The notes under the pieces are model-generated. The model searched no databases. It was not told the DNA's origin and was given only the letters and a program-made list of their open reading frames with translations. DNA of 64,000 nt, from positions 1-64,000 of the forward strand of contig DASXVE010000015.1 in the NCBI GenBank assembly GCA_036504445.1, given 5' to 3'. Within the stretch, counting starts at the first letter, position 1, and every line of letters starts with the position of its first letter. This DNA is from Candidatus Aquicultor sp. GTDB lineage: Bacteria; Actinomycetota; Aquicultoria; Aquicultorales; Aquicultoraceae. Below are positions 1 to 64,000 of this stretch, piece after piece. The translations under genes were made by a program, and so were the position numbers.

Positions 1-50
1 AAGCTCTTTTCCTCTAGCCAATCAGATCCATTCGTTGTAAGATGCAACAT

Positions 51-103
51 AAAAGCGTGCTCCTTTCGTTTGATTGGTCTCAAAAGGAAGGGTACGCTTT
101 TTT
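51..103 (+). terminator. Terminator-like hairpin at the window's left edge
   Basis: The arms AAAAGCGT (51-58) and ACGCTTTTTT (94-103) pair, and CTTT/AAAG segments inside also pair; the 3' arm runs into a T tract. It would end a plus-strand gene lying to the left of the window. The remaining bases up to the flavodoxin (104-443) hold a small CCGCT/AGCGG hairpin near 195-210, and I see no convincing gene in them. Confidence 0.45.
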
Positions 104-443
104 GCTTAAAAAGCCAATCCACAACTTTTAGTTATAACTCAATAGTCCGATCCGGGGAGCACTTATTAGATGCAAAATGATACGTGGAAAAACCGCTTTG
201 TAGAGCGGCTATTCTACTTTTTGGGTATTGTTACGGGATAAGGCTCAGCAAGCCAAGGCTCTATCTTAATGAGTATAGTGCGAAAGCAAAGAACATCACC
301 CAGTTCCGCTTTTTGGGTAGATGACCGCTCAATTACTAAAAGCTTCGTATTATTTGGGAATGATGCTTATAATATCCAATATAGAAAAAGGAATCCGACG
401 AGAGGGAACTATGTCACAAGAGATAACATAGACGGGAGAAATA

Positions 444-881
444 ATGAAAGCGCTTGTAATCTTTGATTCAACTTTCGGAAACACCCAAAAAATCGCAGAA
501 ACCATTGCCAAAGAGCTGGACACTAAAGCCGTGCCGGTCTCGAAGGTCGCAACAAAGGAACTAAATGACCTTGATTTGATTGTCGTCGGAAGCCCGATTA
601 TCAGTTGGAAACCATCGGAGTCGATGGGTAAGTTTTTAGCAAGTCTGGGCCGCGACCAGATGAAGAATGTTAAAGCAGCGGCGTTTGATACCAGGATTAG
701 GCTCTTTGTTCACGGTGATGCGGCAACAAAGATATCCCAAGCACTGGCAGAGGCAGGGGCCGAAATCGTGACTGAGCCGCAAGCTTTTAAAGTCCGAGGG
801 ACAGAGGGGCCGTTGCTCGGCGGTGAAATCGAAAAGGCGGTTGATTGGGCAAAATTGATAAAAACAAAGGTGGGTAAATAA
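444..881 (+). CDS. Flavodoxin family protein
   Basis: A 145-residue single-domain flavodoxin-like protein. The N-terminus has the beta1 strand and phosphate-binding loop of the family (LVIFDSTFGNTQKIAE, residues about 4-19), where the T-x-x-G-N-T pattern holds the FMN phosphate. Later segments LDLIVVGSPI and AAAFDTR fit the beta3 and beta4 strands. It would be a soluble one-electron carrier. The ATG at 444 follows GGGAG at good spacing. No partner enzyme is adjacent; the next gene is an unrelated broken membrane gene, so the redox partner cannot be named. The family assignment is secure and the physiological role is not. Confidence 0.85.
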   Translation: MKALVIFDSTFGNTQKIAETIAKELDTKAVPVSKVATKELNDLDLIVVGSPIISWKPSESMGKFLASLGRDQMKNVKAAAFDTRIRLFVHGDAATKISQALAEAGAEIVTEPQAFKVRGTEGPLLGGEIEKAVDWAKLIKTKVGK

Positions 882-986
882 TCGCTTGGGAATCGATTCC
901 TAAATAATATGGGGCAGGGGAAGGATTAAGCAAGGCAAGAACGAATAACACAATATGATAACAAGCGGTGTCGCGGAAGAGGGAGC

Positions 987-1822
987 GTGCACGCATTGGA
1001 AAACCGCAAGAGCTTAGATGGGACGAATACTGATAATACCGAGGCAAGCCGGAAGAGTCTCTACAAAATCGGCGGTGCTGTTGCCCTGGTAGCCGTACTG
1101 CTATACGTGGTGGATGTCATCCTTACTTTCGGTGGGGAGCCCATCCGTTACGGTAGTCAAACGGCAGTCGATTGGTTAGGGCGCTTGCAGAGCAACCTGT
1201 TCCTCGGGCTCCGCGACCTTGGACTCTTCAATGTTATTTCCTTGACCGTTGGAATCCCCTTATATCTAGCTCTCTATGCAACGCATCGGAGGGCGCATAA
1301 AGTCTATGCAGGTCTTGCATTGATCCTTTACTTAGCCGGTACGGCAATCTATGCCTCGGTTAATGCGGCGATTCTCATGTTTGCACTGAGCGGCAAATAC
1401 ATGGCGGCTACAACAGACGCACAAAGAACTCTGCTAGCCGCAGCGGGGGAGGCGATACTTGCCGGGGCGAAGACTTTACGCCCGGTATTTTCATAGGCTT
1501 CGCTCTCACGGAAATCGCAGCTTTGATGATCGCTTTTGTTATGCTGCGCGGCGGAGTATTCAGCAAGGCGACTGCCTATACGGAAATTGTAGCATTTACG
1601 CTCCTGACCATCTTTACAATATGGGCGACCTTTGTTCCGGCTATGAGGAGGATAATATGGCTAATAGTGACGTTTCCGGCGGTGTTTCCAGCAGTGCCTA
1701 TGGTCTGGCTTTTATTGGAGCACTTGTCTATTACATCCAACATGCGACATCGTTCTGGATTGGGGTACTGGGTTTTCTCAAAGCCCTTGTTTGGCCCGCA
1801 ATCCTGGTCTATAAGCTGCTAG
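987..1822 (+). pseudogene. DUF4386-type membrane protein, frameshifted
   Basis: The first frame (GTG at 987, after GAGGGAG) encodes 169 residues with several hydrophobic helices in the style of DUF4386 proteins, then ends abruptly at 1496. The expected continuation (DFTPGIFIGFALTEIA, then LMIAFVMLRGGVFSKATAY and IFTIWATFVPAM) is found in another forward frame from about 1470. One indel near 1465-1472, within GCCGGGGCGAAGAC, would join them. The second frame stays open to 1822, but from 1657 it overlaps another small gene, so the true C-terminus is unclear. Either the gene is decaying or the assembly has an indel here. Function of DUF4386 proteins is unknown. Confidence 0.65.
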
Positions 1823-1839
1823 AGTTCTTAAAAATGTAG
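1657..1839 (+). CDS. Small conserved-type membrane protein (60 aa)
   Basis: A 60-residue protein (MANSDVSGGVSS..., ending YKLLEFLKM) starting at ATG 1657 right after a strong GAGGAGG ribosome-binding site at 1647-1653. It contains two hydrophobic stretches, SAYGLAFIGALVYYIQ and FWIGVLGFLKALVWPAILVY, so it probably spans the membrane twice. The protein type looks familiar as a short, widespread hypothetical membrane protein, but I know no function. It overlaps the tail of the second frame of the DUF4386 gene; the good ribosome-binding site and composition favour this frame as the real gene from 1657 on. Confidence 0.6.
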   Translation: MANSDVSGGVSSSAYGLAFIGALVYYIQHATSFWIGVLGFLKALVWPAILVYKLLEFLKM

Positions 1840-1875
1840 ACGCTTTGCTAGCTTCCACCTCGATATTTTTATGAA

Positions 1876-1938
1876 ATCTTTACGCATCCGCACCTCTTCT
1901 TAACGGCAATTTGACGCTATGCTGCGGTAAATTACTAG
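1876..1938 (+). promoter_or_regulatory. Promoter with upstream TCTTTACG box ahead of the K+ locus
   Basis: ATCTTTACG (1876-1884) lies 26 bases upstream of a -35-like TTGACG (1911-1916) and a weak -10-like TACTAG (1933-1938). The same 9-mer recurs twice just before the potassium importer gene. OmpR/PhoB-family regulators such as KdpE bind direct repeats next to the -35, so this is a plausible activator-dependent promoter. A 9-bp inverted repeat (TTGCTACTG 1955-1963, CAGTAGCAA 1989-1997) follows in the presumed leader. Confidence 0.35.
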
Positions 1939-2026
1939 CAGAAGACAGGGCGTCTTGCTACTGGATATTCATAGCCAGAACAACGCTGCAGTAGCAAAGA
2001 TGTACAACCAGTTGAGGTGCGGTTAA

Positions 2027-2131
2027 ATGGAAAACACGATAATTACCGACGTGCTGTGGGTTTTAGTTGTGCTCTGCGCGCTTTTAATTGTAAGGCAGTA
2101 TCTATCCACGTGGCATAAAGGTTAGGTAAAA
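2027..2131 (+). CDS. Possible 34-residue single-span membrane peptide
   Basis: ATG at 2027 preceded by GAGGTG at suitable spacing opens a 34-codon frame. The peptide has an acidic/polar start (MENTIITD), one hydrophobic helix (VLWVLVVLCALLIV) and a basic tail (RGIKVR), the layout of a positive-inside single-span peptide. It sits between the promoter and the KimA gene. Small hydrophobic subunits such as KdpF accompany some potassium transporters, but no sequence similarity to KdpF is evident. It may be a real micropeptide or chance; comparison across relatives would tell. Confidence 0.35.
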
Positions 2132-2132
2132 T

Positions 2133-2178
2133 CTTTACGATATCTTTACGCTAATCCCGCTAATCTTAATGACTTCTT
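2133..2178 (+). promoter_or_regulatory. Direct-repeat array, candidate KdpE operator
   Basis: Two copies of ATCTTTACG (2133-2141 and 2144-2152) repeat with an 11-bp period, one helical turn. They are followed by two CGCTAATC copies and TTCTTAAC. A tandem array on one face of the helix is how OmpR/PhoB-type dimers bind. With a KdpD/KdpE pair encoded 2 kb downstream, KdpE is the natural candidate. A separate dyad, TGTGATCAGA (2232-2241) with TCTGATATCACA (2250-2261), lies just before the importer's ribosome-binding site. Confidence 0.45.
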
Positions 2179-2285
2179 AACACCAACGAGCGATAAGCTA
2201 TTTGAATCTGATATTTGTCAAAATACGAGCATGTGATCAGAGATTTGCTTCTGATATCACATAAGCAGGAGTCACGTAAGAAGCT

Positions 2286-4109
2286 GTGTCTGTTCAAACT
2301 CTAAAGCGAACGCTGCTCGGCCAGCCGATTGCCAACGAGCGCGCTCACGAAGAAAGACTCATAAAAACACTTGCGCTAGCAGTATTTTCATCTGACGCTA
2401 TGTCATCCGTAGCGTATGCAACGGAAGAAATCCTTATTGTTCTGGTTCTTGCCGGCGCCGGCGCATTGTACCTGTCGCTGCCGATAGCTATGGCGATAAT
2501 TGCGCTCTTGGCTATCCTGGCCGTATCCTACCGGCAAATCATTGAAGCGTACCCGGCCGGCGGGGGATCCTACATTGTCGCCAGCGATAATCTTGGACAC
2601 AAGATCGGGCTGGTTGCGGGTTCGTCCCTCTTGATAGATTACGTTCTGACTGTGGCGGTTAGTATTGCATCCGGGGTTGCCGCCATCACATCGGCAATCC
2701 CGCTTCTCTATAACTATAGGGTTGAGCTTTGCGTTGTCTTCATCCTTTTGACCATGTTGGCGAATCTACGCGGAATCCGTGAATCAGGAAAAATATTCGC
2801 AATACCCACGTATTCGTTCGTTTTCGGGCTCGCCTTGTTAATCGGGGTTGGATTCTTCAGGCACTATACCGGGCATACATTTACCTCCGGCGACCCAATC
2901 GAGGCATCGATGCTTCAGCCCATTACGATATTTCTCGTTCTAAGAGCGTTCTCGTCCGGCTGTTCGGCGCTAACCGGTGTCGAAGCCATCAGCGATGGTG
3001 TACCGGCGTTTAAGAAACCCGAAACCAAGAACGCCCGAACGACGCTTTTACTGATGGCCATCATACTCGGCATAACCTTCTTCGGCATAACGGAACTCGC
3101 CCGCATCTATAATATCGTGCCGAGTGCGACCGAAACCGTGCTTTCACAGCTTGCCCGCGGTGTATTCGGAACATCCGCCGTATACTATTTCATACAGGCG
3201 GCGACGGCATTGATTCTTGTTGTAGCGGCCAATACCAGTTTCTCCGACTTTCCGCGGGTGTCTTACTTTATGGCGCGCGATGGTTTTATGCCTCGGCAGC
3301 TTGCCAACAAGGGTGATAAGCTGGCGTTCTCGAACGGTATCATAATGCTGGCGTTATTCTCCATAATTCTCGTCATCGGGTTCAGCGGTAACACCAGCAA
3401 GCTGATTCCGCTTTATGCGATAGGCGTTTTTATGAGCTTCACGTTGTCGCAGTCCGCTATGGTTAGACGCTGGTTTAGGGTGCGCGGTAAGGGCTGGATT
3501 AAAAAAGCTATTATCAATGGGCTTGGAGCATTAACGACGTTTACCGTTCTCATGGTAGTTGCGATAACCAAATTTGCGCTCGGGGCGTGGATCGTTATCG
3601 CAGTAATTCCTATACTGATCACAATATTTCTAAGAATCAAAAAGCATTACAATAAGGTGGCCCAATCACTCACACTTTGCAACCTAAAACCGCCGAAACC
3701 GGGCAAAAATTGGGTTCTAATGTGCATCGGCGGTGTACATTGCGGCACGCTCGAAGCGTTACGCTATGCCAAGATGATCTCGAGCGGCAACAGTGTCAAC
3801 GTTATCTACGTGAACACGCAGGGCGAAGTCCCGACTAACATCCTTGAGAAATGGGAGACGTTCGGCTTTAGTACGCCTCTAGAGGTTCTAGAATCACCGT
3901 ACCGGGACATCATCACCCCAATCATCAACAGAGTACGCGAGATCCACAATGCGAATCCCGATGACTTTATAACCATCGTCGTTCCAGAGTTTGTTGTAAG
4001 CAAATGGTGGGAGCAACTGCTTCATAATCAGACAGCCTTTATTCTTAGAACTCGCCTTATGCTCCAGCCAAAAGTGATTATAAGCAGCGTACCGTACCAG
4101 TTATCCTAA
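2286..4109 (+). CDS. kimA: KimA-type high-affinity potassium importer (APC superfamily)
   Basis: A 607-residue membrane protein, the usual KimA length. The start matches the KimA pattern: a short basic leader, then KTLALAVFSSDAMSSVAYATE, the family's signature before and in TM1. About twelve hydrophobic helices follow to residue ~455, then a soluble C-terminal domain (about 465-607), as in KimA where it mediates dimerisation. Known KimA proteins import K+ with protons. GTG 2286 is the first possible start after an in-frame stop; AGGAG lies 14 bases upstream, slightly far. The adjacent KdpD/KdpE pair supports a potassium role. A general amino-acid permease is the less likely alternative. Confidence 0.8.
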   Translation: MSVQTLKRTLLGQPIANERAHEERLIKTLALAVFSSDAMSSVAYATEEILIVLVLAGAGALYLSLPIAMAIIALLAILAVSYRQIIEAYPAGGGSYIVASDNLGHKIGLVAGSSLLIDYVLTVAVSIASGVAAITSAIPLLYNYRVELCVVFILLTMLANLRGIRESGKIFAIPTYSFVFGLALLIGVGFFRHYTGHTFTSGDPIEASMLQPITIFLVLRAFSSGCSALTGVEAISDGVPAFKKPETKNARTTLLLMAIILGITFFGITELARIYNIVPSATETVLSQLARGVFGTSAVYYFIQAATALILVVAANTSFSDFPRVSYFMARDGFMPRQLANKGDKLAFSNGIIMLALFSIILVIGFSGNTSKLIPLYAIGVFMSFTLSQSAMVRRWFRVRGKGWIKKAIINGLGALTTFTVLMVVAITKFALGAWIVIAVIPILITIFLRIKKHYNKVAQSLTLCNLKPPKPGKNWVLMCIGGVHCGTLEALRYAKMISSGNSVNVIYVNTQGEVPTNILEKWETFGFSTPLEVLESPYRDIITPIINRVREIHNANPDDFITIVVPEFVVSKWWEQLLHNQTAFILRTRLMLQPKVIISSVPYQLS

Positions 4110-4146
4110 ACTTGCAGTACGTTGTATCCGCGCGTAGACTAGGATA

Positions 4147-5736
4147 ATGACAATGACGAATTCTATTAAACAAACCGGCCGACCCGCTTCAGAAGATGTG
4201 TTGATGCAAGGTGAAGGCGAGAGCCGAAATAAGTTTGCCGCTCTGTTAAGTATCAGGCCGCATTTAGACATATTTATCGGGGTTATCTTGCTGACGGCAG
4301 TGCTAAAAGTGCTGCATTTATACTTTGAATCTGTGTTCGACCTGGCCAACATAGCGTTACTCTACCTAATACCGGTGCTTTACGGCGTTATCCGGTGGGG
4401 ACGAGCGGCAACGGTTTCATCGGCCATACTATCCGTTATAGCGTTCGACTATTTCTTTGTACCGCCGGTCTTGAGTTTTTCGGTCGCAGACTTGCGCTAT
4501 CTCATTACCTTTATCATCTTCTGCATTATTGCCTTCGTTACCGGCGATCTAGCAAGCAGATTAAAGGATGAGGCGCGGACGGCCCGAAAGCGTGAGGAGC
4601 GAACGGCGGCCCTTTACGCGTTAAGCCGAAAGATGGCCGCCGAGACGGATCTGCAGCACCTACAGGACACGATTGTGCAGGTGATCGCTCAGACAATTGA
4701 TGGCGACGCGGTCATTCTTATGCCGGATGTTACCGGCATACCGCAAATCGTAGCCGCGACAACTACTGAAGGAGTGCTCGTAGAAGAAAGCAAGGAAGCT
4801 TCGGCGGATTGGCTCGGCAAGAGCGTATTTATTCCATTGCGGACCAAGGATAAAACATTGGGCATGATAGGCGTCTTGCCGAAACAACCGGAACGGACGC
4901 TTTCCGGCGGTCAGAGACAGCTTCTTGAAGCATTTTCAAACTTAAGCGCCGTTGCCATCGTGCGCCTGCAGCTTGCTGCAGAGGCGCATAAGATACGCCA
5001 CATAGCGGCATCGGAAAAGCTTCGCACCGCGTTGTTTAATTCGGTCTCGCACGACCTGCGCACTCCGTTGGCATCGATCACAGGGGCTGTGACGAGCCTT
5101 CAAGAGGAGGGAATTTACAACTCGGAAGCACGGCGGGCTTTGGTCGAAACGATCAAAGACGGGGCACTCCGTATGAATCACATGGTTGGAAACATCCTCG
5201 ACTCGGCGCGCCTGGAGAGCGGTATGCTTACGTTGAATAAAGACTGGTGCGATATTCAGGATATTATTGGAGTCGCACTCGCTCAGGCTCAAGACGTCGT
5301 ACGGGATCGGTCGATACGTGTCGAAATCCCAACCGAGCTCCCGTTGGTTCAAGCCGATTTCTCGCTAATCGAGCAGGTTATCATAAATCTTTTATATAAC
5401 GCCGTCAATTATTCACCGCAGGGTAGCGAGATATCGATTACCGTAACCCCGGGGGATAATGATCTTATAGTAGCCATCGGCGACAGAGGTTCGGGGATAG
5501 CTGAAGCCGATAAAGATAGAGTGTTCGATAAATTCTATCGTCTATACTCATCCGAACATGTACGGGGTACCGGTCTCGGCCTTTCAATATGCAAAGGGCT
5601 TATAGAAGTACATGAGGGTTCTATCTGGGTTGATGTGGCGCCCGAAGGCGGCAGCATCTTCACGTTTACTTTGCCGCTTGATAGTCAACCCACCGTAATT
5701 GAGCCGATCACAAAAGAAGGTGTCGAAGATTTCTGA
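4147..5736 (+). CDS. kdpD: KdpD-like sensor histidine kinase, short form
   Basis: A 529-residue kinase that keeps only the second half of classical KdpD. The order is: a DUF4118 four-helix membrane region (about residues 35-130), a GAF-like domain (about 160-280), HisKA with the phospho-acceptor in NSVSHDLRTPLASITG, and HATPase_c with INLLYNAVNYSP (N box), GDRGSGI and GTGLGLSIC (G boxes). The N-terminal KdpD and universal-stress domains of full-length KdpD (~890 residues) are missing, so signal input must come through the membrane and GAF parts. It follows kimA by 37 bp and overlaps the regulator gene. It most likely senses potassium limitation or turgor and phosphorylates KdpE. Confidence 0.85.
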   Translation: MTMTNSIKQTGRPASEDVLMQGEGESRNKFAALLSIRPHLDIFIGVILLTAVLKVLHLYFESVFDLANIALLYLIPVLYGVIRWGRAATVSSAILSVIAFDYFFVPPVLSFSVADLRYLITFIIFCIIAFVTGDLASRLKDEARTARKREERTAALYALSRKMAAETDLQHLQDTIVQVIAQTIDGDAVILMPDVTGIPQIVAATTTEGVLVEESKEASADWLGKSVFIPLRTKDKTLGMIGVLPKQPERTLSGGQRQLLEAFSNLSAVAIVRLQLAAEAHKIRHIAASEKLRTALFNSVSHDLRTPLASITGAVTSLQEEGIYNSEARRALVETIKDGALRMNHMVGNILDSARLESGMLTLNKDWCDIQDIIGVALAQAQDVVRDRSIRVEIPTELPLVQADFSLIEQVIINLLYNAVNYSPQGSEISITVTPGDNDLIVAIGDRGSGIAEADKDRVFDKFYRLYSSEHVRGTGLGLSICKGLIEVHEGSIWVDVAPEGGSIFTFTLPLDSQPTVIEPITKEGVEDF

Positions 5737-6427
5737 TAAAGATAAAGGCGCGCGAATTCTAATTATCGATGATGAGACGCAAATCAGACGGCTGCTGCGG
5801 GTCGCGTTAGAAGGGCACGGGTATCAAGTGAGCGAGGCCGATTCCGGGCACGAGGGCCTAAAGTCGGCCGCAACATATCATCCCGATCTAATAATCCTCG
5901 ACCTTGGCTTACCCGACCTGGATGGGTTGGCTGTTCTCGGGCGTATCAGGGAATGGTCGAGTGTTCCGGTCATCATTCTAACCGTCATCGAGCAAGAGCT
6001 CGAGAAAATCAAAGCACTCGATGCCGGCGCGGATGATTACGTGACGAAGCCGTTTAGCATGGGAGAATTATTGGCGCGTGTCCGTGTCGCGCTGAGACAT
6101 ATCGCTAAGAACGAGGGCGAACCCGTAATCGTCGTGGGCGATCTATCGATTGACCTGACACACCGTCTGGTTACATTAAGAGGGAAAGAAGTAAAACTAA
6201 CACCTACAGAGTATGATATTTTGAAGAACCTCGCCGTTTATTCAGGTCGCGTTTTAACCCACAAACAACTATTGTCTTCAATTTGGGGGAAAGAATACCA
6301 AAAGGAAACGCACTACCTGCGCATTTACATCGGTCAGCTGCGGAAAAAAATCGAATCCGACCCGACCCAGCCTGAGTACATTATAACGGAGCCGGGCGTC
6401 GGTTATCGTTTAAAAGAGATGAAGTAG
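5699..6427 (+). CDS. kdpE: KdpE-like response regulator (OmpR/PhoB family)
   Basis: An N-terminal receiver domain (ILIIDDE acidic pocket; phospho-acceptor Asp in LIILDLGLPDLDG; conserved Thr in ILTV; Lys in YVTKPF) is followed by a winged-helix DNA-binding domain ending in EPGVGYRLKEMK. The reading frame overlaps kdpD, so the two are translationally coupled. TTG 5699 and GTG 5720 are both possible starts; AAGAAGG runs directly into GTG 5720, too close for ideal spacing, so the start is unsettled by seven codons. It probably binds the TCTTTACG repeats upstream of kimA. No kdpFABC genes are present, so kimA is the likely target. Confidence 0.88.
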   Translation: MSRSQKKVSKISDKDKGARILIIDDETQIRRLLRVALEGHGYQVSEADSGHEGLKSAATYHPDLIILDLGLPDLDGLAVLGRIREWSSVPVIILTVIEQELEKIKALDAGADDYVTKPFSMGELLARVRVALRHIAKNEGEPVIVVGDLSIDLTHRLVTLRGKEVKLTPTEYDILKNLAVYSGRVLTHKQLLSSIWGKEYQKETHYLRIYIGQLRKKIESDPTQPEYIITEPGVGYRLKEMK

Positions 6428-6473
6428 GAAGCCCAAAAAATGAGCCTTCGATTTAGTGCACGCACATGACCAC

Positions 6474-6503
6474 TTGCCGCATCACCACACTTTATGCTAC
6501 AAT
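6474..6503 (+). promoter_or_regulatory. Probable promoter of the rpsB operon
   Basis: TTGCCG (6474-6479) and TACAAT (6498-6503) are separated by 18 bases, close to the vegetative sigma consensus. Transcription would start near 6510, giving a leader of about 95 bases before rpsB. Ribosomal protein S2 often represses its own leader; no specific fold was recognised here. Confidence 0.45.
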
Positions 6504-6604
6504 ACCTCAGATTACACACGTCGGTGGATTCTATTCCGGTGCCTACGGGTCGAATAGAAGTTGAAGCCGGCGGAGGAAAAAAACCCATGAAAGGAGGTGC
6601 AACT

Positions 6605-7456
6605 ATGGCGGTTGTTTCCATGAAGCACCTTTTAGAAGCGGGTGTACACTTCGGGCATCAGACCCGTCGTTGGAACCCAAAGATGAAAACTTACATCTTT
6701 ACCGAACGCAACGGTATCTACATTATCGACCTTCAGCAGACACTCGGTCTTCTCGAGAAAGCGCACAGCTTTATTAAGCAGATAGCGGCAAACGGCGAGA
6801 CGGTCTTGTTTGTTGGAACCAAGAAGCAAGCGCAGGAAGCCGTTCGCGAAGAAGCGGCAAAATCCGCAATGCCGTATGTCAGCTATCGCTGGCTCGGCGG
6901 TATGCTTACCAACTTTAAGACAATCCAGGGTCGTGTAAAACGTCTTGAGTACCTCGAAAGTCTCGGCACAGAGACTCCTTCCCATATGACAAAGAAGGAG
7001 TTTCTAAAAGCCTCGACCGAAAAGGAAAAACTCGAGCGTAACCTCGGCGGGATCAAGGACATGAAGCGTCTTCCGGGCGCGGTGTTTATCATCGACCCGA
7101 GAAAAGAGCGCATTGCGGTTCAAGAGGCCAGGCGCTTAGAGATTCCGATCGTAGCCATTGTTGACACGAACTGCGATCCGGATGAGATCGATTATGTGAT
7201 CCCAGGCAACGATGACGCAATCCGCGCCGTTACCTTGATCACTCGTGTTATCGCTGATGCGGCGCTTGAAGGCCGTGAGACCTGGCTTGCCCAGATCGGC
7301 GAAGAAGCGGCGGCAAAAGAGAAAGCTGTGGCGGAAAAAGCTTTAGAGAAAGCTCAAGAAACTGCGGCGGCACAGCCGGAAGGTCCGGTTAACATTGCAG
7401 GCTTGCCACAGGCTGCTGTCAAAGAGAAAGCAGACGCGGTCGAGCAAAAGGCATAG
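6605..7456 (+). CDS. rpsB: 30S ribosomal protein S2
   Basis: A 283-residue S2 protein, component of the small ribosomal subunit needed for S1 binding and mRNA engagement. The N-terminus [22 protein letters not shown] is the highly conserved S2 signature, and [10 protein letters not shown] and VDTNCDPD occur later at the expected places. The start is ATG 6605, right after AAAGGAGGTG; the open frame extends further upstream but without such a site. The C-terminus has an Ala/Glu/Lys-rich extension (about residues 232-283), common in Gram-positive S2. It is followed by tsf, the standard gene order. Confidence 0.97.
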
Positions 7457-7520
7457 TAAGATCTAAATGGTCTATACCCGAAGGGTAGAAAAAGCAGAAA
7501 TAATCGGCTCGAAGCATTAG

Positions 7521-7558
7521 CAGTTACCCGTTTTCAAGCATGTGAAAGCGGGTAACTG
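7521..7558. repeat. Long hairpin between rpsB and tsf
   Basis: CAGTTACCCG (7521-7530) pairs perfectly with CGGGTAACTG (7549-7558), and TTCA/TGAA pair inside, leaving a loop of about six bases. There is no T tract on the 3' side, so it is more likely an attenuator, processing or mRNA-stability element than a full terminator. tsf begins 34 bases later. Confidence 0.6.
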
Positions 7559-7592
7559 AGCGTTGGGCCAGGAATAGTCGAGGAGGTTTCAG

Positions 7593-8195
7593 ATGGCAGA
7601 AATTACTGCAGCCGCAGTTAATGAGCTGAGAAAAATGACAGGCTGCGGCATGATGGATTGCAAGAAGGCGCTCACCGAGGCTAAAGGCGACATAGTTGAA
7701 GCGACCGATATGTTGCGCAAGAAAGGCCTGGCGACGCTCGGTAAAAGGGCCGGCAAAGAGGCAAAAGAGGGTATCGTCGATGCGTACATACACGCAGGAG
7801 GAAAAATCGGCGTACTTGTAGAAGTAAACAGTGAAACCGATTTCGTTGCGCGAAGCGACGACTTTAAGCAGTTTGTACACGATGTAGCGTTGCAGGTCGC
7901 AGCGGGCAATCCGCTCTACGTGCGCCGGGAAGATGTACCGGACGATGTCGTTCAAAAAGAGGTAGAAATCTATCGCGCACAGGGTATTGAGGAGGGCAAG
8001 CCCGACGCTGTTCTCGATAAAATCGCAACAGGTCGACTCGAGAAATATTACCAGCAGGTATGCTTGCTTGAGCAAACATTCGTTAAAAACTCTGATCTAA
8101 CGATCAACGATCTGCTCGGGACCGTTGTGGCTAAACTGGGCGAGAATATCGGGATAAAGAGGTTCTCCCGCTACGAGCTGGGCGAGAACGCATAA
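7593..8195 (+). CDS. tsf: Elongation factor Ts, short form
   Basis: A 200-residue EF-Ts that exchanges GDP for GTP on EF-Tu. The N-terminal UBA-like module is complete (VNELRKMTGCGMMDCKKALTEA), followed by the TDFVAR motif (VEVNSETDFVARSD) that contacts EF-Tu. At 200 residues it is the short version with a single core subdomain, as in Thermus and several Gram-positive groups, and not the ~280-residue E. coli form. It starts at ATG 7593 after GAGGAGG. Frame and ends are clear. Confidence 0.97.
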   Translation: MAEITAAAVNELRKMTGCGMMDCKKALTEAKGDIVEATDMLRKKGLATLGKRAGKEAKEGIVDAYIHAGGKIGVLVEVNSETDFVARSDDFKQFVHDVALQVAAGNPLYVRREDVPDDVVQKEVEIYRAQGIEEGKPDAVLDKIATGRLEKYYQQVCLLEQTFVKNSDLTINDLLGTVVAKLGENIGIKRFSRYELGENA

Positions 8196-8231
8196 ACAGC
8201 AAAAAGTCAGGGCAACTACGAACTTGATTAG

Positions 8232-8963
<732 letters not shown>

Positions 8964-8970
8964 TAGCGTT

Positions 8971-9525
8971 ATGCAGAACGTATTTGCGAAATCGGAAGAA
9001 AAAATGCAAAAGGCGGTCAACGCAATTCGGAGCGAGTTTGCCGGTGTTCGGACAGGTCGCGCTTCGGCCACGCTGTTTGACCGGATTATGGTTGATTATT
9101 ACGGTACAAAGACGCCGCTCAAACAGGTAGCGAACATCAGCACGCCGGAGGCGCAGTTGGCTATCATCCAGCCGTGGGATAAATCGTCGATCTCGACGAT
9201 CGAAAAGGCGATTATGTCGTCCGATCTGGGCGTTACCCCATCAAATGACGGTAACGTGATTAGGGTGCCGTTCCCGCCGCTCAGTGAGGAGAGGCGCAAG
9301 GAATTCGTGAAGCTCGTCAAAAAGATGGCGGAAGAAGGCAAAGTCGGTATTCGAAACGTACGTCACGAAGCCCGCGATGATCTCGCGCAACTCGAAAAAG
9401 ACAAAGCGGTCTCCGAGGACGATCGAAAGCGCGGCGAGAAGAAAATTGATGAGCTTACCGAAAAATATGTGAAAGAAATCGACGCTCTTCTCCAGCACAA
9501 AGAAAAAGAGCTCATGGAAGTATAA
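8971..9525 (+). CDS. frr: Ribosome recycling factor
   Basis: A 184-residue RRF, which with EF-G splits post-termination ribosomes. Signature segments are AIRSEFAGVRTGRASATLFDRIMV, PLKQVANIS, IRVPFPPLSEERRKE and RNVRHEARDDL. The length is exactly typical. ATG 8971 is preceded by AAAGGAGG that overlaps the end of pyrH (8 bases between genes), indicating co-transcription. Confidence 0.97.
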   Translation: MQNVFAKSEEKMQKAVNAIRSEFAGVRTGRASATLFDRIMVDYYGTKTPLKQVANISTPEAQLAIIQPWDKSSISTIEKAIMSSDLGVTPSNDGNVIRVPFPPLSEERRKEFVKLVKKMAEEGKVGIRNVRHEARDDLAQLEKDKAVSEDDRKRGEKKIDELTEKYVKEIDALLQHKEKELMEV

Positions 9526-9540
9526 GAGAAGGTAAATACA

Positions 9541-10323
9541 TTGGTACTAGATAGATTCGGTCTTCGCGCGAAACAACAGAAACAACGCGAAGGCCTTTCT
9601 ATAGATGAAGTAAAAAAGGGAACGATACCGCGCCATGTCGCAATCATAATGGACGGGAACGGGCGCTGGGCTAAACAGCGCAAACAACCGAGATTGATGG
9701 GGCACAGAGCCGGCGCGAAAACCATACGGCGCGTCGTAGAAGCGGCCCCGAAGATAGGCATCGAGTACCTGACGCTCTACGCGTTTTCGACCGAGAACTG
9801 GATCAGGCCGAAAGAAGAAGTGGTGGGCCTGATGCAACTGTTTGAGGAACAGCTGAGGCAGGATATCGACGAACTCGATACCGAAGGCGTTCGAATTCTC
9901 ACAATCGGCGGGATGGACGGCGTACCGGATGGTACCAGGAAAGCCTTTGAGAATGCCGCAGAGCGCACAAAAGACAACACGACGCTTACCCTTGTCGTTG
10001 CCATTAATTACAGCGGCCGGGCTGAAATCGTCGATGCCGTCAGGGCTATATGTAACGAAGCTCTCGAAGGAAACAAAATTCCTGAAATAGATGAGGAAAA
10101 CTTCTCTCATTACCTGTATACTTCAAATATACCAGACCCCGAGTTGCTTATACGTACGAGCGGTGAGCTTAGGATAAGCAACTTTCTCCTCTGGCAGATA
10201 GCATATGCCGAATTCTGGGTTACGGAAACACTATGGCCCGATTTTACCGAGGCCGATCTAGTAGAGGCGGTAGCCGACTTCCAAACCCGCAAAAGAAGAT
10301 TCGGCGGATTAGGCAAAGATTAA
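9541..10323 (+). CDS. uppS: Isoprenyl transferase (undecaprenyl diphosphate synthase)
   Basis: A 260-residue cis-prenyltransferase that builds the C55 lipid carrier of cell-wall synthesis by adding isopentenyl diphosphate units. It carries HVAIIMDGNGRWAKQR (catalytic Asp in the first motif), LTLYAFSTENW, and PDPELLIRTSGELRISNFLLWQ, which binds diphosphate. It starts with TTG 9541 after GAGAAGG; upstream in-frame alternatives are lacking. It is 15 bases downstream of frr and ahead of cdsA, the usual arrangement. Confidence 0.96.
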   Translation: MVLDRFGLRAKQQKQREGLSIDEVKKGTIPRHVAIIMDGNGRWAKQRKQPRLMGHRAGAKTIRRVVEAAPKIGIEYLTLYAFSTENWIRPKEEVVGLMQLFEEQLRQDIDELDTEGVRILTIGGMDGVPDGTRKAFENAAERTKDNTTLTLVVAINYSGRAEIVDAVRAICNEALEGNKIPEIDEENFSHYLYTSNIPDPELLIRTSGELRISNFLLWQIAYAEFWVTETLWPDFTEADLVEAVADFQTRKRRFGGLGKD

Positions 10324-10402
10324 TATCGCAAGACTAACCTAAAAAAATGTAGCAAGAAATTTGTAGCGACCACAGAAAACTTTAGCAGCACAGGAGCTAT
10401 AC

Positions 10403-11209
10403 ATGCTAAGAGAACGAGTCATCAGTACGCTGGTTGGAGTTCCGGTAATCATCGCATGCTTGCTGTTGGGGAAATTTGTTTTCACCTTTTTAATCGCTGT
10501 AGTTGCAACAATCGCTATCGACGAACTGTATTCGATGTTTGTGCTGCGAGACTACAAACCGAGCATTCCGCTTGGCGTCATTGGAGGCCTCGTGGTCGTC
10601 GTCAGCGCGCTTGCGGCGGGCTCTTCAGGAATTATCACGACGCTTATAGCAATTATGATAATTGCGCTCATGCGGCTGGCGTTTGCACAAACCACGATTG
10701 TCGACACGGCGCTAACGGTATTCGGTATAGTGTATGTGTCGCTGTCGTTGAGCCATACGGTATTGCTTTACACGGTCGAGTACGGCTTCATAGGGGTTTT
10801 GCTCGTCTTTATCGGTACATGGGTAAGCGATATCGGCGCATACGGAATCGGCAGTGCAATCGGTAAGAGAAAAATCGCACCGGCTATAAGCGCAAACAAG
10901 ACGTTGGAAGGTCTGCTTGCCGGGATGTTCACGCCGGCCGTAGTCATCGCTATATTATTCGTGCTTCCGTGGCTGCCGTTTGCAGCCCGGCAAGGCATGC
11001 CTTTGGCGCTTATAGAAGGCTTTACGATGGGATTATTGATCGGAATTGCCGCACCGATTGGCGATCTCGTTGAGTCGAGAATCAAGCGAGAAGTGCGGGT
11101 TAAAGACTCGGGGGTTCTAATACCGGGTCACGGCGGATTCATGGATAGGTTCGATAGCTTAATGTTTGCGGCAGTCGTCGGGTACTACTTCTGGCTGCTG
11201 ATTACGTAG
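10403..11209 (+). CDS. cdsA: Phosphatidate cytidylyltransferase
   Basis: A 268-residue integral membrane enzyme forming CDP-diacylglycerol from phosphatidate and CTP, the branch point of phospholipid synthesis. About seven or eight hydrophobic helices are visible, with the C-terminal CdsA signature: GDLVESRIKREVRVKDSG followed by IPGHGGFMDRFDSLMFA, which holds the metal-binding acidic residues. It starts at ATG 10403 after AGGAG. It is separated from uppS by 79 bases with no strong terminator. Confidence 0.95.
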   Translation: MLRERVISTLVGVPVIIACLLLGKFVFTFLIAVVATIAIDELYSMFVLRDYKPSIPLGVIGGLVVVVSALAAGSSGIITTLIAIMIIALMRLAFAQTTIVDTALTVFGIVYVSLSLSHTVLLYTVEYGFIGVLLVFIGTWVSDIGAYGIGSAIGKRKIAPAISANKTLEGLLAGMFTPAVVIAILFVLPWLPFAARQGMPLALIEGFTMGLLIGIAAPIGDLVESRIKREVRVKDSGVLIPGHGGFMDRFDSLMFAAVVGYYFWLLIT

Positions 11210-11266
11210 CAAACCGAAAACATTGTATTGCTTAAAGAATAATAATGAACAACAAGAGTGAAAAGC

Positions 11267-11300
11267 AAATACTACTAAGTCTATAGACTTAGTAGTATTT
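11267..11300. repeat. 34-bp perfect palindrome between cdsA and dxr
   Basis: Each 17-base half (first half AAATACTACTAAGTCTA) is the exact reverse complement of the other, with no unpaired centre. The right arm ends in TTT and the left begins AAA, so as RNA it could act as a weak terminator in either direction; as DNA it is an ideal symmetric operator. The rest of the 173-base intergenic region is AT-rich and holds the dxr ribosome-binding site. Confidence 0.8.
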
Positions 11301-11382
11301 AAATGTATACAGTAATAATTAGGCTTATTACGTATAATCTTGAGTAAATATTTATAAATATCGGCCTGTAAAGAGGATTATA

Positions 11383-12537
11383 TTGAAGAATATAGTAATT
11401 TTGGGCTCAACAGGGTCTATCGGAACACAGACGGTCGATGTTGTGAAGCGACATCCCGAGCGTTTTAACGTCATAGGCTTGGCGGCGCACCGCAATATCG
11501 AAACACTGGCTCAACAAATCGAAGAGGTAAAGCCGCAGGTTGTTGTTGTAACCGATAAGGATAAAGCCCTTGAGCTTGCCTCACAAGGCATCAAAAACGT
11601 CGAAATTGCCGCGGGCTTAGAAGGGCTTGAGGAACTCGCAGCGCACCCGGGCGCCGATCTCGTTCTCAACGCGCTGGTAGGGTCGGTCGGCTTAAAGTCA
11701 ACGCTGGCGGCGCTTAGAAGCGGCAAAACGCTTGCTCTTGCAAACAAAGAATCAATGGTTGCCGGGGGCGCAATCGTTAATCGTGTACGAGAAGAAACAG
11801 GCGCCGAGATTCTGCCTGTCGATAGCGAGCATAACGCCATATTTCAGTGTATGATCGGCGAGCTCAAAGACGAGGTAAAGAGAATCATAATAACCGCATC
11901 GGGCGGCCCGTTCCGTGGTAAAGCGTTTGAAGAGCTTAAAGCAGTAACCGTAGCCCAAGCGCTCGCACATCCCCGCTGGACGATGGGCCCGAAGATTACG
12001 ATTGATTCCGCAACTTTGATGAACAAGGGGCTCGAAGTAATAGAGGCGCGGTGGCTGTTCGATATGCCGTACGAAAAGCTCGACGTCGTCGTGCACCCGC
12101 AAAGCATCATCCACTCAATGGTGGAATTCGAGGACGGGTCGATCAAAGCGCATCTCGGCCAGACCGATATGCGCATCCCGATACAATATGCGATATCATA
12201 CCCGGAGCGGCTACAATCGCCGCTACCATCGCTCGATTTCGCCGAATTGCGGATGCTTACGTTCGAAGAGCCGGATGTAAAGAATTTTCGATGCTTGCAA
12301 TACGCCTATGATGCGATCAAGCTTGGAAGGACCTATCCGGCGGTCCTCAATGCAGCCAACGAAGAAGCAGTCGAAGCATTTTTAAACGGCGCTATTGCGT
12401 TCACGGATATACCTCGCATTATCCACTCGGTTATGGATATGCACAATGGTGCCGACGAAACCGATTTGGGTATATTACTGGAGGCAGAAGCAAAGGCACG
12501 GTCCGACGCCCGGCTAATAATTAAGGCGATACATTAA
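11383..12537 (+). CDS. dxr: 1-deoxy-D-xylulose 5-phosphate reductoisomerase
   Basis: A 384-residue enzyme converting DXP to 2-C-methylerythritol 4-phosphate with NADPH, the committed step of the MEP isoprenoid route. It shows the NADPH-binding start ILGSTGSIGTQTVDVV, then LANKESMVAGG, the metal-binding DSEHNAIFQ and TMGPKITIDSATLMNKGLE. It starts with TTG 11383 after AGAGG. Together with ispG downstream and uppS upstream it forms an isoprenoid/cell-envelope gene set. Confidence 0.96.
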   Translation: MKNIVILGSTGSIGTQTVDVVKRHPERFNVIGLAAHRNIETLAQQIEEVKPQVVVVTDKDKALELASQGIKNVEIAAGLEGLEELAAHPGADLVLNALVGSVGLKSTLAALRSGKTLALANKESMVAGGAIVNRVREETGAEILPVDSEHNAIFQCMIGELKDEVKRIIITASGGPFRGKAFEELKAVTVAQALAHPRWTMGPKITIDSATLMNKGLEVIEARWLFDMPYEKLDVVVHPQSIIHSMVEFEDGSIKAHLGQTDMRIPIQYAISYPERLQSPLPSLDFAELRMLTFEEPDVKNFRCLQYAYDAIKLGRTYPAVLNAANEEAVEAFLNGAIAFTDIPRIIHSVMDMHNGADETDLGILLEAEAKARSDARLIIKAIH

Positions 12538-12615
12538 GCGGTTTGCTGCAGTTGGAAAACAACGCGTTACAAGCTATTCTTATAGTGTTCGTATAGTAAG
12601 AGGGAGTGAAGCCAA

Positions 12616-13701
12616 ATATTTATTCTTGTTGCTATCATTGGATTAGGTCTCATAATCTTCATACATGAGTTCGGTCATTTTACCGCCGGTAAATTGATGG
12701 GACTTAAAGTAAGGGAATTCATGTTCGGCCTACCGGGCCCGCGAGTCCTCTCGCTCAAATGGGGTGAAACCGAGTACGGCGTAACGGCTCTGCCGTTCGG
12801 CGGCTACGTTAGGTTTGCGGGCGTCGAATCCGAGCTGCAAACAGAAGAGGATGAAGAGGACAGAAATACGCCCCCGGAGCGTAAGTATGATACCCAGCCG
12901 CGCTGGAAAAAAGCGATCATCATGGTTGCGGGACCGCTTATGAATATTATTCTGTGCGTGGTGCTGGTCGCTGTTATGCTTATGTTCCAGGGTATGCCGA
13001 AAGATCCAGCCTCTGGGGGGAGCAATATCCTCGGCCGGGTTTCGAAATCTTCGCCGGCGCAGAAAGTCGGTCTTAAGGAAGGCGATAGAGTTATCTCGGT
13101 GGACGGTAAGAAAGTAAAGACATGGAACGGCTTGGTAAGCGGTTTGAAGAGCAAACCCGGCAAACAGGTCACCATTGTAGTCGACCGCAACGGCAAAACG
13201 CTCACATTATTACCGACTCTCGATAAGAAAAACGGTAAAGGATTCTTAGGTATCAGCATAGGATTCAAGCAGCTCAATCCGTTTGCGGCGGCATGGCAAG
13301 GGCTGGTCACAACATGGCTTATCGTAAAATTTATGGTGGTCACGCTGTACACGGTAATTACGACGAATCTTGGGTTGTTGGTAAAAGACAGCGCCGGGCC
13401 GGTACGTATCGTGTCCGAATCCGCCAAAATCGCGCAGGAAAGTTTCTGGCAGTTCATATGGTTCATGGCGATAATCAGCGTGAATATCGGTATCGTCAAT
13501 CTGCTTCCGATTCCTCCGCTCGACGGCGGGCGGCTCGCAATTCTGGGCATCGAGGGCATAAAACGCGGCCCGGTGAACCAGAAGCTGGTTTATGCGGTCA
13601 ATGCCATCGGCATGGCGCTGTTACTCGCGCTCATGGTCTATTTCGTATATGCGGATATAGCTAAGATTGTAGCGGGGACACCGTTCCCGGGTGGTGGGTA
13701 A
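12616..13701 (+). CDS. rseP: Site-2 protease RseP (start codon non-canonical)
   Basis: A membrane zinc metalloprotease that cuts transmembrane anti-sigma factors. The zinc motif HEFGH is at 12664-12678, a PDZ domain lies at about residues 125-200 (KVGLKEGDRVISVDGKKV), and the C-terminal site NLLPIPPLDGGR gives the third ligand. The first canonical in-frame start, TTG 12694, lies after HEFGH and would destroy the enzyme. Upstream the frame is open only to a TGA at 12607. AGGGAG (12601-12606) points to AUA at 12616 as start, giving 361 residues and a normal N-terminal helix; ATT at 12622 is the alternative. A small indel or base error in the assembly could also explain it. Confidence 0.9.
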   Translation: MFILVAIIGLGLIIFIHEFGHFTAGKLMGLKVREFMFGLPGPRVLSLKWGETEYGVTALPFGGYVRFAGVESELQTEEDEEDRNTPPERKYDTQPRWKKAIIMVAGPLMNIILCVVLVAVMLMFQGMPKDPASGGSNILGRVSKSSPAQKVGLKEGDRVISVDGKKVKTWNGLVSGLKSKPGKQVTIVVDRNGKTLTLLPTLDKKNGKGFLGISIGFKQLNPFAAAWQGLVTTWLIVKFMVVTLYTVITTNLGLLVKDSAGPVRIVSESAKIAQESFWQFIWFMAIISVNIGIVNLLPIPPLDGGRLAILGIEGIKRGPVNQKLVYAVNAIGMALLLALMVYFVYADIAKIVAGTPFPGGG

Positions 13702-13703
13702 AG

Positions 13704-14786
13704 GTGAAGCGCTTAACACGAACTGTTAGCATCGGTGATGTAATAATCGGCGGCGGTAACCCCGTCGCCGTTCAATCGATGACCAATAAGAAAACCGAAG
13801 ATGTTGCCGCAACGGTCGAGCAGATAAGGGAGCTTGAAGCCGTCGGCTGCGAGCTTATCCGCGTTGCAGTACCTACGCGTGCAGACATCGCGGCGCTGGC
13901 GAAAATCAAGAAGGAAATAAGCACCCCGCTCATCGCCGACATCCATTTTCATTGGGAATATGCTGTCGGCGCAATTGAAGCGGGCGTCGATAAAATTCGC
14001 ATCAACCCGGGCAATATCGGCGGTCTCGAGAACTTCGCCAAAGTTATCGAGAAAGCGAAAGAGCATGATGTAGCAATCCGCGTGGGCGTAAACTCCGGGT
14101 CGCTCCATCCTAAATACAATAAAGAGCCCGATGCTGCTGCTGCGCTGGTTAAAAGCTGCATAGAATATGTAGAGTTTTGCGAGAGCATGCGGTTTCACAA
14201 CATCGTGCTTTCGGTGAAATCATCATCCGTAAACAATTCGATTAAGGCGTACCGCATGTTGTCGGAGAAAACGGATTATCCTCTGCACCTGGGTATTACC
14301 GAATCCGGCAGCTTATCATCGGGCACAATAAAGTCATCGGTCGGGCTTGGGGCGCTGCTGGCCGACGGTATCGGCGACACCATGCGCGTGTCGTTATCAG
14401 CCGATCCCGTACATGAAATACACGTAGCGTACCAGATATTGCAGGCGCTTGAGCTTCGTTCGCGAGGGCCGGAAATTATATCTTGCCCGACGTGCGGCCG
14501 GTGCGATATCGACGTAATTCCTGTTGTAAACGAGATCGAAAAGCGGTTGGTGACAATTAAGGCGCCGATTAAAGTTGCCATCATGGGATGTGCCGTCAAC
14601 GGGCCCGGTGAGGCTCGTGAGGCTGATATCGGTATTGCCGGCGGAAAGCGCGAGGGCGTTCTTTTTAAGAACGGCAAGGCAGTGCGCAAGGTCGCTGCTG
14701 AAGACATGGTCGAAGAACTTATGGGCGAGATCGAACTGCTCATCAGCGACGTAAAAGAAAAGGAAGAAGGTCTGGAAGCCGAGTAA
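13704..14786 (+). CDS. ispG: 4-hydroxy-3-methylbut-2-en-1-yl diphosphate synthase
   Basis: A 360-residue [4Fe-4S] enzyme (GcpE) that reduces MEcPP to HMBPP. Motifs: VAVQSMTNKKTEDV at the N-terminus, PLIADIHFHWEYA, RINPGNIG and RVGVNSGSL in the TIM-barrel part, and the cluster cysteines in CPTCGRCDID and MGCAVNGPGEA. GTG 13704 begins two bases after the rseP stop, so the genes are coupled. Ferredoxin or flavodoxin would supply electrons. Confidence 0.97.
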   Translation: MKRLTRTVSIGDVIIGGGNPVAVQSMTNKKTEDVAATVEQIRELEAVGCELIRVAVPTRADIAALAKIKKEISTPLIADIHFHWEYAVGAIEAGVDKIRINPGNIGGLENFAKVIEKAKEHDVAIRVGVNSGSLHPKYNKEPDAAAALVKSCIEYVEFCESMRFHNIVLSVKSSSVNNSIKAYRMLSEKTDYPLHLGITESGSLSSGTIKSSVGLGALLADGIGDTMRVSLSADPVHEIHVAYQILQALELRSRGPEIISCPTCGRCDIDVIPVVNEIEKRLVTIKAPIKVAIMGCAVNGPGEAREADIGIAGGKREGVLFKNGKAVRKVAAEDMVEELMGEIELLISDVKEKEEGLEAE

Positions 14787-14825
14787 GACAACGCGCATTG
14801 GCAATGAAATATAACTCGTAACAAC

Positions 14826-14848
14826 GCGGCACGTGCATGCCGCTTTTG
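14826..14848 (+). terminator. Short terminator after ispG
   Basis: GCGGCA (14826-14831) pairs with TGCCGC (14838-14843) around a six-base loop, followed by TTTTGT. It is modest in strength and lies 40 bases after ispG, suggesting that proS has its own promoter in the AT-rich stretch 14845-14885 (TAGAAT-like -10). Confidence 0.5.
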
Positions 14849-14908
14849 TATATTATGCTAGAATAGTAAGCGATGTATGCATAGTAGCCGTTTTTCAGGG
14901 GGATATTC

Positions 14909-16657
14909 ATGAGGTTTTCCATATTATTTGCACCGACGCTTAAAGAAAGCCCGGCTGAGGCTGAAGTTATCAGCCACAAGCTGCTCTTGCGCGCCGGTTT
15001 GATACGAAAAGTCGCGGCCGGTATCTACACGTTTTTACCGCTGGGATACCGTACGCTTAAAAAAATTGAAAATATTATCCGGGAAGAAATGGATCGAATA
15101 GCGGCGCAGGAGATTCTGATGTCGGCGCTGCAGCCCGCGGATATCTGGAAGCAAAGCGGGCGCTGGTTCCAGTACGGTCCCGAGATGATGCGCCTTGAAG
15201 ACCGCAACGGGCGCGAGTTTGCGCTCGGCCCCACACACGAGGAGCTCGTCACCGCCTTGGTTAAGGACGAAGTTCGCTCGTACCGGCAGCTGCCGCTCAC
15301 GCTCTATCAAATACAGGTAAAATTTCGCGACGAGATCAGGCCTCGCTTCGGTTTGATGCGCGGGCGCGAGTTCATTATGAAAGACGCTTACAGCTTCGGT
15401 AGAGACATGGAAGATCTGCGGTGTGTGTATAAAAACATGTATTCGGCTTACAGCCGTACGTTCGCACGATGCGGGCTCGATTTTAGGGCGGTTGATGCGT
15501 CATCGGGGCTTATCGGCGGTAAGGTTTCGCAGGAATTCATGGTGCTCGCCGATTCGGGAGAGGATACGATCTTTTACTGCGATTCATGCGATTACGCCGC
15601 AAGTCAGGATGTCGCAACAACAAAGCTTGCGGAACCGTCAACAGAAGAGATAAAGAAGGCTGAAGTTGTAAGTACGCCGGGGCAGAAGAGTATCGAGGAA
15701 GTCTCAACATTCCTCGGTATTCCTTCAGACAAGCTGGTAAAAACGCTCATATATAAAAGCGGTGGCGAGGTTGTGGCGGTGCTCATCCGCGGCGACCGCG
15801 ATGTCAACGAAGAGAAGCTTGGAAAAGCGCTTGGGACAACCGATTTTCGCCTGCTTGCGGGTATGGAATGGCAGGATTATCCTGAACTGATACAAGGATA
15901 CGTCGGCCCGGCCGGCCTCAAAGGTATTAAACTGATCGCCGATAACGAGATATCGGTAATGCGCAACTTTGTCGTAGGTGCGAACAAAGAAAACGCACAT
16001 CTTACAAACGTAAACATCGGCGAGGATTTCCAGGTCGATGAATGGTTCGATGTAAAAATCGTAAAAACCGGCGACGCGTGCCCGGGATGCGACGGCAGTT
16101 TAATCGGCGTCAAGGGGATCGAGGTCGGGCATATCTTCCAGCTCGGAACAAAATATAGTGAGGCGATGGATGCTACCTTCACCGACGAGGAAGGGCGGCA
16201 GAAACCGTACATCATGGGTTCATACGGTATCGGCGTGAGCCGAACGGTCGCGGCGGCAATCGAACAAAACCACGACGAAAGCGGTATTATCTGGCCGATC
16301 AGTATAGCCCCGTATGAGGTTGAGGTCGTTGTTCTCAACTACGATAAGACCGATCAGCAAGAGCTCGCCGATAGAATCTACGAGCAGCTTGGCGAGAGCG
16401 GAGTCGAGGTAGTAATCGACGATAGGGTCGAATCGGCGGGGAAGAAGTTCGCCGATGCCGATCTCATCGGAATTCCGGTTCAAGTTGTAATCGGTGCGCG
16501 TACGCTCAAGAGCGGTAACGCCGAAGTAAAGATACGTGCTACCGGAGAGCGGCTTGAATACCCGATCGAAAACGTAGTAGAAAATGTGGCAGCGTTGGTA
16601 GAACAGATGCACAAAGAAATCGAGGTTGGGGCAGATAGATTTGGAAACGAATCATAA
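14909..16657 (+). CDS. proS: Prolyl-tRNA synthetase, bacterial type
   Basis: A 582-residue class II synthetase. Motif 2 region RFRDEIRPRFGLMRGREFIMKDAYSF and motif 3 GSYGIGVSRT are clear. Between them lies the INS editing domain (about residues 230-400, with PGQKSIEEVSTFLGI), which removes mischarged Ala-tRNA; the C-terminus has the anticodon-binding fold (IAPYEVEVVVLN). ATG 14909 follows AGGGGGA. It overlaps the next gene slightly. Confidence 0.97.
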   Translation: MRFSILFAPTLKESPAEAEVISHKLLLRAGLIRKVAAGIYTFLPLGYRTLKKIENIIREEMDRIAAQEILMSALQPADIWKQSGRWFQYGPEMMRLEDRNGREFALGPTHEELVTALVKDEVRSYRQLPLTLYQIQVKFRDEIRPRFGLMRGREFIMKDAYSFGRDMEDLRCVYKNMYSAYSRTFARCGLDFRAVDASSGLIGGKVSQEFMVLADSGEDTIFYCDSCDYAASQDVATTKLAEPSTEEIKKAEVVSTPGQKSIEEVSTFLGIPSDKLVKTLIYKSGGEVVAVLIRGDRDVNEEKLGKALGTTDFRLLAGMEWQDYPELIQGYVGPAGLKGIKLIADNEISVMRNFVVGANKENAHLTNVNIGEDFQVDEWFDVKIVKTGDACPGCDGSLIGVKGIEVGHIFQLGTKYSEAMDATFTDEEGRQKPYIMGSYGIGVSRTVAAAIEQNHDESGIIWPISIAPYEVEVVVLNYDKTDQQELADRIYEQLGESGVEVVIDDRVESAGKKFADADLIGIPVQVVIGARTLKSGNAEVKIRATGERLEYPIENVVENVAALVEQMHKEIEVGADRFGNES

Positions 16658-17324
16658 AACAATCAATAAAATAACGGCTATCGTACCGGCGTATAACGAG
16701 GAAGAACGTATCGGGACGGTTCTGTCCGTACTAAAAACCGTGCCCATAATCGACGAAGTAATCGTCGTTAATGATGGTTCCAGTGATAATACATCATCAG
16801 CCGCACGGTCGTTCGGTGTGGCCGTACACGATCGGCGGGAAAACGGCGGCAAAGGCGCCGCCATGCAGACGGGAATCGAGGCTGCTCAAGAGTCGGATAT
16901 TCTTCTCTTCATAGATGCTGATCTGATCGGCATGACGCCGCAGCATATCGAAGACCTCGTGCAGCCGCTGCTAAAAGACAGTGAGCTTATGATGACCGTC
17001 GGTAAGTTTGCGGGCGGAAGGTTGTCTACCGATTTAGCGCAGGCAATCGTGCCGATGATATCCGGGCAGCGTGCGGTTAAGAGATCGTTTTTAGAAGGAT
17101 TGCACGATCTCAGCGAAACGGGCTTTGGTGTTGAAATTGCTATCACGCAGCACGCTAAACGCAACAAATACAAGGTTGAGGAAATATTGCTGGCAGATGC
17201 TTCTCAGGTAATGAAAGAAGAGAAGCTCGGTTTTGTCGATGGCCAACGCGCGAGAATGCGTATGTATTGGGATATCGTACGCCAGGTAGTTGCGCGAAAG
17301 CCAGCGAGGAAGCCTAAGCTGTAG
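16641..17324 (+). CDS. Family 2 glycosyltransferase
   Basis: A GT-A fold glycosyltransferase of about 227 residues. The N-terminus TAIVPAYNEEERIGTVL is the nucleotide-sugar-binding start of GT2, with VVNDGSSDNT, RENGGKGAAMQTG and LFIDADL (DXD-like, metal binding) following. The protein ends after the catalytic domain without membrane helices, so it is a soluble or peripheral enzyme; dolichyl-phosphate-type or glucosyl-3-phosphoglycerate-like functions are possible. TTG 16641 with GGGG nine bases upstream fits best and overlaps the proS end by 17 bases; TTG 16626 is an alternative. Confidence 0.8.
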   Translation: METNHKTINKITAIVPAYNEEERIGTVLSVLKTVPIIDEVIVVNDGSSDNTSSAARSFGVAVHDRRENGGKGAAMQTGIEAAQESDILLFIDADLIGMTPQHIEDLVQPLLKDSELMMTVGKFAGGRLSTDLAQAIVPMISGQRAVKRSFLEGLHDLSETGFGVEIAITQHAKRNKYKVEEILLADASQVMKEEKLGFVDGQRARMRMYWDIVRQVVARKPARKPKL

Positions 17325-17347
17325 CATAAATCGCTTGCAATATGACT

Positions 17348-17542
17348 TTAGAGCTCTTTTACCGATAGTGCGCTGTACGGGCATTCCGATATACATTTAC
17401 CGCAGCCGTAGCAAAGCTTGGTATCCACCGAAGCGGGCTCTTCCGAATCTACCTGAAAAAGAGCTTTTGTCGGGCATGATTTGCGCGCCGTACATTTAAC
17501 GCATTGATTGCATATTTTAAAATCAACAACCGCTAGTTTCAT
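17348..17542 (-). CDS. Small 2[4Fe-4S] ferredoxin
   Basis: A 64-residue ferredoxin with two cluster motifs: C-x2-C-x2-C-x5-CP (CNQCVKCTARKSCP) and the classical CYGCGKCISECP. The first has a longer third spacing than standard clostridial ferredoxins. ATG 17542 follows AGGGGTGATCG; the open frame extends further upstream but without a comparable site. Only 11 bases separate it from the stop of the metal ATPase, so the two are surely one transcript. That pairing is unusual and matters because the ATPase may carry a selenocysteine. Confidence 0.9.
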   Translation of the reverse strand: MKLAVVDFKICNQCVKCTARKSCPTKALFQVDSEEPASVDTKLCYGCGKCISECPYSALSVKEL

Positions 17543-17553
17543 TTCGATCACCC

Positions 17554-19911
17554 CTAAATCTTGCGGGAAAAGAGCCGCATTCCGTTCAAAATAACAAGGA
17601 TAGAGATACCGGTATCGGCGAAAACCGCCATCCACAATGTTGCCATACCCGCGACCGCGAGCACAATAAAGGCAAGCTTAACTGCGACCGAGGCGAAGAC
17701 GTTTTGCTTGATAATGCGGAGCGCCCGTCGGCTTAGCCGTATGACATACGGTATATTAATAAGCTCATCACCCATAAGGGCGATATCAGCGGTCTCAAGC
17801 GCCACGTCCGAGCCAATCGCACCCATCGCGATGCCCACGTCGGCCCGCGAGATCGCAGGTGCGTCGTTAACACCGTCGCCGACCATAACAACCCGGCCGT
17901 ATTGCTTCGAGATGGTCTCCAGTGCATTTACCTTATCCTCGGGCAGCAACTCTGCGCGAAACTCCGATATGCCTGCTTGTGCTGCAATTTCCTTCGCTGT
18001 TTCGGTGTTGTCGCCGGTCAGCATAACGATATGCTTTACGCCGGCATCGTGAAGCTTGTGAACCGCAAGACGGGCATCGTGTCTCAGCTTATCGGCAACC
18101 GCCATGATACCGAGCAGGCAATCCTCGGTGCCCAACATGAACACCGTTTTTCCTTCATGCTGCATCGCCGAAACGAGCGGGGTCGCAGCCGGGTCGGTAA
18201 TACTAAGTTCGCTGAACAGCCGGGGGTTTCCAATATAGTACGAGGTTGAATCGAGCTGGGCCTTGAGGCCTCGGCCGGGCATAGACTCAAAGCTTTGCGG
18301 TTCGGTGTATGTAATGTCGCGATCGCGAGCATATTCAACAACTGCATCGGCAAGCGGGTGGCCGGAGCGTGCCTCGATTGCGGCGATAACAGCGATAAGC
18401 TCGTCCTCGCTATAGCTGTTTAGCGAAACCACATCGGTAACGCTTAGGTGCCCGGAAGTGAGCGTGCCGGTTTTATCGAAAACTATCGCCGACACGGTCG
18501 CGGCGGTTTCAAGGTATGCGCCACCTTTAATGAGCACACCGTTGCGCGACGCGGCCCCGATTGCAGATGCGATTGAAACGGGCGTCGAGATAACCAGTGC
18601 GCACGGGCACGATATAACCAGCAAGACGAGCGAACGATAGAACCACGTCGAAAACGGCTGTCCGAAGAGCGGGGGAATAACCGCGACGGCGATGGCAATA
18701 CCGATCACGACCGGCGTGTAGTATATCGAAAACCGGTTAATGAATTGCTGGGCCGGTGCTTTTTTCGTTTGGGCATCTTCGATCAGTCGGATGATATGGG
18801 AAAGCGTCGAATCACTTGAGCGCCGCGTCGAGGCTATTTCAAGGTATCCTTCATTATTGAGCGTGCCGGCAAACACAGGGTCGCCTACATCTTTTACGAC
18901 GGGAAGCGACTCCCCCGTGACCGTAGACTGATTCACCGATGAACGCCCGAGCATAACAGTACCGTCTATAGGGATGCGTTCGCCCGGTTTAACAACAACG
19001 ATGTCGCCGACCTGCACCATGTCCGTAGGCACAACGCGCGTGGCGTCGCCGACCTTGACCGTTGCCTCGCTTGGGGCGATTTCAAGCAACCGGTGAATCG
19101 CATGACGGGTTTTATCCATCGTGAACGCCTCGAGCATGGTGCCGACGGCGTAGAGGAACATAACCGTTGCTGCTTCGAGCCACTGACCGAGGAAAAACGC
19201 GCCAATTACGGCGACCGTCATTAATACGTTCATATCGAATACAAAGGACCGGAGAGAAGAAACAGCGCTGTGTGCGGGCTTGTAGCCCGCTATAGCTGTT
19301 GCCGCAACAAGAAGAACTATACTAATGCCAAAGAGGCCGGTAAATAGCTGTAGGAGCGCACCTAGCGCGAGCGGAATCGCCGCCATTAAAACAGTGATCG
19401 CGCGTTTATCCGTAAGCCAGAACGACCTTTTCGGTTCGGATATTTTTCTAACACCCTCAAGTTCCGCCGTATAACCGCCGGCCCCTACGGCGTTTATTAT
19501 ATCTGTTGGAGAAATAACTTCATCACTAAACGATACGGTGAGTTTGCCGGTTTCAAATGTAACTTCGGCCGAGGACACGCCTTCGAGCCCTGCAACTTTG
19601 CGTTGCAGTTTTTGGGCACAGTCGGGTCAGTCGAGCCCTCGAAGCCGAAATACGGAAGTACGAATATTCTCAGGGGCGCCCACTTCATAGCCGAAATCCT
19701 CGACTTTAGAGAAGATTGCCTCACGCGAGTTTCTGCTGGCATCGTATTCTACGTGTAGGTTAGACGCGGTAAAGTTGACGGATGCGGCTCTTACGCCCGG
19801 CATTTTCCCAATCGCTTTTTCAACTTTAAGCGCGCAATCAGGGCAATCCAGCCCGCATATCGGGACGGTTTCTTCAATTATGTTTCCTGATTTAATGCTC
19901 TTCGTGTCCAT
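17554..19911 (-). CDS. Zn/Cd/Pb-type P1B ATPase with two HMA domains; in-frame TGA in the second
   Basis: Read through one TGA, the gene encodes about 785 residues. HMA1 has GLDCPDCALKVEKAI. HMA2 has the same motif but TGA replaces its first cysteine: GLD-stop-PDCAQKLQRK (TGA at 19627-19629, residue 95). After that come the transmembrane region with the CPC ion site (SCPCALVIST), the phosphorylation site DKTGTLT, HP locus SGHPLADAV and hinge GDGVNDAPA. CPC and the adjacent SmtB-like repressor fit Zn/Cd/Pb export. Possible starts are ATG 19911 (used here) and GTG 19929, which overlaps the repressor stop. If the TGA is not decoded, translation could restart near 19578 to give a 674-residue pump with most of HMA2 missing. 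Confidence 0.88.
19590..19608 (-). promoter_or_regulatory. SECIS-like stem-loop downstream of the in-frame TGA
   Basis: In the mRNA, CTGCAAC and GTTGCAG form a perfect 7-bp stem closed by the loop GCAAA. The stem begins 18 bases after the TGA, and the loop's first base is G, 26 bases after the TGA. Bacterial SECIS elements are known to place a small apical loop with a G in its first two positions about 16-37 bases after UGA. Geometry fits; a chance hairpin inside coding sequence cannot be excluded without conservation data. Confidence 0.55.
19627..19629 (-). other. Candidate selenocysteine codon (TGA) in HMA2
   Basis: The codon lies between GLD and PDC, exactly at the first metal-binding cysteine. 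HMA1 of the same protein keeps TGC at the equivalent place. TGC/TGT to TGA is a single-base change, so nonsense mutation is the rival explanation. The reading frame on both sides is intact and family-like, which argues against decay. Confidence 0.55.
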
Positions 19912-19925
19912 ATCTATCACTTCAA

Positions 19926-20324
19926 TCACGTAAGGTTTTCAAGGATCGGCATTGATGCGGGCTCGTGAAACTCTTCCTGGACGTGGTGCATGCATTCGGT
20001 AAGCAGCCGGATAATATGAGCATCGTCGAGAGAGTAATACACCATCTTGGATGCTTTTCTGCGTTTAACGAGCCGCGCATCTTTGAGTTTGCGAAGCTGG
20101 TGAGAGACGGCCGATTGGCTGGCACCGACAACTTCGGCGATTTCACAGACGCATAGTTCGCCTTGTAGAAGCGAAAACACGATCTTAACGCGTGTCGGGT
20201 CGGAGAGAACCTTAAATGTATCCGCCAGCCTATCTATCGGCCGGTCACCTATAAGCGAACTCTTAATACGCTCTACTTTCCGCACATCGATAACTGATTC
20301 GGCACAAAGGTCATCAAACGCCAT
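19926..20324 (-). CDS. ArsR/SmtB-family metal-sensing repressor
   Basis: A 132-residue winged-helix repressor. The helix-turn-helix is ASQSAVSHQLRKLKDARLV. Two metal-site signatures are visible: ELCVCEIAE, the alpha3 cysteine pair of CadC/SmtB, and DAH-x10-H-x2-E in the last helix, the alpha5 zinc site of SmtB/CzrA. Zinc, cadmium or lead would release it from DNA. ATG 20324 follows GGAGG. It is the first gene of the ATPase-ferredoxin operon and presumably represses it from the palindrome at 20341-20362. Confidence 0.9.
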   Translation of the reverse strand: MAFDDLCAESVIDVRKVERIKSSLIGDRPIDRLADTFKVLSDPTRVKIVFSLLQGELCVCEIAEVVGASQSAVSHQLRKLKDARLVKRRKASKMVYYSLDDAHIIRLLTECMHHVQEEFHEPASMPILENLT

Positions 20325-20340
20325 AGCAACCTCCATCTTA

Positions 20341-20362
20341 TATGAACATGTGTTCAGATATA
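20341..20362. promoter_or_regulatory. SmtB/CzrA-type operator palindrome
   Basis: TATGAACA-TG-TGTTCAGATA closely matches the ArsR/SmtB operator core TGAACA-N2-TGTTCA. It is centred about 27 bases before the repressor start and adjoins an AT-rich stretch (20360-20378) that could hold the -10. Metal-dependent derepression of the whole operon is expected. Confidence 0.75.
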
Positions 20363-20482
20363 ATAATATAATATATAGTATCGGATGAAAAGACCAACAC
20401 ACGTAGCGAAAAAGATTATCCAACCGAAAGAAAATCGCAGTGCGGCACAGCAATGTCGTAAAGTTAGCTCACTATTGGCTGG

Positions 20483-20599
20483 TTGAATTTTATTGAAGCA
20501 GCGGAAGTGTGCGAAGAGCTTCTAAAAAGGACCCTGCTTCGCGGGAGAATGCTGCACGTCGATTTGTTGGACATGAAAATTGAAGACTACACTGTATGA
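20483..20599 (+). CDS. Possible 38-residue ORF or gene remnant
   Basis: A forward frame from TTG 20483 to TGA 20597 reads with protein-like composition (FIEAAEVCEELLKR, GRMLHVDLLDMKIEDYTV) in an otherwise empty gap. No good ribosome-binding site precedes it and its end overlaps the 3' end of the cysteine desulfurase by 13 bases. It could be a remnant of a longer gene or chance. Confidence 0.2.
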   Translation: MNFIEAAEVCEELLKRTLLRGRMLHVDLLDMKIEDYTV

Positions 20600-21747
20600 A
20601 CGTGACCGGCTAGCATTCGCTCGTAACGCGCGGTCAGCAGTTCGGCAATTTCATCGATTTCATCTTCGCGGGACCATCTTCCGAGACTCAAACGAATTGA
20701 ACCGATAGCAAAAGCCTCTTCAACACCCATAGCTTTAAGCACCGGCGATGGTTCGCACGACGCGGCGTGGCATGCGGAGCCAGGGGACGCGGCAACCTCG
20801 GGAGTTTGCCCCAGTAAATCAGGACCGGTGACGCCCGGAAATGCAATGTTAAGCGTATTCGGAAGGTGTTCTGTCGGGTGGCCGTTAAAGCGAACGGCCG
20901 GTGCATCCATAATAATCAACTCATACAACCGCTCTCTAAGCTGCCGTACGGTAGAGAAAACCATCTCGAGCGATTCTGTGGCAATCTGGACGGCTTTCCC
21001 AAGCGCTACCATTGACGCAACGGCCTCAGTGCCGGCGCGCAGACCGAACTCTTGCGACGCACCCCGGATGATCGGGTGGATTTCGGTACCTTCGCGTATG
21101 TAGAGTGCCCCGATTCCTTTAGGCGCATATACTTTATGTCCGGCGATGGTGAGCAGATCAACCGCCAGGTCGTCCACATTGACCGGTATCTTGCCGAGAC
21201 TCTGCGCCGCGTCGGTGTGGAAGTTGACACCTAGCTCTTTTGCCAGCTCTCCGACTTCAGCGATAGGCTCGATCGTGCCCACCTCGTTGTTTGCATGCAT
21301 GATTGTAATGAGGATGGTGTCATCGGTAATGGCGTTCTTTACATCGTCGACTGAAACCATTCCGTAGCTGTCGACCGGCAGATATGTAACCCGAAAGCCC
21401 TGCCGCTCCAAGTATTTACACGGCTGCAAGACCGCCGGATGCTCGACGACATCGGTGATGATGTGGTTGCCATGGTGCCGGTTCGCAAAAGCAGAGCCGA
21501 CAATCGCCATATTGTTCGATTCCGTGCCGCCGCTTGTAAAGATGATTTCGCGGGGGGTACATCCGATAGAGTCGGCAACTTGCCGCCGTGCACGGTCAAC
21601 GGCTTCCTTAGCCAAGCGGCCGTAGTAATGGTTGCTCGAGGGATTACCGAATATCTCAGTCAAACACGGTATCATCTCGGCGGAGACCGCAGGGTCTACT
21701 GGTGTTGTCGCATTATAATCCGCATAAATAGGCTTGATTAGATCCAT
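20587..21747 (-). CDS. Cysteine desulfurase (NifS/IscS family)
   Basis: A 386-residue PLP enzyme taking sulfur from cysteine for Fe-S clusters and other sulfur cofactors. YADYNATTPVDP opens the protein; FTSGGTESNNMAI binds PLP; the Lys lies in LTIAGHKVYAPKGIG; and the sulfur-carrying loop cysteine is in SPGSACHA. The SxC loop length suggests the group II or IscS-like NifS type. ATG 21747 follows GGGGTGAG. No iscU or thiI is adjacent. If the nearby TGA encodes selenocysteine, NifS-like enzymes can also mobilise selenium, but that link is speculative. Confidence 0.92.
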   Translation of the reverse strand: MDLIKPIYADYNATTPVDPAVSAEMIPCLTEIFGNPSSNHYYGRLAKEAVDRARRQVADSIGCTPREIIFTSGGTESNNMAIVGSAFANRHHGNHIITDVVEHPAVLQPCKYLERQGFRVTYLPVDSYGMVSVDDVKNAITDDTILITIMHANNEVGTIEPIAEVGELAKELGVNFHTDAAQSLGKIPVNVDDLAVDLLTIAGHKVYAPKGIGALYIREGTEIHPIIRGASQEFGLRAGTEAVASMVALGKAVQIATESLEMVFSTVRQLRERLYELIIMDAPAVRFNGHPTEHLPNTLNIAFPGVTGPDLLGQTPEVAASPGSACHAASCEPSPVLKAMGVEEAFAIGSIRLSLGRWSREDEIDEIAELLTARYERMLAGHVHTV

Positions 21748-21788
21748 TTACTCACCCCACGTTACGCTCTTCAGTACTATTACGAGTA

Positions 21789-23183
21789 TTATGCAGCTTT
21801 CCGCTGCGTGTAAATTGCCCGCCCTTGAACATCCTGCGACGCCTCCATAATTACTTCCGAGGCCGTTGGATGCGCGTGAATAACCCTGCTTAAGGCAGAT
21901 GCCGTCATTCCTTGGAGCATCGCTACAGCGACTTCGTGGATGATATCGGCAGCCCGATCGCCGATTACGTGAGCCCCTAAAATCGCGTCTGAAACCGCAT
22001 CGGCCACAATCTTAGCCATTCCGGAAATCTCTCCGATAGCGTGGGAAATTCCAAGCTTTCTAAACTCCATAACGCCCGCACGAACGTCCATCCCCATACT
22101 TCTTGCGTGCGCCTCGGTCAGACCGATAGTGCCAATTTCCGGGTTAGTATAAATGGTTCCCGGAATTACAGTATAATCCATAATCAGCTGGTTGCCGAGT
22201 GCGTTTGCTACTGCGACACTGCATTCCGCCGAGGCAACATGCGCGAGCATCGGGTTGCCGATGACGTCGCCGACGGCAAAAACGCCGGGAACGTTGGTCA
22301 TCATATGGCTATCGACTATTATTGAGCCGTCAGGTTTCATAATGACCCCAATATCATCAAGCCCAAGCCCTGAGATTAAAGGGCGGCGGCCTATCGAGAC
22401 AAGGGCCGTGTCCGCCGTAGCCTCGCTTCCGTCACCTAAGCGTACGGTTACCGTATCGTTAACCTTAGCGCCGGTTATTTTTACACCCGTTCGCACTTTG
22501 ATATCATCTTTCTTGAATTCGCGGGCTAAAATATCGGCGATATCCGTATCGACATTCGGTATGAGCCTATCCATTGCTTCAATAATAGTGAGCTCGACGC
22601 CGAATGGTCTCAGCATGGAAGAAAACTCGCAGCCGATATAGCCCCCACCGATAATCAGAAGTGATTTTGGGAATTTTGTTAATCTGAGGACGTCATCGCT
22701 AGAAAACACTCGAACGCCGTCGAACGGAAGAAACGGAAGAGCCTTCGGGGTGGAACCGGTTGCAATAATAATATTATTTGCCCGAATATCCTTGATGTCG
22801 TCCGGGCCCGTAATGCGCAGCGTATGCGTATCTATGAAGCGAGCATGCCCCTGAATAAGCGTTGCGCCGTTCGCTTCAACAAGACGCATGATTCCTTGAC
22901 GCTCGATTTCAACCACCTTGTCTTTACGCTCTATTAACCTCTTTGTGTCTAAGGCGATCGAGCCGTCAATTTGGATACCGAATTCGGATGCCCGGTAGGC
23001 GTGCCGCAGCACCCTTGATGAGGCAATAAGCGTTTTTGTTGGAATACAGCCGGTATTGAGGCAAACTCCACCGAAACGACCTTCTTCGATAAGGCAGACC
23101 GGCACGCCCGTACGCGCCGCTCTGATTGCGCCAACATATCCGGCGGGGCCGGCACCGATAATCGCGATTTCATATCGTTCCAT
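21789..23183 (-). CDS. lpdA: Dihydrolipoamide dehydrogenase
   Basis: A 464-residue flavoprotein disulfide reductase. FAD-binding IAIIGAGPAGYVGAIRA, redox-active disulfide GGVCLNTGCIPTK, NAD-binding LLIIGGGYIGCEFSSML and the C-terminal active-site IHAHPTASEVIME (His-Pro-Thr with Glu) are all in place, which favours E3 over mercuric or glutathione reductase. Start ATG 23183 follows AAGGAG; the open frame's nine extra codons lack a site. No E1/E2 or glycine-cleavage gene lies next to it, so its complex is unknown. Confidence 0.92.
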   Translation of the reverse strand: MERYEIAIIGAGPAGYVGAIRAARTGVPVCLIEEGRFGGVCLNTGCIPTKTLIASSRVLRHAYRASEFGIQIDGSIALDTKRLIERKDKVVEIERQGIMRLVEANGATLIQGHARFIDTHTLRITGPDDIKDIRANNIIIATGSTPKALPFLPFDGVRVFSSDDVLRLTKFPKSLLIIGGGYIGCEFSSMLRPFGVELTIIEAMDRLIPNVDTDIADILAREFKKDDIKVRTGVKITGAKVNDTVTVRLGDGSEATADTALVSIGRRPLISGLGLDDIGVIMKPDGSIIVDSHMMTNVPGVFAVGDVIGNPMLAHVASAECSVAVANALGNQLIMDYTVIPGTIYTNPEIGTIGLTEAHARSMGMDVRAGVMEFRKLGISHAIGEISGMAKIVADAVSDAILGAHVIGDRAADIIHEVAVAMLQGMTASALSRVIHAHPTASEVIMEASQDVQGRAIYTQRKAA

Positions 23184-23334
23184 ACCATGCTCCTTCGATA
23201 AAGAAAACAACTATCATAGTTTTACCCGTGATGAATGCGCTATAGTCGAAAAGGTTGATCTCGGGCGCTAACAGAAATAATAAAGAAAGCCGATAACAGT
23301 ATAGTAAGCTCACAAAAGGAGGGGTTGAAATAGC

Positions 23335-24327
23335 TTGGATCTGATGCGACGATTATGGCTTACCTTTGCGCTATTCGTGTCTGTTGTCGTGTTGGGGATC
23401 GTTGGATACATGGTCGTTCTAGGCTGGAGCTTTACTGATGCCATCTATATGACCATCATCACGATCACCACTGTTGGGTTTAGGGAAGTACGTTCATTGA
23501 GCGTCGTAGGGCAATACTTTACGATGATCCTTGCCCTAGCAGGAACTGGAACAGCGTTTTACCTTCTGATATCAATTACTGAATTTATGATAGAAGGACA
23601 TTTAACCGGACTATTAGCGGAGAGAAGAGTGGAACGAGAAATTAAGAAACAAAAAGAACATTATATTTTATGCGGATTTGGAAAAGTCGGCGCTAATGTA
23701 GCCGAGGAACTCAGCACCTCTAGCGCAGACTTTGTCATCATCGAGAATAATCACGAACGCGTGGAAAGCGCGAGATCTTATGGCTACTATTGTATAGAAG
23801 GCGACGCATCGAGCGACGAAGTGCTTATCAAGGCAGGCGTCGAGCGTGCTAAAGGCCTCATTGCAGCAGTAGATAATGATGCCGACAACGTATTCGTAAC
23901 CTTGACCGCGCGCGTGCTTAACCCCGGTATCAACATCGTCGCGCGGAGCATTCTTGAGGAATCCCGCGAAAAGCTGATTCATGCGGGCGCGAACAGGGTT
24001 GTATCACCGGCGTTCATCGGCGGTCGCCGGATGGCATCGATTATGCTTCGCCCGCTCGTATCCGATTACCTCGATGTCGTTACCTTTGGGGACGGTTTGC
24101 AATACCGCCTAGAAGAATACGTTGTAAGCCCGAGCTCGACGATAAAAGGCAAGTCGCTTGCCGATGCCGACGTCAGGCAAAAAACCGGCGCGCTCGTTCT
24201 TGCGATAAAGAGAACGACCGGCGAGTTCAACACGAACCCGTCTCCGGATACAACTATTGAGTCCGGCGACCATATTGTGGTACTCGGCACGCAAAACCAG
24301 CTCGAGGCCGTGCAAAATATCATCTAA
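23335..24327 (+). CDS. Potassium channel protein with RCK (TrkA-N/TrkA-C) domains
   Basis: A 330-residue channel: two membrane helices flanking a pore loop, then TrkA-N (FGKVGANVAEEL nucleotide-binding Rossmann fold, about residues 108-235) and TrkA-C (about 240-330). The selectivity filter reads TTVGFREV where the canonical filter is TVGYG; the last Gly is Arg. This variant may alter conductance or selectivity. It resembles MthK-like two-helix channels gated by ligand binding to RCK. TTG 23335 follows AAAGGAGGGG at a slightly long distance; ATG 23344 is nearly equivalent. Confidence 0.88.
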   Translation: MDLMRRLWLTFALFVSVVVLGIVGYMVVLGWSFTDAIYMTIITITTVGFREVRSLSVVGQYFTMILALAGTGTAFYLLISITEFMIEGHLTGLLAERRVEREIKKQKEHYILCGFGKVGANVAEELSTSSADFVIIENNHERVESARSYGYYCIEGDASSDEVLIKAGVERAKGLIAAVDNDADNVFVTLTARVLNPGINIVARSILEESREKLIHAGANRVVSPAFIGGRRMASIMLRPLVSDYLDVVTFGDGLQYRLEEYVVSPSSTIKGKSLADADVRQKTGALVLAIKRTTGEFNTNPSPDTTIESGDHIVVLGTQNQLEAVQNII

Positions 24328-24328
24328 T

Positions 24329-24357
24329 ATGCTAGATTACAAGTGTAAATCTAGTAT
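24329..24357. repeat. Dyad between the channel gene and apt
   Basis: ATGCTAGATT and AATCTAGTAT form a stem with one G-T pair around a nine-base loop immediately after the channel's stop codon. It has no T tract. It may modulate read-through into apt. Confidence 0.4.
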
Positions 24358-24370
24358 GCGGGAGGTTGCT

Positions 24371-24883
24371 GTGGATCTGAAATCATATATTCGTGATATT
24401 CCCGATTGGCCAAAAGAGGGGATCGTGTTTAAAGACATAACCCCACTTCTCGCCGATAAAGATGGCTTCAAGTACGCAATCGATAGCATGGCCGAGCACT
24501 ATGACGGCGAGCGGATCGATGTTGTCCTTGGTGCGGAGGCACGAGGTTTTATCTTTGCAAGTGCTCTGGCGTATAGGCTTGGGGCAGGCTTTATCCCGGC
24601 TCGAAAGCCCGGGAAGCTGCCGTATAAAACATGCAGAGCGGAATACGAGCTTGAGTATGGAACCGATTGTCTTGAGATGCACGAGGATGCAATAAAGCCG
24701 GGCGACAGAGTTCTAATCGCAGACGACCTCATCGCGACCGGCGGGACCGTATCTGCGAAAGCTCAGCTGGTCGAGCAACTAGGCGGCACCGTGGTAGGCA
24801 TGGCATTTCTTATCGAGCTTGGGTTCTTAAACGGACGTGAAAAAATCGGCGAATATGAGGTATTCTCACTCATCACGTACTAA
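24371..24883 (+). CDS. apt: Adenine phosphoribosyltransferase
   Basis: A 170-residue salvage enzyme making AMP from adenine and PRPP. IPDWPKEGIVFKDITPLL is the Apt N-terminal signature; the PRPP-binding loop is VLIADDLIATGGT. GTG 24371 preceded by GGAGG gives the standard family length; a longer open frame exists but overlaps the channel gene. A strong terminator follows. An adenine deaminase elsewhere in the window (46.7-48.4 kb) competes for the same base. Confidence 0.96.
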   Translation: MDLKSYIRDIPDWPKEGIVFKDITPLLADKDGFKYAIDSMAEHYDGERIDVVLGAEARGFIFASALAYRLGAGFIPARKPGKLPYKTCRAEYELEYGTDCLEMHEDAIKPGDRVLIADDLIATGGTVSAKAQLVEQLGGTVVGMAFLIELGFLNGREKIGEYEVFSLITY

Positions 24884-24911
24884 GGAACAACGAGCACTAA
24901 GAGCAAAATAG

Positions 24912-24938
24912 AAAAGCCCCTCATTTGAGGGGCTTTTT
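24912..24938. terminator. Strong bidirectional terminator
   Basis: AAAGCCCCTCA pairs with TGAGGGGCTTT with a tiny loop, flanked by A tract and T tract. It serves apt on the plus strand and the 87-residue gene on the minus strand. Confidence 0.9.
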
Positions 24939-24978
24939 GATACCCGCGCATATAGCTCGTGCTAAACAGAACACCTGT

Positions 24979-25242
24979 TTACGCTGTTTTCTTCGCCTTA
25001 CTAATAAGGTCATGAACTGATGCGCCGCCAAGCAAGCCCGCCATATGCGTCGTCAAGTGATCGGAGAGCCATTCATGAAGTGTGGTTCTTGAATCGAATT
25101 GTTCGCTCTTAATCATTGGTTCAAATTCTTGCATAAATTCTTGCGGGAAGTTGTTCTCATTCAGTACTCTGACAATCTGAGAGCCGTTCACCGGATAATT
25201 CAGATTATCAATAATATTATCGAGGTTATACGTAGCAGCCAT
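24979..25242 (-). CDS. Uncharacterised 87-residue protein, DUF2795-like
   Basis: A soluble acidic protein beginning MAATYNLDNIIDNLNYPVNG. The pattern of a Tyr-Pro in the first third followed by a helix with many Asn/Glu recalls DUF2795-type small proteins, but the match is loose. It has an excellent ribosome-binding site (AAAGGAGGTG) before ATG 25242 and its own terminator, so it is likely expressed alone. Function unknown. Confidence 0.75.
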   Translation of the reverse strand: MAATYNLDNIIDNLNYPVNGSQIVRVLNENNFPQEFMQEFEPMIKSEQFDSRTTLHEWLSDHLTTHMAGLLGGASVHDLISKAKKTA

Positions 25243-25390
25243 GATTTCACCTCCTTTACAGTATCCAAATATGAAACGTACCCATAAATTCGTGTTTTAA
25301 ATACCCGAGCTCTAGCCCTTACCGTTGCTTTTTAGGGTTGCAAATGATATAGATTAAAAAAGGCGTTTTAAACAGTGTAGAAGGTAACTT

Positions 25391-25410
25391 GCCGGTACAA
25401 TCGTACCGGC
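25391..25410. promoter_or_regulatory. GC-rich dyad upstream of iorA
   Basis: GCCGGTAC and GTACCGGC form a perfect 8-bp inverted repeat with a four-base centre, 22 bases before the iorA start. Without a T tract it is a candidate operator or leader hairpin. The rest of 25243-25432 shows no gene. Confidence 0.45.
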
Positions 25411-25432
25411 TGTAGGCATTAAAGGTGAATGT

Positions 25433-27184
25433 ATGAAGGTACTGCTAACAGGCAATGAAGCCATCGCTCATGGTGCATACGCTGCCGGAGTAACCGTAGC
25501 GTGTGGATATCCCGGCACGCCGAGCACAGAGATCCTTGAATCGCTGGCTAAGTACGAAGACGTCGATGCCTCGTGGGCGCCGAATGAAAAGGTCGCGCTT
25601 GAGGTTGGCATCGGCGCGTCATTAGCGGGTGCGAGAGCGCTCGTAACGATGAAGCACGTAGGATTAAACGTTGCCGCCGATCCGCTCTTTACGCTAGCGT
25701 ATACGGGTGTTAACGGCGGTATTGTTGTTATTACAGCCGATGACCCAGGCATGCATAGTTCACAAAACGAGCAAGATAATCGTCACTATGCGAAAGCGGC
25801 AAAAATACCGATGCTTGAGCCAAGTGACAGCAGTGAAGCCGCTTGGCTTATCGAAAAAGCCTTTACAATTAGTGAGCGCTTCGACACGCCGGTACTATTG
25901 CGCACAACAACCAGGGTGAACCATTCCAAATCATTGGTCGACGCCAGCGACGAGCGTGTGCAAAAAGAGCCGTCCTACGAGAAAGACCCCCAAAAATACG
26001 TCATGGTACCGGCGCACGCCCAGAAACGCCGCGAAGTCGTTGAGAGTAGAATGGCTGCGCTCGCAGATTACGCCGAGGAGTTCCCCGGAAACCGCGTCGA
26101 GTGGGGCGACCGGCAAATCGGCTTTATAACGAGCGGTATTTCATATCAATATGTACGCGAAACATTTCCAGAAGCATCGGTTCTGAAAATCGCTATGATA
26201 AATCCGCTGCCGAAACGGATGATAACCGATTTTATAGACCATGTTGAGCGGGCCATAGTAGTAGAAGAGCTCGACCCGTATATAGAGGACCAGATTAGAG
26301 GCTGGGGTTTAACTGTTGAAGGCCGAAACTATATTCCGGGAATCGGCGAGCTCAACACCGAGATTATTCGTGAAGCGCTCAATGAAGAAGAGATCGAAGC
26401 GCCGGTTGAGGATGTAAAAACTGAAGAGATGCCGCAGCGACCGCCAATGCTGTGCCCCGGCTGTCCGCACAGGGGCGTATTCTACACACTTAGCCGTATG
26501 AAGCTTATTGTAAATGGTGATATCGGGTGCTATACGCTGGGCGTTATGCCGCCGCTTAATGCTATGGATAGCTGTATCTGTATGGGAGCAAGCATCGGCA
26601 ACGCCGAGGGCATGCACAAGGCGACGGGCCGGAAAGATATAGTGGCCGTAATCGGTGATTCAACTTTTGTGCACTCCGGTATAACGCCGCTAATAAATAC
26701 GTTCTACAATCAAGACCCGACGACTACGATAATTCTCGATAATCGCACGACGGCGATGACCGGCCGCCAAGGTCATGCGGGCACCGGCGTTAAGTTGCAG
26801 GGAGAAAATACAAAACCGCTCGACTTCGAGCAGCTCACGAGGGCTATCGGCATCGAGTCGGTGCAAGTCATAGATCCATACGAGCTCAAAGAAGTACGGC
26901 AGGCGCTAGAAGAGGCTATTGCCCAAGATGAGCCGTCCGTCATAATTTCACAACGGCCGTGTTTGTTGGTTGAAAGATCAAAAAATGGGCCACTGATGGT
27001 AACCGCTGATAATTGTATTGGCTGCAAGGTGTGTTTGCGGCTCGGCTGCCCCTCAATTTCTTGGAAAGATGAACGGGCCGTTATAGATACGGCAAGCTGC
27101 GTCGGGTGCGGTGTCTGCGCCCAATTATGTAAAAGCGATGCGATAGTGGAATATACACAGCCCGACAAGGGAGCTGGGATTTAA
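25433..27184 (+). CDS. iorA: Indolepyruvate ferredoxin oxidoreductase, alpha subunit
   Basis: A 583-residue subunit that oxidatively decarboxylates aryl-pyruvates (from Trp, Phe, Tyr) to aryl-acetyl-CoA and reduces ferredoxin. The N-terminal pyrimidine-binding part starts LLTGNEAIAHGAYAAGV; the TPP site is in the middle (IGDSTFVHSGI, ILDNRTTAMTGRQGH); LCPGCPHRG precedes it. The C-terminus carries two [4Fe-4S] motifs, CIGCKVCLRLGCP and CVGCGVCAQLC. The beta subunit follows at 10 bases. Neighbouring amino-acid transporter and phenylacetate-CoA ligase genes fit amino-acid fermentation. Confidence 0.95.
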   Translation: MKVLLTGNEAIAHGAYAAGVTVACGYPGTPSTEILESLAKYEDVDASWAPNEKVALEVGIGASLAGARALVTMKHVGLNVAADPLFTLAYTGVNGGIVVITADDPGMHSSQNEQDNRHYAKAAKIPMLEPSDSSEAAWLIEKAFTISERFDTPVLLRTTTRVNHSKSLVDASDERVQKEPSYEKDPQKYVMVPAHAQKRREVVESRMAALADYAEEFPGNRVEWGDRQIGFITSGISYQYVRETFPEASVLKIAMINPLPKRMITDFIDHVERAIVVEELDPYIEDQIRGWGLTVEGRNYIPGIGELNTEIIREALNEEEIEAPVEDVKTEEMPQRPPMLCPGCPHRGVFYTLSRMKLIVNGDIGCYTLGVMPPLNAMDSCICMGASIGNAEGMHKATGRKDIVAVIGDSTFVHSGITPLINTFYNQDPTTTIILDNRTTAMTGRQGHAGTGVKLQGENTKPLDFEQLTRAIGIESVQVIDPYELKEVRQALEEAIAQDEPSVIISQRPCLLVERSKNGPLMVTADNCIGCKVCLRLGCPSISWKDERAVIDTASCVGCGVCAQLCKSDAIVEYTQPDKGAGI

Positions 27185-27194
27185 TGGGGTCGAT

Positions 27195-27797
27195 ATGGTA
27201 AGCGATGTTAAGGATATCCTGCTCGTAGGAGTAGGGGGACAAGGAACAATTCTAGCGGCCGATATTCTATCGCAAGTACTCGTAAGCGTTGAGTACGATG
27301 TGAAAATGGCCGAAATACACGGCATGAGCCAACGAGGCGGCGGCGTTAGTACGATGATCCGTTTCGGAAGCAAAGTATTTTCACCGATCACCGAAAAGGG
27401 CAAAGCCGACTATGTAATCGCTTTCGAGCTGCTGGAGGCACTCCGTTGGAGCGATTATGTAAAGCCGGGCGGCGTCATGATAGCGAATACGGAGAGAATC
27501 GAGCCGCTGCCGGTCATTCTCGGCAAGGCCGTCTATCCAAATGATATTGAAGAAAAGATTAAGGCAAAAGGCATAAATCTCATAACAATCGATGCCGCGA
27601 AATTCGCCGAGCAAGCAGGCACCAAGAAGGCGGCAAACATGGTCCTTTTAGGTTGCCTGGCGGCACTTATGCCAATCGGCAAAGAGGCATGGTACGGCTA
27701 TATCGAACGCAGGGTGCCATCAAAAACAATAGAAATTAACAAGAAGGCATTCGATTTAGGTTACGAAATCATCTCAACAACGGCATCGATGGTGTAA
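27195..27797 (+). CDS. iorB: Indolepyruvate ferredoxin oxidoreductase, beta subunit
   Basis: A 200-residue gamma/beta-type subunit of 2-oxoacid:ferredoxin oxidoreductases. DILLVGVGGQGTILAADIL is the family N-terminus, and EIHGMSQRGGGVSTMIR binds the CoA/TPP region. It forms the heterodimer with IorA. It starts at ATG 27195. A hairpin terminator follows, separating the enzyme genes from the transporter genes. Confidence 0.95.
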   Translation: MVSDVKDILLVGVGGQGTILAADILSQVLVSVEYDVKMAEIHGMSQRGGGVSTMIRFGSKVFSPITEKGKADYVIAFELLEALRWSDYVKPGGVMIANTERIEPLPVILGKAVYPNDIEEKIKAKGINLITIDAAKFAEQAGTKKAANMVLLGCLAALMPIGKEAWYGYIERRVPSKTIEINKKAFDLGYEIISTTASMV

Positions 27798-27885
27798 GAA
27801 AAGAGGTATCTGCGGATAAGACGGGAATTTAAATATATGCAAGTGTCTGTAACTGAATGAGTTCGGTTTGCTTGCGAGTAATACG

Positions 27886-27930
27886 AGCCTCTAATTGAGA
27901 AAGACGCATCAAATCAATAGAGGCTTTTAT
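27886..27930 (+). terminator. Terminator after iorB
   Basis: AGCCTCTAATTGA pairs with TCAATAGAGGCT (one bulged A) around a loop of about 15 bases, followed by TTTTAT. TATACAAT at 27941-27948, just after it, may be the -10 of the livK promoter. Confidence 0.7.
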
Positions 27931-27968
27931 CATAGTGGGTTATACAATACGTTCATTAGGAGGGGCAC

Positions 27969-29159
27969 GTGAAGAGAACAATAGTTATACTACTTGCACT
28001 GGCGTTGGTTTTGTTAGCGCTAGGATGCCAGGGCTCATCACAGCAGAGTACTTCAGGCCAGGGGGGAAATGCAAACACAGCGGATAAAGTGCCGTATAAA
28101 ATCGGTGCGGTCATATCCGTTACCGGCGCCTCGGCGCCGCTTGGCGAACCGGAGAAAAAAGCGTTGCAAATGGAGGTCGATAAGATCAATAAAGATGGAG
28201 GCGTCGACGGCCACAAGATTGAAGTCTTTATAGAAGATGATCAAAGCGACGCAAAGAACGCTAACATCGCTGCATCGAAACTCATCGATGAGAAAGGCGT
28301 TATCGCTATTATTGGTGGTACAAGCACATCATCGACAATGGCGATGAAGGCAAAAGCGGCACAGGCGCAAGTTCCCGACGTGGCGATGGCTGCCGGAATC
28401 CAAATTACCGATGATCCGGGAAAGCAATGGATGTTTAGAACAGCCCAAAGCGACGCGCTTGCCGTACAAAAAGTTATCGACTACATGAGCAACACACTGA
28501 AAATCAAGAAGTTCGCCATCCTTAACGATGCGAATGGCTTTGGTGAGAGCGGTAAGAATGAGCTCAAGAAGTTAGCGCCAAAAGCAGGTCTTGAGGTCGT
28601 CACATCAGAATCCTACAAAACCGACGATACGAATATGACCTCGCAGCTAACCAAGATAAAAGGAACAGACGCGCAGGCTGTTGTCGTGTGGGGCACAAAC
28701 CCCGGTCCGGCCATTGCTGCGAAGAACATGAAAGAGCTCGGCATGAAGATTCCGTATATCGGCAGCCACGGCATCAGCAATAAGAGCTTTATTACCTTAG
28801 CCGGTAGTGCGGCCGATGGTGTAGTGTTTCCAGCCGGTAAAATCCTTGTTCCATCATCAGCGACTGGCGAGCAGGCAACCGTTATCAAGACATTCATGGA
28901 TGATTTCAAAGCGAAATACGGCGAAAGCGCGAATCATTTTGCGGGACATGCGTATGATGCAATCCACATTATCACCGATGCGCTGAAAGCCTCAGGCGGC
29001 GATAAGAGTAAACTGAGAGATGAAATCGAAAAGACAAAAGATTTCGTCGGTATCGGTGGAATCTTTAGCTATAGCCTAACCGACCACGATGGAACCCAAC
29101 AATCGGATCTTATTATGATCAAGATACAAAACGGCCAGTGGGTAGAGGCCAGCAAATAG
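27969..29159 (+). CDS. livK: Branched-chain amino acid ABC transporter, substrate-binding lipoprotein (copy 1)
   Basis: A 396-residue periplasmic-binding-type protein anchored as a lipoprotein (lipobox LLALGC at residues ~17-22). The mature part has the LivJ/LivK signature: KIGAVISVTGASAPLG, then EVFIEDDQSDAKNA, and GVIAIIGGTSTSST. GTG 27969 follows AGGAGGGG. It is about 70 percent similar by eye to the next gene, a tandem duplication. Ligand is likely a branched-chain or aromatic amino acid, given the iorAB and ligase neighbours. Confidence 0.93.
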   Translation: MKRTIVILLALALVLLALGCQGSSQQSTSGQGGNANTADKVPYKIGAVISVTGASAPLGEPEKKALQMEVDKINKDGGVDGHKIEVFIEDDQSDAKNANIAASKLIDEKGVIAIIGGTSTSSTMAMKAKAAQAQVPDVAMAAGIQITDDPGKQWMFRTAQSDALAVQKVIDYMSNTLKIKKFAILNDANGFGESGKNELKKLAPKAGLEVVTSESYKTDDTNMTSQLTKIKGTDAQAVVVWGTNPGPAIAAKNMKELGMKIPYIGSHGISNKSFITLAGSAADGVVFPAGKILVPSSATGEQATVIKTFMDDFKAKYGESANHFAGHAYDAIHIITDALKASGGDKSKLRDEIEKTKDFVGIGGIFSYSLTDHDGTQQSDLIMIKIQNGQWVEASK

Positions 29160-29189
29160 GGCGTTAACGAAGAGTATTAACGTAATAAT

Positions 29190-29232
29190 ATGATAATAAG
29201 CGGCCGGGCACCTGTCCGGCCTCTTATTATCA
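29190..29232. terminator. Strong hairpin after first livK
   Basis: TGATAATAAG-CGGCCGG pairs with CCGGCC-CTTATTATCA around an eight-base loop. No long T tract, but the AT-rich stem foot may serve. The 190 bases from here to the second livK hold no gene. Confidence 0.7.
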
Positions 29233-29455
29233 TAAGTGTAACGCGTATTTGGAATGCTCATCGGCATAATGCTCGTACTGCTAGCAATAACATGTGCCAA
29301 TTATAGCCGGTCTATAGACTACTGAACAAAAAATAGCTTATATTAGAACGTAACAGGAGACACTTAGCTTATTAGTAAAACTTAATACATAGCCTACAAA
29401 TGGGAGCTTGTAAGGCGACACATTAGTGCAACCACTTAAGAAAACGGAGGGGTTT

Positions 29456-30640
29456 ATGAAAAAGTGGGTTGGAATGTTGCTGGTTTTAATCGTCCCATTA
29501 ATGCTGTTGGGATGCCAGGGGTCAGCAAAGCAGGAACAAGCGACTTCAACTTCTGCAACGGAAGCCGCAAAAGAGCCCTTTAAAGTTGGGGCAATCGTAT
29601 CGGTGACGGGTCCTTCCGCACCGCTCGGTGAGGCCGAGAAAAAGACGCTTCTTTTAGAAGTGGAAAAGATCAATGCTGCCGGTGGCATCGACGGCCACAA
29701 AATCGATCTTTTCATCCAGGACGACCAGAGCGAAGCAAAAAATGCAGTGCTGGCCGTCAGCAAGCTTATCGATGAACAAGGTGTTATCGCTATCATTGGC
29801 GGCACCACGACGCCGTGCACAATGGCGATCAAAGACGCAATCGCAAAAGCGCAAATCCCGCAAATGGCAATGGCCGCGGGTATACCAATCACTAAAGCCC
29901 CAAATAACGAGTGGGTATTTAGAACAGCGCAAAGCGATGCAATTGCCGTGCAAAAGGTCATCGGCTACATGAGCACGGGCTTGAAAATCAAGAAATTCGC
30001 GATTATACACGATGCAAACTCCTTCGGGCAGAGCGGTGCTACAGAACTCCAGAATCTCGCTCCGAAAGCAGGACTTACGGTTGTAAAGGTGGATTCATAC
30101 AAGACTGACGATACTAATATGAGCACGCAGCTTACCAAGATAAAAGGCTCGGGCGCGGAAGCGGTTGTCGTATGGGGCACGAACCCCGGTCCGGCTATCG
30201 CTGCAAAGAACATGAAAGAGCTCGGCATGACGATTCCGTATATCGGCAGCCACGGTATCGGCAATAAGAAATTCATAGAACTTGCCGGTAATGCGGCTGA
30301 AGGCGTCGTGTTCCCAGCGGGGAAGGTTCTCGTCCCGTCATCGGCGAGCGGCGAACAGCAAACCGTTATTCAGGCGTTTTTGGACGACTACAAGGCAAAA
30401 TACGGCGAGCCTGCGAATTCGTTTGCCGGGCATGCTTACGACGCCATAAACATTTTGACGAAAGCTCTAGAAAAAGCCGGAAGCGGTAACGAGAAACTTC
30501 GCACAGCCATCACAGACACAAAAAATTTCAACGGTATAAGCGGAATATTCTCATATGCACAAGCCGACCATGACGGTCTAAAAACAACCGATATGGTCAT
30601 GGTGGAAATAAAGAACGGTGCATGGCAGGAAAAGAAATAA
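29456..30640 (+). CDS. livK: Branched-chain amino acid ABC transporter, substrate-binding lipoprotein (copy 2)
   Basis: A 394-residue paralogue of the preceding protein with the same domain order. Lipobox LMLLGC; mature start KVGAIVSVTGPSAPLG; ligand-region differences include TTPCTMAIKD against TSSTMAMKA in copy 1. Divergence in this binding region, with conserved frame elsewhere, suggests different ligands share one LivHMGF permease. ATG 29456 follows GGAGGGG; the frame extends a further ten codons upstream without a site. A strong hairpin follows. Confidence 0.93.
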   Translation: MKKWVGMLLVLIVPLMLLGCQGSAKQEQATSTSATEAAKEPFKVGAIVSVTGPSAPLGEAEKKTLLLEVEKINAAGGIDGHKIDLFIQDDQSEAKNAVLAVSKLIDEQGVIAIIGGTTTPCTMAIKDAIAKAQIPQMAMAAGIPITKAPNNEWVFRTAQSDAIAVQKVIGYMSTGLKIKKFAIIHDANSFGQSGATELQNLAPKAGLTVVKVDSYKTDDTNMSTQLTKIKGSGAEAVVVWGTNPGPAIAAKNMKELGMTIPYIGSHGIGNKKFIELAGNAAEGVVFPAGKVLVPSSASGEQQTVIQAFLDDYKAKYGEPANSFAGHAYDAINILTKALEKAGSGNEKLRTAITDTKNFNGISGIFSYAQADHDGLKTTDMVMVEIKNGAWQEKK

Positions 30641-30648
30641 GCGCAACC

Positions 30649-30690
30649 CTATTACGCGCAGGCCTTAAGATGAAGGCCTGCGCGTAATAG
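30649..30690. terminator. 18-bp perfect hairpin after second livK
   Basis: An 18-base arm (30649-30666) pairs perfectly with 30673-30690 around AAGATG. No T tract follows, so it may work by stabilising the abundant lipoprotein mRNA 3' end and not by classical termination. The next 235 bases to livH show no gene and no clear promoter. Confidence 0.7.
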
Positions 30691-30925
30691 CACTCATACA
30701 GACGCAGGGAAAGCGAAAACGCGCATGCTCGCCGTAGCAGCATGGGAATACGCAAAAGCCTAGCATTAGTACGTAAAAACATGTATTCTAAATTTAGCCA
30801 TTGCAGCAGAATACAATGGTCAGGCCCTTAAGAGATACAAATCGAGCGCAAACACGGCAGAGGCAACAGCAAGGGCTTACTCAGGGGTATTACTATATGA
30901 TTATTATGGGGTCGATCTCAGTTTC

Positions 30926-31807
30926 ATGCATTTAGATCAACTTTTACAATTTATTATTAGCGGTATCACGAGCGGAAGCATATACGCACTAATAGCGCTT
31001 GGGTTTACGTTAATATATAACTCGACACAGATTATCAACTTCGCACAGGGCGAGTTTGTAATGCTCGGGGGCCTGTTCGCGGTCTCGTTGTATTCTGTTA
31101 CACACCTGCCGCTTGTTCTGGCAATTATCCTCGCCATCGCCATTGTCACTATCGTCGGCGTTGTTTTCGAAAGACTCGCTATAAGGCCGCTTAAAGACTC
31201 ATCCGGGATTACCCTGATCATTGTAACCATTGGCGCTTCGATACTTATGAAAAACGTGGCCATGATATTCTGGGGCCGTGATCCTCAGACAATGCCGCCA
31301 TTTACCGGCGACACGCCAATTAACTTTTTTGGGGCATCTATAACCCCGCAATCGCTGTGGGTTATCGGGGTCCTTATCCTCGTTGTCATCATGCTTCAGC
31401 TATTCTACAAACGCTCGGTAATCGGTAAGGCGATGAAGGCAACCTCTATAGATCCTACCGCTGCCCGTTTGATGGGCATTAATACATCGAACATCGTGAT
31501 GCTGTCATTTGCCATGAGCGCGGGATTCGCATCGCTGGCAGGCATTCTCATTACGCCGATATCGATGACAAGCTATTCGGTCGGCGGATTTCTCGGCCTC
31601 AAAGGGTTTGCCGCAGCGGTTTTGGGCGGCCTCGGTAATCCGGTCGGTGCCGTCGTCGGCGGTATCCTGCTCGGCGTTCTCGAGTCGGTGAGCATTGGCT
31701 TTATTTCGTCAGGATATAAAGACGCAATCGCGTTTCTCATATTATTGCTGGTTCTGTTTATACGGCCGAGCGGAATTATGGGCTCAAAGCTCCGGGGGAA
31801 AGTATAG
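30926..31807 (+). CDS. livH: Branched-chain amino acid ABC permease LivH
   Basis: A 293-residue integral membrane permease with about eight helices. Family signature GSIYALIALGFTLIYNSTQIINFAQGEF near the N-terminus (split here as GSIYALIALGF and NFAQGEF) and GFLGLKGFAAAVLGGLGNP late in the protein, the cytoplasmic loop that contacts LivG/LivF. It starts at ATG 30926 without a strong ribosome-binding site. It precedes livM by three bases. Confidence 0.95.
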   Translation: MHLDQLLQFIISGITSGSIYALIALGFTLIYNSTQIINFAQGEFVMLGGLFAVSLYSVTHLPLVLAIILAIAIVTIVGVVFERLAIRPLKDSSGITLIIVTIGASILMKNVAMIFWGRDPQTMPPFTGDTPINFFGASITPQSLWVIGVLILVVIMLQLFYKRSVIGKAMKATSIDPTAARLMGINTSNIVMLSFAMSAGFASLAGILITPISMTSYSVGGFLGLKGFAAAVLGGLGNPVGAVVGGILLGVLESVSIGFISSGYKDAIAFLILLLVLFIRPSGIMGSKLRGKV

Positions 31808-31810
31808 GAT

Positions 31811-32818
31811 ATGCGCACTAATCGCAAGCCGGTAATACAATCGAACTGGTTTTGGGTGCTCGTCTACGGGGCGATCATGGCGCTTCTGCCGCTTGCGCTT
31901 ACCAATAATTATTACATCAAAATCCTCATCATTATGGGGATTAACACCATAATCGTGCTGGGCCTAAACCTGCTTATGGGTTATGCCGGCCAGGTATCGT
32001 TAGGCCATGCGGCGTTCTACGGCATCGGTGCGTACGCATCGGCGATTTTAACGACAAAGTACGGGTTGTCGCCGTGGTTCGGGATTGCCGCGTCGGTTGT
32101 GCTCGGCGGCTTGATTGCGTATGCAATAGCAGTGCCGACCCTGCGGCTCAAAGGCCACTATCTGGCCATGGCTACGCTTGGTTTTGCAGAGATCGTCCAC
32201 GTGCTCTTTTTAGAGCTCAGAGACTACACCGGCGGCACCGACGGTATCTTCGGTATCCCATCGATATCGTTCGGCAGCTTTACCCTGGAGACCCCGATAA
32301 AGCTCTATGCGCTTGTACTGATCATAACGCTCGTAGCGCTAATCATGGCTATCAATATAATCAACTCTCGGGTCGGCAGAGCGCTGAGGGCAGTGCACGG
32401 CAGCGAAGTCGCCGCATCGGCAATGGGTGTTGATACCTCCAAATATAAAATACAGGTTTTTGTACTGAGCGCCGTGCTGGCATGTATCGGCGGCAGTTTG
32501 TACGCACACATGGCGGGTTACGTCAGCCCTGAGTCATTTACGCTCGGCGTTTCAATAACCTTGGTAACCATGGTTGTGTTCGGCGGTATGGCGAACGTCT
32601 GGGGAGCGGTCATTGGCGCCTCGATGCTTACGTTACTGCAAGAGTACCTCAAGGGTTATGACGATTATAATTTCGTAATTTTCGGAGCGATTCTCGTGCT
32701 GGCAATGGTCTTCATGCCGAAAGGCTTGGTTGGAGCCGGCTCCAAGCTGATACAAATAGCAACGCGCCGAAGTACCCCGATACCGGAAACGGCAGGTGAT
32801 AGCAGTGCCGCTTCTTGA
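31811..32818 (+). CDS. livM: Branched-chain amino acid ABC permease LivM
   Basis: A 335-residue permease partner of LivH with about ten helices. LGLNLLMGYAGQVSLGHAAF is the LivM signature, and VVFGGMANVWGAVIGA is the coupling-loop region. It overlaps the livG start by 14 bases, so the permease and ATPase genes are translationally coupled. Confidence 0.95.
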   Translation: MRTNRKPVIQSNWFWVLVYGAIMALLPLALTNNYYIKILIIMGINTIIVLGLNLLMGYAGQVSLGHAAFYGIGAYASAILTTKYGLSPWFGIAASVVLGGLIAYAIAVPTLRLKGHYLAMATLGFAEIVHVLFLELRDYTGGTDGIFGIPSISFGSFTLETPIKLYALVLIITLVALIMAINIINSRVGRALRAVHGSEVAASAMGVDTSKYKIQVFVLSAVLACIGGSLYAHMAGYVSPESFTLGVSITLVTMVVFGGMANVWGAVIGASMLTLLQEYLKGYDDYNFVIFGAILVLAMVFMPKGLVGAGSKLIQIATRRSTPIPETAGDSSAAS

Positions 32819-33575
32819 GATAGCGAATGTTACAAAACAATTCGGCGGTCTGACCGCCGTTAACGATGTAACGTTTAGGGTCTACTCTGACCAGATAAAA
32901 GCGCTTATCGGCCCGAACGGCGCCGGTAAAACCACTGTATTCAACCTGTTGACGGGTGTAGATAAGCCGACAAAGGGCGCAATCCTATTCGACGGCAAAG
33001 AAATTGCCGGAAAGAAACCGCATGTTATCGCGAAGCAAGGCATATCGCGAACATTTCAAAATACTCAGATATTTGGCAACATGTCGGTCGTCGAGAATGT
33101 TATGGTCGGGCGGCATATACAAACGCATTGCGGCATGTTTCGCTGCATGCTCGGGCTTCCAGCTGTAAGAAGCGAAGATTCAGAGACCCGCGACAGGGCG
33201 CATTCACTCCTTACGCTCGTAGGGCTGGAGAAAGAGGCAAATAGATCTGCAGATGACCTGCCGATCGGCGGCAGGCACCTTTTAGAAATCGCCCGGGCAT
33301 TAGCGACCGAGCCCAAGCTCTTACTACTCGACGAGCCGGCTGCAGGTCTTAACACCGAAGAAAAAGATAAACTCGCCGAAACCTTGTATAAAATTAGAGG
33401 TAACGGCGTTACCATTCTGCTTGTAGAGCATGACATGGGATTGGTTATGGAGATATCGGATGAAGTGGTGGTCCTAAACTTCGGCGCAAAGATAGCCGAG
33501 GGCCCGCCATTGCTTATTCAGCAGGACGAACAGGTCATCCAGGCTTATCTCGGGCAGGAGATAAATAATGCTTAA
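32805..33575 (+). CDS. livG: Branched-chain amino acid ABC ATPase LivG
   Basis: A 256-residue ATPase. Walker A GPNGAGKTT, signature-region LPIGGRHLLEIARAL (note IGGR in place of LSGGQ, a LivG-type variant) and Walker B LLLLDEPAAGL, then the H-loop VEHDM. GTG 32805 preceded by AGGTGA fits better than GTG 32796. The pair LivG/LivF powers uptake of the ligand delivered by either LivK lipoprotein. Confidence 0.95.
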   Translation: MPLLEIANVTKQFGGLTAVNDVTFRVYSDQIKALIGPNGAGKTTVFNLLTGVDKPTKGAILFDGKEIAGKKPHVIAKQGISRTFQNTQIFGNMSVVENVMVGRHIQTHCGMFRCMLGLPAVRSEDSETRDRAHSLLTLVGLEKEANRSADDLPIGGRHLLEIARALATEPKLLLLDEPAAGLNTEEKDKLAETLYKIRGNGVTILLVEHDMGLVMEISDEVVVLNFGAKIAEGPPLLIQQDEQVIQAYLGQEINNA

Positions 33576-34308
33576 AGTGAAGGGCATTGACGTATCGTAC
33601 GGTCACGTACGGGTACTCAAGGGAATCGATATATCGGTAAACGAAGGTGAAATAGTCACAATTATCGGCTCGAACGGCTCCGGAAAATCGACGCTGCTCA
33701 AGGCGATATCAGGCATCATTAAACCTAGCTCGGGCACGATGATCTTTTCCGGGAGACAGCTGGAACGAATGATCCCGGAGAAAATCGTTGCTCGCGGCAT
33801 TTCCTACGTACCGGAAGGCCGGCATCTTTTCAGTGAGATGACCATCATAGAAAACCTGGAGCTGGGCGCATATTTGCGATTTAGAAACCGCAAGGAATCC
33901 AATCGTGCAATCCGAGACGACCTCGATTTTGTATACGGTATGTTCCCGGTGCTCAAAGAGCGGTTGAGTCAACCCGCGGGCACGCTATCGGGCGGCGAGC
34001 AGCAGATGCTTGCGATCGGCAGGGCACTTATGTCTAAACCGAAGATGCTTCTGCTCGATGAGCCGTCGATGGGGCTGGCACCGATCATTATTCAGGGGAT
34101 ATTTAAAACGCTTAAAGAGCTCAGAGAAAAAGGCCTCACGCTAGTGCTGGTCGAACAGGATGTCGCCGTTGCACTTAGCATTGCAGACCGCGGCTATGTT
34201 ATGCAAAACGGAGAAATCGTATTGCACGACACCGGAAGCAACCTGCTCAACAATGAAGATGTTAGGTCTATATATTTTGGCAATCGTAAACATGCCCACC
34301 AGGAATAA
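33568..34308 (+). CDS. livF: Branched-chain amino acid ABC ATPase LivF
   Basis: A 246-residue ATPase with Walker A GSNGSGKST, ABC signature LSGGEQQML, Walker B LLLDEPSMGL and VEQDV. YVPEGRHLF after the Walker A region is characteristic of LivF. It overlaps livG by eight bases and closes the transporter operon; the ligase gene follows after 114 bases. Confidence 0.95.
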   Translation: MLKVKGIDVSYGHVRVLKGIDISVNEGEIVTIIGSNGSGKSTLLKAISGIIKPSSGTMIFSGRQLERMIPEKIVARGISYVPEGRHLFSEMTIIENLELGAYLRFRNRKESNRAIRDDLDFVYGMFPVLKERLSQPAGTLSGGEQQMLAIGRALMSKPKMLLLDEPSMGLAPIIIQGIFKTLKELREKGLTLVLVEQDVAVALSIADRGYVMQNGEIVLHDTGSNLLNNEDVRSIYFGNRKHAHQE

Positions 34309-34422
34309 ATACGGTACTAATATGTTAAAATAGGCTGGTAAGGCTATAACAAAGAAAGAAAGCGCAGACAATATCGGCTATGGGCCTTGGCTCGAAAGCC
34401 ATGTAGGATAGTGGAGGATGAC

Positions 34423-35721
34423 ATGATTTGGAACCCGGAATATGAATGTATCGATAGAGAAAAGCTGCAAGAGCTGCAGCTAAAGCGCCTGCAAACGCTT
34501 GTAAAATGGATATATAATGAGGTTCCCTACCATAGAGAACGCTTTGTTGAGGCAGGCGTTAAACCGTCGGACATCAAGACGCTCGAAGATGTAGCAAAGC
34601 TGCCGTTTACAACAAAAAATGATTTGCGCGACAGCTATCCGTTCGGTATGTTTGCCGTCCCCATGGAAAACGTTGTCCGTGTCCACTCATCCTCGGGCAC
34701 GACGGGCAAGCCGATAGTCGTGGGATATACCAGGGGAGATATGAATACCTGGTCTGATCTAACCGCCCGCGTCGCAATGGCCGGCGGTGCGACCTCAAAG
34801 GACATCGCACAGATGTCGTTCGGCTACGGCCTTTTTACGGGCGGCTTCGGTATGCACGCGGGCCTTGAGCGCATCGGGGCCTCGGTCGTCCCGGTTTCAA
34901 CCGGCAACACAAAACGCCAGCTCATGCTCATGGAAGACTTTGGGACAACAGTGCTCGTAAGTACGCCTTCATATGCCCTACATATCGCGGAAGTCGGCGC
35001 AGAGATGGGCGTAGATTTCTCTAAACTGCCGCTTCGCGTGGGTCTATTCGGCGCTGAACGCTGCACTGAAAAAATGCGCACGGAGATTGAATCGAAGATG
35101 CTTATCTCGGCGACCGATAATTACGGTCTCACCGAGGTTATGGGCCCGGGTGTCGCCGGAGAGTGTGAGAGGAAGAACGGCATGCACATCAACGAAGATC
35201 ATTTTCTCGTTGAGACTATCGATCCCGAGACAGGCAAGCCGCTACCGCGAGGCAGCGTAGGCGAGCTCGTGTTTACAACGCTTACCAAAGAAGCATTTCC
35301 CGTCATCCGATACCGCACACGCGACTTAACGCGTATTATCGATGAACCGTGTGAGTGCGGCCGAACGCTCGCCAGGATGGAAAAGATCCAAGGCAGAACC
35401 GACGACATGCTCATCATTCGCGGGGTAAACGTATTCCCGTCACAGATAGAGAGCGTTTTATACGAGATAGAAGGCATCGATCCGCATTATTTGCTAATAG
35501 TTGACCGTAAGGGCGCAATGGATATGATGGAACTCATGATCGAGGTCTCAAGCGATATATTCCCCGGTGATTGGAAAGGCCTCGAGAAATTTGAGAAAAA
35601 AGTTGAGGAGCAGCTTAATACTGTGCTAGGCCTGAAGGTTAAGGTAAAACTAGTCGAGCCTAAGACAATCGAGCGAACTAGCGGTAAAGCAAAAAGAGTT
35701 ATAGATAAGAGAGAACTATAG
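34423..35721 (+). CDS. paaK: Phenylacetate-CoA ligase
   Basis: A 432-residue adenylate-forming enzyme producing phenylacetyl-CoA (or a related aryl-acetyl-CoA) from the acid, ATP and CoA. Motifs: [17 protein letters not shown] (P loop), [25 protein letters not shown], and [13 protein letters not shown] in the C-terminal domain. ATG 34423 follows GGAGG; the longer open frame starting at 34387 lacks a site. Beside iorAB it may run in reverse, conserving energy as ATP when aryl-acetyl-CoA is cleaved, as in amino-acid-fermenting anaerobes; direction cannot be told from sequence. Confidence 0.93.
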
Positions 35722-35816
35722 CTTTATAATAAAAAACATCATAAAGCATCACCAAGCACCACCACTGTAACGCCGGAAACAACCAGACACTTGCTAGCAT
35801 AGAGGAAAGGGTTACC

Positions 35817-36350
35817 GTGAAGCTTCTTGGCAACGGGTCGCGCATAAAAAATAGCGAAGGGAAAACTTTAAATAGAATCGTCATGCAGCATCTCAGCGCG
35901 TGGGTAATCCTTCTGTTCGTTGGCGCCGTAATTTGGCAGATGGCATCGCCGGTAATTCCAAACCAACAGGCGTTTTATGCGGGACAGGAGTCAGAGGCTA
36001 CCGTAACCGCTATCGGTCAAACACCGGCCGCGAGCACCGAAACCGCTTCAGCGATAGGCTCAACAAAAAAAGCGCAAGCCACAAAAGCGGCTGTAAAAGG
36101 TACCACTATTACAACAGTAGCAGGGCCGAAAACAACAAGTAAGACGGCCCCGGCCAAAGGGCGCGTGAGAATAATCGTTGAAGCGCTTAATATACGCGTA
36201 GCGCCCGACATAACCAGCCAAGTTATCGATAGCATAGGAATGGGCGAGACGGTCAATGTTATCGGCACAAGCGGAAATTGGCTTAAAGTTAGAACAGATA
36301 CCGCTGTCGAAGGTTATATAAGCGCTAGCATGGCGGAACCGGTTAAGTAG
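35817..36350 (+). CDS. Membrane-anchored SH3b-domain protein
   Basis: A 177-residue protein: short cytoplasmic N-terminus, one membrane helix (about residues 25-45, LSAWVILLFVGAVIWQMA), a Thr/Ala/Lys-rich linker (about 60-115), and a C-terminal bacterial SH3 domain (ALNIRVAPDITSQVIDSI, GNWLKVR, GYISASM). SH3b domains usually bind cell-wall peptides. It starts with GTG 35817 after GAGGAAAGG. Likely anchored in the membrane and facing the wall. No enzymatic domain is present. Confidence 0.75.
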   Translation: MKLLGNGSRIKNSEGKTLNRIVMQHLSAWVILLFVGAVIWQMASPVIPNQQAFYAGQESEATVTAIGQTPAASTETASAIGSTKKAQATKAAVKGTTITTVAGPKTTSKTAPAKGRVRIIVEALNIRVAPDITSQVIDSIGMGETVNVIGTSGNWLKVRTDTAVEGYISASMAEPVK

Positions 36351-36461
36351 GCGATATCACAGCACAAGATCGCGTCTAAACAGGAGAGCACGTATAACAT
36401 ACGTATTGAATAATTATTGAGAAGCATAAGATGAAGCAAGAGACGTATCAGCGGAGAGAAC

Positions 36462-36899
36462 ATGCAAGAGAAGAATTATAACCACAACAAGGCAAAGACA
36501 ACCAATCTAGCATTAGACTGTTATCGGGCGCGCGTAATAAAAGTACACGAAGAGCGACCCGTAGACCTCGACTGGCGCGAAGATATCTTATATACGGCGC
36601 CGAAAGCCTATCCAAGTAAGTTGATGACAAGTTACCGGGTTCAGGTGCTGGCGCCCGATAAAACGATCCACGAACTAGCGAACCTCCGGGACAGGGCGGA
36701 GGCAAGGAAGCGCATACGGTCCGTGCGGCACGATCTTAAGCGTCTCACGAAGATGGAATTTAATAAGAAATATGATATCGTTGATACAACAGACACCGAC
36801 ATTGCCGTCGGCCCAATAATTATCGATGAAGCGCTTTATGGCAATGCGATGCTGTTTACCGGCGTACAACACAGCAAGAATCCGCGGAATAATATGTAA
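36462..36899 (+). CDS. Uncharacterised 145-residue protein
   Basis: A soluble, charged protein without signal peptide or membrane helix. The middle is rich in Arg/Lys and Glu (DRAEARKRIRSVRHDLKRL), predicted helical. No family recognised. ATG 36462 follows GGAGAG. It lies between the SH3b gene and a small membrane protein gene transcribed the same way, with 43 bases to the next start. Confidence 0.6.
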   Translation: MQEKNYNHNKAKTTNLALDCYRARVIKVHEERPVDLDWREDILYTAPKAYPSKLMTSYRVQVLAPDKTIHELANLRDRAEARKRIRSVRHDLKRLTKMEFNKKYDIVDTTDTDIAVGPIIIDEALYGNAMLFTGVQHSKNPRNNM

Positions 36900-36942
36900 T
36901 CACAATGTTACAATAGCACCTTTGTTGGGGCGGGGAAGAACC

Positions 36943-37359
36943 ATGACACGGCGAGCACAAGTTGTAGCAATCATAGGACTAGCATTACCATTATATGGTA
37001 TCTTGTGGTATGTCGCGGGTGCGTTTTTGTCGATCGGCATAAACCTTATCGCGGTCGCAATAGCAATCAGTATCGCGTATCTTTTTCTCGAAGCGCTTTC
37101 ATGCCAGAGCGTTAGAGGAAGTATACTCAAGATAAACCTACGGAGAAAACTAGACATAAAAGAAGTCGCTCGCATAATAGGGCCAATAGCCCTGTTGCCG
37201 GCCGCCTCTATCATTATCGCCCAACAGTCCCTTGCCAGTTCGGTAAAACCCCTTCGGCTATACGTTCTCTTTGTCCTGCTATTTTTAGTAGGTTGGGCAA
37301 TGGGAACGGTCGAGACCGCCAACCTCATAGACGAGGACGAGAAAAACGAGGCATTGTAG
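36943..37359 (+). CDS. Uncharacterised four-helix membrane protein (138 aa)
   Basis: Four hydrophobic segments are visible (about residues 7-27, 30-50, 78-95 and 105-125), with a positively charged loop (INLRRKLDIKEVAR) between the second and third. ATG 36943 follows GGGGAAGAA. No family recognised. It may form an operon with the 145-residue gene upstream. Confidence 0.6.
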   Translation: MTRRAQVVAIIGLALPLYGILWYVAGAFLSIGINLIAVAIAISIAYLFLEALSCQSVRGSILKINLRRKLDIKEVARIIGPIALLPAASIIIAQQSLASSVKPLRLYVLFVLLFLVGWAMGTVETANLIDEDEKNEAL

Positions 37360-38165
37360 TAAAGATTAAATCCAAGTAAACTCCTATCCGGCCGCGAACA
37401 CACGTTCGTGATGCGGGCGATCTTTATTATATCGGCTGTTATGAGGGGCGGATTGTGAGTAATACTCTAAATCTGAAGAGCGGTTGTGCAAATAATCATT
37501 GCGGCGGAAAGACCGTTGCCGGGAGCTTATCTCCGAGAAATAGCTGGTAGCAAGTAGGAAAATGAAACAAAATGAGAGAAATATGCCTAGATATGGATTC
37601 GCCGGTAAACGGATGATTGAATAGAGATTACGCAAATTGCGCCCGAGTCGCAATGCAAACACCGAAATTGTAACCGGTATGTTACAAGTCTGACGAGGAA
37701 TATCGTAAGTTAACATAAGACATATTATGGTAAGCAATACGCCGTTGTGATTATATCGACAATCGAGTTTTGGCCGCACCAGTTCGTCGAAATACTGTTT
37801 CACTTTAGTTTCTAAATCATCGATGCTTTTGAAAATATTCCCGAAATTTAGGCGCTCTCAAATCCGTTCTAAGACACTTTTAAATTACGCCCATACATTT
37901 ATATTGCCTATTTTTCGCTTACCCACTCTGCTTGCTATCGCCAACCAACGTTTCGGTCAATGAATTCCGAATGTCTTAGATCTTTGCGTGGTTGCATTGA
38001 GGTCGGTACGGCGATTCTCTAATAATACGAAGCCAATAGTATGAAATCAGCATACCGCAGATAAGCCATTGAGGAAGTCGATAATCATTTCCCAGGTTGC
38101 CGGATCGAAGAACTAGTTACCGTGTCCAGATTCGAGCAGATCTAGCATGCGCCTGTTTCCTAACA
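37360..38165. other. Gene-poor stretch
   Basis: About 800 bases between convergent genes. A minus-strand frame at 37384-37803 (GTG start, 139 codons, one hydrophobic segment FLSFCFIFLLATSYF) is open but lacks a ribosome-binding site and has irregular composition, so I do not call it a gene. The remainder (37804-38165) is AT-rich with many stops. It may be the remnant of decayed genes. Confidence 0.5.
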
Positions 38166-39284
38166 TTATGCTGCCAGCCCACGTTCGCGCACATCAGCAG
38201 ACCCGGCTTTACATCCTCGCTTGCTGTGCAGCAAGTCGATAAATGCTTCCAACCTGGTCAGCGTTCCCGCCCGGCCTGTCTGTTCGTCTATGACAAACGA
38301 TATGATCGGTATATCCAGGTCTTTGCTTATCCGCGGTAAAATCGATTTTGCGATAGTGTCGGGCATGCAGGTAAACGGACCCAGCTCGACAATGCCGTCG
38401 AATCCATCCTTAGCGTAGATGGCTGCATTCCCCACGCTGGTTAAGCCTTCCCCTCCGACGAAATGATTGAGATATGGTCTGGCTGCCCGTGCTATCTCGG
38501 CATCGCTTACGCCCTTGACCTCATTCTTATCCGACGGGCTTATCCAGTCGGTTAAATAAAGCGAGCGCTCGACCGAAACACCCTTATTTCCCAGGTATTC
38601 TTCGATATCAAAATTTATAAACGGCTCTAGCAAGATGTAAAACTCACCGACGATGCCAACTTTTAGCGGTCTGCGGCTCATATCCTTTTCGACTGCTTCA
38701 AGCTGAGCGAACGCCAATCGTGATGCTTCTTCTATCTCTTGCTGGGTCTTTGCCGGCTTCATAATTTCGAGGGCTTGCTTATATGCCTTGGTCGAATCGC
38801 CTTTATTCACTTCATATGCTCTGAACTTCAAGACATATTGCTCGAGCCGGTCGAGAATTCGTCCTTTCGTAAAGCTGGTACTGATTATCTTATATATCTG
38901 ATACACCGACTTGCCCGGTGCAAGCAGGCGCAATGTATCTATAAATCGTTTCCAGCCCAAGACGGGTGGCTCGATTATTATCATGTCGAATTTATAGCCC
39001 GCGTCCCGCAAAACGAGTCTTTGGATCTGAGCATAATAACCTAAGCGACATGGCCCGATTCCACCGACCATCAAGAGCGTGTCAGCACCGGCTTCGATGG
39101 CCTCGATAAAGTTGCCAATCATTATCTTCATTGGCAAACACGCAAGTTCTGGCGCGTAACGTAAACCCAGCTGCATGGTCTTATCAGCAGTCTTGGGCGG
39201 CACCATATAGTCGATGCCCGTTCTATCAAGGAGGTCGGAGACTATAAGATCGAGCTTGCCCAGCTGTGGAAAAGTGGCTAACAT
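38166..39284 (-). CDS. 2-hydroxyacyl-CoA dehydratase-like protein (HgdB/COG3581 type)
   Basis: A 372-residue protein of the family related to the Fe-S dehydratase and double-cubane subunits. TFPQLGKLDLIVSDLL opens it, then APELACLPMKIMIG, GGIGPCRLGYYAQ and a late LGPFTCMPDTIAKSI, which supply the conserved cysteines expected to hold an iron-sulfur cluster; SFVIDEQTGRAGTLTRLEAF ends the core. The same scheme recurs in the two related proteins upstream. ATG 39284 follows GGGGGAC. The substrate is unknown; members are always found with a BadF-type activase, here the next gene upstream. Confidence 0.85.
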   Translation of the reverse strand: MLATFPQLGKLDLIVSDLLDRTGIDYMVPPKTADKTMQLGLRYAPELACLPMKIMIGNFIEAIEAGADTLLMVGGIGPCRLGYYAQIQRLVLRDAGYKFDMIIIEPPVLGWKRFIDTLRLLAPGKSVYQIYKIISTSFTKGRILDRLEQYVLKFRAYEVNKGDSTKAYKQALEIMKPAKTQQEIEEASRLAFAQLEAVEKDMSRRPLKVGIVGEFYILLEPFINFDIEEYLGNKGVSVERSLYLTDWISPSDKNEVKGVSDAEIARAARPYLNHFVGGEGLTSVGNAAIYAKDGFDGIVELGPFTCMPDTIAKSILPRISKDLDIPIISFVIDEQTGRAGTLTRLEAFIDLLHSKRGCKAGSADVRERGLAA

Positions 39285-39524
39285 GTCGGCGTCCCCCGTA
39301 TCTTCATCACACCCCTAAGTCCAGTCGCAAAATATCGTATTTCGCGCATGCAGAACACAAAAGATTGCAGGCTATAAGTCCTTGCTTAGATGCTTACCTA
39401 CAGACCGGCTAATTCAGAGGATACCCTCAGACACAGTTTTTAAACAGAGCGCTTAGTATGCTTAAGATCGCATCCTTCGAATTTAAAAGAAGAGCATTGA
39501 AAAGAGTGGCTGTCAGAGAGAGGT

Positions 39525-40547
39525 TTAGTGCAACACTCCTGTCAAACACGGCTCGCATTCATCGGCTTTAGGCTGTCGCTCTGAATTCGATGCCTGGCTA
39601 TTACTCCACTTGCCGCAGCGATCCCCCCAGCGTGCGAGAATTGCATTGTCGCTTTGCATCTCGATAACCTCGCACCGGTTCGCGCAGCCACCGCACTCAA
39701 AGCTCGACGCAGCAAACGAGAGTTCGCTTACTTCAAAACCTTTAAACGCCGTTGCACCGGTGATCTCCACCTCTTCCTGCGCCAGAAGTGCGGCGCCGAT
39801 CGCTCCCATAACCCCGAAATAAGGTGGCACGGCTACCTGCTGACCAAGCGCCTTTTCAAACGCGGCCTTGATACCTTTATTCGCTGCTACCCCGCCCTGA
39901 AACACCACAGCGCCTAACACCTGTTTGCCGCGCCCAACGTTATTAAGGTAATTGCGCACCAGCGCCTCGCAGAGCCCAGCGATGATGTCTTCAAGCGCAC
40001 ACCCTGTCTGCTGCTTATGAATCATATCCGACTCGGCGAATACGCCGCAGCGCCCGGCGATGCGTACCGGGTGTGAGGCGCGAAGCGCGATGTCACCAAA
40101 CTGCTCGATCGGTATCTTCAAGCGGGATGCCTGATGGTCGAGAAACGACCCTGTTCCGGCTGCGCACACGGTGTTCATGGCAAAATCAATGACAACACCG
40201 TCGCGTATGATGATGATCTTCGAATCTTGTCCGCCGATCTCGAGCACGGTCTGCGCATCGGGCACGATTTTCAATGCTGCGACCGAGTGAGCGGTGATCT
40301 CATTCTTGACCGTATCGGCACCCACCATGATACCGGCCAGCTGGCGGGCGCTACCGGTAGCACCGACGCCTTCGATGGTTATATTGCTGTCGAGCCTGCC
40401 TGATAGCTCGCGCATGCCGTCCTGTACCGCCTGGATAGGCCTTCCGTCGGTTCGTATGTAGATGCTATCGATTACGTCACCGCTCGCGTTAATGACCGCA
40501 AGATTCGTGCTGACCGAGCCCACGTCTATTCCTAAATAAGCCTGCAA
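39525..40547 (-). CDS. BadF/BadG/HgdC-type ATPase, dehydratase activase
   Basis: A 340-residue ASKHA ATPase that injects low-potential electrons into a partner Fe-S protein with ATP hydrolysis. YLGIDVGSVSTNLAVI binds phosphate; the two cluster-bridging cysteines are in MNTVCAAGTGSFLD and GRCGVFAESD; GGVAANKGI follows. The C-terminus has extra cysteines (CGGCANRCEV, GDRCGKW) beyond the ~260-residue minimal activase, perhaps a second metal site. TTG 40547 follows GGGGG. It lies inside a cluster of three HgdB-like genes, so it is their probable activator. Confidence 0.9.
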   Translation of the reverse strand: MQAYLGIDVGSVSTNLAVINASGDVIDSIYIRTDGRPIQAVQDGMRELSGRLDSNITIEGVGATGSARQLAGIMVGADTVKNEITAHSVAALKIVPDAQTVLEIGGQDSKIIIIRDGVVIDFAMNTVCAAGTGSFLDHQASRLKIPIEQFGDIALRASHPVRIAGRCGVFAESDMIHKQQTGCALEDIIAGLCEALVRNYLNNVGRGKQVLGAVVFQGGVAANKGIKAAFEKALGQQVAVPPYFGVMGAIGAALLAQEEVEITGATAFKGFEVSELSFAASSFECGGCANRCEVIEMQSDNAILARWGDRCGKWSNSQASNSERQPKADECEPCLTGVLH

Positions 40548-40589
40548 CTGTTCAACCCCCTATTGATATTCCGCTACGTGTAAATACGC

Positions 40590-41828
40590 TCACTCATTTA
40601 TATAGTGTCGAGCTGCCGTACTACTCAGTTTCGGCTCGACCAGTTGATCTTCGTCAGATTGCCGGATAGGGTCACCGTCATCGCAGGCGTTTTTGCGCTG
40701 CAGAGCGGTGTGCCGGCGGGCTAACAAATCCGCAAATGCTTCGAGCCGCGTGACGAACCCGGCTTTGCCGGTCTGCTCGTCAAGGCTTATCGAGAGAACC
40801 GGTATAGAAAAATCGCGGCTGACTCGCTCGAGCACACTTTTTGCGACGATCTCCGGTATGCAGGTAAACGGCGAGAGCTGGATGACGCCGTCAAAGCCCC
40901 GTTCGGCGTATTGAATCGCGTGCGCCACCGAGTCTTGCCCATGGCCGCCGATCATTTCGCCCAGGTAGCTCAAGGCGACCTGTTCGAGGCGCTCTTGATT
41001 CTTGCGCCCCGGCTTCTTAAATAGCTTGCTTTCTTTGGTCCAGCCCGCTAGATATATCGAACGCTCCGTCTCGACACCCATTTCGCCCAGTGTTTCTTCA
41101 ATCTCAAGGTTGGCGGACGGCTCGAGTAAAACGTAAATCTCACCCACAATACCGACTCGCAGCGGCTCGAACCCCGGTTTAAGCGGGACATCCGTCAGTA
41201 CTTGCTCGGCACGTTGCTCGGCCTCTTCAAGATCGGAGAGCGTCTTCACCTGGTTGATAATGGCGGTCGCCTTCTTAAATGCCTTTGTCGTCGAGCCCAG
41301 TACCGCTTCCCGGGCGCGCACGCGGTGCGATATCCGCTCGATATGATCGAGCGCGATGATTTTCTTCCAGGCATACCACACCAGTTTGGCTACGTGCCAC
41401 TTCGAGAAACCGTTCGCGTTGAGTGCCTCGATCTTTCCGATGAAGTCACGTAGGTCGACACGCGGCGGCTCGAGCACGATCAAATCGACGTCAAGATGGA
41501 GCTCGTTTAGGATGAATTGGTGAATTTCGCAGTACAGACCGGCGCGACATGGGCCGACGCCGCCCGTGCTGACAATCGTATCGGCACCTTTTTCAATAGC
41601 CTCTAAATAGCTTCCGGTAATAATTTTAAGCGGCAGACATGCAAATTCCGGCGAATGCTCGGCGCCGAGCGAGAGCGTGAACCGGTTCGGGCGCGGTGGA
41701 ACCACTACATCATTACCGAGGTTGATGAGAAGTTCTTTAAATACTGCGTGTGATTGTCCCATGTACGGAAAAGTCACGGTGCGCTTGCGTCGCTTAAAGG
41801 AGCGTGCGCTCTTAATTGGTTGTTGCAA
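40590..41828 (-). CDS. 2-hydroxyacyl-CoA dehydratase-like protein (COG3581 type, second copy)
   Basis: About 412 residues, paralogous to the 38166-39284 protein. TVTFPYMGQSHAVFKELL, SPEFACLPLKIITG, GGVGPCRAGLY and LSPFTCIPEIVAKSV reproduce the cysteine scheme, and SLDEQTGKAGFVTRLEAF the end. The start is uncertain: TTG 41828 follows GGAAGGGGGC and overlaps the upstream gene by 17 bases; GTG 41777 lacks a site. Tight overlap indicates translation as a unit with the DUF2229-like partner. Confidence 0.82.
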   Translation of the reverse strand: MQQPIKSARSFKRRKRTVTFPYMGQSHAVFKELLINLGNDVVVPPRPNRFTLSLGAEHSPEFACLPLKIITGSYLEAIEKGADTIVSTGGVGPCRAGLYCEIHQFILNELHLDVDLIVLEPPRVDLRDFIGKIEALNANGFSKWHVAKLVWYAWKKIIALDHIERISHRVRAREAVLGSTTKAFKKATAIINQVKTLSDLEEAEQRAEQVLTDVPLKPGFEPLRVGIVGEIYVLLEPSANLEIEETLGEMGVETERSIYLAGWTKESKLFKKPGRKNQERLEQVALSYLGEMIGGHGQDSVAHAIQYAERGFDGVIQLSPFTCIPEIVAKSVLERVSRDFSIPVLSISLDEQTGKAGFVTRLEAFADLLARRHTALQRKNACDDGDPIRQSDEDQLVEPKLSSTAARHYINE

Positions 41829-42954
41829 CAGTTGCCGCCCCCTTCCGCACTGCATGTCGAAGGCGTGGCGTAATAAGCTCGTCGATCGACGGTTTCTTCT
41901 CAGAGACACGCTGTCGCCGTCGCACCATATCGGTAAACGCCTCGAGCCGGGTCATGAGGCCGGCCTCACCTGTATGCTCGTCGATCATAAGCGTCATAAA
42001 CGGTACCGACGGGTGTTCTTTTGCTATACCGCCAATAACCCTGTTGACGATTGAATCGGGCCCACAGCTAAATGCGGTGACATGAATCAGCCCGTCGACC
42101 GTATCGTCATATTCAAAGTAGTGGTGCGCCGCAAGAACCGCCTGCTCGCTGTAAGTCCAAAACATGTTTTTATACAGTTTTTGCTGCTGCGCCTGCAGAT
42201 CGTTCTTAGAAATCGTGTTGGCGGTCAGCGGCATTACCCGCATATCGCGCAGCTTATTGAGCAGATCAAGGCTTATGTAAGGATCGTATATTTCGTAGGG
42301 GTACCCGATAACGGCAAATCGCAGGTCGTATGCGTCCGTATCCATAGCAGGCCCAGCTATACCGGGCTCGTTACGGGTTGTACGTTCGGGGTTAGCCAAA
42401 ACCTTTATCGCAGCGGCCGGCGCAACGCCGGCGTGCAAGAGCTCGCTATACCGCCTATGATCTGCCAAAGCGGCCTCAAGTGCCTGTTTAACCCGGCGAT
42501 TATTGCACGATAACCTGTTACCTACCTCGAGCGCCACGCGCTTTAGCTCGCGCTTATTATCCCTATTATCATACCGGACATCAATGAGCTCTGGTAAGTC
42601 GGTTATTGAGCTTCTAACCATATCGGGCAGCCCGAGAAACTTCGGGCAGTAGACGGTACGTCCGTTGGTGCATACCACGCGCGGCAGAAAGATATAATCG
42701 ATACCCCGCTCGATGAGGTCGACGACATGGCCGTGAAGTAGCTTCACCGGCATACATGCATCCGTAACGGCTGTTCGCACACCTGCATCGAGGATGCGTT
42801 TGGTCGTCGTCGATGATGTTACCACGGTGGCGCCAAGCTCGGTAAAAAAGCGTCTCCATAATGGAAAATATGAATAGTACAAAAGGGTTCGTGGAATGCC
42901 CACGGCGAAAGGTCGCTCGGCGTGGGCCCACGGTGACGTATTCAGCTTAATCAA
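41812..42954 (-). CDS. DUF2229/COG3580-type dehydratase-like partner
   Basis: A 380-residue protein distinct from but related to the two COG3581-type proteins. VGIPRTLLYYSYFPLWRRFF is the typical DUF2229 start, followed by TDACMPVKLLHGH, RVVCTNG and TAFSCGPDSIVNR with the cluster cysteines, and LMIDEHTGEAGLMTRLEAF. In several clostridia these modules are fused with the activase into one giant protein; here they are separate. TTG 42954 is the probable start. The reaction is unknown. Confidence 0.85.
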   Translation of the reverse strand: MIKLNTSPWAHAERPFAVGIPRTLLYYSYFPLWRRFFTELGATVVTSSTTTKRILDAGVRTAVTDACMPVKLLHGHVVDLIERGIDYIFLPRVVCTNGRTVYCPKFLGLPDMVRSSITDLPELIDVRYDNRDNKRELKRVALEVGNRLSCNNRRVKQALEAALADHRRYSELLHAGVAPAAAIKVLANPERTTRNEPGIAGPAMDTDAYDLRFAVIGYPYEIYDPYISLDLLNKLRDMRVMPLTANTISKNDLQAQQQKLYKNMFWTYSEQAVLAAHHYFEYDDTVDGLIHVTAFSCGPDSIVNRVIGGIAKEHPSVPFMTLMIDEHTGEAGLMTRLEAFTDMVRRRQRVSEKKPSIDELITPRLRHAVRKGAATVATTN

Positions 42955-43310
42955 CCCGCCTTTCTTTCATTGTTAGTCTGTTTAATAGTGTATATACTGT
43001 GCCGCCAAATAATAGCGGTCGGCGTCAATCGGGTTGTTTCTTCGTCCGGCAATATAATCTCCCATATATAGTATACATAAAGAGTATGCCTGCGGTCGCT
43101 ATCACAACGACTGTTGCACCAATTAAGCGACCAGAAGAACAATGATTGGTGTCAATAAAACTGTTTCCCCCTTAATAATTTCATGCGAATCCCCTTAAAC
43201 TCATTATGGTCTGACCGCCAATCAAGCGTTGTAACACGCTGTATTACTTTGACGAGGGCTCGTACATGTTACTTATTGCTTTTGTTTGTGTACGCTTCCT
43301 TTAATAGTCG
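42955..43310. other. Intergenic region upstream of the dehydratase-like cluster
   Basis: Some 356 bases with no gene. AT-rich blocks (43060-43090, 43145-43200) may contain the minus-strand promoter of the cluster. No repeats of note were found. The TetR gene ends at 43311, reading in the same direction. Confidence 0.5.
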
Positions 43311-43898
43311 CTACTTGAAACAATGCCTCATGAGCGTATCAATTCGTATTTCAACATCAGGCAAATTGATCCCCATCGCAGGCCCCAACATCGGTGCCAT
43401 GAGTATGGGCAAAAACGTGGCTCCCATAATATGGCTCACGATAATTGTAAGCTGTTCAGGGTCATTCTCACCGGTTATTTCTTGTATCGTGGCCTGTATC
43501 TTATTAAGACCCATCGCCTTAATGAATTGCACATACTGGTAATGCGTCTTGAAGGAAAGATTGCCCTGGAGAAATAGCCTTCGAATTAGCTCCGGGTATT
43601 GCTGAAGAGACAGGGCATATCTAGTTAAGAAGCGTTGCAGGCGCTCTTTTGGAGGAACCGTCGTTTCATCTAACAAATCGAAGCATTCGCGAAACGTATC
43701 CAATAAAGCCGCTACCGCCGCATTCAGAAGAATTTCCTTGGAACCGAAGTGGTAATTGATAAGAGCTACATTGATATTGGCTTTTGCTGCTATCTTGCGG
43801 ATTGTGACTGCCTCAAACCCTTCGTCTTTAATCAAATCCAGTGTGATTTTAAGGATGGTATCTTTGGTCGATAACTTTTTCTCGGCAATCTGGTTCAT
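43311..43898 (-). CDS. TetR-family transcriptional regulator
   Basis: A 195-residue regulator. N-terminal helix-turn-helix: GFEAVTIRKIAAKANINVALINYHFGS, the TetR signature (here split as TIRKIAAKANI and ALINYHFGSKE), followed by a ligand-binding helical domain with a C-terminal TetR_C-like segment. ATG 43898 follows GGGAG. A 19-bp palindrome lies 52 bases upstream and a decayed drug-exporter gene lies beyond, suggesting the original target was an efflux system. Whether it now governs the dehydratase-like cluster downstream is open. Confidence 0.9.
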   Translation of the reverse strand: MNQIAEKKLSTKDTILKITLDLIKDEGFEAVTIRKIAAKANINVALINYHFGSKEILLNAAVAALLDTFRECFDLLDETTVPPKERLQRFLTRYALSLQQYPELIRRLFLQGNLSFKTHYQYVQFIKAMGLNKIQATIQEITGENDPEQLTIIVSHIMGATFLPILMAPMLGPAMGINLPDVEIRIDTLMRHCFK

Positions 43899-43949
43899 TC
43901 TATATCTCCCACGCTAAGGCGATATGATTTATTTGGGAATATTAAACAG

Positions 43950-43968
43950 ATTTAAACAGTGTTTAAAT
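43950..43968. promoter_or_regulatory. 19-bp palindrome, candidate TetR operator
   Basis: ATTTAAACA-G-TGTTTAAAT is perfectly symmetric about a central G and lies between the tetR start and the permease remnant, the usual location for autoregulatory TetR operators. Confidence 0.6.
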
Positions 43969-44053
43969 TATGATATCGCATATTCTCGTTTACAATCAAG
44001 GGGCAAAGATTGTGAGGCAGGATGAAGCCATTTCCCTTGTATCTTTGTGCGCT

Positions 44054-44255
44054 CTAAACAACATCACGTCGTCGGAAACCGGCCAACCCAGCGACGGCAA
44101 GTAGCACGAAGATTGTGAACATCCGGACCACAACAGCACCGACGGCGAGCCCAAAGACCGCCCATCGTTCGCCTGCGAAGGCGCGGGTGAGGCGCGACCA
44201 ACCGATCGGAGATAACCAGGGCAGCATGATAGCCCACCACTCTTCCCTATATCAT
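44054..44255 (-). pseudogene. 3' remnant of an ABC-2 permease (antibiotic/polyketide exporter type)
   Basis: On the minus strand a frame ending at TAG 44054-44056 translates to LPWLSPIGWSRLTRAFAGERW, then a hydrophobic helix (VVVRMFTIFVLLAVAGLAGF) and a terminal RRRD. The pattern WLSPIGW...F...ERW...RRRD is typical of the last ~65 residues of large polyketide-antibiotic exporter permeases. Upstream the frame stops at TGA and no more of the gene is visible. No alternative gene explains 43969-44634, so the operon has largely decayed. Confidence 0.5.
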
Positions 44256-44634
44256 CGACAGCGCGTATCAGGAAAGACCGGCCGAGAGCGACTCCTGCAA
44301 TTCCCTTCGCGGTGCCAGTGCTCCGCGATAACCGTGCAGCTAATACATTTTATCTGTCCAACTTGGTCTTATAGCCTATTGGCTCAAGCATAACAAGGAT
44401 AAACCAGTAAAGAATTGTTATCACTTACCCACAACATGATGTTTAAGGGCGGTTTAAGATGCCCCTCTATCCTCGGAAGAATCTGCGACATGATACTTAA
44501 GTAAATATGCTTTTAGCCGATACTTTCTTTAATGACCTACGTTATAATATGAAGCGATTTTAAACCTTGTGGTTGCCAATTCCTACATGTTAGACAGTGC
44601 TTTCAAAAGCGACCCAGCAATAGGAGCCATATGC

Positions 44635-45261
44635 GTGGATATTAATCAGGAAAAAGAGCTGGTAAAACAGGCGCAAAAAAGTCCGGTTGCCTTCGGTCAC
44701 CTCTACGACCAGTACTTCAAACAGATATTCAACTATGTCGTGCATAGAACAGGCGATATCGGAGTCGCTCAAGATATCACGTCCGAAACATTCTTCAAGG
44801 CATTGACGAACCTTTGGAGATTCCAGTGGCGAAACATCCCCTTCTCTGCCTGGCTATATAAGATCGCCACTAATGAAATTAGGCTTTACTACAGAAAAGG
44901 TCGCTACAACGCGGTCTCTTTAGATGAGCTTATTGAAACGGGAAATTCCGTACCCGCTTCAACCAATGATTTGGAGGCCGAGTATATCGAGGCTCAGGAT
45001 GCCTTGCATAGGCACGAGGAATTTCTCTTTTATCGGCAAAAAATCAGCGAGCTACCAATCAACTACCAAGAAGTTATCGTTTTACGCTTTTTTGAAGAAA
45101 AACAAATTAAGGAAATAAGCCAAATCTTAGGTAAATCTGAAGGCACGGTTAAGTCATTGCTACACAGGGGCTTAGAAAAATTGAGAAAAAACCACCACCA
45201 AGAGCGCCAAACATGCAACCTTTTGGAAACAGAAGCATTATATGTACAAGAAGGTCGATAG
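44635..45261 (+). CDS. ECF-type RNA polymerase sigma factor
   Basis: A 208-residue sigma-70 family protein with region 2 (FGHLYDQYFKQIFNYVVHRTGD and AQDITSETFFKAL) and region 4 (LPINYQEVIVLRFFEEKQIKEISQILGKSEGTVKSLLHRGLEKLR). GTG 44635 after AGGAG is preferred; an upstream GTG 44569 has no site. TATAAT at 44543-44548 is a plausible -10. The partner downstream overlaps or abuts it by one base and is an RsgI-like membrane protein, so the pair forms a sigma/anti-sigma module responding to an extracytoplasmic cue. Confidence 0.9.
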   Translation: MDINQEKELVKQAQKSPVAFGHLYDQYFKQIFNYVVHRTGDIGVAQDITSETFFKALTNLWRFQWRNIPFSAWLYKIATNEIRLYYRKGRYNAVSLDELIETGNSVPASTNDLEAEYIEAQDALHRHEEFLFYRQKISELPINYQEVIVLRFFEEKQIKEISQILGKSEGTVKSLLHRGLEKLRKNHHQERQTCNLLETEALYVQEGR

Positions 45262-45262
45262 C

Positions 45263-46597
45263 ATGAAAAAAGATGAATTGATCGAAAAACTTGAAAGCCT
45301 TGAGCGCCCTGATCTTGAAATGCCGGTTCGTAAGCAACACTTAAAACAAGCGCTGCTTAATACCGGTCACTTCCAACCGGCGAAAGGCATGGGATTTTGG
45401 TCAGCGATTAAGGAATTTGGAGGTTTGATTTTTATGAAATCACATGCTTGGAAGATTGCTATGGCGCTTGTACCATTGTTTATTGTGGTTTTCGCATTTC
45501 AATCGTTCGCCGTTAGCGCCAAGCCAGCTGCCTATCTTACCCTGCAAGTCAACCCCGCTTTGCAGCTCGCACTCGATAAGGACAATAAGGTCGTAGGGCT
45601 AAAAGCCCTTAACAATGACGGCAAAACCATTATTGCCAGCGTCGATGTGCAGAATATGCCGGTAGAGCAAGCCCTGCAGGAAATCACCGGTAATATTATA
45701 GCCGGAGGTTTTGTTAAGAAAGATGCTGAGATAATAATCGCCCTACACCCTGCCCCGGGCGCTGACACGAAAGCTCTCGGCGGAATCGCCGAATCTGCCC
45801 GCAACCTGGTTAAAGACCGTCTTGCCAAGGATAAGTTGCAGGCGAGTGTAGAAAGCATCGTTGTGAGCGACGAGTTATATAGCGAGGCAAGCAAACAAGG
45901 AATTCTGCCAAAATCATATGCCAACCTGGTTAAGGCCAACGTATCTCGGGAGACGATTAACACATTATTCGGCCTAAGAAATGAGCCGGGTGTCTCTCAG
46001 ACGGCATTCGATGAAGGGTTCGGAAGCGTTGCAGAATCTTTCATGCATATGGTAGAGGGCGGCATCAGCGAACAAGCAGCTATCACCGCACTCAAGGAGG
46101 CGCTAAAGGTCGACCCGAGTCTCGATCGAATCGATAAAGTTGCCGAGGCGCTTGTCGAACTCAAGAAGACCGGCCTTTCCGAGGCGGATGCATTGAACAA
46201 GGTAAAAGACGCCATCGCGACAAATCCAAAGCTCGATAACCTGGGAGCACAACTTGGCGTTAGTATAGATGGCGAATCTGACGGCAACAATAATAACAAG
46301 GACGAGGGAAACGCCGATAATGTTGACCAGAGCAACGCCGGCAATGTTGATGAAGGAAGCGTCTATAATGCCGAGATAAAGAGCGGCGACAACAACGGCC
46401 ACAACAATAATGTAGACGAGAGCAGCGTATCGGACGGTGAGCACGGAAACAATCAAGATACGCATGCTACCAGCGGAATCAAGCACAGTGGCGACATGAG
46501 CCCTGCTCAAGGTGCCATAGTGAGCAAGCCGGATACTAGACAAAAATCGAATCAAGCGGATGGCAATCAAGAATCTGACGGATCTAATAACAACTAA
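45263..46597 (+). CDS. RsgI-like membrane anti-sigma protein
   Basis: About 444 residues. The N-terminal ~60 residues are cytoplasmic and charged, followed by a single membrane helix (WKIAMALVPLFIVVFAFQ, about residues 63-83). The outer part begins AYLTLQVNPALQLALDKDNK, the RsgI middle-domain signature, which in clostridia precedes polysaccharide sensors. The last ~110 residues are Asn/Asp/Gly-rich and low-complexity (NNNNKDEGNADNVDQ), in place of a carbohydrate-binding module. ATG 45263 follows AAGG; ATG 45242 is an alternative that overlaps the sigma gene. Site-2 protease RseP at 12.6-13.7 kb could act on it. Confidence 0.75.
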   Translation: MKKDELIEKLESLERPDLEMPVRKQHLKQALLNTGHFQPAKGMGFWSAIKEFGGLIFMKSHAWKIAMALVPLFIVVFAFQSFAVSAKPAAYLTLQVNPALQLALDKDNKVVGLKALNNDGKTIIASVDVQNMPVEQALQEITGNIIAGGFVKKDAEIIIALHPAPGADTKALGGIAESARNLVKDRLAKDKLQASVESIVVSDELYSEASKQGILPKSYANLVKANVSRETINTLFGLRNEPGVSQTAFDEGFGSVAESFMHMVEGGISEQAAITALKEALKVDPSLDRIDKVAEALVELKKTGLSEADALNKVKDAIATNPKLDNLGAQLGVSIDGESDGNNNNKDEGNADNVDQSNAGNVDEGSVYNAEIKSGDNNGHNNNVDESSVSDGEHGNNQDTHATSGIKHSGDMSPAQGAIVSKPDTRQKSNQADGNQESDGSNNN

Positions 46598-46637
46598 TTA
46601 CAGTAAAGCGCACAATGGTTCGAGACATAAAAATATG

Positions 46638-46672
46638 GCCGGTGCCGTGTTGAGACGGCACCGGCTTACCTT
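46638..46672. terminator. Bidirectional terminator between anti-sigma gene and ade
   Basis: GCCGGTGCCGT (46638-46648) pairs with ACGGCACCGGC (46655-46665). T-rich bases follow on both strands. It separates the convergent genes. Confidence 0.8.
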
Positions 46673-46677
46673 TCTTC

Positions 46678-48402
46678 TTACAAGAAAAGCGGCACCAGCT
46701 CGCCTGATGTTGAGTTGACAAGACCTTTATCGGTAATCTTAAGTGAGGGTACGGTTGCCAGCGTTAAAAACGAAAGGGTCATAAACGGGTCGCTCAGCTG
46801 GGTGCCAAGATCGCGCGCGATTTTCTGCATGGCCTTGAGGTTGTCGTAAACCTCATCGCTCTCCCCTTCCGACATGAGGCCGGCTATGCGAAGTTGCAGT
46901 GTTGCCAGTATTGCGCCGTCGTTTACCGCAACCAAACCGCCTTGCATGTCGATAACGGCATTTACCGCGTTTGCCATATCTTCATCGTTAACCCCGGCAA
47001 CTACTATATTATGCGCATCATGTGACACGCTCGATGCGAGCGCACCCCTGCTCAACCCAAAGCCCTGCAGCAAGCCGAGCGAAAGCTTAACCTGGCGGTT
47101 GTAGCGGTTAATTACGGCTATCTTTATAATATCCCTGTTGCGGTCGGCGGTTACCATGTCGGCAAGAGCCGGGGTTGGGATAACCGCTTCCTCGGTAACA
47201 ATTTCGTTCGGGATTACTTTTATTGCTCTTATCTGTTTGCCGCTAGAGGGAAGAGCGAAATCTCGCGGCTCAACCTTGTCGGCAAAGATGCTGTTCTTCA
47301 ATGTAATCGGCGGCGTGTACGTCTCTATAAATTGCAGGTCCTGGCCGATATCATAGATGACCACACCGTTTTTTATTACCGTTCGGATATATACCTCGGT
47401 TAGATCTTCGAGGATGATAAGATCAGCGATCCTGCCGGGCGCAACGGCACCGCGATCATGCAGACCGTAGTGCTGCGAAGGGTTTAGTGTCGCCATCTGC
47501 AGGGCGAGCCGTATATCGATTCCCCGTGAGATCGCTTTGCGAATAATGTGGTCGACGTGACCTTCCTCGATGATATCGGTCAGGCTGCGGTCATCGGTTA
47601 CCACGCACATCCGCCTTGCCGCAAAGTAGTTTACAGCGGGCAGAAGTGCGTCGAGGTTTTTGGCGACCGAGCTTTCGCGGATCATTAGGAACATGCCGCG
47701 GGCAATCTTGGTGAGCGCCTCGTTGAGCTCGGTGCTTTCGTGATCGGTTGTCGGGCCCGCAACGAGATAGGCGTTGAGGCGCTTCCCTTTTAGCTGTGGG
47801 GCGTGCCCGTCGATCGGGTCGGCCGCGGCAGCCAGTATCTTCTCGAGCGTCTCCGGCCGACCCGACATGATGCCGGCAATATCCATAACTTCGCTTAATC
47901 CGATAAACGCCGGATTGGACAGGAGCATCGATATATCATCTCTGGTGATAGAGGCGCCCGTTGTTTCTATCTCTGCCGGTGTTGAGGGCACGCTTGATGG
48001 GGCGGTGAAAAAAAAGTCGATCGGTACGTCCCGGGTTGCTTTAAGCAGGTAGTTAACGCCCGTCAGACCCGCGATATTGGCGATCTCGTGCGGATCGGCG
48101 ATTGCAGTTGTGGTACCATGCTTGATCAGCTCAACGGAGAGGGCCTCAGGCCGCAGCATCGATGTTTCAATGTGCATGTGGGCATCGATAAAGCCCGGAG
48201 CGACGATTGATCGCTGCAAATCGCGCTCGTACATTCCTTTATACCGGCCTATCCCGGCGATGATCCCTTTATGAATGGCAATATCGGCGGTGTCGAATGC
48301 GCCGTTTAGCACATTAACGATCTCGGCGTTTTTAAGCACGAACTCAGCCGGGATGTCGCCTTTAGCTACCTGAATTAACTCGTAAAGCTCCTCGTAATCC
48401 AT
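46678..48402 (-). CDS. ade: Adenine deaminase
   Basis: A 574-residue amidohydrolase converting adenine to hypoxanthine with ammonia release. VAPGFIDAHMHIETSML binds metal; HGTTTAIADPHEIANI follows; GHAPQLKG and VTDDR supply further ligands; and SVSHDAHNIVVAGVNDEDM is the Ade-type C-terminal part, distinguishing it from adenosine deaminase. ATG 48402. With apt it recycles adenine two ways. Upstream leader does not show a purine riboswitch by eye. Confidence 0.95.
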   Translation of the reverse strand: MDYEELYELIQVAKGDIPAEFVLKNAEIVNVLNGAFDTADIAIHKGIIAGIGRYKGMYERDLQRSIVAPGFIDAHMHIETSMLRPEALSVELIKHGTTTAIADPHEIANIAGLTGVNYLLKATRDVPIDFFFTAPSSVPSTPAEIETTGASITRDDISMLLSNPAFIGLSEVMDIAGIMSGRPETLEKILAAAADPIDGHAPQLKGKRLNAYLVAGPTTDHESTELNEALTKIARGMFLMIRESSVAKNLDALLPAVNYFAARRMCVVTDDRSLTDIIEEGHVDHIIRKAISRGIDIRLALQMATLNPSQHYGLHDRGAVAPGRIADLIILEDLTEVYIRTVIKNGVVIYDIGQDLQFIETYTPPITLKNSIFADKVEPRDFALPSSGKQIRAIKVIPNEIVTEEAVIPTPALADMVTADRNRDIIKIAVINRYNRQVKLSLGLLQGFGLSRGALASSVSHDAHNIVVAGVNDEDMANAVNAVIDMQGGLVAVNDGAILATLQLRIAGLMSEGESDEVYDNLKAMQKIARDLGTQLSDPFMTLSFLTLATVPSLKITDKGLVNSTSGELVPLFL

Positions 48403-48535
48403 GCAGACATTATTCCTATCTAGCAGCTTTTATTAACATGGATGGTCGCAGTGCGGCTGATCGCCGTTAGATATCGGAGTGTTGAGATTGCTGCTGCAAG
48501 GGGTGTGATGGCAAAGCGGTTGCATGCGGGAAAAG

Positions 48536-48564
48536 AAAAACCGCGGTGTTCGACACCGCGGTTT
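48536..48564 (-). terminator. Terminator of the 81-residue gene
   Basis: AAACCGCGGTG (48538-48548) and CACCGCGGTTT (48554-48564) pair around TTCGA. On the minus strand the hairpin is followed by a T tract (TTTTTCTTTTC), so it terminates the upstream minus-strand gene before ade. Confidence 0.85.
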
Positions 48565-48617
48565 AGTAGATATAAGCAGGTGGGGCTGATTCCAACACAC
48601 CTCTACTCTTCGGACAT

Positions 48618-48863
48618 TTAAAGCTCCGCTAATGCCTCATCGCATATACGGAGAAATCTTGTCATAACCCACGTAGACGGCAATTTATCTAGAAACGGCA
48701 TAAACACTGCTCTGTTCTCTTCTGCTTTTGCCCGGAACACCGGGTCAGCCATAAATTTTTCAACGAGCTTGGTCTTGGCATCGTCGAGGCTCACAATTTG
48801 TGTTATAGCCTCGACGTCTTGATGGAATGTTTCTAGTTCAGTTTGCGTACATGCTCTAGCCAT
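48618..48863 (-). CDS. Uncharacterised 81-residue protein
   Basis: A small helical, acidic protein (MARACTQTELETFHQDVEAI..., ending RICDEALAEL) with a strong ribosome-binding site (TAAGGAGG) before ATG 48863 and a dedicated terminator. No signal peptide or membrane segment. No family recognised. The clean expression signals argue for a real gene. Confidence 0.65.
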   Translation of the reverse strand: MARACTQTELETFHQDVEAITQIVSLDDAKTKLVEKFMADPVFRAKAEENRAVFMPFLDKLPSTWVMTRFLRICDEALAEL

Positions 48864-49074
48864 ACTACGCCTCCTTATTGATACAGCCCTCCTGCCTCAA
48901 CCTCCTTATTGGCGGAAAATGTGAGAAATATTTGCCAACCGCATAAAATACTTGTTATCTCAATATTACACTATAGATTAGAGATTTCCTTCTAATGTCT
49001 TAAACTTTAATCCTCTCGTATATGACACGGCTTATCGTATAGATGCGCGCTTTATATCATTCGGTAGCTGAGCG

Positions 49075-49506
49075 TTATACGCCGGTACTACCGAAACCAC
49101 CCGCACCCCGAACGGTGTCATCAAGCTCATCAACGACGTTAAATGTTACCTGCTCTACCCTCTGGATAACGAGCTGGGCTATCTTGTCCCCACGCCGTAT
49201 CTCAAAAGGAGCTGATGTATCGGTGTTAATGATAATGACGCCGATCTCTCCCCTGTATTTGCTGTCGATAAGCCCGGGTGTGTTGACAATGCTGATCCCG
49301 TGTTTAAGCGCAAGCCCGCTTCGCGGTTGTACAAAACCCGCATAACCATCTGGTATTGCAATAGCTGCGCCCGATGGTATAAGCGCCCGCTCCCCCGGTG
49401 GAATGATCTGATCGATCCGGCTGCGCAGGTCGCAACCGGCGTCTCCCTCGTGAGCATATTCCGGCGCTGGCATATCTGCATCAAGCATTTTGATATTAAT
49501 GCGCAA
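49075..49506 (-). CDS. dut: Deoxyuridine 5'-triphosphate nucleotidohydrolase
   Basis: A 143-residue trimeric dUTPase that removes dUTP and makes dUMP for thymidylate synthesis. All five motifs are visible: HEGDAGCDLR (1), PRSGLALKHG (3), NTPGLIDSKYRGEIGV (part of 3 and 4), RGDKIAQLVI (4) and RGAGGFGSTG (5). TTG 49506 follows GGAGG. Stands alone. Confidence 0.96.
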   Translation of the reverse strand: MRINIKMLDADMPAPEYAHEGDAGCDLRSRIDQIIPPGERALIPSGAAIAIPDGYAGFVQPRSGLALKHGISIVNTPGLIDSKYRGEIGVIIINTDTSAPFEIRRGDKIAQLVIQRVEQVTFNVVDELDDTVRGAGGFGSTGV

Positions 49507-49741
49507 TCTAGTGCCTCCTCTGTTGTGTGTTGCTATTTGATATTAGACACTATGGTATCAGAAAGTGTTGAGCCCTTATAGGTAGGTACTCACGACATCA
49601 TCTCATAAAAAAAGATATCATATTATGTGTATTAGTGATTCTTATTCATTATTTAGATGCTATTTCTCCGTTAAATACCGTTAAGCGCAAACACTCCCCT
49701 CTTTGTCCTTACTTTATTGTGAAAAATTTGACAACAAACCC

Positions 49742-49769
49742 TTGACTAATCTTTACAATAACTTATAAT
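49742..49769 (+). promoter_or_regulatory. Promoter of the multiheme cytochrome transcript
   Basis: TTGACT (49742-49747) and TATAAT (49764-49769) are separated by 16 bases, near-consensus. Transcription would begin about 49776, giving a leader of roughly 350 bases before the cytochrome start. Confidence 0.65.
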
Positions 49770-49775
49770 AACTAT

Positions 49776-50127
49776 TAGCTATTAATATATATTGTGCCGC
49801 TAGGTTTATTTGCTGCCAAGCGAATACGGATAGGTGTCATCAACTGTTTTCGGCTTTTACTAGCGGCACACTAAAAGAACCGCCTATATGGCTTAGATAT
49901 ATGACAAACGAGAGAACCTTGAGAAGCCAAACGTAGTCTTCATGCGCTGTGCTAAACGGCACATGAAATACGGAAGTCAACATTCCACTCTACAATGCAG
50001 CCCTTAATAGCACCATAAACTGTTTACCGAGCCATACGGCTTAAGCGCTTTATCCTATCGCGAAAGGAGGTGGAATACTTTGAGAAAAACAAAAACCCCT
50101 ATCTTAACCTCAAAGGAGGTGAAACAC
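49776..50127 (+). other. Long structured 5' leader of the cytochrome gene
   Basis: Contains an 11-bp perfect inverted repeat, TGTGCCGCTAG (49793-49803) and CTAGCGGCACA (49860-49870), enclosing 56 bases, then a small hairpin (TGTGC/GCACA, 49949-49963). Two ribosome-binding sites follow: AAAGGAGGTGG (50062-50072) and AAAGGAGGTG (50113-50122). No coding region. It looks like a regulatory RNA or a leader with a structural role; I could not match it to a known riboswitch. Confidence 0.5.
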
Positions 50128-52653
50128 ATGAAAAAAGGCTTAGTCATTTTAATGGCTATCGCGATGCTCTTTGCGATGAGCACTGCAGCACTTGCTGTGC
50201 AGGAAGAAAACCAACTGCCTGGCCACACGAACGCATTACCCGGCAAAGGTAACATCGTTGCCAACACCTACACCCCTGTCGCTAGTGATACTGCAAATCC
50301 GTTAAGTGTAAAGGATTATAAGTACTATGAGCAGGGTTTAGTAACAACAACTACCGTCTTTGCTCCATACGGCGGAGGCAACGGCCTCAGTACCCACGTA
50401 TACGGCACCTGGAACAGCCCGTACACCATGGGTATTGATGGTTACAACTACAATGACTCACAGGACTATGTAGAGACCGGTAAGATGGCAGGCACAGCTG
50501 CACCGAAAACGTTCCCGATCAACCCGTACTTCCTTAATGCCATAACCAACATGTTTACTGGCTATGGAATGAGCGGCATGCTTGTTGATACGAACAGTGA
50601 CGGTGTAAAAGAGTCCGTTGCTACAATGCAAAAACCAGTCTTCCAGTCAGGCCCACACGGCGGCTACCTCACTTCAACACACCGTTGCCGTGAGTGCCAC
50701 GCAGTCCACCGTGCAGCAGGTAAGTTCAAATTGTTGCGCTCCGACACAAGGTTTGAGGCATGTGATTGGTGCCACGGTACCGGCGCAGGCTCAGGCTACA
50801 ACATTCAAATGGACAACAATGACCTCTACACCGAGGAGTATAACGTCGGTCACACCATGGGCTACGGTATTGACAGCGGCAAGTGGAAAGCACCAGACGA
50901 TACCTATCCGGCATTTACGCCGAATTATTACATGGGTGGATTCTCATGCTTCGATTGCCACAGCCCGCACGCTAACCCGGCACGTATGATCGGTTTCGAT
51001 GCAAACGGCGAGCCGATCCAATCGATCGTTGATCTTGTAAGCGGTAACGTTTATAATATCGGTAACCCAGGCCACGACATGTTTGCTGTAGGCGGCAAGG
51101 GCTTCGCTCAGACCAGCATGGACCCAGCTGATCCAAAGCTCGCATGGGTACCGGCTCTCGGCGGTCCGCTTCCGAATAAGGCAAAACCATACTACCTTGC
51201 AGGTAGCTGGCTCCTTATCAAGGACCCGGACAAAGAGATCGCATCACGCGCATACACCAATGTTCCTGTTGATGTATGGTCGTTAAGCAGTGCGATTAAT
51301 GGCCTACCAAGTTATACAACGGGCGCACTTGCACCTTTTGCAGAGTTTGACTCTCTTGGTGCTTCTACTAAGGTGAAAGATGCCAACGTTGACATCGCAG
51401 CTGGTGCTGAGATTCCGGATAGCGTCTATTCAGATGGCAAATTCGGTTTTGCTCTTAACGAGTTCGATGCAACCAAGTCATACCCGGTTAACAAAGTTCC
51501 GATTAACTGGAATACACCTATCGGTAGCGCGGCTATGCTCGAGACCACTCAGATGTTTGGGTTTGGCGCTCAGAGCGTAACCAATCCGTTGGGCATGGCG
51601 AATCCGGCTGTGACCTTCGATCCAAAACAGTATGGCTACAATGTCCGCAACCCGTTCTGTAAATCCGTCATGATTGATGAGTTCTGCACAGACTGCCACG
51701 ACGGTAACGCTGGTCTCTCAACTGTAGCAGCTCCGCTGTTCAGTGAGGATCGCGCACTCCGCGGTCAGACTGTCACCGGTGATAACACTGGCAACAGCAT
51801 TAGCACTACCGTAACTGGTAATGTTTCAGACTGGAAGGGTTCGTACGACATCGGCTATGGCCACGATGAGTCATCACGTCACTGCGGCCGTACCATGGAG
51901 TTCAATCCAGAAGATGGGTACGATATGGGCCCGAAATGCCGTAACTGCCACAAAGGCTCGACCGGCTGCGGTGCTTGCCACAATGACGACCCGACAAGCC
52001 CTGGCGACGGTGTTACCACCACGACAGCGAGCGCGGCTGCGGATAACCACCGCGCCGGCATCAGCTACCTGTTTGCCGAGATGTTCGCAATGGGTAACCA
52101 AGCCGATCCGGGTAACCCGATGTTCTCATGGGCTACTCCGTCCGCAGTCGATAGCTACTATCGCCTCACTACCTACGATCCGTTCATTACATCAACCGGC
52201 TTGGATAACCAGATGGCACAAGTGAATACGAGTACATCTTTCGGCGGTCTGTCAACGACCGCAAATATGTACAAGAATTCGCGTACGGTTGACTGGTCAA
52301 CAACAGATTGGAGAGCAAGCAGTGGTGTTTCTAGCACCAACGCAGCTTGTTCCGACGACGGCTTGAGCTGGCCACACCGTACACTCGGTTGGAAGATGCT
52401 GAAAGACGATCTGTTCGGTATCGATCCGCAAGGTGTCAGCAACACTGCTGGCGCACCTCGCGTAATCACTGCTGGCCAGGCAAGAACCGGTGTCTTCGGC
52501 AACGGTATCAAGGCACATGACCTTGACAGCGTTTGCTTAGACTGCCACAACCCGACGGTTTGGGGTGCTACAAGCACATCTAACCATACGGATGATATCA
52601 ACAACCCGGCTGACAACATGAACGACGAGCTTCTCCTGAGAGGCTTACCGTAA
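50128..52653 (+). CDS. Secreted multiheme c-type cytochrome (seven CxxCH)
   Basis: An 841-residue exported protein with a classical signal peptide (KKGLVILMAIAMLFAMSTAALA) and seven heme-binding motifs: CRECH, CDWCH, CFDCH, CTDCH, CRNCH, CGACH and CLDCH. Between motifs three and four a region of about 250 residues has no heme and is rich in Gly/Asn/Pro and aromatic residues, suggesting a surface-exposed domain. ATG 50128 follows AAAGGAGGTG; a TTG start at 50080 with its own site would add sixteen residues before the signal peptide. Likely electron transfer outside the membrane, for instance to minerals or electrodes; that use is inference. Confidence 0.9.
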   Translation: MKKGLVILMAIAMLFAMSTAALAVQEENQLPGHTNALPGKGNIVANTYTPVASDTANPLSVKDYKYYEQGLVTTTTVFAPYGGGNGLSTHVYGTWNSPYTMGIDGYNYNDSQDYVETGKMAGTAAPKTFPINPYFLNAITNMFTGYGMSGMLVDTNSDGVKESVATMQKPVFQSGPHGGYLTSTHRCRECHAVHRAAGKFKLLRSDTRFEACDWCHGTGAGSGYNIQMDNNDLYTEEYNVGHTMGYGIDSGKWKAPDDTYPAFTPNYYMGGFSCFDCHSPHANPARMIGFDANGEPIQSIVDLVSGNVYNIGNPGHDMFAVGGKGFAQTSMDPADPKLAWVPALGGPLPNKAKPYYLAGSWLLIKDPDKEIASRAYTNVPVDVWSLSSAINGLPSYTTGALAPFAEFDSLGASTKVKDANVDIAAGAEIPDSVYSDGKFGFALNEFDATKSYPVNKVPINWNTPIGSAAMLETTQMFGFGAQSVTNPLGMANPAVTFDPKQYGYNVRNPFCKSVMIDEFCTDCHDGNAGLSTVAAPLFSEDRALRGQTVTGDNTGNSISTTVTGNVSDWKGSYDIGYGHDESSRHCGRTMEFNPEDGYDMGPKCRNCHKGSTGCGACHNDDPTSPGDGVTTTTASAAADNHRAGISYLFAEMFAMGNQADPGNPMFSWATPSAVDSYYRLTTYDPFITSTGLDNQMAQVNTSTSFGGLSTTANMYKNSRTVDWSTTDWRASSGVSSTNAACSDDGLSWPHRTLGWKMLKDDLFGIDPQGVSNTAGAPRVITAGQARTGVFGNGIKAHDLDSVCLDCHNPTVWGATSTSNHTDDINNPADNMNDELLLRGLP

Positions 52654-52751
52654 GACGTTAGCTGTAACTTACAAGGAATTACTTGCAAAAACTAACAAGT
52701 AATCAATAACAAAAGCGCACAGCGATTGTGTGCACAACATACAAAACACCA

Positions 52752-52782
52752 AAGAGACCCGCTTTCATGCGGGTCTCTTTTA
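52752..52782 (+). terminator. Terminator of the cytochrome gene
   Basis: AAAGAGACCCGC (52752-52763) pairs with GCGGGTCTCTTT (52770-52781) around TTTCAT, followed by T-rich bases. Clean intrinsic terminator. Confidence 0.9.
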
Positions 52783-52860
52783 TTGCCCGGACTCTTCTTA
52801 TAAGCCGTCGTTACTCATCGCACTCACAGGGTAAAGATAGTTGTGGAGGTGGGATAAGGT

Positions 52861-53094
52861 ATGGCAAACGAATTAAGTCTTGACCAGTGCATGCGAGAGC
52901 CCGGTGTTTACTACAATCCTGAAGAGGGCGTTATTATACGGGTAAGTAAAGTAGCACCCCTTCTCGAACATTCAGAGGAGCTGGTTGCCGGCAAGAAAGG
53001 CGGAGAGCCTGTCACCTACTGTGTAAAGATTGCAGATGATCCTGCGCTTAACGATGATGATGTGCAGTACATCATCCGCCAGAGAAAACTTTAA
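52861..53094 (+). CDS. Uncharacterised 77-residue protein
   Basis: An acidic soluble protein (MANELSLDQCMREPGVYYNP... ending VQYIIRQRKL) with a single cysteine pair spaced widely. GGAGGTGGG precedes ATG 52861, and a hairpin follows at 53147-53179. No family recognised. Confidence 0.6.
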   Translation: MANELSLDQCMREPGVYYNPEEGVIIRVSKVAPLLEHSEELVAGKKGGEPVTYCVKIADDPALNDDDVQYIIRQRKL

Positions 53095-53146
53095 GCGGCA
53101 AGGTTGGCATGCGACGAAACTTAGTCGGCAGGGTTATAGGTAACGA

Positions 53147-53179
53147 TAAGCCCCGGCATATGGCTGTGCCAGGGCTTAT
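53147..53179. terminator. Hairpin between the small gene and nrdG
   Basis: TAAGCCC (53147-53153) and GGGCTTA (53172-53178) pair, with GGCA/TGCC inside. It probably terminates the convergent genes from both sides. Confidence 0.75.
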
Positions 53180-53212
53180 TCGGAGAGCGCCAATAGCTCT
53201 GTCTATAAATAA

Positions 53213-53944
53213 CTAACCGCGAACGCTTGTCGGCAGAAACGCCGATGCTTCATTTGCCAGCGACGCTAAGAACTCTGCATCATAAGGCTTAATCGTGCTA
53301 TATTCCGCAGCAAGGACCTCTTTGGGTTTAAATTGCTGCAAGTAATAACGGCTTGCCCCTACCTCTTTGAGGTACGCTGCTATTTCAATAACATCATCGT
53401 GGCTGACGATGGTCGGTACAACCGTTGTTCTGAACTCTACGGCTATGACTCCCCTGCTCTCAGCTTCAACGAGCAGCGTAATACTTTCTTTCACCCTGTC
53501 CGTGAAATCACCAACCCGTGTCGCCTTCGCGTAGTTTTTAAAACTCGTCTTTATATCCATTGCAACCATGTCGACCAGGCCCTCATTGATCAGGCCTCGT
53601 AGTACATCCGGTTGTGTTCCGTTGGTATCGAGTTTTACCTTGGGAGCAAGGTCTTTTAGATAGGCCAGCAGCTCGGGAAGACTATCGCTGAGCGTAGGTT
53701 CACCGCCTGATACACATACGCCATCGAGCCAGCCTTGCTTGGCCTCAAAATTGCGAAACAGCACTTCAAGCGGTATGTCGGCCTTATCTCCCCCGTCGAT
53801 AAGCGATGGGTTATGACAAAACGGACAGCGCAAATTACAACCGCCTAAAAATATCGTTGTAACTAAATGCCCGTCCCAATCAAGCATGCTTGTTGGGACG
53901 ATTCCTTTAATACCAAAGGAATTTGCGACTAGTTTCGCAGCCAT
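53213..53944 (-). CDS. nrdG: Anaerobic ribonucleotide reductase activase
   Basis: A 243-residue radical SAM enzyme that creates the glycyl radical on NrdD using S-adenosylmethionine. The cluster motif is CNLRCPFC (CxxxCxxC), followed by VCVSGGEPTLSD, which binds SAM. It is longer than minimal NrdG (~155 residues), resembling the PFL-AE-like subgroup often found with archaeal-type NrdD. It starts 16 bases before the end of the thioredoxin-like gene upstream, so all three nrd-related genes are co-transcribed. Confidence 0.9.
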   Translation of the reverse strand: MAAKLVANSFGIKGIVPTSMLDWDGHLVTTIFLGGCNLRCPFCHNPSLIDGGDKADIPLEVLFRNFEAKQGWLDGVCVSGGEPTLSDSLPELLAYLKDLAPKVKLDTNGTQPDVLRGLINEGLVDMVAMDIKTSFKNYAKATRVGDFTDRVKESITLLVEAESRGVIAVEFRTTVVPTIVSHDDVIEIAAYLKEVGASRYYLQQFKPKEVLAAEYSTIKPYDAEFLASLANEASAFLPTSVRG

Positions 53945-54180
53945 TGTGCAATATCCTGTCTACTCGGGATTTCGCCCCGCCACGCAGCCACCTCCTGGCC
54001 GGTACCGTCGGTGATTACGATCGATGGTGTTGAGAGTACGCCGTAAAACGCAGCTTCGGCCAAACCGTCGACCTCATCGAGGTTGAAGAGCTCAGCATTG
54101 CCAGAACCCTGAACAATTGCTTTTGCAGCCGGGCATTTTGGGCAATCGGTTTTCCAAAATACTTTCACTTTCTCTGACAT
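53929..54180 (-). CDS. Thioredoxin/glutaredoxin-like protein of the nrd cluster
   Basis: An 83-residue single thioredoxin-fold protein with active site TDCPKCPA and cis-Pro in STPSIVITDG. Position between nrdD and nrdG suggests it reduces the NrdD disulfide, replacing formate as reductant, as in the NrdD class that uses thioredoxin or glutaredoxin. ATG 54180 after AGGAACG; an upstream extension exists without a site. Overlaps nrdG by 16 bases. Confidence 0.85.
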   Translation of the reverse strand: MSEKVKVFWKTDCPKCPAAKAIVQGSGNAELFNLDEVDGLAEAAFYGVLSTPSIVITDGTGQEVAAWRGEIPSRQDIAQWLRN

Positions 54181-54301
54181 CGTTCCTGCTTCCTCCATAA
54201 TAACTAGTAATACTGTGATTTGAGGCTGTAACTGGTGCTTTAGGCACTGCAACATTTAAAGTTTGAGCGGAGTGCGGTACTCCGCCCGTTTCAACTATTT
54301 A

Positions 54302-56497
54302 CTAACACCCGTGGCCGTTACCGGAGATAGCTTCGGTAACCAGATCGGTTCTGACTCTATCTTTGAGTTCGCCGGACTTACCTTTATTCCAGGTAGGGAT
54401 CTTTGAGAAATAGCCGACGATACGGGTAATACCGTAGACATCTTCTGAACCGCAACTCGGACATACCTCAGATAGTCCTCTTGAGGTGCGGTGACATGCC
54501 TCGCACACGGTGAACTCCGGGCTAAACGCAATCTGCTCGGCATGGGTGCTTCTAAACGTCTTAATGACGAAGTTCTCAAGCGATTTTGCTGACGGCTCAT
54601 GTTCGCCAAGCCAGATATGGATGATCGCACCCGCATCGATAAGCGGATGGAACAGGCTCTGTTTGCGAACACGCTCGATATAATCGACATCCGCCTCAAC
54701 AGAGAGATGAATGCTGTTTGTGTAATAGTACTCGTTGTTCTCGAAGCTGCCCTTGATTACGCGCCTGGTCTGCTCGGGATAGTACTTCATATCGAGCTTT
54801 GCAAGACGGTAGCCTGATGACTCGGCCGGCGACTCTTCGAGCACGAGCTTAATTCCATATTGTTCCGAGAGTTGTTTGCATTTGAGATTCATATGCGAGA
54901 CGACCTTAAGCCCGAATTTGAGCGCTTCAGGCGACTCATGTAGCTCTTGGCCTATGTGGGTCTGCACTAACTCATTTAAGCCTAAGAGGCCGCACAGATA
55001 CGTAAGGCGGTTCATTCTCAGGTACGGCTTACCATCCTGGGCTTCGCTTAGCATTGCAAGCGGGCCTGCGGTGCCAAGCTCCATGAGCTCGCTGATGAAC
55101 GCCTTTTTCTGGACGTGCGCCTTTGCAACCAGCTCCAACGTACGGTTGAGTTCGGAGAAAAGAAGCTCATCGTTGCCGGTCGCCTTGTACGCGATTCGCG
55201 GCAAGTTGATGGTGACGTTTTGCAGCGCCGAGAAGCGCATCATCTCGGGGCGTTTTGCTTCATCGAGGTCTTCCTCACCCAGTTTGAGTTTGAGCCGGCA
55301 GCATTGGCTAACCGTTACCTCGTCGCCGCGGTCAAAGACAAAGTAGGTAATGCCCTGCTTCGATGCGACGAGGCATGCGAGCTCAAGGAATTCTTGCCAC
55401 CCTTCGGTCCTAAAGAAGTCTTCATTGATGTGAAGAAGCGGTTTCGGGAAGACGAACGTCTTGCCGTTGGCGTCGCCCTCAAGATAGACCTCGAACATTG
55501 CCTTGAGGAACGCCTGTGCCTCTTTCTCATACGCTTTATATGTTTTGCCGGTGTACTGGCCGCCCGGGCCAACCGCCGGTGTATCGGCGAAGTGGCGTGG
55601 GATATTCCAGTACAGGTTAAAATCGGTAAAGGTGACTTGGCTGCCGCGTGCGCCCGCGAGCTGGTTAAACTCGTAGATAAGCATCTGCGCAAGCTGCTTG
55701 ATTTCTTCATAGCTTCTGTTTACTAGGAACGGCGCGTAGAACATATTGACCGCTTCCCAGCCGACAGCGCCGGCATAATGAGCTTGCAGTGTGGAGGCCA
55801 TCTTAACCATGTGCCCGACGAGCACTTCGGCATGCTTGGCCGGCTTTGATGTGCTCGTGATGTTCGGTAGCGAGATGCCGTATTTTTTGATGTATTCGAG
55901 CGAGTGGCCGCCGCAGTACGGGCGGATGATAAAGCCGAGATCGTGTAGGTGAATATCGCCCATCATGTGTGCAAGCGCCACATCTTCGGCAAATACCTTC
56001 CTGAGCGCGAACTCTTTAAGGATCGTCTCAGCAAGCGTAAGGTTTATCGATTCCGGGTTGTGCGTGGTATTGCTGTTTTCTTTATTCGCATTCATGATGA
56101 TCTCCTCGACATCGTACATCGGAAGACCGAGGTGTGAATGCTTTTTATGCATTATGGTCAGGTTGCGCTGCAGAAGCTCAAGGTCGACGAGCTCCCTAAT
56201 AATGCTTGTAGTAACAGAGCTGAAGTTGCTGTCGAAGAGCTTTTTCTCAACGGTGCTGGCAATCTCATCGGCGAGGGCTTCGCCGGCGCCGATTTCCTTA
56301 ATGAGTGAATCAACGATCTTAGCTTTATTCCATATGTTGATCTCTGACTTCGAGTGTGTGCTGACGAGGAGAGCTATATCAGTTGCATCCCCGCTCCGCT
56401 CTTCACTGTAGGTCTTTACGACGTTTATTATCCGCATAGGCTTCGCTGTATCGATAGAATCCGTTTCAGCCTCAGCCGTTGTAATGAAATCGGACAT
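54302..56497 (-). CDS. nrdD: Anaerobic ribonucleoside-triphosphate reductase
   Basis: A 731-residue class III reductase that turns NTPs to dNTPs without oxygen. The N-terminal ATP-cone (about residues 20-90) controls activity and specificity. The Zn-binding C-terminus shows CEACHRT and CPSCGS; the glycyl radical lies in RIVGYFSKIPTWNKGK. It ends SGNGHGC. A thioredoxin-like gene next to it suggests the NrdD type that uses a redoxin. ATG 56497 follows AAGGGGG. nrdR lies just upstream. Confidence 0.95.
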   Translation of the reverse strand: MSDFITTAEAETDSIDTAKPMRIINVVKTYSEERSGDATDIALLVSTHSKSEINIWNKAKIVDSLIKEIGAGEALADEIASTVEKKLFDSNFSSVTTSIIRELVDLELLQRNLTIMHKKHSHLGLPMYDVEEIIMNANKENSNTTHNPESINLTLAETILKEFALRKVFAEDVALAHMMGDIHLHDLGFIIRPYCGGHSLEYIKKYGISLPNITSTSKPAKHAEVLVGHMVKMASTLQAHYAGAVGWEAVNMFYAPFLVNRSYEEIKQLAQMLIYEFNQLAGARGSQVTFTDFNLYWNIPRHFADTPAVGPGGQYTGKTYKAYEKEAQAFLKAMFEVYLEGDANGKTFVFPKPLLHINEDFFRTEGWQEFLELACLVASKQGITYFVFDRGDEVTVSQCCRLKLKLGEEDLDEAKRPEMMRFSALQNVTINLPRIAYKATGNDELLFSELNRTLELVAKAHVQKKAFISELMELGTAGPLAMLSEAQDGKPYLRMNRLTYLCGLLGLNELVQTHIGQELHESPEALKFGLKVVSHMNLKCKQLSEQYGIKLVLEESPAESSGYRLAKLDMKYYPEQTRRVIKGSFENNEYYYTNSIHLSVEADVDYIERVRKQSLFHPLIDAGAIIHIWLGEHEPSAKSLENFVIKTFRSTHAEQIAFSPEFTVCEACHRTSRGLSEVCPSCGSEDVYGITRIVGYFSKIPTWNKGKSGELKDRVRTDLVTEAISGNGHGC

Positions 56498-56619
56498 AGC
56501 TAGAACCCCCTTGTATACTGCTTCTTCTACTCGAACATCTACTGGTTTAAAACTCGCTTCGCCCCTGTTTGTGGGCTATGTACGGTGCTGCGCAGCTAAG
56601 TGCTCTGGAAAAACTGCTG

Positions 56620-56632
56620 CTATGTATAGTGT
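56620..56632. promoter_or_regulatory. Candidate NrdR box upstream of nrdD
   Basis: CTATGTATAGTGT resembles half of the NrdR consensus (ACACWATATATWGTGT). It lies about 120 bases before the nrdD start. No clear second box at the usual spacing was found, so confidence is low. Confidence 0.3.
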
Positions 56633-56676
56633 TATAAAACTACGATATAAAAGCGTTGATTATAGTTCGATAAATG

Positions 56677-57123
56677 CTACTTCAGATTCTTCAACTCCTG
56701 TGTGAATTCTTCTAGATCTTTAAACTCCTTATAAACAGAGGCAAAGCGAATATAGGCTACTTTATCAACTTCTTTGAGTGCTTTAAGTACTCGGTCACCT
56801 AACTCTCTCGACGTCACTTCGTAGCTGAACTCATTTCGCAAATTGCCTTCTATATCATCGACCATTTGCTCTGCGTTCTCTCGTGCTACGTGCCGTTTTA
56901 CGAGCGCTCTTAAGACACCGTCGAGCAGCTTCGTTCTGCTAAACGGCTCTCGAGAGCCGTTCTTCTTGATAACCGTAAGCGGTATATCTTCGACTCGCTC
57001 AAAGGTCGTAAAACGCTTACCGCATTCGAGGCATTCACGCCTTCTTCGTGTTACGGCGTTGGTCTCATTACCCCTTGAATCTACTACCTTCGAGTCATGA
57101 TAACCGCAGTAAGGGCACTTCAA
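56677..57123 (-). CDS. nrdR: Transcriptional repressor NrdR
   Basis: A 148-residue repressor of ribonucleotide reductase genes. The N-terminal zinc ribbon is MKCPYCG...CLECGKRF (two CxxC pairs), followed by an ATP-cone (VIKKNGSREPFSRTKLLDGV) that reads ATP/dATP levels. It is typical in length. The gene precedes nrdD, its probable target. The promoter region holds two direct repeats 32 bp apart, suggesting autoregulation. Confidence 0.96.
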   Translation of the reverse strand: MKCPYCGYHDSKVVDSRGNETNAVTRRRRECLECGKRFTTFERVEDIPLTVIKKNGSREPFSRTKLLDGVLRALVKRHVARENAEQMVDDIEGNLRNEFSYEVTSRELGDRVLKALKEVDKVAYIRFASVYKEFKDLEEFTQELKNLK

Positions 57124-57159
57124 ACTTGCACCTTTGCACTTGAGTTATCCACAGGTTTT

Positions 57160-57204
57160 CCACAACATATTGCGTGTGTAAACATAGTATACCACTACAT
57201 ATTG
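57160..57204. promoter_or_regulatory. Paired direct repeats in the nrdR promoter (NrdR boxes)
   Basis: CCACAACATATTG (57160-57172) and CCACTACATATTG (57192-57204) differ at one base and are exactly 32 bp apart, about three helical turns, the spacing typical of tandem NrdR boxes. A TATACT -10-like hexamer (minus strand, 57186-57191) sits between them, consistent with repression. Confidence 0.55.
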
Positions 57205-57361
57205 GGGCTTTAAACAATATTTGAAAGAAAATTTTACGGCAGTGTTGTTATCGCTGGGTAGCATAGTCAAAAAATTTCAAGCGGTCGCTTGTCCTTCGTT
57301 TATGGTATAATCTGGCAGGCTCATGAGCTGGAATAATACTAAATGGTAGGATATGGGAGAA

Positions 57362-57748
57362 TTAGTTGGAAACCTGCGCCTCGTTTATCAGCTTGATATC
57401 GCGGAGCTCCCTTACGGTCACAATAAATGTGACCGGCTTAGTCGGCCGTATTCTCAATGTATCGCCGTCCCACTTCTTAAAGCGAATGGTGAGCCGGTTT
57501 TGCTTAACACTCGTTAGTATCTCAGGCAGTATATTGTCCTCAGCCTTGACGGTGAGCGATTCTTTATCCCCTTTAACTATGGTGATGCGGCCGGCATCGG
57601 CTAACAAGACTTCATTAAATGCCTGGACGTCCCGCTCCTCGGTCACGACATGCCCCGAGCCGGGGATGCTGCCCGAACACGACGTCAGCGTCCCTCCCCC
57701 GCCGGCCGCCAAAAGCATGACAAGTACTGTCAGGATCAAAGTCCGCAT
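57362..57748 (-). pseudogene. Truncated DUF2807 lipoprotein, paralogue of the next gene
   Basis: A lipoprotein start (lipobox LTSC) and first ~105 residues of a DUF2807 (GIN-domain) beta-solenoid protein: GHVVTEERDVQAFNEVLL, ITIVKGDKESLTVKAEDNILPEI and PVTFIVTVREL match the neighbour's VVETTRDVKDFTRISL and SLRIEAEENILPEI. It stops at 57362 after about 128 residues where the full protein continues another ~110, and no continuation exists downstream. Start ATG 57748 after AGGTGG. Either a truncated duplicate or a short functional variant. Confidence 0.65.
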
Positions 57749-57854
57749 AGCACCCACCTTTCATGCAAGGCGACATAAGCAGACTCTTTATATCCAAAAT
57801 CGTTCTTTCGTAGCTGCCGGAATACATATGATGGTGAGGATTTAGACGGCATTA

Positions 57855-58580
57855 CTACCTGATTTTGGTAACCTTACCCGAGCCGGAAATATTCTCATTA
57901 ACCGTGGGCTCGCCGATATAGTCGACTTCACCGCTCCCGCTAACCCGGACATCCAGGTTTTTACTCACCCTGACCTTCGCGCTCCCCGATCCGCTGATAT
58001 CCACATCGCACGAGGTGCTGAAGAGGTCGGGGGCCGTGTATGAGCCCGAGCCGCTGATTAAGATTTTCTGGCTGCCGACTCGCCCGGATATCGTAAACGC
58101 GCTCGATCCTGAACCGTTCACGGTTAGCGAATCCGCGTAGAGTTCCATCGTGACATCGCCCGATCCGCTCGTTGCGATATCCATGTCATCGGTGCGTATG
58201 CGACCGCTTTTAGCCTTGGCGGAGCCGGATAACTGCAGCGCTCGTAGATCCTTTACCGTGACGAAATAGTTTATAGGTTTCGTTGGGGTCACTACCGAGC
58301 GGGTATCGTTAATAGCGATGTGAAGCTCGCCGCCCCGAACCGTCGTCTTGATTTCGGGCAGGATATTCTCTTCAGCTTCAATGCGCAGCGATTCAGTATC
58401 CCCTTGTGTGATATTGAGAGTACCGCTGCCCGAGAGCGATATCCTGGTGAAGTCTTTGACGTCGCGCGTTGTCTCGACTACGTTACCCGAACCGACGACA
58501 ACCCTGCTGCAGGATGCAAGGGCAACGGTTATACCAACAGCCGATGCGATAATTAAAAAAATGCAGACAATTCGTTTCAT
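57855..58580 (-). CDS. DUF2807 (GIN-domain) lipoprotein
   Basis: A 241-residue lipoprotein (lipobox LASC) whose mature part is a repetitive beta-helix-like DUF2807 domain: repeats with SGSG appear about six times (LSGSGTLNI, LSGSAKAKS, TSGSGDV, VNGSGS, ISGSGSY, VSGSGEV). ATG 58580 follows GGAGGGG. DUF2807 proteins are cell-envelope proteins of unclear function, sometimes head-GIN linked to anti-sigma factors. It is the intact partner of the truncated gene downstream. Confidence 0.85.
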   Translation of the reverse strand: MKRIVCIFLIIASAVGITVALASCSRVVVGSGNVVETTRDVKDFTRISLSGSGTLNITQGDTESLRIEAEENILPEIKTTVRGGELHIAINDTRSVVTPTKPINYFVTVKDLRALQLSGSAKAKSGRIRTDDMDIATSGSGDVTMELYADSLTVNGSGSSAFTISGRVGSQKILISGSGSYTAPDLFSTSCDVDISGSGSAKVRVSKNLDVRVSGSGEVDYIGEPTVNENISGSGKVTKIR

Positions 58581-58660
58581 GGATACCCCTCCGTAAATAG
58601 CGATTGCTCTGTAAACAGTATATCCAAAAAGAGGAGTTAACACTCATAGCCGGATGAATC

Positions 58661-59206
58661 CTAGAAAAACATCATCTTTAAGCTGATGAGCACGATGAGG
58701 ACGCCGCCGATTTTGTCTATGGGCAGGTTGATAAAACGAATGCCGTAAGCGAGAAGCAAGCCGCCGAGCAAGACGCCCGTAGGGCCGCAAATAAAGACGA
58801 TTACCGTCTGCAAAAGGTCGTGTTTGGTAATGCCTTCGGCTGCGAGGACCGCGTAGATTCCGGGCACCATCGAGATCAGTAGCGAGGTTACAATTGCCTC
58901 GCGGTTGGTCTTTGTGCGTGCTTCTTCCCCTGTCTTTACTTCACTTTCCGGGTGTTTAAAAAACATCCTAATGCCCGTGAACAGCACGAAAGCGCCACCG
59001 ATTTTTCCCAGTGGTATTGATGCGAGCGATGCCCCGGCTACGATAACCGTTGTGGGCACCATGAGCCCGAAAAACGCCGCAAGAACGATAAGCACTACGG
59101 TGAGCCGGTCTTTGCGCACGAGCGCATCGGCAATATAGACGTTATACGGTGGCCATGCGGCCGATATAAAAAGAAGTGTCGAACCGAGGGTAAGATATAC
59201 GAGCAA
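58661..59206 (-). CDS. Six-helix membrane protein of the MntP/LysE/CadD-like type
   Basis: A 181-residue membrane protein with an internal repeat: LGKIGGAFVLFTGIRMFF at the end of the first half and IDKIGGVLIVLISLKMMFF at the C-terminus. Repeated three-helix halves ending in GG-x-L-x3-G-x-K/R are typical of small metal or amino-acid exporters (MntP, CadD, TMEM165-like), but no family-defining residues are certain. TTG 59206 follows GGCGGAAA. Exported substrate unknown; metal or cation is inference. Confidence 0.6.
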   Translation of the reverse strand: MLVYLTLGSTLLFISAAWPPYNVYIADALVRKDRLTVVLIVLAAFFGLMVPTTVIVAGASLASIPLGKIGGAFVLFTGIRMFFKHPESEVKTGEEARTKTNREAIVTSLLISMVPGIYAVLAAEGITKHDLLQTVIVFICGPTGVLLGGLLLAYGIRFINLPIDKIGGVLIVLISLKMMFF

Positions 59207-59330
59207 CTATTTTCCGCCTAACAATTCGTATCTAACCGCAAAAGCACTCAGGTTTGACCGCAAAACAACCATCACAGCCGTTTGTCCACAGATCTACCTG
59301 TACAGGATAGCAGAAATGCCGGGCATCGAG

Positions 59331-59585
59331 CTAGTCGCCTCGCGCTTCCCTCCACGCATCCGATTCATAATCCGAGAACGCCCAATAGCCTAATATGATC
59401 AAGTTGATCGGCGATACAACTGAAAGAAGCCCGTATATATACGGGCTTTTACCGTGTTTTCGCGCAATCAAGGCGGAACATACTATAATATAGCTGATCA
59501 GAGCCCCAGGTATAGCGATTTGCAAAAACAACGGCAGCTCTCTTTTCGGCGATATAAGCTTGGCTCTTCTTCGCATGGCCATCAT
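59331..59585 (-). CDS. Small membrane protein (84 aa)
   Basis: Starts [17 protein letters not shown], a very basic N-terminus, then two hydrophobic helices ([22 protein letters not shown] and [22 protein letters not shown]). AGGAAGGTG precedes ATG 59585. No family recognised; positive-inside topology predicts the N-terminus in the cytoplasm. Confidence 0.55.
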
Positions 59586-59732
59586 AAAACGTCACCTTCC
59601 TTTTCCTACGTATCTACAGCAACCACAAGCTCGCACTTTACAATTGCATATACCCAATTTTGCCGATCATCCTCATACGCACGATTTAGTGTGCATATTA
59701 CTGTACCTTTAAGCTGTAGTGACGTATTAGTA

Positions 59733-59748
59733 TCGAACGGGTGTTTGC
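59733..59748. promoter_or_regulatory. SOS box upstream of lexA
   Basis: CGAAC-GGGT-GTTTG (59734-59747) fits the Gram-positive/actinobacterial LexA consensus CGAAC-N4-GTTCG with one mismatch. It is about 85 bases before the lexA start, as expected for autoregulation. Confidence 0.75.
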
Positions 59749-59831
59749 AACCGGGGAATCTTTATGATACATTTAACCTGACCGGCTTTGGGTCACTTAT
59801 ACTATGGGCGAACGCTCTTAAGGAGGAAATT

Positions 59832-60452
59832 ATGCCTCAGCATCCATTGACGCAGCGGCAGCGGCAAATCCTTGATTTTATCCTTTCAGAGATCAATAAG
59901 AAGGGGTATCCACCATCGGTTCGTGAGATCGGCCATGCGGTCGGCCTTACATCGAGCTCAACGGTACACAGTCATCTTGCAGCGCTCGAGCGCAAGGGTT
60001 ATATTCGCCGTGATCCCACCAAGCCGCGTGCCCTTGAAGTTACCGATTTTCGCCTAAGTGATAAAGGCATAATGCCCGGCAAGGTGCATAACGTGCCGTT
60101 AGTCGGCCGCGTCGCCGCCGGTCTGCCTCTCCTGGCGCAGGAAAACATCGAAGACAACTTCGCCGTGCCGTCGGAGCTCGCCAGCGAAAGCTCTTTTATG
60201 CTTCGCGTTAAAGGCGACAGCATGATTGAAGCCGGCATCCTCGACGGCGATTATATAATCATCCGCCAGCAGAACACCGCCCATGATGGCGAGATTGTCG
60301 TAGCGTTGATCGACGACGAAGCGACGGTGAAGCGTTTCTTCAAGAAGCGCGACCACATCGTACTGAAACCCGAGAACAGCGCAATGGAGCCCATTATTGT
60401 GCCGGATGCAAAGGTCTTGGGCAAAGTTGTCGGCCTCATGCGCAAGTTCTAG
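59832..60452 (+). CDS. lexA: LexA repressor
   Basis: A 206-residue SOS repressor. The winged-helix DNA-binding domain is [14 protein letters not shown] and [15 protein letters not shown]; the autocleavage Ala-Gly is in [10 protein letters not shown]; catalytic Ser is in [10 protein letters not shown] and Lys in ATVKRFF. ATG 59832 follows AAGGAGG. The open frame starts earlier without such a site. A LexA box lies 85 bases upstream. No recA in the window. Confidence 0.96.
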
Positions 60453-60491
60453 CCAGCCCAATAAATATCCGGTATCCACTTGATGGAACAA

Positions 60492-60803
60492 CTACTCGGG
60501 TAAGCGTTCTGTCAGCTCGCGCTCTAGAAAGTACGCGAGCACAATTCGAATGGTCACGATTCCCGCAAGAAGACCGAGGTCAGTGAAATCAAGCTCGTTT
60601 ACCGTTCGGATGATGTTTGCGCCGACGAAGAAGTCGAGGCTTAAGATTATTCGCTCCACGATGAATCTGCGCGAAGTGTTGATGTCGCCTATGCTGCCGC
60701 TTGAAGCCTTGGAGCGAGATATAATGAATGTGTAGACGCTTCCTAAGGCCCCATACGCAAGTATCGCAACCCCAATGATATTGAAAACATTCGATAGCGT
60801 CAC
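60492..60803 (-). CDS. DUF1622 family membrane protein
   Basis: A 103-residue protein with three membrane helices (about residues 8-28, 52-70 and 76-92) and the DUF1622 segments RRFIVERIILSLDFFVGANIIRTV and IVTIRIVLAYFLERE. GTG 60803. Convergent with lexA. Function unknown. Confidence 0.8.
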   Translation of the reverse strand: MTLSNVFNIIGVAILAYGALGSVYTFIISRSKASSGSIGDINTSRRFIVERIILSLDFFVGANIIRTVNELDFTDLGLLAGIVTIRIVLAYFLERELTERLPE

Positions 60804-60880
60804 AGTACACCGCCCGGCGCGAAATGAGTGCTTTTATAGCTACTCTAAAGCTGTTGTTCCCAACTGGGCTGCCATGTAAC

Positions 60881-62203
<1,323 letters not shown>

Positions 62204-62230
62204 ATCGTTCGCTCTCCCACTTACAGATTT

Positions 62231-62294
62231 AAGGAGCCATAGGCCAGACCGCAGAGAGGTTGCTTCCCCTCTGAACCCTGGCTTATGGCTCCTT
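62231..62294. repeat. Large stem-loop between dapL and hflX
   Basis: AAGGAGCCATA (62231-62241) pairs with TATGGCTCCTT (62284-62294), with GCCAG/CTGGC and CAGAG/CTCTG pairs inside, making a 64-base hairpin. No T tract follows on the minus strand. It lies upstream of hflX and overlaps the region where its start should be, so it may be a leader structure or the dapL terminator. Confidence 0.7.
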
Positions 62295-62323
62295 CTTACT
62301 TGAATAGTAATTAGATACTAAGC

Positions 62324-63481
62324 TTATAGCGAATTTTTAATTCTGTCCAGAGCCTCGGCGAGACGGTCATCTTTGACGCTGAGACAAATCCTGATGTAAC
62401 CCTCGCCCGACGGGCCGTACGCGTTTCCGGGGGAAATGACAACGCCGGCTTTATCGAGCATGAGCTTCTGGAAGCCTGCCGATGTGTAACCCGCCGGCAC
62501 TTTCACCCACATGTATATGGTGGCCTTAGGCTTACGGGTTTCGAGGCCGATCTTATCGAGCGCCTCCATGACCATATCGCGGCGGCGCGCATAGATGTCG
62601 CACATCTCGCCGATGATATCCTGCGGGCCCTCGAGCGCTTCGATACCGGCGTATTGCAATGCGTTAAAGATACCCGAATCTATATTGGTTTTTACCCGCC
62701 CAAGGGCTTCTATAACACGGGCATTACCGGCTGCCCAGCCGACACGCCAGCCGGTCATGTTATACGTTTTTGAGACCGAGCCGAACTCGACGCCCACATC
62801 TTTAGCGCCGGGTGTCTGCAGGAAGCTTGGCGCCTCGTAGCCATCGAACGTGATTTCGGAATACGGATTATCGTGTGCGATAATAACCTGATTGGCTTCC
62901 GCCCACTTCACTAAATCACCGAAAAAGCCGTCTTGCACGATTGCGCTTGTCGGGTTGTTCGGGTAATTGAGCATGAACATCTTAGCGGCTTTCGCGGTGC
63001 TTTTATCAATCGCATCAAGCTCGGGCAAGAAATCGTTCCTATCAAGACACGGCACGTGCGTCGGATTAATACCGGCAAGGATCGGACCGGTGGTATAAAC
63101 CGGATATCCGGGGTCGGCGACGAGCGCTGTGTCGCCCGGATCGACTACTGCAAGATAGATGTGCGCGATGCCTTCCTTTGACCCAATCAACGGAAGAATC
63201 TCAGTATCCGGATTCAAATCAACATCAAAACGCTTCTTATACCAGTTGGCGATGCTGTGGCGAAACGCCGGTAATCCGTAATACGAAGGATAACGGTGAT
63301 TCACCGGATTTGCCGCTTCTTCGCACAACTTGTCGATGATATTCTTCGGCGTCGGCTCGACCGGATCTCCGATACCCAAGCTAATAACATCGATACCCTG
63401 TGCTTTTTTCTCAGCTACCCTCTTGTCGATCTCCGCAAAAAGATACGGTGGCAGATTGTCAATCCGCTTCGCAAATTCCAT
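62324..63481 (-). CDS. dapL: LL-diaminopimelate aminotransferase
   Basis: A 385-residue class I/II aminotransferase converting tetrahydrodipicolinate directly to LL-diaminopimelate for lysine and peptidoglycan. Motifs: SLGIGDPVEPTP, YPSYYGLPAFR, LNYPNNPTSAI and the PLP lysine in GSVSKTYNMTGWRVGWA; ICLSVKDDRL ends the core. It matches the DapL2 group by N-terminal pattern (MEFAKRIDNLPPYLFAEID). ATG 63481 with GAGGAGG. No other dap gene adjacent. Confidence 0.88.
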   Translation of the reverse strand: MEFAKRIDNLPPYLFAEIDKRVAEKKAQGIDVISLGIGDPVEPTPKNIIDKLCEEAANPVNHRYPSYYGLPAFRHSIANWYKKRFDVDLNPDTEILPLIGSKEGIAHIYLAVVDPGDTALVADPGYPVYTTGPILAGINPTHVPCLDRNDFLPELDAIDKSTAKAAKMFMLNYPNNPTSAIVQDGFFGDLVKWAEANQVIIAHDNPYSEITFDGYEAPSFLQTPGAKDVGVEFGSVSKTYNMTGWRVGWAAGNARVIEALGRVKTNIDSGIFNALQYAGIEALEGPQDIIGEMCDIYARRRDMVMEALDKIGLETRKPKATIYMWVKVPAGYTSAGFQKLMLDKAGVVISPGNAYGPSGEGYIRICLSVKDDRLAEALDRIKNSL

Positions 63482-63634
63482 TATGCTGTGTGCCTCCTCA
63501 AAATATATAAAGTGTACAGTTTGTGGCTGATAAAGATGGTAAACGAAAAACTATATTTTTATTACGCTAGCACATTTGAGCTGGTAATGCTAGATGAAAA
63601 TAGCAAATTAAGGTAACTCGCCGGTCATACTGCC

Positions 63635-63669
63635 TATAAAAAAGGACCCAAGTCGAGCCCTTTTTTATA
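63635..63669. terminator. AT-rich hairpin upstream of dapL
   Basis: TATAAAAAAGG (63635-63645) pairs with CCTTTTTTATA (63659-63669). It can terminate in either direction, ending the SLH gene's transcript on the minus strand. Confidence 0.75.
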
Positions 63670-63772
63670 CCGATATATAGATGTATAATATTTATCGCAT
63701 CACGCCGCTACCTAAGAGTTGTTTACACTGTTTATTTCTATTTTGAAAATTTGCAAGCGCGTTCGCGATTAT

Positions 63773-64000
63773 CTAGTCTTTGACTGTTCCTGCGACCATC
63801 TTGGCTCCTTCGGCGCGAGTCGCCCGGCCGGCGGGCTTAAAGGTACCGTCCGTGTAGCCACTGATTATACCGGCCTTAACACATGAGCCGATATAGTTTT
63901 TCGCCCAGGAGCCTTTGACATCCCAGAGCGATGTCGAACCGGCGCCGAGACGCAACGTTTTGGCGATAATCGTAGCGATCTCCGCCCTGGTAATCCTGCT
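63773..64000 (-). CDS. SLH-domain protein, C-terminal part (cut by window edge)
   Basis: About 75 residues ending in an S-layer-homology repeat: VKGSWAKNYIGSCVKAGIISGYTDGTFKPAGRATRAEGAKMVA (pattern W-x6-V-x2-GII-x-G-x2-DGTF-P-x3-TRAE). An upstream repeat end (ITRAEIATIIAKTL) runs into the window edge, so the gene begins beyond 64000. SLH repeats anchor proteins to secondary cell-wall polymer. The rest of the protein is outside the window. Confidence 0.8.
   Translation of the reverse strand, partial: SRITRAEIATIIAKTLRLGAGSTSLWDVKGSWAKNYIGSCVKAGIISGYTDGTFKPAGRATRAEGAKMVAGTVKD

Follow-up and report, generated by a model that had tools for sequence, protein, structure and literature searches.

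A predicted selenocysteine codon in the second HMA domain of a ZntA-like P1B ATPase from Candidatus Aquicultor

The window, the whole 64,000-nucleotide stretch of Candidatus Aquicultor sp. DNA that was analyzed, carries a P1B-type heavy-metal ATPase gene with a single in-frame TGA. This TGA is very probably a selenocysteine (Sec) codon. The inferred decoding of UGA as Sec in this ATPase is strongly supported by the genomic evidence: the genome encodes a full Sec system, the TGA falls on a conserved metal-ligand cysteine, and it is followed by a rule-compliant hairpin that Cys orthologues lack. The frame is otherwise intact, the surrounding domain is undecayed, and the same genome encodes a CopA-type paralogue with a Sec codon of its own.

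The ATPase gene and its in-frame TGA

The locus comprises the following features:

19926–20453, minus strand: ArsR/SmtB-family metalloregulator, longest ORF (NF033788, 99.9 bits, above cut-off)
17554–19929, minus strand: P1B-type heavy-metal ATPase gene (ZntA/CadA-like, CPC motif), 792 codons including the stop, GTG start, UGA at codon 101
19684–19866, minus strand: HMA domain 1, GLDCPDC (Cys); PF00403, E = 9.4e-13, above cut-off
19471–19653, minus strand: HMA domain 2, GLDUPDC (putative Sec), one TGA inside; PF00403, E = 6.9e-11, above cut-off
19627–19629, minus strand: TGA codon, putative Sec, in place of the first Cys of the HMA2 CxxC (GLD-U-PDC)
19590–19608, minus strand: SECIS-like hairpin, perfect 7-bp stem CTGCAAC/GTTGCAG, 5-nt loop GCAAA with G in first position; the hairpin by itself folds at −9.4 kcal/mol

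Between 19929 and 17554, the ATPase frame contains just one stop, the TGA at 19629–19627. Behind it the frame stays open for 691 codons, compared with at most 263 behind any other TGA that splits a frame in the window. The read-through product would contain two N-terminal HMA domains, an E1-E2 core, the CPC transmembrane motif, DKTGT and an intact hydrolase domain; standard annotation would cut it into two ORFs. The product scores above the cut-offs of the P1B heavy-metal ATPase model TIGR01525 (633 bits) and of the cadmium family TIGR01512 (534 bits), and below those of PRK11033, the Zn/Cd/Hg/Pb ATPase (659 bits, cut-off 1005), and P_type_ZntA (568 bits, cut-off 1240). By these curated models it is a heavy-metal/cadmium-family ATPase, ZntA-like and not a ZntA equivalog. 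Judged from the orthologues compared, tandem HMA domains come and go within this ATPase family and a truncated N-terminus may be tolerated; four orthologues (L026–L029, from genomes G010, G008, G009 and G001) have lost HMA1 or HMA2.

The ArsR/SmtB ORF lies directly upstream and overlaps the ATPase start by 4 nt, although its true start is probably further in than that of the longest ORF. Regulators of this family are the usual partners of Cd/Zn efflux pumps.

Elsewhere in the window (12600–13701, plus strand), an RseP-like M50 protease has its HEFGH motif upstream of the first ATG, GTG or TTG, close behind an in-frame TGA (SQIFILVAIIGLGLIIFIHEFGHF). The position of this motif before the first usual start points to a rare start codon such as ATT or ATA, or to an odd 5' end.

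The hairpin and the Cys orthologues

The stem begins 18 nt after the TGA, with its arms at 19608–19602 and 19596–19590 and its loop at 19601–19597. An earlier note on this DNA had described exactly this hairpin, together with the TGA in place of the first HMA2 cysteine, the GLDCPDC motif of HMA1 and a frame and family similarity that continue on both sides. All of these observations were reproduced: the TGA aligns to a cysteine in homologues, and similarity extends across it in both directions.

Rules for bacterial SECIS elements (bSECIS) specify a loop of 3–9 nt, a stem of 4–16 bp, a G in the first two loop positions, a UGA spacing of 16–37 nt and a minimum free energy of at most −7.5 kcal/mol (PMC13188914). 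The window hairpin complies throughout, with 7 bp, 5 nt, G in first position, 25 nt from TGA to loop and −9.4 kcal/mol. As these rules are loose, the chance rate of a perfect stem of 7 bp or more under the same rules was computed. When the same peptide was recoded synonymously 20,000 times, such a Watson-Crick stem, in the bSECIS position and with the loop G, arose 97 times (0.5%). Window-gene codons gave 22 of 3,679 (0.6%), with the real element counted in, and window-gene Cys codons 1 of 42, a list that includes the second Cys of HMA2, so that the match may be the real element. For the whole 57-nt segment, the folding energy departed modestly from expectation (z = −1.7, with 5.6% of values as low) and was therefore left out of the evidence; the signal is carried by stem length and position, not by total folding energy. 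An Rfam search returned no match to a SECIS model, a result of little weight given how widely bacterial SECIS sequences vary. The loop starts with GC, compared with the commoner GG or GU, and the hairpin is unlike those of the CopA-type and selD genes described below.

The Cys orthologues are 43–63% identical to the window ATPase (N-terminal query, both HMA domains present). All of those that have HMA2 carry TGC or TGT at the codon homologous to the TGA, and under the same rules their best stem is 1–4 bp in both the HMA2 and the HMA1 copies. At the base of the 3' arm, the window gene encodes Val (GTT), whereas the family's Cys orthologues encode Ile (ATA, ATC or ATT), with the sole exception of the most distant one (L067), which also has Val. 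A stem found only with the TGA, and never where the codon is Cys, fits a lineage-specific Cys-to-Sec change; the two were apparently acquired as a pair, stem along with codon, on the branch of the window gene.

Conservation of UGA and hairpin across species, a mark of bacterial selenoproteins, was not found here, the family orthologues being Cys forms without the stem. The earlier note had named this pattern as evidence against its proposal. To that extent the orthologues speak against Sec, while the confinement of the stem to the TGA-bearing gene is what a lineage-specific conversion predicts. Lineage-specific Sec is common among selenoproteins. A TGA in a single genome thus lowers the support for Sec and does not exclude it. 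Among 397 genomes sampled from the phylum, none had a further in-frame match to the GLDUPDC DNA pattern. Relatives of the window ATPase retrieved by scanning a genome collection were Cys forms only, and the genomes searched included no other member of the genus. One further match in the 397-genome scan, in G310 (L076), was out of frame and was attributed to chance.

Orthologue dS was saturated, which made dN/dS uninformative; branch lengths on a topology fixed from the ATPase core were used instead. The branch of the window gene takes 11.1% of the tree length in HMA2 and 11.6% in the ATPase core. On this comparison, HMA2 is free of decay and evolving no faster than the core, although a very recent mutation would go unseen.

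Such a mutation is the first alternative to be weighed. A recent nonsense change of TGC or TGT to TGA would leave a 100-aa HMA protein and, separately, an ATPase that begins at GTG 19578 or later and that may still pump metal despite lacking an intact second HMA. The single-HMA orthologues indicate that the N-terminal domains are dispensable over evolutionary time, and the GTG start, 17 codons behind the TGA, is open; it is, however, preceded by GAAGG at a distance of only one base, a poor spacing for a ribosome-binding site. A random nonsense change would also have had to strike exactly a CxxC ligand, in front of a compliant 7-bp stem missing from Cys orthologues, in a genome that decodes UGA as Sec, and no further stops, frameshifts or excess HMA2 divergence accompany it. 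We therefore regard this explanation as improbable.

Selenocysteine decoding and a second predicted Sec pump in the genome

A host for the predicted selenoprotein must supply SelA, SelB, SelD and tRNA-Sec, and a search of the genome, as the earlier note had proposed, recovered the full set in one cluster on contig C25. There, tRNA-Sec (UCA anticodon) stands beside selB (400 bits, cut-off 242), followed by selA (616 bits, cut-off 268) and selD (358 bits, cut-off 125). Upstream of this selD-selA-selB-selC cluster are two further genes, one for a HypB-like GTPase and one that is HD-domain-like. The selD gene (L017, 11017–10025, minus strand; relatives L078–L085) itself has an in-frame TGA, encoding GUAAK, a trait shared by every selD found, in nine genomes altogether (the window genome and eight others of the order). 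With SelD a Sec protein in all nine, UGA decoding is in use in the family. Of 12 genomes of the order, 10 have a tRNA-Sec scoring at least 72 bits, and Sec decoding is accordingly an old, working trait of the group.

A second, CopA-like P1B ATPase with one TGA was found in the same genome (L048 on contig C29, 12646–13152 of the contig) and in nine relatives (L049–L055, L058 and L059). It reads GMTUASC in HMA1 and GMTCASC, or LMTCASC in some, in HMA2, and 10 of the 11 family genomes keep the TGA in HMA1. Behind this TGA, codons +7 to +9 are identical across the ten genomes and codons +5, +6 and +10 nearly so, compared with up to four different codons at each of the same positions in the Cys-type HMA2. 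Ten independent assemblies and synonymous sites frozen across the hairpin exclude sequencing error for the CopA-type TGA. These genes show that the lineage places a predicted Sec at the first position of the CxxC in HMA domains. Among 247 sampled genomes of the phylum, the GMTU pattern matched nine family members and had no true form outside the family; a match in G070 (L086) had no ATPase frame and was set aside as chance.

A single-base sequencing or assembly error, with TGC as the true codon of an ordinary Cys ATPase, would account for a one-base difference in one genome, yet it is highly improbable given a 7-bp stem that falls in the right place by chance in about 0.5% of cases and a like TGA occurring independently in ten genomes in the CopA-type paralogue. 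The Sec machinery, the hairpin and the family-wide CopA-type ATPase together support the original proposal of a Sec-using metal ATPase.

Proposed function and relation to known systems

In P1B ATPases, the HMA domains regulate turnover as well as binding the metal that is transported. In the mechanism we propose for the selenocysteine reading, the mRNA of the arsR-ATPase operon would be translated with SelB, carrying Sec-tRNA-Sec, bound to the hairpin 18 nt behind the UGA, so that the CxxC of the second N-terminal HMA domain receives Sec as its first ligand. Translation would then yield the entire metal efflux ATPase of 791 aa, in which one metal-binding domain is Cys/Cys and the other Sec/Cys. 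A selenolate is softer than a thiolate and deprotonated at neutral pH; soft metals (Cd, Hg, Pb, Cu(I)) may thus be bound more tightly or handed over faster, and HMA2 could serve for high-affinity sensing or loading. Both the metal preference and the benefit of Sec are what we infer for this ATPase.

E1-E2 cation ATPases bearing Sec in a UxxC motif already figure among the predicted selenoproteins of the GOS survey (PMC2398784) and of reviews (PMC9312934, PMC13188914), the reviews giving ABB15669.1 as an example; the window ATPase therefore joins a known, though little-studied, kind of selenoprotein and does not found a new one. ABB15669.1, compared here by description and not by sequence, is likewise a P1B heavy-metal ATPase (TIGR01525/COG2217) with Sec first in a CxxC-type motif and likewise only predicted. 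The nearest relatives found for the window gene are all Cys forms, which makes the Sec of the window ATPase look like an independent gain.

The CopA-type enzyme, like the window ATPase, is an HMA-bearing P1B ATPase in which U takes the place of the first cysteine of a CxxC and the TGA is followed by a hairpin. Its Sec lies in HMA1 (GMTUASC) and not in HMA2, it has copper-type features (CPCSL/CPCAL), its TGA is family-wide, and its hairpin is a different one, CGCCG-CGTGGAAA-CGGCG. In MerP-like HMA selenoproteins and the UxxU metal-binding (seleno)protein family NF041115, too, the metal ligand of an HMA fold is Sec. The window HMA2 scores 69 bits against NF041115, below its cut-off of 95, and is a UxxC domain fused to an ATPase, whereas NF041115 is a free-standing UxxU domain. 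With the ZntA/CadA Zn/Cd/Pb ATPases (PRK11033, TIGR01512) the window ATPase shares domain order, CPC motif and an adjacent ArsR/SmtB regulator; it differs in its two tandem HMA domains, one with predicted Sec for Cys. What appears new is the HMA2 position in a ZntA-type pump, a gain that looks both independent and young, and the occurrence of two predicted Sec pumps within a single genome.

We consider it rather likely that this bacterial family has repeatedly recruited Sec as a metal ligand in the HMA domains of efflux pumps, with an old, family-wide event in the CopA-type HMA1 and a recent, independent one in the ZntA-type HMA2, where the SECIS stem arose with the Sec codon. If so, this would point to selection for metal binding by selenolate and not for redox catalysis. 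Most selenoproteins of known function are redox enzymes, and Sec as a metal ligand of efflux pumps would widen the range of Sec uses. The window gene has the look of a recent switch from Cys to Sec, with the codon change and the gain of the SECIS hairpin visible side by side. Two pumps in one genome, one of which has close Cys orthologues, would allow Sec and Cys to be compared cleanly, in a natural setting, for metal affinity and transport.
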